Origin: an uncultured Gammaproteobacteria bacterium
Lineage (GTDB): Bacteria; Pseudomonadota; Gammaproteobacteria; UBA4575
Direction: 5' to 3'
NCBI GenBank assembly: GCA_937922735.1
Contig: CALAJL010000126.1
Coordinates: 1-33,311 of the forward strand
DNA: 33,311 nucleotides
Each line of letters opens with the position of its first letter. Positions within the stretch are counted from its first letter, which is position 1. The notes beneath the pieces are model-generated. The model was not told the origin of the DNA, ran no database searches, and was given only the letters and a program-made list of their open reading frames with translations. Below are positions 1 through 33,311 of the stretch, one piece after another. A program made the position numbers and the translations under genes.

Positions 1-730
1 AGGCGCTGGCATGTATAGGTTCCTTTTATTATTTACCGTGATGTCTGCACCCTGGAAAGGGTAACGAAAATATATAAATAGGGTATCAGTTATAAGGGGC
101 TAATTATATTTATAAAACCCAGTTGAGTGGTCCTTATGCAATTTTACTCAATTTCTCATAAAAGTTCAGGGCGAGTATTCCTATTTTGCGCCTTGCGCAT
201 GATCTTCTCCATACATATGTATGTCTATGCACAGATTTTGACAGCAATTCGCCTGAAAGTTATTACATTGTATGGTTTTAATATTTTTGACTACAAGATG
301 GTAAAAACAGAAGTGTAAAAGATAAGCATCGGAAAAAGTAAAGCCCACTCATTTAGGGAGAAGTGGGCTTTATGGAGTTGACGCATTAGAAGCTAGTTTG
401 GAAAAATAGGGCCACTTTTCCATTAACTTCTTATACGTTTCGGAACAAATTGTTGTTCATTTCTTAGTTTTAGAAAATTGGTCAGGGTCTGTGACGAATA
501 TTCTTAACGTGTTTTAGATGCTCTCTTCCAAGCTCTTTAATTTCATAAATATGTTATTAAAGAATAAGTAAAGGTTAAATCCAATTTACATGGTATACAA
601 TTCGATTTTACTTGAATAATTGTAAGGTTTTCTGGAGGTTAACGAATATCTGCACCAGGATATTCTTAGTGCGATAAACTATGTTCATGCGCGTGATTTA
701 CACTACCCATAAACCATACTCAGGTGTTTA
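1..730. other. Long stretch without a convincing gene
   Basis: I see no protein here that resembles a known family. A short open frame at 2-64 ends in TAA and could be the tail of a gene lying to the left, but it is too short to judge. A 63-codon frame at 127-318 has no ribosome binding site and an unremarkable composition, so I do not call it. The stretch is AT-rich and contains a terminator-like hairpin (339-372) and a 7-base inverted repeat at 644-650 / 659-665 just upstream of the first called gene. Confidence 0.5.
339..372. terminator. Hairpin resembling a Rho-independent terminator
   Basis: An 11-base-pair perfect stem (339-349 with 362-372) encloses a 12-base loop, with a GC-rich core GCCCACT / AGTGGGC. 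Read on the minus strand the stem is followed by ACTTTTTCC, a better U-tract than on the plus strand, where TTTATGG follows. It may end a transcript from either side. No adjacent gene is identified to the left. Confidence 0.45.
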
Positions 731-1114
731 GTGATGAATGAGAATGAAGATAAAGTAGAAGAAAACAAGAGCAAAGTGCTAAGGATGTATATTATTCAAG
801 GTGTGAGCTTGGTATTACCTATCGCGATATTTCTTGTGTTTTATATTTATTGGCGCGCAAAAGAAGATTTAAAATCTACCTGGCTTGAATCACATGGTCA
901 TTGGCAAATAAAAACCGCTATGATCTATATGGCGGTAATGCTGTTTGTAATCGCGGTTATAGTTTTAGGTTATGGGGCCGACCACACTTCTATTAAAGAC
1001 TTGGCATTGTTAATGGGTGCGTTTATTTTGATTGGGGTGTTAAATGTTTGGGTGCTCTATCGTTTGTATGTTGGTTTAGTGCAATTTGGTGAGTCTAGCG
1101 CGATTACTAAATAA
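731..1114 (+). CDS. Small three-helix membrane protein of unknown function
   Basis: The product of about 127 residues has a charged, glutamate- and lysine-rich N-terminus followed by three hydrophobic segments at about residues 20-41, 63-84 and 90-114, so it should sit in the inner membrane. I do not recognise a family. The start is either the GTG at 731 or the ATG directly after it at 734. No strong ribosome binding site decides between them. The DUF3565 gene begins 16 bases after its stop, so the two are probably cotranscribed. Nothing in the sequence suggests a ligand or enzymatic activity. Confidence 0.6.
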   Translation: MMNENEDKVEENKSKVLRMYIIQGVSLVLPIAIFLVFYIYWRAKEDLKSTWLESHGHWQIKTAMIYMAVMLFVIAVIVLGYGADHTSIKDLALLMGAFILIGVLNVWVLYRLYVGLVQFGESSAITK

Positions 1115-1130
1115 CAGTTTACGAGAAGAG

Positions 1131-1325
1131 ATGAAGCAAAGCATAGTGGCTTACCACAAAGATGATGAATCGCATTGGGTGGCTGAGTTAGGGTGCGGCC
1201 ATTTTCAACATGTACGACATAATCCTCCTATGATAAGTCGTCCTTGGGTACTTACAGCAGAAGGTAGAAATAGTATGTTGGGTTATGAGTTGGAGTGTAA
1301 AAAGTGTGACGATGGTGTGCCTTAA
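1131..1325 (+). CDS. DUF3565 family small zinc-ribbon-like protein
   Basis: A 64-residue protein starting at ATG 1131 with the order typical of DUF3565: an N-terminal IVAYHKDDESHWVAEL block, then CGHFQHVRHNPP, then RPWVLTAEGR, and a terminal CKKC pair. The CGH, histidines and CxxC could bind a metal, but this is inferred. The frame is open upstream to 1086, but the family begins at the methionine of MKQSIVAY, and this start clears the stop of the preceding gene by 16 bases with a purine-rich GAGAAGAG immediately before it. The biochemical function of the family is not known to me. Confidence 0.8.
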   Translation: MKQSIVAYHKDDESHWVAELGCGHFQHVRHNPPMISRPWVLTAEGRNSMLGYELECKKCDDGVP

Positions 1326-1446
1326 GAATCGTATCGCTGACTGTATGAGCCATGATAATTTTGGTATGTGCTTTTCTGAAATTACTTTCTAGTTAATATT
1401 ATACTTGTGACTATCATATGAGCTAATACTGTTTAGTTCGCTTTAA

Positions 1447-1575
1447 TTTTTTTTGCATCGAGGAGCAATTGATCCAGTGACAGAAGAATTTTCGATGAGT
1501 GATGTAAATCATGTGTTTGAGCATTTAGAATCAGGTTAGGCATGTTATCGTGCTGTAGTTAAAGCAGACTTTTAA
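1447..1575 (+). pseudogene. 3' remnant of a zinc-dependent alcohol dehydrogenase
   Basis: In one frame the sequence reads HRGAIDPVTEEFSMSDVNHV, then FEHLESG, an in-frame TAG at 1537-1539, and ACYRAVVKADF followed by TAA at 1573-1575. This is the C-terminal signature of medium-chain zinc alcohol dehydrogenases, where a helix of the form DVNxxFExLxxGKxxYRxVL closes the protein. The TAG sits where the family has the lysine of GK, so a single base change could have made it. The frame is blocked upstream by TAA at 1444-1446, and I see no cofactor or zinc-binding domain before it. What is left is therefore a short, broken tail of a lost gene. Confidence 0.55.
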
Positions 1576-1607
1576 AAGTGTCACTTTAAAATTTATTGGA
1601 GAATATT

Positions 1608-2516
1608 GTGAAAAATTATTACAAGATATTGTTCGCAGTACTGTTATCTGTAGCCACATCAATGGGTATTGCTGACTTCAATGACCAAGATTTTTCTAAA
1701 ATTAATTTAAAGAAAATTAAGGTCACCGATAATATATTTATGTTGCAAGGTGTAAATGGTTTTGCAGGTGGTAATTTAGCAGTTTCAGTTGGTGAGGACG
1801 GTACCTTAATGGTAGATGATCAGCTATTGCCTATGAATGAAAAAATCATGAGTGCACTTGAAGGCATGCAGGGCGGTAAACCAAAATTTGTTTTGAACAC
1901 GCATTGGCATGGAGATCATACGGGTGGCAATGCTGAGTTTGGTAAGGATGCCACCATCATTGCGCATCATAATGTGCGAAAACGTGTATCTACCGACCAA
2001 CATGGGCATTTTGGTAAAACACCTGCGTCCCCCGAACAAGCCTGGCCCGTGATTACATTTGATGATTCTTTATCGATTCATTTTAATGGTGAAGAGATAC
2101 GGTTTTTGCATTATCCAAATGGTCACACGGATGGTGATGGAGTGGTTTATTTTGTTGGTAGTAACGTTGTACATATGGGTGATCTATTATTTACAGACGT
2201 GTTTCCTTTTATTGATCTTGATACAGGTGGTAATGTATTTAACTATGCAGATAATTTGCAAGCCATCATGGAATGGCTACCTAAAGATGTAAAAATAATT
2301 CCAGGTCATGGTGAGCTTACGGATATAAATGGTATAGAAAAGACGCATAATATGATGCTTGAAACTTCCATGTATGTAGTGGAGAAGGTGAATCAAGGTA
2401 AAACATTGGCAGAAATACAAGCCGAAGGTCTGCCTGAGGAATGGAAGTCTTGGGGAAATGGTTTTGTAAATGAAGAGTTTTGGATTTCGCTAATTGTAAA
2501 TAGTGTTAAGCAATAA
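1608..2516 (+). CDS. Exported metallo-beta-lactamase-fold hydrolase
   Basis: A 302-residue protein with an N-terminal signal peptide (KNYYKILFAVLLSVATSMGIA) and a full metallo-beta-lactamase fold. The zinc motif HWHGDH lies at about residues 99-104. Further likely metal ligands are in NGHTDGD, HMGD and PGHG. The fold predicts a periplasmic zinc hydrolase, but the substrate cannot be read from the sequence. It is not glyoxalase II (GloB), which is cytoplasmic. The open frame extends to a TTG at 1596, but TGGAGA at 1597-1602 is a good ribosome binding site for the GTG at 1608, so I use that start. It follows the alcohol dehydrogenase remnant. Confidence 0.82.
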   Translation: MKNYYKILFAVLLSVATSMGIADFNDQDFSKINLKKIKVTDNIFMLQGVNGFAGGNLAVSVGEDGTLMVDDQLLPMNEKIMSALEGMQGGKPKFVLNTHWHGDHTGGNAEFGKDATIIAHHNVRKRVSTDQHGHFGKTPASPEQAWPVITFDDSLSIHFNGEEIRFLHYPNGHTDGDGVVYFVGSNVVHMGDLLFTDVFPFIDLDTGGNVFNYADNLQAIMEWLPKDVKIIPGHGELTDINGIEKTHNMMLETSMYVVEKVNQGKTLAEIQAEGLPEEWKSWGNGFVNEEFWISLIVNSVKQ

Positions 2517-2680
2517 AATTTATAAAAAATATATCAGTTATGCGTTCTTTGTTATTCGATTTTGAATACAATTGAAAGCTAAGTTGATATAGCGCAGTCT
2601 ATAGTGTGTAAAAAGGAGAAGTGGCTTTATATTTATCATGTTTTAAAGGCTTTGAATAATTATAATTAAGGTGTGGAATA

Positions 2681-3901
2681 ATGATTATAACTACCACCGG
2701 CCAGATTCTTCTCTTAAGCGGGTTGACGATTGCAGGTTTGTTGGTCAATCGAGTGGTAAAACTTGAGCTAACGTTATCGTGTGCATTAGTTGGTTTGTTA
2801 ACCGGCTTAAGTTTAGGTTTTGTGAATATCGATACGGGTATTCGTCATTATAATCTTCAAGATCTTGTGTTTTTCGTTATCTTGCCGGTGCTAATTTTTG
2901 AAGCTGCCTGGCATCTTAAATTGCATATATTAAAGCGTTGGATTATTCCTATTTTAGTCTTGGCAATTTTTGGTGTATTAATAAGCTGCATCGTTTCTGC
3001 AGGACTTATTTATTTAGGCATTGGTCATTCTGTTGGGTTTCCTTGGATTGCAGCATTACTGACAGGCGCTATTCTTGCTGCAACTGATCCGGTTGCTGTG
3101 ATTTCTCAACTACAGGCTAACGATGCACCGGATGATTTAACTACTCTTTTTGAGGGCGAGAGTTTATTTAATGATGCCACTGGTATTGTCTTATTTACCA
3201 TTGTAGTTGGTTTTGCAACACAGACATGGTCTGGTGAAGAGAGCTATGTAATTTATTTTGCATCAGTATTTTTTGGTGGAATAGTGATAGGTGTGTTGTT
3301 AGGTTTACTCGCTGCGGCGGTTTGTGCTTTTATTGCTAATCCAGTAGCCAATAAATTTATTTTAGTTATCACAGCCTTTGCTAGCTTTTATTGTGCCGAG
3401 CATCTTTTTCATGTTTCAGGAATTCTAGCGGTAACCATTGCAGCATTAACTACACGATTCGTGTTGGATAAAGCAGATGCTGCGCTAATGGAAGGGGTTG
3501 CAGAAACGTGGGCTTGGTTGGGGTTGTTTTTTAATTGTTTGTTATTTGTGTTGATGGGATTAGTAGTTACCTTAAATATGTTTGCTGAGCGATGGCTTGC
3601 AATGTTAATTGCTATTGGTGCTTCGTTAACAGCACGAGCAGTAGCGGTTACATTTTGTAGTTTTGTTACTAAGCCATTACCAAATAATATTTCTGTAGGT
3701 TGGCAAATTTTACTTGTGTGGGGCGGTTTGCGTGGCGCAATTGCCATTGCACTGGTTTTGTCATTGCCAACAAGCTTGCCATACTGGTGGACAATACAGT
3801 CTGCTGTGTTTGGTGTCGTGATATTCAGTATGCTTGTGCAAGGCACTAGCAATTCAAAACTGATTCAAAAATATGGCCATTCAGAGACTAGCCAGCCGTA
3901 G
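2681..3901 (+). CDS. CPA1-family Na+/H+ antiporter
   Basis: A 406-residue integral membrane protein with about 12 hydrophobic segments. Diagnostic motifs of the NHE/CPA1 superfamily are present: LPVLIFEAAW at 68-77, ATDPVAV at 134-140, FEGESLFNDATG at 157-168 with the Asn-Asp ion-binding pair, and a C-terminal GGLRGAIAIALVLSLP stretch matching the conserved arginine-containing helix. It should exchange Na+ (or another monovalent cation) for protons across the inner membrane in pH and salt homeostasis. There is no long cytoplasmic C-terminal tail as found in eukaryotic NHE proteins. Its stop lies 6 bases from that of the convergent fabI, leaving no room for a separate terminator. Confidence 0.88.
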   Translation: MIITTTGQILLLSGLTIAGLLVNRVVKLELTLSCALVGLLTGLSLGFVNIDTGIRHYNLQDLVFFVILPVLIFEAAWHLKLHILKRWIIPILVLAIFGVLISCIVSAGLIYLGIGHSVGFPWIAALLTGAILAATDPVAVISQLQANDAPDDLTTLFEGESLFNDATGIVLFTIVVGFATQTWSGEESYVIYFASVFFGGIVIGVLLGLLAAAVCAFIANPVANKFILVITAFASFYCAEHLFHVSGILAVTIAALTTRFVLDKADAALMEGVAETWAWLGLFFNCLLFVLMGLVVTLNMFAERWLAMLIAIGASLTARAVAVTFCSFVTKPLPNNISVGWQILLVWGGLRGAIAIALVLSLPTSLPYWWTIQSAVFGVVIFSMLVQGTSNSKLIQKYGHSETSQP

Positions 3902-3907
3902 TAATAA

Positions 3908-4693
3908 TTAGTTATAACCAGACATACCTACAATATTAAATCCAGCATCCACATAGGTAATTTCTCCGGTAATGCCACTTGCTAAGTCTGAACATAAGAA
4001 CGCCGCAGTATTGCCAACTTCTTGAATGGTGACGTTTTTGCGTAGCGGGGCATTTTCTTCTACGTGATCGAGCATTTTTCTAAAGTCGCCAATACCTGCG
4101 GCTGCGAGCGTGCGAATGGGACCAGCAGATATACCATTTACACGAATACCATCGGGGCCTAAGGAGTAGGCCATATACCGTATATTCGCCTCTAAACTTG
4201 CTTTCGCAAGGCCCATAACATTGTAATTTGGCATTGCGCGAACGGAGCCCATATAGGTTAGCGAGACGATGGCGCCATTTGTGCCTTTCATAAGCGGTCT
4301 GGCAGCTTTGGCGAGGGCTGTCAGGCTATAACTGCTGATGTCATGTGCTATTTTTGAGCCTTCTCGGGTGGTTAAGTCGACAAAATCGCCAGCTAGCTCT
4401 TCTTTAGGGGCAAAAGCTGCTGAATGCACAAGAATGTCTAAACTGTCCCATTGTTTGCCAAGTTCGGAAAATAGGTTGGTAATGTCTTCGTCGACTCCTA
4501 GGTCACAGGGCAGGATGATTTCTGCACCACATTCCGCAGCAAATTTTTCAACTCGGCCTTTGAGCTTGTCGTTTTGGTAGGTAAAGGCTAGTTCGGCGCC
4601 TTCTCTTTTCATTGCTTCGGCAATTCCCCAAGCTATGGAGCGGTTACTTGCGATACCGACGACTAAGGCGCGTTTTCCTGCTAAAAATCCCAT
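3908..4693 (-). CDS. fabI: Enoyl-[acyl-carrier-protein] reductase (NADH)
   Basis: A 261-residue short-chain dehydrogenase that catalyses the last step of the fatty acid elongation cycle, reducing trans-2-enoyl-ACP to acyl-ACP. The FabI-type nucleotide motif [13 protein letters not shown] is near residues 13-25, replacing the usual TGxxxGxG of the superfamily. The catalytic pair lies in [10 protein letters not shown], with the Tyr-x6-Lys spacing of FabI and a second conserved tyrosine in the preceding SLTYMGS. Length and the C-terminal DAGFNIVGM match the family. It is transcribed alone, divergent from the peptide transporter operon and convergent with the antiporter. Standard FabI residues suggest ordinary activity; inhibitor sensitivity cannot be judged from this. 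Confidence 0.97.
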
Positions 4694-4852
4694 GTTCTAT
4701 TCCGTATAATAATTTCGTAAAGGTTAAAAGTTGTACTGCTATTTAGCGAAGACTGAACTACATTTGTGGCTAAACAGTCTATAATACTTCCATTCCATTT
4801 ATGTTTAAGGGAAGAATAATCTTTCTTTGTTAGATTATCATAAACTCAACAA

Positions 4853-7012
4853 GTGAACAGTCGTTCCGTAATTCTAATCATTATCGCAATAGCGCTTTTC
4901 ATCGGCGCATGTTCCGATGGCGCATGGAACAATCCTTATCCCAGTGATCGCAAAGGCAAGTCTGCAAACGTTATTTATTCTTCCTTTAGTGAACGACCAA
5001 AACGTTTAGATCCTGTTAGTTCGTATAGCTCTAACGAGTACCAATTTATTGCTCAAATATACGAACCACCACTTCAGTATCATTATTTGTTGCGCCCTTA
5101 CACATTGGTTCCACTGACTGCTAGTCGATTACCAGAAGTGCGATATTTTGGTGAAGGTGGTGTGCTGGTTGATGAAAATGCCGTTGATAGCATTAAGTAC
5201 TCTGAATATACGATTAAAATCAATAAAGGCATTCAGTTTCAACCTCATCCAGCATTCGCAATAAATAATAAGGGTGACTTGGTTAATTTAAATTTAACTG
5301 CAAAGGATTTAGAGGGTATTCATGTATTAAGTGACTTTGAAGCGATAGGCTCACGGGAGCTAACAGCGGAAGATTATGTTTATCAAATTAAAAGAATCGC
5401 AAGTCCATATCTTCATTCTCCAATTGCGGGCGTGATGAGTGATTATATTGTTGGTTTTGATGATTTTCGAAAACAAGCTAGTGAAAAATATCCTAATCCA
5501 AATGAAGGTTGGCATGATCTGCGGGATATCAAGCTTGATGGCGTACGCGTTGTAGATCGCTATACCTACCGAATACGAATTAATGGTAAGTATCCACAAT
5601 TAGTGTATTGGATGGCCATGCCGTTCTTTGCACCTATGGCCTGGGAAGCTGAAAAGTTTTATGCGCAAGATGGTATGGAAGAGCGCAATATTTCTCTGAA
5701 TTGGTACCCGGTAGGTACCGGACCCTTTATGTTGACAGAAAATAATCCAAACTTACGCATGGTAATGGAAAAGAATCCTAACTTTCATGGCGAGCGTTAT
5801 CCTTCTGAAGGCGAGCCTGAAGATTATGAGAATGGATTACTTAAGGATGCAGGTAAACGTTTACCATTAATTGATAAAGCGGTTTACAGTTTAGAAAAAG
5901 AAACGATTCCATATTGGAGTAAGTTTTTACAAGGCTATTATGATGCCTCAAGCGTATCCTCAGATAGCTTTGATCAAGCTATTCAATTTGGTTCCGGTGG
6001 TGACTTTCAGTTGACTGAATTAATGCAAGATAAGGGTATTCAGTTAGCTACTGCAGTCACGACTTCCATTCTTTATATGGGCTTCAATATGACTGATCCC
6101 GTTGTGGGCGGTGATTCAGAGCAATCAAGATTTTTACGTCGGGCCATCTCTATTGCTGTCGATTACGAAGAATATATTTCTATATTTGCAAATGGGCGAG
6201 GTGTTGCTGCACAAGGTCCAGTGCCTCCCGGTATATTTGGAAATATTGCGGGAGAATCAGGTATTAATCCGTTTGTATATGACTGGAAATTTGGTGAGCC
6301 AAAAAGAAAGGGAATTGAAGTTGCTTTAGATCTGATGGAACAAGCAGGTTATAAAGATGGTATTGATCCTAATACAGGTAAGCCATTGGTGTTAAATTTT
6401 GATACACCTTCGGCTGGACCGGATGCTAAAGCACAATTAAATTGGATGCGTAAGCAGTACCAGAAGTTAGGTATTCAACTGGTCATTCGTGCGACTGACT
6501 ACAATCGCTTCCAGGAAAAAATGCGCAATGGCACGAGCCAGATATTTCAGTGGGGTTGGAATGCAGATTACCCTGACCCTGAAAATTTCTTTTTTCTGCT
6601 GTATGGGCCAAATGCAAAAGTTAAACATCATGGTGAAAATGCTGCCAATTATGCAAACCCAGAATTTGATCGATTGTTTGAAAAAATGAAGAATATACAA
6701 AATGGTCCAGAACGTTTAGCAACGATAAAAGAAATGACGAAAATTGCTCAGCAAGACGCACCATGGCTATGGGGTTTTCATCCTAAAGCATTTTCTTTGT
6801 TTCATAGCTGGTATCAAAATGTAAAACCCAACTTAATGGCGAATAATCTTTTGAAATATAGGCGTGTTGTCAGCGAAGACCGTCAAGCGAAACGTGAAGC
6901 ATGGAATAAGCCTAATTACTGGCCGTTAATTTTGGTTGGAATATTTTTATTGGCTTCATTAATCCCTGCAGTAATTGCTTTTAGGAAACGTGAGCGGAGT
7001 ACGTTGAAATGA
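4853..7012 (+). CDS. Peptide ABC transporter substrate-binding lipoprotein with C-terminal membrane anchor
   Basis: A 719-residue family-5 solute-binding protein. The N-terminus is a lipoprotein signal with a lipobox ending in Cys20 (FIGAC). The body carries family-5 features such as SERPKRLDPV near the start, NWYPVGTGPFML and RNGTSQIFQWGWNADYPDPE. Unusually, residues 688-719 form a hydrophobic helix followed by RKRER, which would place the C-terminus in the inner membrane as well. The protein should capture oligopeptides and pass them to the two permeases downstream. The start is GTG 4853, because TAA at 4841 closes the frame just upstream. Its stop overlaps the next start by four bases (ATGA). 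The operon resembles yejABEF of E. coli, but YejA is shorter and lacks the terminal anchor. Confidence 0.87.
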   Translation: MNSRSVILIIIAIALFIGACSDGAWNNPYPSDRKGKSANVIYSSFSERPKRLDPVSSYSSNEYQFIAQIYEPPLQYHYLLRPYTLVPLTASRLPEVRYFGEGGVLVDENAVDSIKYSEYTIKINKGIQFQPHPAFAINNKGDLVNLNLTAKDLEGIHVLSDFEAIGSRELTAEDYVYQIKRIASPYLHSPIAGVMSDYIVGFDDFRKQASEKYPNPNEGWHDLRDIKLDGVRVVDRYTYRIRINGKYPQLVYWMAMPFFAPMAWEAEKFYAQDGMEERNISLNWYPVGTGPFMLTENNPNLRMVMEKNPNFHGERYPSEGEPEDYENGLLKDAGKRLPLIDKAVYSLEKETIPYWSKFLQGYYDASSVSSDSFDQAIQFGSGGDFQLTELMQDKGIQLATAVTTSILYMGFNMTDPVVGGDSEQSRFLRRAISIAVDYEEYISIFANGRGVAAQGPVPPGIFGNIAGESGINPFVYDWKFGEPKRKGIEVALDLMEQAGYKDGIDPNTGKPLVLNFDTPSAGPDAKAQLNWMRKQYQKLGIQLVIRATDYNRFQEKMRNGTSQIFQWGWNADYPDPENFFFLLYGPNAKVKHHGENAANYANPEFDRLFEKMKNIQNGPERLATIKEMTKIAQQDAPWLWGFHPKAFSLFHSWYQNVKPNLMANNLLKYRRVVSEDRQAKREAWNKPNYWPLILVGIFLLASLIPAVIAFRKRERSTLK

Positions 7013-7986
7013 TTGCCTATATTATCCGTCGTATCCTTTATGCGATTCCGATCCTTATTGGTGTAAATATTCTTACATTCTTACTATTTTTTGTAGTGAA
7101 TTCGCCAGATGATATGGCGCGCATGTTTTTAGGGCAAAAGCATGTAACCGAAGAACAGATAGAAGACTGGAAGTCTGAGCGTGGTTACCACCAACCGCTT
7201 TTTTATAATGCGGAAGAAGAAGGTGTAGAAAAATTAACGCAAACAATTTTTTATACAAAATCAGTGCGTTTATTTGTATTTGATTTTGGTCGATCTGATA
7301 GTGGTCGTGATATTAGTTTTGATATCAGTCAACGTATGTGGCCAAGTTTAGCCATTGCAGTGCCTCAATTAATTGTCGGCTTACTGGTGACAATTTCATT
7401 GGCATTATTGATTGCTTTTTTCCGAGGTACATATATTGATTACTGGGCCGTTGTGATTTGCGTGGCGTTGATGTCTATTTCTAGCTTGTTTTACATTATT
7501 GGTGGGCAATTCGTAATGGGTAAAGTCTTACGTGTGGTACCTATTTCAGGCTTTGAAGACGGGGTGTTTGGTATAAAGTTTTTAATCTTACCGGTATTAA
7601 TTGGCATTATAGGTGGAATTGGGTCAAGTACTCGTTGGTATCGCACTATTTTTCTAGAAGAGATTAATAAGGATTATGTGCGCACAGCACGTGCGAAAGG
7701 GATTTCCGAGCAAATGGTGTTATTCAAGCATGTGCTGCGTAATGCAATGATTCCTATTCTTACTGGTGTGGTTGTGATTCTTCCATTGTTATTCATGGGA
7801 AGCCTAATTACGGAATCGTTTTTTGGTATACCTGGTTTAGGTAGTTATACCATTGATGCTATCAATAGACAGGATTTTTCAATTGTACGATCGATGGTTT
7901 TTTTGGGTGCGGTGTTATATATCATCGGACTATTACTAACAGATATTTCGTACACTCTGGTTGATCCAAGAGTAAGACTGAACTAA
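7009..7986 (+). CDS. Oligopeptide ABC transporter permease (OppB/YejB type)
   Basis: A 325-residue inner-membrane permease of the binding-protein-dependent transport family. It begins with the typical MIAYIIRRILYAIPILIGVN helix, has further hydrophobic segments at about 116-138, 146-166, 190-206, 248-268 and 296-314, and carries the EAA coupling loop around residues 218-240 (EEINKDYVRTARAKGISE), where it contacts the ATPase. The C-terminus ends with YTLVDPRVRLN, as in OppB/DppB homologues. Translation is coupled to the binding-protein gene through an ATGA overlap, and the partner permease starts 17 bases downstream. The enlarged periplasmic loop after the first helix (about residues 31-112) is usual for this subfamily. 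Confidence 0.92.
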   Translation: MIAYIIRRILYAIPILIGVNILTFLLFFVVNSPDDMARMFLGQKHVTEEQIEDWKSERGYHQPLFYNAEEEGVEKLTQTIFYTKSVRLFVFDFGRSDSGRDISFDISQRMWPSLAIAVPQLIVGLLVTISLALLIAFFRGTYIDYWAVVICVALMSISSLFYIIGGQFVMGKVLRVVPISGFEDGVFGIKFLILPVLIGIIGGIGSSTRWYRTIFLEEINKDYVRTARAKGISEQMVLFKHVLRNAMIPILTGVVVILPLLFMGSLITESFFGIPGLGSYTIDAINRQDFSIVRSMVFLGAVLYIIGLLLTDISYTLVDPRVRLN

Positions 7987-8003
7987 TGCTTGGGCTTGAA
8001 TGA

Positions 8004-9419
8004 ATGATGTTTGGTAAACCAGTATTTCTAATAACGGATGTGCTAATTTTCTTTTTAGTATTCGTAATAATCTTGTTCTTTGCTTATGCCATGCGCAAAC
8101 CTCATTTGCGTAAACCTTGGAGGCAAGTTGTACGTAGTAAGGCAGGTGTGATTTCGATCATGGTGCTGATGCTGTATGTCTGTATCGGTATCCTTGATTC
8201 TATGCATTTCAATCCTAAAGTTGAAAATTCTTCAAAGGATGGCGATATTCAATATAGTGGAGAAATACAAAGTGTATTTGATCTAATCGTTTCCGATATT
8301 AGAAATAGCACTGAAAAAACATATTCAGCACCATTCGCAGCGTATTTATTTGCTAAAGAAACGGTGCAATTAGAGGATGGTACAAAAATTCGTGAGCACC
8401 CACGCTTAACGTGGGGTGGAGCGCATTTAGCAAACCCTGAGTTGGAAAAAGGTGCTGATATTTTGCGATTAGCTATCACCGGATTGGTGAAAGCACTTGT
8501 GGTCTGGTTGGTATTGATGACACTTCTTTGTTTGCTGTTGTCAGTTCGTGCCAAAAAGTCATTTTTTGCGGTGACTAAAAATATTGCTAAAGGTGCATCC
8601 GATATTCCATGGCGAACCATAGCGGTAACTTTGGCTGTCTTGTTAGCAGTAATATTAGTAGGAGCAGAGTGGGCAGCTAAATATCATGTTTTAGGCACCG
8701 ATAAAGTTGGTGAAGATGTGTTGTACCAAGCGCTGAAAAGTATTCGTACAGGCGTTGTTATTGGAACGCTAACCACATTATTAATGCTGCCGTTTGCAAT
8801 TACTCTAGGCATTATGGCTGGTTATTTCCGTGGTTGGGTGGATGATGTAATCCAGTATTTGTATACCACCTTGAATTCTATTCCAGGAGTGTTGTTAATC
8901 GCTGCTGCCGTATTGATGTTAAATGTTTATATGGGTAAACATGCGGAAGATTTTGCCAGTCTTACCGAACGTGCAGACATGCGCTTGCTTTTCTTGTGTC
9001 TTATTTTGGGTCTGACTAGTTGGACAGGTTTATGTAGATTGCTACGTGCAGAAACACTTAAGTTACGTGAAGTGGATTTCGTTCAGGCAGCTTCTGCATT
9101 CGGTGTGGGCCCCACACAAACCATTTTTCGTCACATCATGCCGAACATGATGCATATTGTGCTCATTACCATCGTGCTGGATTTTAGTGGTTTAGTATTA
9201 GCTGAGGCTGTGTTGTCTTATATTAATATTGGAGTTGATCCAACCATGAATAGCTGGGGCAATATGATCAATAGTGCACGATTAGAAATGGCACGTGAGC
9301 CCGTGGTGTGGTGGTCTTTAGCAGCTTCTTTGTTTTTTATGTTTACTATGGTGTTGTTCGCTAATTTATTCGCAGATGTAGTGCGAGATGCTCTAGACCC
9401 TAGAATTGCTAAGTCATAG
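8004..9419 (+). CDS. Oligopeptide ABC transporter permease (OppC/YejE type) with a large N-terminal insertion
   Basis: The second permease has 471 residues, clearly longer than the usual 300-340 of OppC/YejE. Its C-terminal half is standard: HVLGTDKVGEDVL at about 228-240, transmembrane helices, and the EAA loop REVDFVQAASAFGVGPTQ around 355-372, ending with DALDPRI. The N-terminal half has the RKPWRQVVRSKAGVISIMVL segment found at the start of OppC. An extra stretch then follows, with a soluble extracytoplasmic part (about 65-158) and two added hydrophobic segments (about 159-181 and 205-222). A frame stop at 8001 fixes the start at ATG 8004 or 8007. The added domain may dock the membrane-anchored binding protein, which is inference. 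Confidence 0.9.
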   Translation: MMFGKPVFLITDVLIFFLVFVIILFFAYAMRKPHLRKPWRQVVRSKAGVISIMVLMLYVCIGILDSMHFNPKVENSSKDGDIQYSGEIQSVFDLIVSDIRNSTEKTYSAPFAAYLFAKETVQLEDGTKIREHPRLTWGGAHLANPELEKGADILRLAITGLVKALVVWLVLMTLLCLLLSVRAKKSFFAVTKNIAKGASDIPWRTIAVTLAVLLAVILVGAEWAAKYHVLGTDKVGEDVLYQALKSIRTGVVIGTLTTLLMLPFAITLGIMAGYFRGWVDDVIQYLYTTLNSIPGVLLIAAAVLMLNVYMGKHAEDFASLTERADMRLLFLCLILGLTSWTGLCRLLRAETLKLREVDFVQAASAFGVGPTQTIFRHIMPNMMHIVLITIVLDFSGLVLAEAVLSYINIGVDPTMNSWGNMINSARLEMAREPVVWWSLAASLFFMFTMVLFANLFADVVRDALDPRIAKS

Positions 9420-9443
9420 TAGTGTAACGATCAAAAAATTAAA

Positions 9444-11141
9444 ATGACTGAAAATATATCTACATTAGGTAAGCAAATCACTTCTCCCTTGTTACGTATT
9501 GAGAACTTAACGACTGTTTTTGAAACGGGTAGTAGGAAGGTTACGGTAGTGGATGGGGTTAGCTTTGAAGTGAATGAAGGCGAGACATTTGCATTAGTGG
9601 GTGAGTCAGGTAGTGGTAAGTCCATTACTGCTTTGTCTACAATACGTCTGCTTCCAGAAGCTGCGCGTGTTACAACCGGTTCAATCTATCTTGGTAACCA
9701 AGATTTACTCTCACTTCCAGAGCGAGATATGCGCAATATACGTGGTAGTGGTATTTCTATGATCTTCCAAGAACCTATGACCTCGCTTAATCCTGTAACC
9801 AAAGTAGGGAAGCAAATTGCTGAAGTGCTGATTCGCCATAAGGGTATGAGTAAGTTACAAGCAAGACAACGCGCATTAGATTTGCTAGATGCGGTAAACA
9901 TTAAGAATCCTGCGCATACCATCGATACGTATGCTCATGAGCTTTCTGGTGGTATGAAACAACGTGTGATGATTGCGATCGCATTAGCGTGTGAACCTAA
10001 ATTATTAATTGCTGATGAGCCTACCACAGCTTTAGATGTAACGATTCAAGCGCGTGTTTTAGATTTGATCAATGAGCTACAACAGAAATTTAAAATGGCG
10101 ATTTTATTTATTACTCATGATTTAGGAGTAGTAAAACAAGTAGCTGATCATGTCGCGGTGATGAAGCAAGGCAGAATTGTAGAGCAATCAACGAATGAAG
10201 TATTTTTTTCCAATCCTCAGCATGATTATAGTTGGGAATTATTTGCTGCTTTACCTGCAATGGAAAAACGAGGTAAACCTTTATTAGCGGCAAGTGTTGT
10301 TGAAAAAGTAGTTGATCAAAAGAATACAGATAAAGATACGCTGCGTGTTAAAGACTTAAAGGTTCACTTTCCAATCAAGAAAGGAATATTGAAGCGCACT
10401 GTCGGTCATGTAAAGGCCGTTGATGGTGTTTCACTTGAAATTCCACCAGGTAAAACGGTTGCGCTAGTAGGCGAGTCAGGCAGTGGTAAGACCACGGTAG
10501 GGAAAGGAATTTTGCGATTAGTGCAGCCCACTTCAGGTGAGGTCACGTATTTGGATTTACCTATACATGAAATAGGTAAGCAAGACTTGCTTGAGCAACG
10601 AACCAATTTGCAAATAGTTTTTCAAGATCCTTATTCTTCTATGAATCCACGGATGTTGGTTGGAGATATTATTGAAGAAGGCATGAAGGCGCTTAATGTT
10701 TTGAAAGATACGCAAGCACGCAAAGCCAGAGTGCTAGAGCTATTAGAGCAAGTAGGTTTGTCAAAAGATGCACACTTGCGCTATCCACATGAATTTTCAG
10801 GTGGCCAACGTCAGCGCATTTGTATTGCAAGAGCGTTAGCGGTAAACCCTAAGATTATAATTTGTGATGAACCAACTAGTGCTTTAGATGTTTCTGTGCA
10901 AGCGCAAATTTTAGATTTATTGAATGAATTGCAAGCTCGCTTAGGGATTAGTTATCTGTTTATTACTCATAACATGTCTGTGGTAGCGTATTTTGCAGAC
11001 CGTGTAGCGGTTATGTATCAAGGAAAAATCGTGGAGGAAGGCGAAGTAGAGCAAGTGCTAACTGATCCACAGCATGAATATACTAAGAAATTGTTGGCAG
11101 CAGTTCCAAAGCTAGTCCCACCAGAGCGCATACTAGCGTAA
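9444..11141 (+). CDS. Oligopeptide ABC transporter ATP-binding protein, two fused ATPase domains
   Basis: A 565-residue cytoplasmic protein containing two complete ABC ATPase domains in tandem, the arrangement of YejF and GsiA. Domain 1 has Walker A GESGSGKS at 53-60, Q-loop FQEPM, signature LSGGMKQR at 167-174 and Walker B LLIADEP at 187-193. Domain 2 has Walker A GESGSGKT at 343-350, signature FSGGQRQR at 451-458 and Walker B IIICDEP at 471-477. Each has the switch histidine in ITHD or ITHN. Each domain ends with the Opp/Dpp-type tail (NPQHDYSWELF, DPQHEYTKKLL). Both nucleotide sites look intact, so one polypeptide can drive the transporter. It closes the four-gene operon 24 bases after the permease gene. 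Confidence 0.95.
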   Translation: MTENISTLGKQITSPLLRIENLTTVFETGSRKVTVVDGVSFEVNEGETFALVGESGSGKSITALSTIRLLPEAARVTTGSIYLGNQDLLSLPERDMRNIRGSGISMIFQEPMTSLNPVTKVGKQIAEVLIRHKGMSKLQARQRALDLLDAVNIKNPAHTIDTYAHELSGGMKQRVMIAIALACEPKLLIADEPTTALDVTIQARVLDLINELQQKFKMAILFITHDLGVVKQVADHVAVMKQGRIVEQSTNEVFFSNPQHDYSWELFAALPAMEKRGKPLLAASVVEKVVDQKNTDKDTLRVKDLKVHFPIKKGILKRTVGHVKAVDGVSLEIPPGKTVALVGESGSGKTTVGKGILRLVQPTSGEVTYLDLPIHEIGKQDLLEQRTNLQIVFQDPYSSMNPRMLVGDIIEEGMKALNVLKDTQARKARVLELLEQVGLSKDAHLRYPHEFSGGQRQRICIARALAVNPKIIICDEPTSALDVSVQAQILDLLNELQARLGISYLFITHNMSVVAYFADRVAVMYQGKIVEEGEVEQVLTDPQHEYTKKLLAAVPKLVPPERILA

Positions 11142-11171
11142 ATTTAAAATAAATTATCAGGTCCCATAACA

Positions 11172-11642
11172 TTAGGTATCTGATGGATAGTGCTTGCGAA
11201 AGATATGTTTCACTGCATTGTATTTATGATCTCTATATTGCGCTATTTTTTCCCAATGATTAGCTTCATAGAATTTATACGCATGAGCATTTTGCTCAAA
11301 ACTTTCTAGCGCGATGACGCGATAATTTTCAAACAAGAGATCCTCACAGTATTGAAGTAATTTTGTTCCATAGCCTTTCCGGTGATGATCTACATCTATC
11401 ACCATGAAATCAATTACATTATCAATAACTATGGAAAAACCAAGCGTGTCATGATCATGGTGTAATGACCATGCATGATTAATATGTTCCTTTAAGTATG
11501 TATCTAGGTGATTGCTGGTCAGATATTGTTCTACAGTATCGTCGCCGAGAAAATATCGGTAACTTTGATCTATAGTTTTTTTTGCAATCTGCTGTATTTT
11601 CTTCAGATCAGATATGTCTGTGTGATTGAATGTTGTATTCAC
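11172..11642 (-). CDS. GNAT-family N-acetyltransferase
   Basis: A 156-residue protein with the GNAT fold: a variable N-terminal helix region, a central strand FMVIDVDHHRKGYGTKLLQYC containing the acetyl-CoA pyrophosphate-binding motif (R/Q-x-x-G-x-G/A, here RKGYGT), and a C-terminal AYKFYEANHWEKI motif common in the family. It should transfer an acetyl group from acetyl-CoA to an amine, but the substrate is unknown. The start codon is GTG (complement of 11640-11642). It lies convergent to the peptide transporter operon, with 30 bases between stops, and is transcribed separately from its neighbours. It has the same AT-rich composition as the rest of the window. Confidence 0.85.
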   Translation of the reverse strand: MNTTFNHTDISDLKKIQQIAKKTIDQSYRYFLGDDTVEQYLTSNHLDTYLKEHINHAWSLHHDHDTLGFSIVIDNVIDFMVIDVDHHRKGYGTKLLQYCEDLLFENYRVIALESFEQNAHAYKFYEANHWEKIAQYRDHKYNAVKHIFRKHYPSDT

Positions 11643-11953
11643 AGTTAGTCATTAGCAAATTATTTGTAATATTCAAGAATATCGGCACATTTGTAATTTA
11701 CTTTACTAGAACGAATTCTGTATTGGATATTGGGTGCAAACTACTGACACTTCATGTAAAAATTTAAGTCAGAGATATATTCAGAGCAACTAAATAAGGA
11801 AATAAGTAAAATTAAGAATCACCACATCATTTAGCCTCACAAGACGCATTATCTGGCTATCCGACATGTTCGAATAATTGAAGGAAGGAGTTTTTTTAGT
11901 GCGTTTCTTGTTAGGGAAAGCTTAGATAAGAAAATGTTATTTAGTTGGTGTGT
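11643..11953. other. Intergenic stretch with a strong ribosome-binding-site-like motif and a nine-codon frame
   Basis: No family-level gene is visible. At 11881-11890 the sequence AAGGAAGGAG, followed by a T-run, precedes GTG at 11899, which opens a frame of only eight amino acids (MRFLLGKA) ending at 11925. It could be a leader peptide, a gene remnant or chance. The stretch contains the upstream region of the GNAT gene (minus strand) and the downstream region of the FHA gene. I see no clear terminator. Confidence 0.4.
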
Positions 11954-12856
11954 CTATTCTACAAAAAATTCTAGTTTGATACCCGCAACATCAATGATGT
12001 CATGATCTTCGATAGGTTCTGCTTTTGCAGCAATTACTTCGCCGTTAAGTTTGGACGGGGTGTTTGGGTTTCCATCAATATGCATAATAAAGTAACCAGA
12101 ATTACGCTTTGTAATGCCAACAACCGCAATATCGGGTTTGCCTACAGTTGTTAAAGATTTATCTAAAGCGATCTCTTTGCCACTATTTTTCCCATTCAAT
12201 ATTTGAATGCGTCCAATATTAGATGCAGGGGGTTGTGAATTAATTTGAATGTCTTCTGGCTCATCATTTCTAGATGAAGGTTCAAGTTTATGGTTATTTG
12301 AAATTTCTTCTTCAAATTTTTTATTAGCATCATCAGAGTGATCTTGCTCATCAATATTGTTGCTATTATCTTTATTAGCTATCTCAGACGAATTCTCATG
12401 TTCATCCTCTGATTCAGTCGTTTCACACATCTCATTTTCAAGTTCATTAATCTGGTCTTCTAATGACTGTACATCTTGTTCTTCTTCTAGCGCATTTTTT
12501 CTATTTGAAGTGGCAGTTAGAATTAGTGTCTTTTCGAATTCACTATTCGCAGAACTTGAGGCCAGATGATTTACATACTTGATGCGATGGTTGCCGATAT
12601 CGATGATATCCCCATCTTTAAGTGCATGTTTTTTGACAATTTTAGAATTTACGAATGTGCCATTAGTACTATTTAGATCTTCTAAGAAACAGTCATCAAG
12701 TACAAAGTTAATTTGCGAGTGATAACCACTAATGGCTAAGTTATCTAAGCAAAGGTCGTTATCAGTGCGTCTTCCAATAGTGATGGTTTCCTTATCAATA
12801 GGAACTTCATCAACAACTTCTTTGTCTAGGCTGATAATTAATTTTGCTGTGCTCAT
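11954..12856 (-). CDS. FHA-domain protein with an acidic linker and a second, degenerate FHA-like domain
   Basis: A 300-residue cytoplasmic protein without signal peptide or membrane segment. Residues 1-95 form a forkhead-associated domain with the phosphothreonine-binding hallmarks GRR (28-30), SGYHSQ (43-48, Ser and His) and LNSTNGT (61-67). Residues about 110-210 are very rich in Glu, Asp, Asn and Ser, an unstructured acidic linker. Residues about 213-300 look like a second FHA fold that has lost the GR and SxxH residues but keeps the hydrophobic strand pattern and a late LNG/DVAGIKLEF end. It follows the PP2C gene by 10 bases and should read phosphothreonines written by the kinase encoded at the head of the operon. 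Its partner is unknown. Confidence 0.82.
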   Translation of the reverse strand: MSTAKLIISLDKEVVDEVPIDKETITIGRRTDNDLCLDNLAISGYHSQINFVLDDCFLEDLNSTNGTFVNSKIVKKHALKDGDIIDIGNHRIKYVNHLASSSANSEFEKTLILTATSNRKNALEEEQDVQSLEDQINELENEMCETTESEDEHENSSEIANKDNSNNIDEQDHSDDANKKFEEEISNNHKLEPSSRNDEPEDIQINSQPPASNIGRIQILNGKNSGKEIALDKSLTTVGKPDIAVVGITKRNSGYFIMHIDGNPNTPSKLNGEVIAAKAEPIEDHDIIDVAGIKLEFFVE

Positions 12857-12866
12857 AACTCATAGT

Positions 12867-13694
12867 CTATTTTGATAATAATTTACCGAATTTTGACTTC
12901 CAATTTTTTTTGCCAGGGAATTCTTTGTTTGGCTGGGCTAACAATACTGAAACGTTATCTCGGCCGCCATTTTCATTTGCTAAGGCGATAAGTTTGTCAG
13001 CTAGCTGGTCTAGATTGTCTCTAAAGGCGGTTACTGTTGCATGAATTTCCTGATCATCGACCATATCTGTCAGACCATCGGAACACAGGAGATAGATATC
13101 ACCTGGCATCGCGAGATCCTCTTTTATATCTACCGCAATGCTTCCCTCAATGCCAAGAGCACGCGTAACCAGGTTTTTGTTTAATGAAGTATTCGCTTCT
13201 TCTTGTGTATAGAAGCCTCGATCAACAAGCTCTTGAAGTAAAGTGTGATCAACTGTGATTTGTTGAAGTTTACCATCTCGATAGCGATACATTCTTGAGT
13301 CACCAACATGGGCAATAGTGATTTGGTTATCATAAAAAATACCCATCACTAGAGTGGTTCCCATGCCACGATATTGAGCATCGTTGCTGCTCATGGAAAA
13401 AATTGCTTCGTTGGCTTTTACGACGGAATTTCTGGCGGCTAAACTTTCTCTTGTGTAGCCTGTTTTTTCATCTATTTCACCCGGCACAAGATCTGGAATA
13501 AATGCACGAAGTTCTTCGAGAATAGTGTTCACCGCAACTTCGCTGGCTACTTCACCACTTTTATATCCACCCATACCGTCCGCTAACACGACTAAACCGA
13601 TTTCTTGATCTTCACCGATCTTATCTTCGTTATTGGTGCGCACGAGTCCAACATTGGATCGCCCAGCGATGTCTAAAATGCCTTTTAGGTTCAT
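12867..13694 (-). CDS. PP2C-family serine/threonine phosphatase
   Basis: A 275-residue soluble protein with the full set of PPM/PP2C metal-binding motifs in order: RTNNEDK at 19-25, DGMGG at 39-43, GDSR at 131-134, CSDGLTD at 204-210 and GGRDNVS at 243-249. It should remove phosphate from Ser/Thr residues using Mn2+ or Mg2+, and so reverse the action of the neighbouring kinase. Its start overlaps the kinase stop by four bases, and the FHA gene begins 10 bases after its own stop, so all three are translated together. The C-terminus carries a short lysine-rich tail (KKNWKSKFGKLLSK). The length is close to the bacterial Stp/PrpC norm. Confidence 0.93.
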   Translation of the reverse strand: MNLKGILDIAGRSNVGLVRTNNEDKIGEDQEIGLVVLADGMGGYKSGEVASEVAVNTILEELRAFIPDLVPGEIDEKTGYTRESLAARNSVVKANEAIFSMSSNDAQYRGMGTTLVMGIFYDNQITIAHVGDSRMYRYRDGKLQQITVDHTLLQELVDRGFYTQEEANTSLNKNLVTRALGIEGSIAVDIKEDLAMPGDIYLLCSDGLTDMVDDQEIHATVTAFRDNLDQLADKLIALANENGGRDNVSVLLAQPNKEFPGKKNWKSKFGKLLSK

Positions 13695-15241
13695 ATGCTA
13701 TCTAACATCATTTCGCATTCGCGTAACTTGTTGGCCATGCTTGCTGCAGACTGGAAACGTTTGTCTGGTTCTTTTTCGAGCGCTTTGTTTACAGTCCAGG
13801 CTATACATGAGGGTGTGCTTGGGTTGATCTCTGATATGTCTTTATGTTGTTCTTGTGTAATTGATCGCATTAGCTCAGCCATCGTTTTAGGTCGAAATGG
13901 CGGTGAGCCGGTTAATAGATGGTATAGGGTTACTCCTAATGAATATAGGTCTGAACGCGCATCCAATCTTTCACCTGCTAGTTGTTCTGGTGACATATAT
14001 AATGGTGTACCTAAAATTGATCCCGCACGTGTTCTTGTTGAATCAGGGATTCTCGCAATACCAAAGTCTGTAAGCTTAACGTAATCATCGCCTTGGTTAT
14101 AGATGATATTCGCAGGTTTTATGTCTCTGTGGATAAGATCTTGTTTATGTGAGTAGGATAAGGCATCTGCACACTGGGCAATGATTTTTAATACAGTTTT
14201 GGGGTGTAGAAGGCGGTCAGCTCGAGCATAGTTTCGTAGATTAATGCCATCTACATACTCCATTGCTATATAGGCAAAACCGTCTGTTTCACCGCTATCG
14301 AGTATTTTTACAATATTGGGATGACTTAAATTTCCTGCAGTTTCGATTTCTCTATGAAAGCGAAACTTATATTCATCTAGCTGATTGGCTTCAAGTTCTG
14401 ATGATAAATTGAGCACTTTTATGGCAATGATATTCTCGGTGACAATATCCTTACCTTTGAATACAGCTCCTGTGGTGCCTTGGCCGAGTAGATTTTTGAC
14501 TTTGTAACGACTGCCGTAAAGTGTTGGGTAGTCGCTTAATTCTTCACCAAGAATAGTTTCTGCTTCTGGTTCTGTATCGGGCGCCAGAATAATGGTCTTT
14601 CCAGATGCAACAGCTTTTTCAATAATAGTGGAGTGTTTATCAATAATCTGTTCAGACTCAGGTTCTTCAGATGTTGATGTAGATGATGGTATAGATAAGT
14701 TTATTTGTTTATTTTCGTCATCAACTAAGTATGTCTGGTCTTCAATTGGCGTATCTTCAGAAAGGACGGGCTCACTGCTAAAAGATGCAATGCGTTGCTG
14801 AACATCTTTAAAACTTGGCTCAAAACTTGAAATAAATTCAAATGCCTTTTTAGCGTTTTCAGGATCACCTTTTATTTGGAAATCAATAGCTAAATTATAG
14901 ATTAGATTTGCTGTGTCATGATTATGAGGACATTGTTTGAATTTTTCGAGTGCAACATTGAGTTGTCCTAAGCCTTGAAGTTTTAAGCCTACATTACGAT
15001 GGTTATTTCGTGATTCAAATTGCTTCACAGCATCTGTAGTTGAAGTTTTAATGCTATTGCTAGTGGGCGGCACCATAAATGCCCATGTGAGTGAGACTAA
15101 TGAAATTAAAGTGATGACGGTTACTTGCGTTACTAATATGGGTGGTTGTATTGCCCAAAGTAATGCCGCAATAGCAACCGAAATCAGTAGGCTCAATCTA
15201 AACCACTTGGTATTTGATTTATTTTCTTTAAGCATATTCAT
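13691..15241 (-). CDS. Membrane-anchored Ser/Thr protein kinase (Hanks type) with helical-repeat region
   Basis: A 516-residue protein. Residues 15-58 contain two closely spaced transmembrane helices. About 80-155 is a helical region with tetratricopeptide-like character (GLKLQGLGQLNVALEKFK and a second unit GDPENAKKAF), and 155-235 is an acidic linker. The catalytic domain is at 244-510, with the glycine loop GQGTTGAV (253-260), invariant Lys275 in AIKV, catalytic HRDIKPAN (371-378), DFG (392-394), an activation loop with several Ser/Thr, and GTPLYMSPEQ. All catalytic residues are present, so activity is expected. The kinase is at the C-terminus, the reverse of PknB-type receptors. It opens the kinase-phosphatase-FHA operon. 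A 14-base palindrome lies just upstream of the start. Confidence 0.93.
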   Translation of the reverse strand: MNMLKENKSNTKWFRLSLLISVAIAALLWAIQPPILVTQVTVITLISLVSLTWAFMVPPTSNSIKTSTTDAVKQFESRNNHRNVGLKLQGLGQLNVALEKFKQCPHNHDTANLIYNLAIDFQIKGDPENAKKAFEFISSFEPSFKDVQQRIASFSSEPVLSEDTPIEDQTYLVDDENKQINLSIPSSTSTSEEPESEQIIDKHSTIIEKAVASGKTIILAPDTEPEAETILGEELSDYPTLYGSRYKVKNLLGQGTTGAVFKGKDIVTENIIAIKVLNLSSELEANQLDEYKFRFHREIETAGNLSHPNIVKILDSGETDGFAYIAMEYVDGINLRNYARADRLLHPKTVLKIIAQCADALSYSHKQDLIHRDIKPANIIYNQGDDYVKLTDFGIARIPDSTRTRAGSILGTPLYMSPEQLAGERLDARSDLYSLGVTLYHLLTGSPPFRPKTMAELMRSITQEQHKDISEINPSTPSCIAWTVNKALEKEPDKRFQSAASMANKLRECEMMLDSI

Positions 15242-15698
15242 GTCGATGCTTAATTAAGTCTAACTAGACTCATGCACACATCCGTTTGTCTCTTATTTTC
15301 TTGTACTTAATCGAAGATCTATATACGAGTAGTGCAAGTCAATCAGTGTAGTGTTCTGCCATTTCTTATGAAATCGGCATAATCATATTTAAGGTCTTGA
15401 TTTCCATAGCAAGTGTATTGGTAATACAAGGTTTTGGAGCATACTACAGACGCCCCTCGCAGGACTATAAGTGGCCGCTCAGTGTGCGACGAATACTCGC
15501 TTTTTAGGGATGTAAGTCATTAAAATCAGTGAATTATGGGCATAATTATGGAATTTTAGGTGCTGCTATGCTGTTTGATGTTCACTAGGGTATGGCCGAA
15601 ATTTGGCTTGAGACTGATGATGTGTTCGGCCTAGGGCTGTCTCGGCCATGGTGAGAACTGGTAAAGGGTAAGTATATTTTTGGCGGGGCGCTTGAGTT
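15242..15698. other. Gene-free gap with several inverted repeats
   Basis: No protein-coding gene is visible on either strand. The stretch contains the presumed promoter and leader of the kinase operon and the 3' flank of the lytic transglycosylase gene, both minus strand. Notable structures are a 14-base palindrome at 15257-15270, a hairpin at 15357-15379 (nine pairs, one bulged C, loop TTAT) and mutually exclusive stems between 15592 and 15649. The segment near 15450-15490 is more GC-rich than its surroundings. No clear U-tract terminator is present. Confidence 0.45.
15257..15270. promoter_or_regulatory. Palindrome in the leader of the kinase operon (possible operator)
   Basis: AGTCTA-AC-TAGACT is a perfect inverted repeat with a 2-base centre. 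It ends 15 bases upstream of the kinase start codon (minus strand), so it could be a repressor site or a short RNA hairpin affecting translation. No regulator is known for it, and it may be chance. Confidence 0.25.
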
Positions 15699-17105
15699 CT
15701 AGTCAACTAAGATTCTTTCACCAGGTTGAAGTGGTTGGTTGGCTTTACGGTCGTTTAGCTCGATTAATCGTTTTACCGTTGTGTTGTTTCGATTAGCAAT
15801 TTTCCAAAAACTATCTCCCAATGCAACGACATACATATATGGTTCATCGATAGTTTTAATAGTGTGGGTTAGTGGTGCTTTTGAGTTACTCGGTGTTACA
15901 CGTGTTGATTTAGAGTATGCAGAAGTTTGAAGTGGTACTCTCAAAGTGCGACCGGCTACAATAGTGTTGTTTCGCAAGTTATTTTCTTCTCGCAAGGCAT
16001 GTACGGTTGTGCCATAACGTTGTGCTATACCTCCTAATGATTCACCCCGGCTAATTTTATGTCTTGCCCAATTTGGCTGAGGTGCTTCGTCCATATTCTC
16101 AATCGCAAGAGCTAAGAATTCTGCATCACGCTTTGGAACTAATAAGTTATAACCGGCAGCTACAGGAGTTTTAAGGTTTCGAATAGCAGGGTTTAGTAAT
16201 TTAATCTCTGATTCATTAGCGGCGGCCGTTTGAATTAGTTTTGCTGGTGAAATTCGCTTACTAAGTTTTATCGACGCTAAGTATGGTTTATTTTCTATTG
16301 GATGAAGTATTGTTTGGTTGGTGGCTCTATCATTAATAATGGAGCTTAGCGCTAAAATTTTTGGTACATAATTTAGAGTTTCACGTGGTAAATGTAAGTT
16401 CCAATATATATCTTTGTCATAAGCGCCGTGTTCATTCATGCTGACATTTTTTAACGCGCGTTTTACTCGTTGTGGTCCAGCATTATAAGCGGCAAGAGCA
16501 AGTAGCCAATCTCCATTAAACAAGTTATGCATTTGACTGAGATAGTCTAGTGCTGCAGAAGTCGATGCATAAACATCATGACGACCGTCATAGCCTGCTG
16601 TACGTTTTAAGCCTAAATCTTGCGCCGTAAATGGCATTATTTGCCATAAGCCTTCTGCACGTGCGTGTGATCGTGCTCTAGGATAATAACCGCTCTCAAC
16701 TATTGGTAAAATAGCCAACTCAGCCGGCATTTGTCGGTTTATAATTTCGTTTAACACGAAATAAATAAATGGTTCAGAGCGTTTAGTTACTTTAGCTAGA
16801 TAATTATTTTGGCTTAGATATTTATCTTTCTGTTGAACAACACGTGGGTGGTTATAAAGATTTGTTAAGGCAAAATTATTTTCAATATGTTGCCAAATTA
16901 GATGATCATCTTTATGTGTAGTTGAATCTTTTTCTAGATAATCGTTGAGTGGCGGATTAACAAAATCTACTTTTTTTGTGAGCAAGTTATTTTGATCTGC
17001 CGGAACGCTTAGATCTGGATGCGTTGGAGAGTGTGTACAGCCGAAAGCGAGAATAGCTGTGAAAATTACTAATAATCCGTTCTTATTTGATAACCGTTTC
17101 TCCAT
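15699..17105 (-). CDS. mltD: Membrane-bound lytic murein transglycosylase D-like lipoprotein with two LysM domains
   Basis: A 468-residue lipoprotein: signal peptide with lipobox ending in Cys23 (AFGC). A soluble-lytic-transglycosylase domain spans about 115-230, with the catalytic glutamate in VESGYYPRARS (Glu137), GLWQIMP (152-158) and AAYNAGPQRV (205-214). Two LysM repeats follow near residues 345-390 and 423-467, binding peptidoglycan glycan strands. It should cleave the MurNAc-GlcNAc bond with formation of 1,6-anhydro-MurNAc at the outer membrane face. In E. coli mltD lies beside gloB and yafS; here the yafS-type gene is directly divergent and gloB is absent. Confidence 0.92.
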   Translation of the reverse strand: MEKRLSNKNGLLVIFTAILAFGCTHSPTHPDLSVPADQNNLLTKKVDFVNPPLNDYLEKDSTTHKDDHLIWQHIENNFALTNLYNHPRVVQQKDKYLSQNNYLAKVTKRSEPFIYFVLNEIINRQMPAELAILPIVESGYYPRARSHARAEGLWQIMPFTAQDLGLKRTAGYDGRHDVYASTSAALDYLSQMHNLFNGDWLLALAAYNAGPQRVKRALKNVSMNEHGAYDKDIYWNLHLPRETLNYVPKILALSSIINDRATNQTILHPIENKPYLASIKLSKRISPAKLIQTAAANESEIKLLNPAIRNLKTPVAAGYNLLVPKRDAEFLALAIENMDEAPQPNWARHKISRGESLGGIAQRYGTTVHALREENNLRNNTIVAGRTLRVPLQTSAYSKSTRVTPSNSKAPLTHTIKTIDEPYMYVVALGDSFWKIANRNNTTVKRLIELNDRKANQPLQPGERILVD

Positions 17106-17240
17106 TGTCGCGAAGCATAAAGAGGCGGCATTAATAGTTCAACACTTAAATTAAAAATGGAATTAGTTAGTCATAGTACAACTCTGACCTATTATGAAAA
17201 GTTTACATTACAAGCGATTGTTTTAAGGTAGAATTACTAC

Positions 17241-18008
17241 ATGAAAGAGTCAATGCTATTTAATTCAGTAAAATACACACAACAATTGCAAGAGTGGTAT
17301 TTAACACCAGCAGGGCAAAATTTATACAAGCAACTATTATTTAAGCTAGATGAATTATTACCAAGCTTGTTTGGTTATCATGCTTTACAAATCGGTGAAT
17401 TGGCTGAAGACATCGATTTGATGTCAAGCAGTAGGATTGGGCAAAAAATATACATGACCTTAAACGCGAATAAAGGGAATGTTGTGGCGAACTCCTTGGC
17501 CTTACCTTTTCCAGCGAATACATTAGATTTAATCGTATTGCCGCATACTTTAGATATCTCGCCCAAACCTCATCAAGTTTTAAGAGAAATACATCGTGTG
17601 ATGATCTCTGAAGGACATTTGGTATTAATTGGTTTTAATCCATTTAGTATGATGGGCGTAAGCAAGCTGATTTTCTTACGTAGCCAACGCGCACCATGGT
17701 CGGCTCATTTTTTCACTCCAAGAAGATTGAAAGACTGGCTATCGCTATTGGGATTTAAATTAGTAGCTACTGAGCATGTTGGCATACAGCCACCTATACA
17801 GAATGTGCGATTCCAACAACGCATGAAGTTTTTAAGCAAGGCAGACAAATTTGGTTTGGGTCGTTTAGGTGGATTACAGATATTTATAGCTAAGAAACGT
17901 GAGTTAACACTTACTCCAACCTTGCAACCTTGGAAACCGCGCCGTCGCATGATTCCGGTAAATGTGGCTGAACCGACTGCAAGAAAGACCCAATTCAAAG
18001 AAGAATGA
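17241..18008 (+). CDS. YafS-like class I SAM-dependent methyltransferase
   Basis: A 255-residue protein of the Methyltransf_11 type. The recognisable part is at residues 85-150: [45 protein letters not shown], which is the acidic loop, helix and strand 4-5 region of the Rossmann fold. Motif I, normally a glycine-rich DxGxGxG, is reduced to ALQIGE near residue 50, so cofactor binding may be altered. The C-terminus is basic ([10 protein letters not shown]). Position between mltD and rnhA-dnaQ matches yafS of E. coli, whose substrate is not established. The stop overlaps the rnhA start by four bases (ATGA), so translation is coupled. Confidence 0.8.
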
Positions 18009-18454
18009 ATATGTCTGGCAATCGCGTTGAAATTTATACTGATGGAGCTTGTAGGGGAAATCCAGGTCCAGGCGGGTGGGGGGCAATTCTTCGTTATGCA
18101 GGTAAAGAAACACGCATCAATGGTGCGTCTAAAGAAACAACGAATAATCGTATGGAACTGCAGGCTGTCATTTCTGCATTCGAAAAATTAACTAAGTCAT
18201 GTGCGGTTCACGTTACAACCGACTCTCGTTATGTCATGGATGGAATTCAACAATGGCTTGCGAACTGGAAGAAAAATGGTTGGAAAACCGCTGCTAAAAA
18301 GCCTGTCAAGAATGAAGACTTATGGAAACAGCTTGATAAATTGGTTGAACAACATGATGTTACTTGGGAGTGGGTAAAAGGGCATAGTGGTCATGCAGAA
18401 AATGAGTTGGTCGATCAATTAGCGAATGAAGCTATTGATAATCTGCTATTGTAG
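18005..18454 (+). CDS. rnhA: Ribonuclease HI
   Basis: A 149-residue enzyme that cuts the RNA strand of RNA-DNA hybrids, removing primers and R-loops. The four catalytic acids are in [19 protein letters not shown] and VDQLANE, with the histidine-bearing loop [11 protein letters not shown]. The hybrid-binding protrusion [27 protein letters not shown] is intact (given here as its span, about residues 80-106). The start at ATG 18005 overlaps the methyltransferase stop. An ATG at 18011 would remove only two residues. dnaQ follows in the same direction, 27 bases after the stop, whereas in E. coli the two are divergent. Confidence 0.97.
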
Positions 18455-18481
18455 CTTTTTCATAGCTTACTAACTTTACAC

Positions 18482-19198
18482 ATGCGACAAGTTGTTCTTG
18501 ATACAGAAACTACGGGCCTTGAAGTGTCACAAGGTCATCGAATAATTGAAATAGGTTGCGTAGAAGTCCTTCATCGTCGCACTACTGACCAACAGTATCA
18601 TCAGTTCCTAAACCCAGAGCGTGAAATTGATGCGGGAGCACAAGAAGTGCATGGAATTTCGTTAGAGTTTCTTGCGGATAAACCAAGTTTCTCAAGTATT
18701 GCTGATGATTTTATAGAGTTTGTAGCGGATGCTGAGTTAATTATTCACAACGCTAGTTTTGATGTAGGTTTTATTAATGCCGAATTAACATTGGCGGGCC
18801 ATAACATCACGGATATTAATCAATGCTGCAAAGTGGTTGATTCATTGAGCATGGCTAGGAAAATGCACCCAGGCCAAAAAAATAATTTGGATGCTTTGTG
18901 TCGACGCTATGATATTGATAATTCTCACAGAGAGTTGCATGGCGCGTTGCTTGATGCGCAGATTCTTGCTGATGTATATCTGGCTCTGACTGGTGGTCAA
19001 ACAAGTCTTAGTTTAGCGGCAAATGCCGATTCTTCTTCAAAAGGAAAAAGTAATCAGGCCGGATTTGATAAGAATCGCGATGCTCTCAAAGTAATCTATG
19101 CGAGTGATGAAGAGCTACAAGCGCATGATGCTTTTTTGAGCAAAATACAACAGGAAAGTGAAGCAGGTTGCGTTTGGTTGCAAGATAAATCCAAATAA
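18482..19198 (+). CDS. dnaQ: DNA polymerase III epsilon subunit (3'-5' proofreading exonuclease)
   Basis: A 238-residue DnaQ. Exonuclease motif I is DTETTG with Asp7 and Glu9, motif II HNASFDVGFI with Asp94, and motif III HRELHGALLDAQ with His153 and Asp158, a complete DEDDh active site. Residues 173-178 read QTSLSL, matching the beta-clamp-binding motif QTSMAF of the E. coli protein. The remaining tail (about 185-238) should bind the alpha subunit. It removes misincorporated nucleotides during replication. It lies in the same transcription unit as rnhA and the methyltransferase, with a short gap. Confidence 0.97.
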   Translation: MRQVVLDTETTGLEVSQGHRIIEIGCVEVLHRRTTDQQYHQFLNPEREIDAGAQEVHGISLEFLADKPSFSSIADDFIEFVADAELIIHNASFDVGFINAELTLAGHNITDINQCCKVVDSLSMARKMHPGQKNNLDALCRRYDIDNSHRELHGALLDAQILADVYLALTGGQTSLSLAANADSSSKGKSNQAGFDKNRDALKVIYASDEELQAHDAFLSKIQQESEAGCVWLQDKSK

Positions 19199-19319
19199 AA
19201 ATAGTCAGGAAAGTCTCTTAATGGTTGCCGAGTTCTCTGTTTTTTTGTTACCTTTCACCGATAATTTCTAATACACTGTTCAGAGAAACCCCAAGAATTA
19301 ACTTATGTGGAGATGTCTA

Positions 19320-19544
19320 ATGTTAGGTAAGGTTTTAGCATGTATTTTATTTGCTGTAATGCTCACAGCATGTGGAGATGATGGCGGTACGGCTAGTGGT
19401 AAGTGGGTAGGAGAAGTGTTTGCCAGCTCTAACTCAAGTGCATCAACCATAGTAGGTGAGTTTGGTTCTTATGCGGAATGTATAGAAGCGACACAAAAAG
19501 AAGCCAAGTCTGGTGTATATAATTGTGGTGTTAGCGCTAATTAA
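19320..19544 (+). CDS. Small secreted lipoprotein of unknown function
   Basis: A 74-residue protein with a lipoprotein signal: LGKVLACILFAVMLTAC, the lipobox cysteine followed by GDDGG. Residues after the lipobox are short and polar, with two further cysteines (YAECIEA and YNCGVS) that could form a disulfide. I do not recognise a family. The frame is open from an ATG at 19305, but TGGAGA at 19308-19313 is well placed for the ATG at 19320, so I use that start. It sits after dnaQ and ends before a strong hairpin, so it is probably its own transcript. Confidence 0.6.
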   Translation: MLGKVLACILFAVMLTACGDDGGTASGKWVGEVFASSNSSASTIVGEFGSYAECIEATQKEAKSGVYNCGVSAN

Positions 19545-19577
19545 TACGAATTTTCAACATATTGTTTGAATATTCCA

Positions 19578-19613
19578 CTTAACCTGGCGTATATAAATAT
19601 ACGTTAGGTTAAG
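19578..19613 (+). terminator. Long perfect hairpin between convergent genes
   Basis: Sixteen pairs (19578-19593 with 19598-19613) enclose a TAAA loop. Fourteen are Watson-Crick and two are G-U wobbles in the plus-strand RNA. On the minus strand the same two positions become A-C mismatches, so the plus transcript folds better. There is no U-tract after it, so it may stabilise 3' ends or act with Rho instead of as a classic intrinsic terminator. Confidence 0.5.
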
Positions 19614-19633
19614 CTTCCAGCTGTTGAGGCGCA

Positions 19634-20104
19634 CTAGCTGTGTTTCAATAGTCGTTGTTTATCACGTTTCCAATCACGCTCTTTAATGCTGGCGCGCTTA
19701 TCCTGCTTTTGCTTTCCCTTGGCTAAACCAATTTCTAATTTAGCCTTACCTTTTTTCCAGTACATTGATAAAGGCACGAGTGTGTAGCCTTTTCGTTCTA
19801 CAGCGCCTATTAATCTCGCAAGCTCTCTACTATGCATTAATAATTTTCGAGTGCGGGTAGGATTGGGTGTCTTGTGTGTGGATAATGAGGAAAGAGGGCT
19901 AACATGAGCGCCTTGTAGCCAAGCTTCCATGTTTTTGACAAGCACATAGCTTTCTTTCAGTTGTACACTTTTTGCTCGCAAGCTTTTCACTTCCCAGCCT
20001 TCTAAGACAAGCCCTGTTTCAATCTTTTCTTCGATAAAGTAGTCATGTCGTGCTTTTTTATTAACTGCGATCGTGTTATCTGATTTATGCTTAGCCTTTG
20101 CCAT
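19634..20104 (-). CDS. smpB: SsrA-binding protein (tmRNA partner)
   Basis: A 156-residue SmpB, the partner of tmRNA in rescue of stalled ribosomes. The N-terminal [20 protein letters not shown], the [19 protein letters not shown] core and the basic C-terminal tail [20 protein letters not shown] are all characteristic. The length matches the family. The ssrA gene itself is not in this window. smpB is divergent from an NSS transporter, which separates it from ratA; in Pseudomonas and relatives the two lie directly side by side. Confidence 0.97.
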
Positions 20105-20210
20105 CGGGGTATTATGGTGTATTTATGGTAAGCATTCGATAATAATTTTATAGTTTTGAATTACTTGCAGTGAATTAGCTAGATTTGTATATGAATAAAA
20201 TAAGAAAACT

Positions 20211-21611
20211 ATGGCAACAGTAAGAACTTCAATACACGGATATTGGTCATCACGTTTTGTATTTGTGCTTGCAGCTGCAGGTTCTGCTGTGGGTTTAGGC
20301 AATATTTGGAAATTTCCTTATATAGCAGGCGAGAATGGTGGTGGTGCATTTGTACTTTTGTATCTGCTATGTATAGCGCTGTTCGGAATACCAGTAATGA
20401 TGTCAGAAGTGTTGCTCGGGCGGCGTGGAAGAAGTAGTCCTGTAAATACCATGACGACACTTGCAGCAGAAGAAAAGCGAACTAAAGCATGGCGTTTGCT
20501 TGGAGTATTAGGCGTGCTCGCAGGATTTTTAATTCTTTCCTACTACAGTGTTATTGCAGGCTGGGCACTTGCTTATGTTGTTGAAACTGCAACGGGCACC
20601 TTCTCTGGAGTAACGGGTGAAAAGGCCGGTGAAGTATTTACTAATTTAATTTCTAATCCACAACGACTCTTATTTTGGCATACCGTGTTTATTGTACTAA
20701 CGATGCTGGTAGTGGTGAGAGGGGTTAGTGGTGGCTTGGAAAAAGCCGTACGAATACTTATGCCAGCTCTATTTATTTTGATAATTATCATGATCGGTTA
20801 TGCAATGTTGAATGGAAATTTTATGGAAGGATTGAAGTTTCTATTTACTCCAGATTTTTCTAAATTAAATCCTGAGGTGGTACTTAAAGCCATGGGACAA
20901 GCATTTTTTAGTTTAAGTTTAGGTATGGGCGCAATCATGATGTACGGATCGTACTTGCCTGATGATGCTTCAATCGCCACAACCAGTTTTCAGGTGGCGA
21001 TGGCGGATACGTTGGTGGCGATTTTGGCTGGTTTAGCCATTTTCCCAATTGTGTTTGCAAATGGTTTGGAGGCAAGCCAAGGACCAGGGTTAATTTTCAA
21101 TACTTTGCCATTAGCTTTTGGGCAGATGAGCGGTGGCTTATTATTCGGCACAATTTTTTTCATCTTGTTAGTGTTTGCAGCGTGGACATCTGCGATATCA
21201 CTGATTGAACCGGCTGTTGCTTGGTTAATTGAAAGATTTTCAATTTCTCGTTTTATCTCTTCAATGATTTGTGGAGTAGTCGTCTGGGTTATTGGCTTGG
21301 GAACGGTGTACTCGTTTAACAGTTGGGAAAAAATTGAAGTTTTTAATGGCACATTTTTGGAAAACAAATCTTTTTTCGATTTACTCGATTATTTAACTTC
21401 AAACATCATGTTGCCATTAGGAGGGTTACTGATCTGCATCTTTGCTGCATGGTCGATGACCGAAAAATCACGCCGTGAAGAATTAAAAATTAAGCATGAA
21501 GGTGCTTATAAAGTATGGCGTTTCTTAGCTAGGTATATCACACCTATTGGTGTGATATTAATATTCCTACACGTGTTGGGAATTCTTGAAAAGCTAAATC
21601 TCGTTACTTAA
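20211..21611 (+). CDS. Sodium:neurotransmitter symporter (NSS/SNF family) transporter
   Basis: A 466-residue integral membrane protein with about 11-12 hydrophobic segments. The first helix, AAAGSAVGLGNIWKFPYIAG, followed by ENGGGAFVLLY, is the hallmark Na+- and substrate-binding region of LeuT-fold NSS transporters. Later segments include SFFSLSLGMGAIMMYGSYLP-like sequence near 225-245 (the unwound helix 6 region). It should import an amino acid or related compound with Na+; the substrate cannot be read from sequence. Only 5 bases separate its stop from the ratA start, so it may share a transcript with the two genes that follow. Confidence 0.93.
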   Translation: MATVRTSIHGYWSSRFVFVLAAAGSAVGLGNIWKFPYIAGENGGGAFVLLYLLCIALFGIPVMMSEVLLGRRGRSSPVNTMTTLAAEEKRTKAWRLLGVLGVLAGFLILSYYSVIAGWALAYVVETATGTFSGVTGEKAGEVFTNLISNPQRLLFWHTVFIVLTMLVVVRGVSGGLEKAVRILMPALFILIIIMIGYAMLNGNFMEGLKFLFTPDFSKLNPEVVLKAMGQAFFSLSLGMGAIMMYGSYLPDDASIATTSFQVAMADTLVAILAGLAIFPIVFANGLEASQGPGLIFNTLPLAFGQMSGGLLFGTIFFILLVFAAWTSAISLIEPAVAWLIERFSISRFISSMICGVVVWVIGLGTVYSFNSWEKIEVFNGTFLENKSFFDLLDYLTSNIMLPLGGLLICIFAAWSMTEKSRREELKIKHEGAYKVWRFLARYITPIGVILIFLHVLGILEKLNLVT

Positions 21612-21616
21612 TCATT

Positions 21617-22048
21617 ATGACTCATGTGCAACGAAGTGCATTAGTTCCGTTTTCAGCGGCTCAAATGTTTAATTTAGTAAATGATATAGACTCATATCCC
21701 GAGTTTGTTCCTTGGTGTGTTCAGTGCGAAGTGCATAGTGATAATGAGCAGGAAAAACAAGCAACCATGAGTTTTGCAAAGCGAGGAATCAAAGCTTCCG
21801 TTACTACTTGCAATGAGCTTGATGCTGATAAAGAAATCACCATGCGTTTAGTAAAAGGGCCATTTAAACATTTAGTGGGTACATGGGTATTTCATGAATT
21901 GAGTGAACAAACTTGCAAGGTTGAGTTGGACATGCAATTTACATTTTCTAATCGCCTTTATGAGGCTACGTTGGGCCCTATATTTAACCAAATAGCGAAT
22001 AAGCTTGTATCTGCATTTACAGAAAGAGCGCAGCAGCTATATGGTTAG
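21617..22048 (+). CDS. ratA: RatA-type START/Coq10-domain protein
   Basis: A 143-residue polyketide-cyclase/START-like protein. The start VQRSALVPFSAAQMFNLVND followed by IDSYPEFVPWC is typical, as are RLVKGPFKHLVGTW and the C-terminal LGPIFNQIANKLVSAFTERA. Family members bind ubiquinone (the Coq10 role). In E. coli the protein was named RatA for interference with 70S ribosome assembly; which role applies here is not known. It overlaps ratB by 8 bases, the usual pairing in Gammaproteobacteria. Confidence 0.93.
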   Translation: MTHVQRSALVPFSAAQMFNLVNDIDSYPEFVPWCVQCEVHSDNEQEKQATMSFAKRGIKASVTTCNELDADKEITMRLVKGPFKHLVGTWVFHELSEQTCKVELDMQFTFSNRLYEATLGPIFNQIANKLVSAFTERAQQLYG

Positions 22049-22325
22049 TGAAGCGAAAATATCTGTATATGTGGTGTATGCATTAGCTAAGCATCAAGAG
22101 ATTATATGTGTTGAGCTTGCTGCGAATAGCACTGTCGAGCAGGCAATTGATAAGTCAATGATCTTGCAAAAGTATAGTGAAATTAACCTTAATGATATTG
22201 ACGTTGGTATTTATGGGAAAATTGTAGAAAATACACAGGTATTGCATGATCAGGATCGCATTGAGATTTATAGGCCGTTAGTAATGGATCCTATGCATGC
22301 ACGGCGAATGCGTGCTGGTATATGA
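22041..22325 (+). CDS. ratB: RatB/RnfH-family ubiquitin-like protein
   Basis: A 94-residue protein of the RnfH (UPF0125) family with a ubiquitin/ThiS-like fold. It has ISVYVVYALAKHQEIICVEL at the start, the NDIDVGIYGKIV core and the conserved DRIEIYRPLVMDPMHARRMR terminus. The frame opens at 22005, but the family begins at MVSEAKISVY (ATG 22041), which gives an 8-base overlap with ratA. The function of the family is not settled. It always accompanies ratA in this class of bacteria, as far as I know. Confidence 0.9.
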   Translation: MVSEAKISVYVVYALAKHQEIICVELAANSTVEQAIDKSMILQKYSEINLNDIDVGIYGKIVENTQVLHDQDRIEIYRPLVMDPMHARRMRAGI

Positions 22326-22383
22326 GATCTATCATGTAATGATAAGTAATGTTCGCAACAGTAATAAACGTTAGGTGCTCACT

Positions 22384-22806
22384 ATGTTTGAAAACACATG
22401 TAAAGTTATTTCAATACTTGTAATTTATTTTTGTTCATTTGGTCTAGTGTTAGCCGGAGGAATGCAAGTTGAGCCGGGATTATGGGAAACAAAAAGCCAT
22501 GTGACCACTCCAGGTGGCACGCATGAAAATGTCTCACAAGATTGTTTTAAAGAATCCGAAATAAGCGCAGAGAGCATGATGGATGATAACAATGGTTGCG
22601 AAGTGCTTGACTCTAGTTCAGATAAAAAGTCTATGCAATGGACGATTCAATGTTTGAACGAAGGTGTTGCGATGACAGGTGAAGGTAGCGCGCAGTCATC
22701 TGGTAATGCCATAACTGGAGACATGGTGATAAAAGCTAATTTTAATGGACAAGAATTTTCAATGGCTACTAAATGGGAAGGTAAGCGAATCGGTGAATGC
22801 AAGTAA
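22384..22806 (+). CDS. DUF3617 secreted protein
   Basis: A protein of about 140 residues with a signal peptide (KVISILVIYFCSFGLVLAGG) and the DUF3617 hallmark EPGLWETKSH directly after it. Four cysteines in the mature part (DCFKES, GCEV, QCLN, GECK) fit two periplasmic disulfides. The frame can also start at GTG 22375; AGG near 22371 is better spaced for the ATG at 22384. Function is not known for the family. It stands between ratB and the convergent bamE, a place often occupied by nothing or by fur in relatives. Confidence 0.82.
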   Translation: MFENTCKVISILVIYFCSFGLVLAGGMQVEPGLWETKSHVTTPGGTHENVSQDCFKESEISAESMMDDNNGCEVLDSSSDKKSMQWTIQCLNEGVAMTGEGSAQSSGNAITGDMVIKANFNGQEFSMATKWEGKRIGECK

Positions 22807-22869
22807 TACTGTATTTAGTTGTTTGCATAATTTTCGTTATAAACTGGTTGGTCTAATAGAATAAAAAAT

Positions 22870-23358
22870 TTAATTTTTTAGATTTTTGTTTTCTTGTAAT
22901 ACTTCTTCTAGCGTATCAGCTTGCTTTTCAAGAGATTCTAGTTCTTCTTTATCTTTTTCGCTTAACTCAGCTTCTTCATTATCGTTTTGGGATTTATTAA
23001 TATCTTCTGAGTTGTCGTTCGTTATATTGCTTTCTGCAATATTGTGTTTATTAATCTCAATGACTTCTCCGCGGTCGAATATTAAAGTTAACTGCCGTTT
23101 TTCTTGTTCACCGTAACCAGGGATAAAATGATAGATATAGTCCCAACGATCTGGATGGAAGCTATCTGTGATGAGTGGGCTGCCAAGAACAAATTGAACT
23201 TGGTCTTGTGTCATACCTATTTCAATTTTATTTACCATTTCAATATCTAGTGCGTTGCCTTGTTGTACGTCGATTTTATGTACGGTTAATAGTTTGCTTT
23301 GGCAGCCAATAAGCAACGTTAGTAATAATGTGTAAGTTAATATTTTTATATAGTTCAT
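22870..23358 (-). CDS. bamE: Outer membrane assembly lipoprotein BamE with a long acidic tail
   Basis: A 162-residue lipoprotein with lipobox ending in Cys19 (LIGC). The BamE (SmpA/OmlA) core has MVNKIEIGMTQDQVQFVLGS and the DRWDYIYHFIPGYG / LTLIFDRGEV strands. It is a component of the beta-barrel assembly complex. The core ends near residue 105. The next 55 residues, rich in Asn, Glu, Asp and Lys, form a likely coiled coil (EKDKEELESLEKQADTLEEV) not found in the 113-residue E. coli protein. It is the third gene of a nadK-recN-bamE unit, starting 6 bases after recN. Confidence 0.93.
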   Translation of the reverse strand: MNYIKILTYTLLLTLLIGCQSKLLTVHKIDVQQGNALDIEMVNKIEIGMTQDQVQFVLGSPLITDSFHPDRWDYIYHFIPGYGEQEKRQLTLIFDRGEVIEINKHNIAESNITNDNSEDINKSQNDNEEAELSEKDKEELESLEKQADTLEEVLQENKNLKN

Positions 23359-23364
23359 GATTTA

Positions 23365-25035
23365 TTATTTGCTTTGACGGAGCATTTCTTTTGCATGCTC
23401 TTGAGTATTTTTAGTTAATTCCACGCCGCCGAGCATGCGTGCAAGTTCTGTAACTCGATTGTCTTCCGTTAAGTGAGATATCTTAGTCGCAATGGTCTTA
23501 TTTTTTTCAAATTTATCGACTTTATAGTGGTGGTGTGATTGGGCGGCCACTTGGGGTAAATGAGTTACACAAAATACTTGCGCATTTTGTCCAAGTTTTC
23601 GTAAATGTTTGCCAACAATCTCTGCCGTGGCACCACCAACTCCGGTATCAACTTCATCGAATATAAGTGTAGGAATTTTCAAGTTATTTGAAGTGGCCAT
23701 TTGTATGGCAAGACTCAGTCTTGAAAGTTCACCTCCTGATGCAACTTTGTTAAGTAGACGTAAGCTTTGTCCTGGATTAGTGCTCACTAAGAACTGTATT
23801 TCATCTAGTCCATTTAAGGATAATTCAGTCGATTTTTTTGGTTCTATTTGTATGTGAAAGCGACCACCTTGCATTCCTAGCGCCTGCATTGATTCGGTTA
23901 TTTTTTCATTAAGCTCATTTGCTGCTTTTTTGCGAGCACTACTGATTTTCTTGGCCGTTGTACGGTAAAGCTTTTCTGCCTCTTGCATGGCAGCGTCAAT
24001 TTTTTCAGGGTCATCATCACCACTTTCTATAGAATCCAGTTCTTCTTTGATCGAGGCATGCATTGCAACAAGCTGTTTAGGTTTTACTTTATGTTTGCGT
24101 GCTATTTCTTCGATTTTTGTGATGCGATCTTCGAAAAGTTGTAATTCTTGAGGGTTGGATGAGATTTTTTCTGAATAACTACGCAAGCTGGCTGCAACTT
24201 CTTTCGTTTGTATATGAATGCTACGTAATAATTCTATAGGTTCATTTAAGTCATTATCGATGGCGGCATATTTTTCTGCATCATTGATTAATGTGCTAAG
24301 CGAGTCATATATTGAGCTATCTCCATCCCCTGCAAGTTGTTGTGAAATGCGCATGCTATTTTCATTTAGTTCTTTGGAGTTGTTTAATTGTATGAATTTT
24401 TCATTAATCTCTTCGTATTCACCATCGCGTAAATTTAACTCCTCAAATTCTTGGAATTGATAGCGTAGTAATTCTAGCTTAGCGCGTGTATCAGCTTGGT
24501 TACTTTGAGCAATTTCTAATTGATTTTTTAGGCTTTGCCAGAGTCGGAAAACTGTAGCTAGTTTATCAATATGTTTGTTGTTGTTTGCGAAGTCATCAAG
24601 TAGCTGTCTTTGCATGTCAAGACGCATCAATGATTGATGCTCATGTTGTCCATACACATCTACAAATAAATCACCTAAGCTTCGTAAAGATGTAACGGAA
24701 GAAGGGCTATTGTTAATATATGCTTTGGATTTTCCATCCTTATTTATCACACGTCGTAATACGCACTCGTTTTCATCATCTAGGTCATGCTCTTTTAACC
24801 AAGCGAAAGCCTCTTTTGAACTACTTGCGTCTATCGTGGCAACCACTTCTACATTTTCTTTTTCTATGCGTGCAATCGATCGGTCAGCTCTATTGCCTAA
24901 TGCTAGGTTAAGCGCATCTATAATAATGGATTTACCTGCGCCTGTTTCACCTGTAAGCACACTCATGCCATCATAAAAGTCCAGCTCTAACTCGTCGATG
25001 ATTGCAAAGTTTTTAATAAATATTGATTTGAGCAT
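23365..25035 (-). CDS. recN: DNA repair protein RecN
   Basis: A 556-residue SMC-like ATPase for double-strand break repair. Walker A GETGAGKS is at 29-36. The two ATPase lobes are separated by long coiled coils (about 160-380), with the signature ASGGELSRLSLAIQ and the Walker B FDEVDTGVGG in the C-terminal lobe, then VTHLPQVAAQSHHHY as the switch region. It lies 21 bases after nadK, as in E. coli. I see no LexA-type CTGT-N8-ACAG box directly upstream, so SOS control, if any, would have to act through the nadK promoter. Confidence 0.97.
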   Translation of the reverse strand: MLKSIFIKNFAIIDELELDFYDGMSVLTGETGAGKSIIIDALNLALGNRADRSIARIEKENVEVVATIDASSSKEAFAWLKEHDLDDENECVLRRVINKDGKSKAYINNSPSSVTSLRSLGDLFVDVYGQHEHQSLMRLDMQRQLLDDFANNNKHIDKLATVFRLWQSLKNQLEIAQSNQADTRAKLELLRYQFQEFEELNLRDGEYEEINEKFIQLNNSKELNENSMRISQQLAGDGDSSIYDSLSTLINDAEKYAAIDNDLNEPIELLRSIHIQTKEVAASLRSYSEKISSNPQELQLFEDRITKIEEIARKHKVKPKQLVAMHASIKEELDSIESGDDDPEKIDAAMQEAEKLYRTTAKKISSARKKAANELNEKITESMQALGMQGGRFHIQIEPKKSTELSLNGLDEIQFLVSTNPGQSLRLLNKVASGGELSRLSLAIQMATSNNLKIPTLIFDEVDTGVGGATAEIVGKHLRKLGQNAQVFCVTHLPQVAAQSHHHYKVDKFEKNKTIATKISHLTEDNRVTELARMLGGVELTKNTQEHAKEMLRQSK

Positions 25036-25056
25036 GCTTGCAAAGAACGTTACTGC

Positions 25057-25998
25057 TTATTTATTACTAGTGTCGGGCGATGTACTCCAACGTAATTTGG
25101 CGCGCAAAACATCATAGTAGTCATAGTTTTCAGGTTGAATGAGACGTAATGCATGTTTGCATCGCTCAATGAAGATAGTATCACCAGGCATAAAATCCAT
25201 ATCTATTTGCCCATCTATCGAGGCTAATGCAGTGTGTCGGTTTTCTTCAGATAATAATATTTCAACACGGCTATCCGCGTTTACAACGATAGGTCGATTA
25301 CTCAATGTATGTGGACAGATGGGTACTAATACAATGGCGTCTACGTTGGGATGTAGAATAGGACCTCCACCAGATAATGCATATGCGGTTGAGCCGGTTG
25401 GAGTTGCCACTATATAGCCATCGGCTCGCAGTGTATTTACATAATGATTATTAACACGAGATTCTAATTCAATCATTCGTACCATTTGTTTTGCGTGAAC
25501 GACTACATCATTAATTGCACAACAAGAAGCAATTACTTCGCCATTGCGGAGTAAACTAGCTTGCAAAACGATTCGCTGTGCTTCTTTGAATTCACCTGAG
25601 AGAATTAGATCAAGTTGTTTTTCTATTTCTTGCGGGCTAATTTCAGCAAGAAAGCCTAAACGGCCAAGATTAATTCCTAGTAAGGGAATTTCTTTTTGAA
25701 TCAGAGTATGCGCAGCATGCAAGATAGTGCCATCACCCCCGACGACTATGACCAATTCGCAATTTTCTGCTAGTTGATTAAGGCTGGAGATGGAAACCGA
25801 TTCAGGAGTTAGGAATGAAGCGGTGACTTTATCCGTGAAGATCTCAAGTGATTGGCCTTGAAGATATTGGTATAAGGACTGAACGGTTTGGGCAATTGCT
25901 GGATCGTCAGGCTTAGAAATAATACCGATTTTTGAAAACTGGCTCACGAGTGGTTTATGTCTTTGATTTTTATTAAAGCTACCATGGATCTGGCGCAT
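25057..25998 (-). CDS. nadK: NAD kinase
   Basis: A 313-residue NAD kinase that makes NADP+ from NAD+ and ATP (or polyphosphate). The GGDGT motif at 87-91 binds phosphate; the NE/D motif appears as INDVVVHA and the conserved TPTGSTAYALSGGGP follows. The N-terminus extends about 20 residues beyond the usual start. A GTG inside this extension is an alternative initiation point. The gene heads the nadK-recN-bamE unit, and its promoter region is shared, back to back, with hrcA and its operator. Confidence 0.95.
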   Translation of the reverse strand: MRQIHGSFNKNQRHKPLVSQFSKIGIISKPDDPAIAQTVQSLYQYLQGQSLEIFTDKVTASFLTPESVSISSLNQLAENCELVIVVGGDGTILHAAHTLIQKEIPLLGINLGRLGFLAEISPQEIEKQLDLILSGEFKEAQRIVLQASLLRNGEVIASCCAINDVVVHAKQMVRMIELESRVNNHYVNTLRADGYIVATPTGSTAYALSGGGPILHPNVDAIVLVPICPHTLSNRPIVVNADSRVEILLSEENRHTALASIDGQIDMDFMPGDTIFIERCKHALRLIQPENYDYYDVLRAKLRWSTSPDTSNK

Positions 25999-26032
25999 AC
26001 ACCATGGGCTGTAACCCTCACCAACTGCCTTC

Positions 26033-26061
26033 TTGACATGAATAAGGTTGGCTGCAATGAT
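26033..26061 (+). promoter_or_regulatory. Likely sigma-70 promoter of hrcA
   Basis: A perfect -35 box TTGACA (26033-26038) and a weaker -10 box AATGAT (26056-26061) are separated by 17 bases. The -10 box lies inside the outer arm of the CIRCE palindrome, so HrcA bound there would block this promoter directly. Confidence 0.55.
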
Positions 26062-26100
26062 TATTTAGCACTCAGTATACTAGAGTGCTAAATAATCATT
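26056..26100. promoter_or_regulatory. CIRCE operator inside a longer palindrome (HrcA binding site)
   Basis: TTAGCACTC (26065-26073), nine bases, then GAGTGCTAA (26083-26091): a perfect CIRCE element, the binding site of the heat-shock repressor HrcA. The symmetry continues outward for nine more bases on each side (AATGATTAT / ATAATCATT), giving 18-base arms. The site lies 29 bases before the hrcA start, so hrcA should repress itself and the chaperone genes behind it. It also faces the nadK promoter region. Confidence 0.95.
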
Positions 26101-26128
26101 CGGTAACACTATATCCAGCTATCTATCT

Positions 26129-27184
26129 ATGACGCTTAATGACGACTTAAATAGCTCATTAAATGTGCGAGCCCAACAATTATTGAAGGTGTTGGTGCAG
26201 AGCTATATTACGGATGGCCAGCCAATGGGCTCAAGAAACCTAGCAAAGATGTCAGAGCTTGATATCAGTCCAGCAACGGTACGCAATGTTATGGCAGATC
26301 TTGAAGAAATGGGATTTGTTGAAGCTCCACATACTTCTGCGGGACGCATACCAACGACAAAAGGTTATCGCTTGTTTGTGGATACCATGCTGACGGTGCA
26401 ACCGTTAACAAATGATTTAGTCACTCGCGTTTCAAAAGACCTTACTTCTAATTTAAGTATGAACGGCTTGGTGGAAAGTGCATCTGGATTACTTTCAGGC
26501 TTAACGAGTATGGCGGGTGTAGTGACCTTGCCTAAGCATGATCGTGTTGAATTACGTCAAATAGAGTTTTTGCCACTATCTGATAAGCGTGTGCTTGCAA
26601 TCTTAATTGTTAATCAAAAAGAAGTGCAAAATCGCATCATACATACAGACCGTGAATATAATCGTTCAGAACTAGAACAGGCCGCTAATTATTTAAATGA
26701 ACTGTGCGCTGGACAAGATCTGGTAATGGCGCGCCAAAAAATACTTCAGGAACTAGACAACGTTCGTGAAAATATGAATGAATTAATGCAGTCAGCGGTT
26801 GAGATGGGAGAGAAAGTATTTTCTGATGCCAACCCTGATGAGCCCGATTATGTGGTCGTCGGCCAGACGAATTTAATGGAATATGAAGAGTTGTCGGATA
26901 TATATAAATTGCGAGGTTTGTTCGATGCATTTAATCAAAAACGTGAGTTTTTGAATTTATTGGATCGATGTATATGTGCAGAGGGTATACAAATATTTAT
27001 TGGACAAGAGTCTGGTTATAAAGCACTTGATGATTGCAGTGTGGTAACTTCTCCCTATGCGGTAGATGATGAGATTATGGGTGTTTTAGCGGTAGTCGGG
27101 CCGACACGAATGTCTTACGAAAGAGTAATACCCATTGTCGACCTAACTGCTAAGCTACTCGGCGAAGCCTTGAATAATAAGTAG
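26129..27184 (+). CDS. hrcA: Heat-inducible transcription repressor HrcA
   Basis: A 351-residue repressor. Residues 1-80 form the winged helix DNA-binding domain (QLLKVLVQSYITDGQPMGSR, then SPATVRNVMADLEEMGFVE and the HTSAGRIPTTKGYRLFVD wing). The remainder is the HrcA dimerisation and insertion region, with the VVGPTRMSYERVI block near the end. It binds CIRCE and is activated by GroE chaperonins in known cases. A perfect CIRCE lies just upstream. HrcA is absent from E. coli but present in several other Gammaproteobacteria. No clear ribosome binding site precedes the ATG. grpE follows after 25 bases. Confidence 0.96.
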   Translation: MTLNDDLNSSLNVRAQQLLKVLVQSYITDGQPMGSRNLAKMSELDISPATVRNVMADLEEMGFVEAPHTSAGRIPTTKGYRLFVDTMLTVQPLTNDLVTRVSKDLTSNLSMNGLVESASGLLSGLTSMAGVVTLPKHDRVELRQIEFLPLSDKRVLAILIVNQKEVQNRIIHTDREYNRSELEQAANYLNELCAGQDLVMARQKILQELDNVRENMNELMQSAVEMGEKVFSDANPDEPDYVVVGQTNLMEYEELSDIYKLRGLFDAFNQKREFLNLLDRCICAEGIQIFIGQESGYKALDDCSVVTSPYAVDDEIMGVLAVVGPTRMSYERVIPIVDLTAKLLGEALNNK

Positions 27185-27209
27185 CTAAAAAAAATTTAAA
27201 TTCTTAGGG

Positions 27210-27866
27210 TTGAATAGAATAAATTTACCTACATATTTAATTAACCCAATATCCAATTCAGAGCAAAATGTAGATACGGATGATTCGATAGTGAACGAGC
27301 AAACACAAGAACCAAATCAAGAGCAAGAAGATCTTCAATCTCAGACTGTAAGTGATTCTGAGGTAAATGAATCTAATGAGACTGATTCTGAGCATGCAGC
27401 TGAGCCATCGTTAGATCAACAGTTAGAAGAAGCGCAACAACACGCTGCAGAAAGTCATGAAAAAATGTTACGCATGCAAGCCGAAATGGAGAACCTACGT
27501 AAGCGAACTGAGCGAGATGTTTCCAACGCGCATAAATATGCAGTAGAAAAATTTGCGAATGAGTTATTGCAGGTTAAGGATAGTTTGGAACTTGGTCTAA
27601 GTGCTGAGGATATTGATGTTAAAAAGTTACGAGAAGGCACTGAGTTAACGCTAAAGATATTTACTAGCGTGTTTGAAAAGTTTTCAGTTGAAGAAGTAAA
27701 TCCACTAGGTGAAGCATTTGATCCTAACTTGCATGAAGCAATGACCATGCAAGAAAGCACCGAGCATGAGCCAAATACCGTGCTAACTGTGGTTCAAAAA
27801 GGTTATACCTTGCATGGTCGTTTGATGAGGCCTGCTATGGTGATCGTCTCTAAGGCGGGTGAATAA
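27210..27866 (+). CDS. grpE: Nucleotide exchange factor GrpE
   Basis: A protein of up to 218 residues that releases ADP from DnaK. The acidic, disordered N-terminal third (Glu-, Gln- and Asn-rich) leads into the long dimeric helix with LRMQAEMENLRKRTERDVSN (88-107), then the beta-wing domain ending GYTLHGRLMRPAMVIVSKAG. The start is uncertain: TTG 27210 directly abuts a TTAGGG motif, leaving almost no spacing, and a GTG at 27291 is the next candidate and would shorten the tail by 27 residues. All functional parts lie downstream of either start. Confidence 0.93.
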   Translation: MNRINLPTYLINPISNSEQNVDTDDSIVNEQTQEPNQEQEDLQSQTVSDSEVNESNETDSEHAAEPSLDQQLEEAQQHAAESHEKMLRMQAEMENLRKRTERDVSNAHKYAVEKFANELLQVKDSLELGLSAEDIDVKKLREGTELTLKIFTSVFEKFSVEEVNPLGEAFDPNLHEAMTMQESTEHEPNTVLTVVQKGYTLHGRLMRPAMVIVSKAGE

Positions 27867-27950
27867 AGCCTAATCCTTGCTGTTAATTGATGGAATACAT
27901 CAAATTTGCAGTGTTTTTTGTGTAAAAAGCCGATTTTTTAATAGTTTGTC

Positions 27951-27978
27951 CTTGAAAAAAAGTAACGAGGCCCAATCT
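27951..27978 (+). promoter_or_regulatory. Sigma-32 heat-shock promoter of dnaK
   Basis: CTTGAAA (27951-27957), 13 bases, then CCCAATCT (27971-27978) matches the sigma-32 consensus CTTGAAA / CCCCATNT with one change in the -10 box. It lies 65 bases before the dnaK start. No second CIRCE is seen here, so dnaK has its own sigma-32 promoter and may also receive read-through from the HrcA-controlled promoter upstream of hrcA. Confidence 0.8.
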
Positions 27979-28042
27979 ATGTATACATATAAAAGTTTGT
28001 TTAAATTTTAATCAGTAATTTTGAGTATTTTGGAGATAAGTG

Positions 28043-29965
28043 ATGGGTAAGATCATTGGAATAGATTTAGGAACCACCAATTCATGTGTTGCCGTTATGG
28101 AAGGTACCACTCCTAAGGTCATTGAGAATAGTGAAGGTGACCGAACTACTCCATCCATAGTAGCGTTTGCAGAAGATGGGGAGGTCTTAGTAGGCCAGGC
28201 TGCAAAACGACAATCTGTCACCAATCCTAAAAATACTTTAAATGCGATTAAGCGTTTAGTGGGTCGCCGGTTTGACGAAGATGCCGTTCAGAAAGATATC
28301 AAGCTTGTGCCATACAATATTATCAAAGCGGATAATGGCGATGCGTGGGTGGAAGTAAATGGTGAAAAGATGGCGCCACCAGAAATTTCTGCGCGTATCT
28401 TAATGAAAATGAAAAAGACAGCTGAAGATTATCTTGGAGAAGATGTCACCGAAGCTGTAATTACTGTGCCAGCTTATTTTAATGATTCACAACGTCAAGC
28501 AACAAAAGATGCAGGTAAGATTGCTGGTTTAGAAGTAAAACGAATTATTAATGAGCCAACTGCTGCAGCACTTGCTTACGGTATGGATAAAAAACGTGGT
28601 GACAGCAAAATTGCCGTATACGATCTTGGTGGTGGCACATTTGATGTGTCGATTATTGAGATTGCAGAAGTTGATGGAGAGCATCAATTTGAAGTGTTAT
28701 CTACAAATGGTGATACGTTCCTTGGTGGTGAAGACTTTGATATGCGCTTGATCGATTACCTTGCAGATGAGTTTAAGAAAGATCAAGGGTTTGATTTACA
28801 TAATGACCCACTTGCATTGCAAAGACTCAAAGAAGCAGCTGAAAAAGCCAAGATTGAATTATCTTCAGGTCAGCAAACAGAGGTAAACCTTCCTTACATA
28901 ACTGCAGATGCATCTGGGCCTAAACACTTAAACATTAAACTAACACGTGCCAAGCTTGAATCTTTGGTAGACGAGCTTGTGCAACGTACTATCGCACCAT
29001 GCAAATTAGCGCTTGAGGATGCCGGTCTTTCCGCCTCTGAAATAGATGATGTAATTTTAGTGGGTGGGCAAACACGTATGCCTAAAGTACAAGACGTTGT
29101 ACAAGATTTCTTTGGTAAAGAGCCACGCAGAGATGTTAACCCTGATGAAGCGGTTGCGGTAGGTGCAGCTATTCAAGGTGGTGTGTTGGGTGGTGATGTG
29201 AAAGATGTATTGTTGTTAGACGTCACCCCATTGTCACTTGGTATTGAGACCATGGGTGGTGTGATGACAAAGTTGATTGAAAAGAACACTACGATTCCAA
29301 CTAATGCACAGCAAATATTTTCAACTGCAGAGAATAATCAGACTGCAGTAACCGTGCATGTGTTGCAGGGTGAGCGTGAACAAGCTTCTGCAAACAAATC
29401 TTTAGGACGATTTGATTTAACAGATATACCACCTGCGCAACGAGGCGTGCCACAAATTGAAGTGTCACTCGATATCGATGCAAACGGCATACTAAATGTA
29501 TCTGCGAAAGATAAAGCAACAGGTAAAGAGCAATCTATTGTAATCAAAGCCTCTAGTGGTTTGTCGGATGATGAAATCAATGACATGGTTAAAGATGCTG
29601 AAGCGCATGCTGAAGAAGATAAAAAGTTCGCTGAACTTGTTACTACGCGTAATACTGCAGACCAAATGATTCATGCTACGGAGAAGTCGCTTGAAGAAAT
29701 GGGTGACAAGGTAGAGCAAGAAGAGCGTATGCAGATCGAAAACGCAATTAAAGATCTAAAAGATGTTTTAGATAAAGATGATAAAGATATTATCGAAACT
29801 AAGACCCAAGCGTTAGCAGAATCTTCAAGTAAACTTGCAGAACGCATGTATGCACAAAATGATGCAGCAGGCGCTGACGGTGCTGCTGCGAGTGATGCAG
29901 GAAACGCAGCAGATGATGATGTAGTCGATGCGGAGTTTGAAGAAGTAGACGACAACAAAAAGTAA
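28043..29965 (+). CDS. dnaK: Chaperone protein DnaK (Hsp70)
   Basis: A 640-residue Hsp70. The actin-like ATPase domain (1-385) has [42 protein letters not shown] and [14 protein letters not shown]. The linker [15 protein letters not shown] leads into the substrate-binding domain, and the tail ends in [12 protein letters not shown], the acidic end shared by gammaproteobacterial DnaK proteins. It refolds proteins with DnaJ and GrpE. The start at ATG 28043 is preferred over the adjacent GTG at 28040 because TGGAGA at 28031-28036 is correctly spaced for it. A hairpin lies between its stop and dnaJ. Confidence 0.99.
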
Positions 29966-29992
29966 GCAACTTTCAGTAGCCCCATAAACATT

Positions 29993-30028
29993 AGTCCGAG
30001 ATCGTGTAGTCGCGACCTCGGACTTTTG
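29993..30028 (+). terminator. Rho-independent terminator or attenuator between dnaK and dnaJ
   Basis: A 14-position stem (29993-30006 with 30011-30024, loop TAGT) contains one A-C mismatch and one G-U pair and is followed by TTTT. It can end or thin out the dnaK transcript, so that less dnaJ than dnaK message is made, an arrangement known from other dnaKJ operons. Confidence 0.75.
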
Positions 30029-30089
30029 TATGTAGGGTGTGGGCAAATTTACTGATTAAATATCAAAAGAAGAATCTAATTAAATTAGC

Positions 30090-31217
30090 ATGGCAAAAAG
30101 AGACTATTACGAAATCCTTGGAGTGGAACGCACGGTTCAAGATGGTGATCTAAAGAAAACCTTTCGAAGACTTGCGATGAAATATCATCCTGATCGAAAT
30201 CCAGGTGATAAGGAGGCTGAAGCTAAATTTAAAGAAGCAAAAGAAGCCTATGAAGTTTTAGGAGATCCTAGTAAGCGTCAAGCTTATGATCAATATGGTC
30301 ATGCTGGAGTACAGCAAGGTGCGGGTGGTGGAGCAAGCGATTTTGGCGATATCTTCGGAGATATGTTTGGTGATATCTTTGGCGGCGGTCGAAGTGGCGG
30401 TGGTCAGCGAGTTTATCGCGGTTCCGATTTACAATATGGATTAGAGGTAAGTTTAGAAGAGGCCGTATTTGGTACTGAGTCCACAATTGATATACCCAAA
30501 CAATCAAGTTGTGAAAAGTGCGAAGGTTCTGGTGCTGCGCCAAATACATCGATAGAAACATGTGAAACATGTGGTGGTGTTGGGCAAGTTCGCATGCAGC
30601 AAGGTTTCTTTTCTATTCAGCAAGCTTGTCCTAAATGTAGAGGGAAAGGTCAAACAATTAAAGTGCCATGTGATTATTGTCGGGGTACAGGGTTAACGAA
30701 AGAGAATAAAAAATTATCTATTAAAGTTCCTGCAGGTGTAGATACCGGCGATCGCATTCGCTTAAGCGGTGAAGGTGAAGCGGGGGCAAATAATGGTCCA
30801 TCGGGTGATTTATATGTTGAAATTCATGTCTTACCACATGAATTATTCACTCGTGAAGAGAATAATTTGCATTGTAAAGTTCCAATAAGTTTTAGTATGG
30901 CAGCATTGGGTGGCGAAATTGAAGTGCCAACACTGAATGGTAAAGTTAAGCTAAAAATACCAGCTGAGTCTCAGTCGGGACGCTTATTTAGGTTGCGAGG
31001 CAAGGGTGTAAAGCCCGTTCGAGGAGGTGCAACGGGAGACATGCTCTGTACAACCATAGTGGAAACGCCGATCAATCTCACTAAAAAACAAAAAGATTTA
31101 ATGAAAGAGTTCGATAAGGATGTTGAAAAAGGTGGCGACCGTCATAGTCCAAAATCTCATTCTTGGACGGATGATGTGAAGGGATTTTTTGATAATCTAA
31201 AATTCTGGGACGAGTAG
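30090..31217 (+). CDS. dnaJ: Chaperone protein DnaJ (Hsp40)
   Basis: A 375-residue class I DnaJ. The J domain (1-70) has HPD at 33-35, which triggers DnaK ATPase. A Gly/Phe-rich region spans 75-107. Four zinc-binding CxxCxGxG repeats begin at residues 141, 158, 180 and 194. The two C-terminal beta-sandwich domains complete the protein. It delivers substrates to DnaK. No strong ribosome binding site precedes the ATG, so expression may depend partly on read-through past the hairpin at 29993-30028. Confidence 0.99.
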
Positions 31218-31251
31218 TTTTCGTTATACGTCTCGTGTGACGAACGAATAG

Positions 31252-32674
<1,423 letters not shown>

Positions 32675-32712
32675 GTGATTTTGGAAACTATTTAAGAAAG
32701 TTAGGAAGTCAT

Positions 32713-33075
32713 ATGGCAATAAATTATTTATTACTCATGTTCTCTGGGTTGTTAGTTGGAATCGCGGCATCCTTTACGGGTTTAGGTGGTGGTTTTATTG
32801 TCGTGCCTTTATTGGTCGCGCTTGGTTACACGGCGCAAAAAGCAGTGGGCACCTCGTTTTTAGTAATATTAATTATTTCGTTGTCTGCTGTTTTTGCGCA
32901 TTCTAAGTTTGAGAATATTGATTACAAAGTTGCTATTGCGCTAGGTGTGGGTGGGATAATTGGCGCTCAAATCGGGCCATATTTGTTGGAGCATGTTTCA
33001 ACCGCAAATTTTAAAAAAATATTTTCAGTTATCTTAGTTTGTTTGGCTGTGTATTTATTCTTCCAGAAATCTTAA
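32713..33075 (+). CDS. Half-size TauE/SafE (TSUP) membrane protein
   Basis: A 120-residue protein with four hydrophobic segments. MFSGLLVGIAASFTGLGGGF followed by IVVPLL is the hallmark of the TauE/SafE repeat, present here once only; standard members of about 250 residues carry two. Two copies would have to assemble to form a carrier. The family moves sulfite, sulfonates or other sulfur anions across the inner membrane, but the substrate here is not known. AGGAAG at 32702-32707 is a good ribosome binding site for ATG 32713, so the short form looks like a complete gene, not a fragment. A DsrC/TusE-family gene follows 12 bases after its stop. Confidence 0.85.
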   Translation: MAINYLLLMFSGLLVGIAASFTGLGGGFIVVPLLVALGYTAQKAVGTSFLVILIISLSAVFAHSKFENIDYKVAIALGVGGIIGAQIGPYLLEHVSTANFKKIFSVILVCLAVYLFFQKS

Positions 33076-33087
33076 CAGCATAGCGAT

Positions 33088-33311
33088 ATGACATTAGAAA
33101 AAGACGAAGATGGTTTCTTGATGGATCCAGATGATTGGAATGAAGAAGTTGCTAAAGATATCGCAAAATTGGAAGAAATTGATTTAAATGATGATCGCTG
33201 GAATTTGATTCGTATTATTCGCGAGTACTATTATGAAAATGGCTCAGTACCTGAATTACGTAAGGTGCTAAAACAACTCAAAGCTGAACTTGGTCCGGAA
33301 AAAGCAACTCG
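33088..33311 (+). CDS. DsrC/TusE-family sulfur-carrier protein, cut by the window end
   Basis: The first 74 codons of a protein that normally has about 105-110. MTLEKDEDGFLMDPDDWNEE, then WNLIRIIREYYYENGSVPEL and RKVLKQL match the DsrC/TusE/DsvC family. These proteins carry sulfur on C-terminal cysteines, in tRNA thiolation (TusE) or dissimilatory sulfur metabolism (DsrC). The cysteines that would separate the two lie beyond the window, so I cannot say which it is. The gene begins 12 bases after a TauE/SafE-type gene. Confidence 0.85.
   Translation, partial: MTLEKDEDGFLMDPDDWNEEVAKDIAKLEEIDLNDDRWNLIRIIREYYYENGSVPELRKVLKQLKAELGPEKAT

Follow-up and report, generated by a model that had tools for sequence, protein, structure and literature searches.

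A class-wide kinase, PP2C phosphatase and FHA adaptor trio of Gammaproteobacteria, in a variant without CHASE2 and with a candidate threonine switch

Trios of a Ser/Thr kinase, a PP2C phosphatase and an FHA protein in Proteobacteria are usually read as regulators of the type VI secretion system (T6SS). In the actinobacterial FHA proteins GarA and OdhI, the switch threonine is located N-terminal to the FHA domain. The threonine phosphorylation pathway of the T6SS is formed by PpkA, PppA and Fha, according to the accessible part of PMC5995506. For PknG, the accessible part of PMC8546545 describes a model in which the FHA substrate is brought in by a flexible segment that the kinase has autophosphorylated, a TPR domain also being involved. 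Cyanobacterial CHASE2 kinases with an extra domain N-terminal of the kinase are described in the portion of PMC2176072 that was available. The preliminary description of the locus studied here had left room for homologues already described with a known target; in the parts of the open-licence PMC literature that were accessible, neither a description of the trio nor such a homologue was found.

The window analysed is a stretch of 33,311 nucleotides from an uncultured Gammaproteobacteria bacterium. Three consecutive minus-strand ORFs (Table 1) match PF00069, NF033484 and PF00498, respectively, and constitute the kinase, PP2C and FHA trio first recognised in the preliminary description. The overlaps proposed to join all three genes hold for the kinase and PP2C genes, which share 4 bp, and fail for the PP2C and FHA genes, which are separated by a gap of 10 bp. 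The PP2C protein scores 245.9 bits on NCBIfam NF033484, above the cut-off of 230, and its metal-binding motifs are present as judged by eye. No Rfam match was detected within the window, and a promoter and terminator scan was uninformative, yielding fewer sites than in shuffled sequences.

Table 1. Features of the trio, with positions in the window
Feature	Position	Strand	Basis
Ser/Thr protein kinase, 516 aa	13691..15241	-	Hanks-type catalytic domain at the C-terminus, preceded by two TM helices, a TPR-like segment and a linker
Two predicted membrane helices, aa 19-37 and 40-58	15068..15187	-	Hydropathy peaks and alignment
TPR-like segment, about aa 80-155	14777..15004	-	Alignment to homologues
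Kinase linker with candidate phosphothreonines T216 and T229	14507..14776	-	T-phi-phi-phi
Candidate phosphothreonine T216 in GKTIIL	14594..14596	-	T-phi-phi-phi
Candidate phosphothreonine T229 in AETILG	14555..14557	-	By eye; without the third hydrophobic residue
Kinase catalytic domain, aa 246-499	13745..14506	-	PF00069, E 1.7e-54
PP2C phosphatase, 275 aa, Stp1/IreP family	12867..13694	-	NF033484 and alignment
Two-FHA adaptor, 300 aa	11954..12856	-	Domain search, alignment, comparison of class loci
N-terminal FHA domain, aa 25-88	12593..12784	-	PF00498, E 3.7e-18
T110 codon in FEKTLILT, a candidate phosphoacceptor shortly after the FHA domain	12527..12529	-	Conservation in homologues
Degenerate C-terminal FHA-like domain, aa 215-300	11957..12214	-	hhalign

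The kinase carries its catalytic domain at the C-terminus and two hydropathy peaks at the N-terminus, as first described, and this layout indeed differs from the PknB order. K275, HRD 371-373, N378 and DFG 392-394, the catalytic residues, are invariant across 13 aligned kinases. The TPR-like region attributed to the protein has no Pfam TPR match of its own at E 1e-3; support for it comes from aligning the protein with its homologues, part of which match TPR models. It contains LQG-x-GQL-xx-A, a motif conserved in the CHASE2-kinase family, and a TPR-link model matches the kinase, the window sequence being among those from which that model was built. Identity as a PASTA-type (PknB/Stk1) receptor was rejected, the kinase reaching 287.2 bits on the PASTA-kinase model NF033483 (cut-off 450) and showing no PASTA match in Pfam.

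The same gene order on one strand was found in 44 full trios among 54 Gammaproteobacteria loci examined, a count that excludes G039 (L052), where the kinase and a distant PP2C lie apart. Among 40 class loci, chosen from the best two-FHA matches and not at random, 6 have PP2C and FHA genes without an adjoining kinase and 2 have no PP2C. Across the class the kinase is about 800-1000 aa long and proceeds from a CHASE2 sensor to membrane helices, TPR and kinase domain; in L108 the CHASE2 match sits in a separate ORF. The window kinase aligns over the TM-TPR-kinase part with CHASE2 kinases of 811-890 aa, only the CHASE2 part being absent, and its two helices fall where the membrane helices follow CHASE2 in the long homologues. 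A CHASE2 domain was found in none of the 19 genomes of the window family. Because CHASE2 is absent, we regard the window kinase as a derived, sensor-less relative rather than a strict CHASE2 kinase; the architecture, earlier called unusual, is thus not peculiar to this operon but that of CHASE2-type kinases minus CHASE2. The kinase tree omits L048 and L054, whose kinase domain was taken as too short (in L048 through a wrong first match), and its bootstrap is not settled.

The window locus displays the adjacent genes, strand and order of the module, the TM-TPR-linker-catalytic kinase, and an adaptor with an FHA domain, an acidic-x-T-phi-phi-phi motif and a degenerate FHA domain. As part of a joint best explanation, the best reading of these alignments is that the trio probably descends from a class-wide module of a membrane CHASE2-TPR kinase, a PP2C and a two-FHA adaptor, and the change in the window family would be a loss of CHASE2 rather than a gain elsewhere.

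Within the genus the trio is present in 4 of 4 members, and it occupies the same location in genus g3 of the family; this occurrence is more than chance. A search of the genome contigs for related loci recovered only two genus mates. An upstream mltD and a downstream oligopeptide-type ABC transporter are kept across the genus, the transporter also in g3. In G005, mltD is not situated between the methyltransferase and the kinase, and outside the family the surroundings differ, being mutS/htpG-like in G029 and G046 and ruvA-like in G053. Since the neighbours vary in this way, no target could be deduced from them.

In the adaptor, the phosphothreonine-binding residues of the N-terminal FHA domain (G28, R29, S43, H46, N65 and G66) are intact and invariant in 10 aligned sequences. 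The acidic linker noted earlier is directly visible in the sequence. The degenerate second FHA fold was recovered by profile-profile comparison of the C-terminal domain with the N-terminal FHA profile using hhalign (probability 90.6%, E 1.3e-6); it is conserved among adaptor homologues and belongs to the regular make-up of the adaptor family. Neither the OdhI equivalog (47.7 bits, cut-off 200) nor the FhaB equivalog (58.8 bits, cut-off 125) was passed. AlphaFold models built from only three sequences each were too poor for use, with mean pLDDT of 38.0 for the adaptor and 37.8 for the kinase.

A single residue of the adaptor linker, T110, is invariant over 50 homologues: threonine occupies the position in all 50 and serine never replaces it. 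Glutamate is found at -2 in 46 of the 50 and aspartate or glutamate at -4 in 46, and the only 2 of 146 linker columns conserved at 90% or more are T110 and the acidic residue at -2. The motif [E/D/A]-x-T-phi-phi-phi was found in 49 of 50 adaptors against a mean of 0.28 and a maximum of 2 over 500 shuffles, a comparison that, like the kinase shuffles below, overstates independence because the homologues share ancestry; the 50th adaptor misses the motif solely through the letter at -2. In the kinase linker, at least one T-phi-phi-phi was detected in 28 of 43 homologues (shuffled mean 2.0, maximum 7) and two in 20 of 43 (shuffled mean 0.03, maximum 1), leaving out L053 and L054, whose linkers are shorter than 40 residues. 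The 15 linkers without the motif include that of G005, in the window family, and those of all three f66 kinases.

On balance, and with moderate confidence, we read the trio as a T6SS-independent, reversible phosphorylation relay of class-wide descent, in which CHASE2 would have been lost in the family and T110 would serve as a recruit-phosphorylate-reset switch. With the extracytoplasmic sensor CHASE2 lost and everything from the membrane helices over TPR and linker to the catalytic domain kept, the signal would have to come in by way of those helices, the TPR segment or a partner protein. The kinase would autophosphorylate the threonines of its own linker; the adaptor would dock there with its intact N-terminal FHA domain and would then be phosphorylated by the kinase at T110. 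Phosphorylated T110 would fill the FHA pocket of the adaptor, within the same molecule or, in trans, in a second copy, thereby changing what the adaptor can bind, until PP2C strips the phosphates and resets it, a scheme like that of PknG/PknB-GarA/OdhI. Phosphorylation and docking, like the switch and the direction it takes, are our inference from the sequences of the kinase and adaptor pair. More tentatively, the class as a whole may possess an uncharacterised relay whose kinase and adaptor share a phosphothreonine motif, so that kinase linker and adaptor tail would compete for one FHA pocket, a case of self-contained recruit-phosphorylate-lock logic outside Actinobacteria, with the window family as a form without CHASE2.

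The conserved EKT-phi-phi-phi might instead not be a phosphosite at all but a structural strand or a docking peptide, completing the first FHA domain or binding the kinase, while the adaptor reads phosphothreonines of other proteins. Three conserved hydrophobic residues behind the threonine fit a strand and T110 lies about 20 residues past the Pfam FHA boundary, but the strict conservation of threonine alone in the linker, the acidic residues preceding it and the recurrence of T-phi-phi-phi in the kinase make this alternative unlikely. An assembly switch in place of an intramolecular lock, in which phosphorylated T110 of one adaptor is bound by the FHA domain of the next and the adaptors form chains or clusters at the membrane kinase, appears rather doubtful: one intact pocket, one nearby conserved threonine and the kinase-linker motifs would permit multivalent binding, but the short stretch from the FHA domain to T110 fits cis and trans alike.

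An output through cAMP is improbable. What suggests it is that 15 of the 40 class loci so selected have a CHASE2 protein without kinase directly next to the trio, a cyclase domain being borne by 10 of 10 such neighbours tested, and kinase and adenylate/guanylate cyclase might then read one signal. However, adjacency is not function, no CHASE2-cyclase stands beside the window trio, whose family is devoid of any CHASE2 protein, and the single class III cyclase match of the window genome is on another contig.

Regarding secretion, the preliminary description saw no secretion gene in the window and took the trio for a stand-alone phospho-signalling set, and both statements agree with the wider survey. 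The NCBIfam library contains a T6SS FHA model; the four NCBIfam matches of the FHA protein at E <= 1e-3 include no T6SS model. TssK, TssB and TssF were not found in the window genome (G000, 92% complete), nor TssB and TssF in three genus mates, including G001 (99%) and G002 (100%, one contig). TssB was present in 9 of 74 module carriers versus 60 of 295 non-carriers (Fisher p 0.13), a carrier being a genome with an FHA match at a chosen line of 1e-40 that stands in for the module. Identity as a T6SS regulator was rejected on these grounds, and, as far as sequence surveys indicate, the module is not linked to the T6SS. A relic or satellite of the PpkA-PppA-Fha pathway, suggested by an operon that combines the same three kinds of enzyme and reader, is very hard to sustain against these absences, the class-wide counts and the descent of the kinase from CHASE2 kinases.

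The window trio represents a separate, widespread module whose carrier genomes are mostly without T6SS. T110 and the kinase-linker threonines provide a precise and cheaply testable candidate site; if the switch is true, GarA/OdhI-like logic would exist in Gammaproteobacteria too, and there would be a way to approach the output. The sensor-less kinase also raises the question of how a receptor kinase stays useful after the loss of its receptor domain.

Among described systems, the PpkA-PppA-Fha pathway shares the kinase, phosphatase and FHA protein (PMC5995506, accessible part); the window module differs by its lack of a T6SS, by another kinase descent and by the missing class-wide association. 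The phosphatase resembles the Stp1/IreP enzymes paired with Stk1/PknB kinases, whereas the window kinase fails the PASTA-kinase model of the latter. By sequence, the nearest solved relatives are GarA/Rv1827 for the FHA part and PknB for the kinase. An FHA protein as substrate of a Ser/Thr kinase, as proposed here, is common to the actinobacterial PknB/PknG-GarA/OdhI systems, and PknG further shares a TPR segment and a flexible autophosphorylated segment (PMC8546545, accessible part). In contrast to these systems, one operon in the window encodes all three partners, the membrane helices and TPR stand ahead of the kinase domain, and the adaptor has a second, degenerate FHA domain and a candidate threonine C-terminal to the FHA domain. 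CHASE2 Ser/Thr kinases have the same C-terminal kinase and N-terminal membrane part, and those of Gammaproteobacteria the whole TM-TPR-linker-kinase arrangement, but the window kinase and its entire family are without CHASE2.

The three neighbouring genes discussed here lie in the window in the order kinase, PP2C phosphatase and FHA protein (hereafter the adaptor). According to the preliminary description they overlapped throughout, which is half right, since the kinase and PP2C genes share 4 bp and the PP2C and FHA genes are separated by 10 bp. The kinase matched PF00069 in Pfam (E 1.7e-54), with catalytic residues invariant in an alignment of 13 sequences, and the phosphatase matched the NCBIfam Stp1/IreP PP2C model NF033484 with 245.9 bits (cut-off 230). 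Pfam detected a single FHA domain in the adaptor (PF00498, E 3.7e-18). Its phosphothreonine pocket, G28 R29, S43, H46 and N65 G66, was invariant among 10 aligned sequences; GR, SxxH and NG are named as FHA pocket residues in PMC1262709. The degenerate second FHA fold noted earlier was recovered when a profile of the C-terminal domain was compared with that of the N-terminal FHA (probability 90.6%, E 1.3e-6, 72 columns), the pocket arginine and serine, checked by eye, not being retained. As this domain is conserved among full-length homologues, its role is probably structural or in target binding.

Coordinates of the trio and of the other loci discussed
Feature	Source	Coordinates	Strand	Content
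Trio	window	15241-11954	minus	kinase 516 aa, PP2C 275 aa, FHA protein 300 aa
GNAT acetyltransferase gene	window	11172-11642	minus	downstream of the FHA gene
L055	window genome, contig C78	3824-9996		HEAT-repeat kinase (793 aa), two T2SSE/PilT-like ATPases, aspartyl protease, cyclase-FHA fusion, in one run
L056	window genome, contig C97	2110-3426		kinase with C-terminal cyclic-nucleotide-binding domain, adjoining a Mur ligase gene
L058	window genome, contig C68	4158-5447		AAA ATPase fused to FHA domain
L053	genome G046	7928-8848		trio with soluble 306-aa kinase, no membrane helix, TPR or CHASE2
L109	class locus	6990-9236		CHASE2-cyclase gene adjoining the trio
L126	class locus	2145-4391		CHASE2-cyclase gene adjoining the trio
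L143	class locus	5005-8054		adaptor-like other FHA protein near a different kinase, no PP2C
L146	class locus	1031-6872		adaptor-like other FHA protein near a different kinase, no PP2C

The trio was present in 4/4 genus members, with identities of 74-80% (kinase), 93-95% (PP2C) and 66-78% (FHA), and was flanked genus-wide by a methyltransferase-mltD block on one side and an oligopeptide-type ABC transporter on the other. The GNAT gene was found at the equivalent place in genus mate G002, with no match there in G001 or G003. Two genomes of another genus of the family, G005 and G015, carry the trio at the equivalent place, cut by the contig end in G015. Searching the family with the PP2C gave matches in 9 of 19 genomes, in eight of which identity was 64% or more over a stretch. 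The single-contig genome G010 (completeness 100) yielded neither a trio PP2C match in this search nor a class III cyclase match.

Among 369 genomes of the class, 180 matched the FHA-protein profile at E 1e-12, a number that takes in other FHA proteins besides the adaptor. Forty loci drawn from the best two-domain matches were examined in six frames, as were the window and 13 loci collected earlier. Kinase, PP2C and FHA followed one another in that order on one strand in 44 of these 54 loci (32 new, 11 earlier and the window). A CHASE2-cyclase gene directly adjoined the trio in 15 of the 40 class loci, and all ten such genes tested contained a class III cyclase domain. The window genome also holds a second kinase locus (L055), five relatives likewise having kinase and cyclase matches about 3-4 kb apart, and its best FHA match lies in L058.

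Such trios are known as regulators of type VI secretion (T6SS); a T6SS module was considered and rejected on the markers TssK, TssB and TssF. The reported lack of T6SS genes in the window extended to the genome, where neither TssK nor TssB was found; TssB was also missing from the three genus mates and from G005 and G015. Of 15 genomes searched, one had TssB and two had TssF, and TssB occurred in 4 of the 40 genomes of the class loci. Over the 369 class genomes (69 with TssB) there was no positive association, TssB being present in 9/74 genomes with a strong FHA-adaptor match versus 60/295 without (odds ratio 0.54, p 0.13).

The kinase layout, described as the reverse of PknB-type receptors, finds an explanation in its homologues. 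The kinase search matched 35 of 55 relatives, and the best-matching frames from outside the genus measured about 450 to 890 aa, mostly above 800 aa; six of them (811-890 aa) carried an N-terminal CHASE2 domain (PF05226). The window kinase start aligns with the membrane helices located after CHASE2 in the long homologues, and beyond these helices the LQG-x-GQL-xx-A motif of the CHASE2-kinase family is retained, as are the TPR segment and the kinase domain. CHASE2 was detected in 0/19 family genomes, in a search where controls matched. Judged from this alignment and this absence, the layout is that of a CHASE2 kinase minus its sensor. Of 45 kinases adjoining a PP2C, 34 matched CHASE2, two matched its membrane end only and nine did not match, one of the nine being truncated where its contig ends. 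A tree was built from the kinases of 43 trios plus two others encoded in the window genome, and the stem leading to the window genus was long (1.43). The CHASE2-less label needed four changes on this tree, at least two of them forced by well-supported branches, so that CHASE2 was probably lost more than once.

In the adaptor, an acidic run lies close behind the first FHA domain and is followed by [E/D/A]-x-T-phi-phi-phi (phi, hydrophobic), FEKTLILT in the window, with T110 as candidate phosphothreonine. The threonine was found in 50/50 aligned homologues, E at -2 in 46 and K or R at -1 in 47; among 146 linker columns only the motif E and T were at least 90% conserved. Where T-phi-phi-phi occurs in the kinase linker, it typically takes the form EETVMLGG then GTLVL, a little ahead of the catalytic domain; the window kinase has T216 in GKTIIL and T229 in AETILG, a looser match. 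Since the homologues are related by descent and include the window and its relatives, comparisons with shuffled sequences are not probabilities: the adaptor pattern occurred in 49/50 homologues (shuffled mean 0.28), and T-phi-phi-phi occurred at least once in 28/43 kinase linkers (2.0) and twice in 20/43 (0.03). It was missing from 15/43, G005 among them.

CHASE2 kinases and STPK/phosphatase/FHA neighbourhoods are already published (PMC2176072, PMC1262709); we found no account of the CHASE2-type kinase/PP2C/two-FHA trio or its shared motif in the open-licence literature. Beyond the sequence motifs, we infer a scheme in which the kinase linker threonines would recruit the adaptor, T110 would be phosphorylated, pT110 of the adaptor itself or of a neighbour would then fill the FHA pocket, and the PP2C would reset the system. 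By sequence, the closest solved protein to the kinase is PknB, while the adaptor is closest to mycobacterial FHA domains, GarA/Rv1827 among them. In the PknG-OdhI pair, the FHA substrate is recruited via autophosphorylation of a flexible kinase segment, and signal and substrate are proposed to be coupled through a TPR domain (PMC8546545); by analogy, the parts of the trio would allow the same logic.
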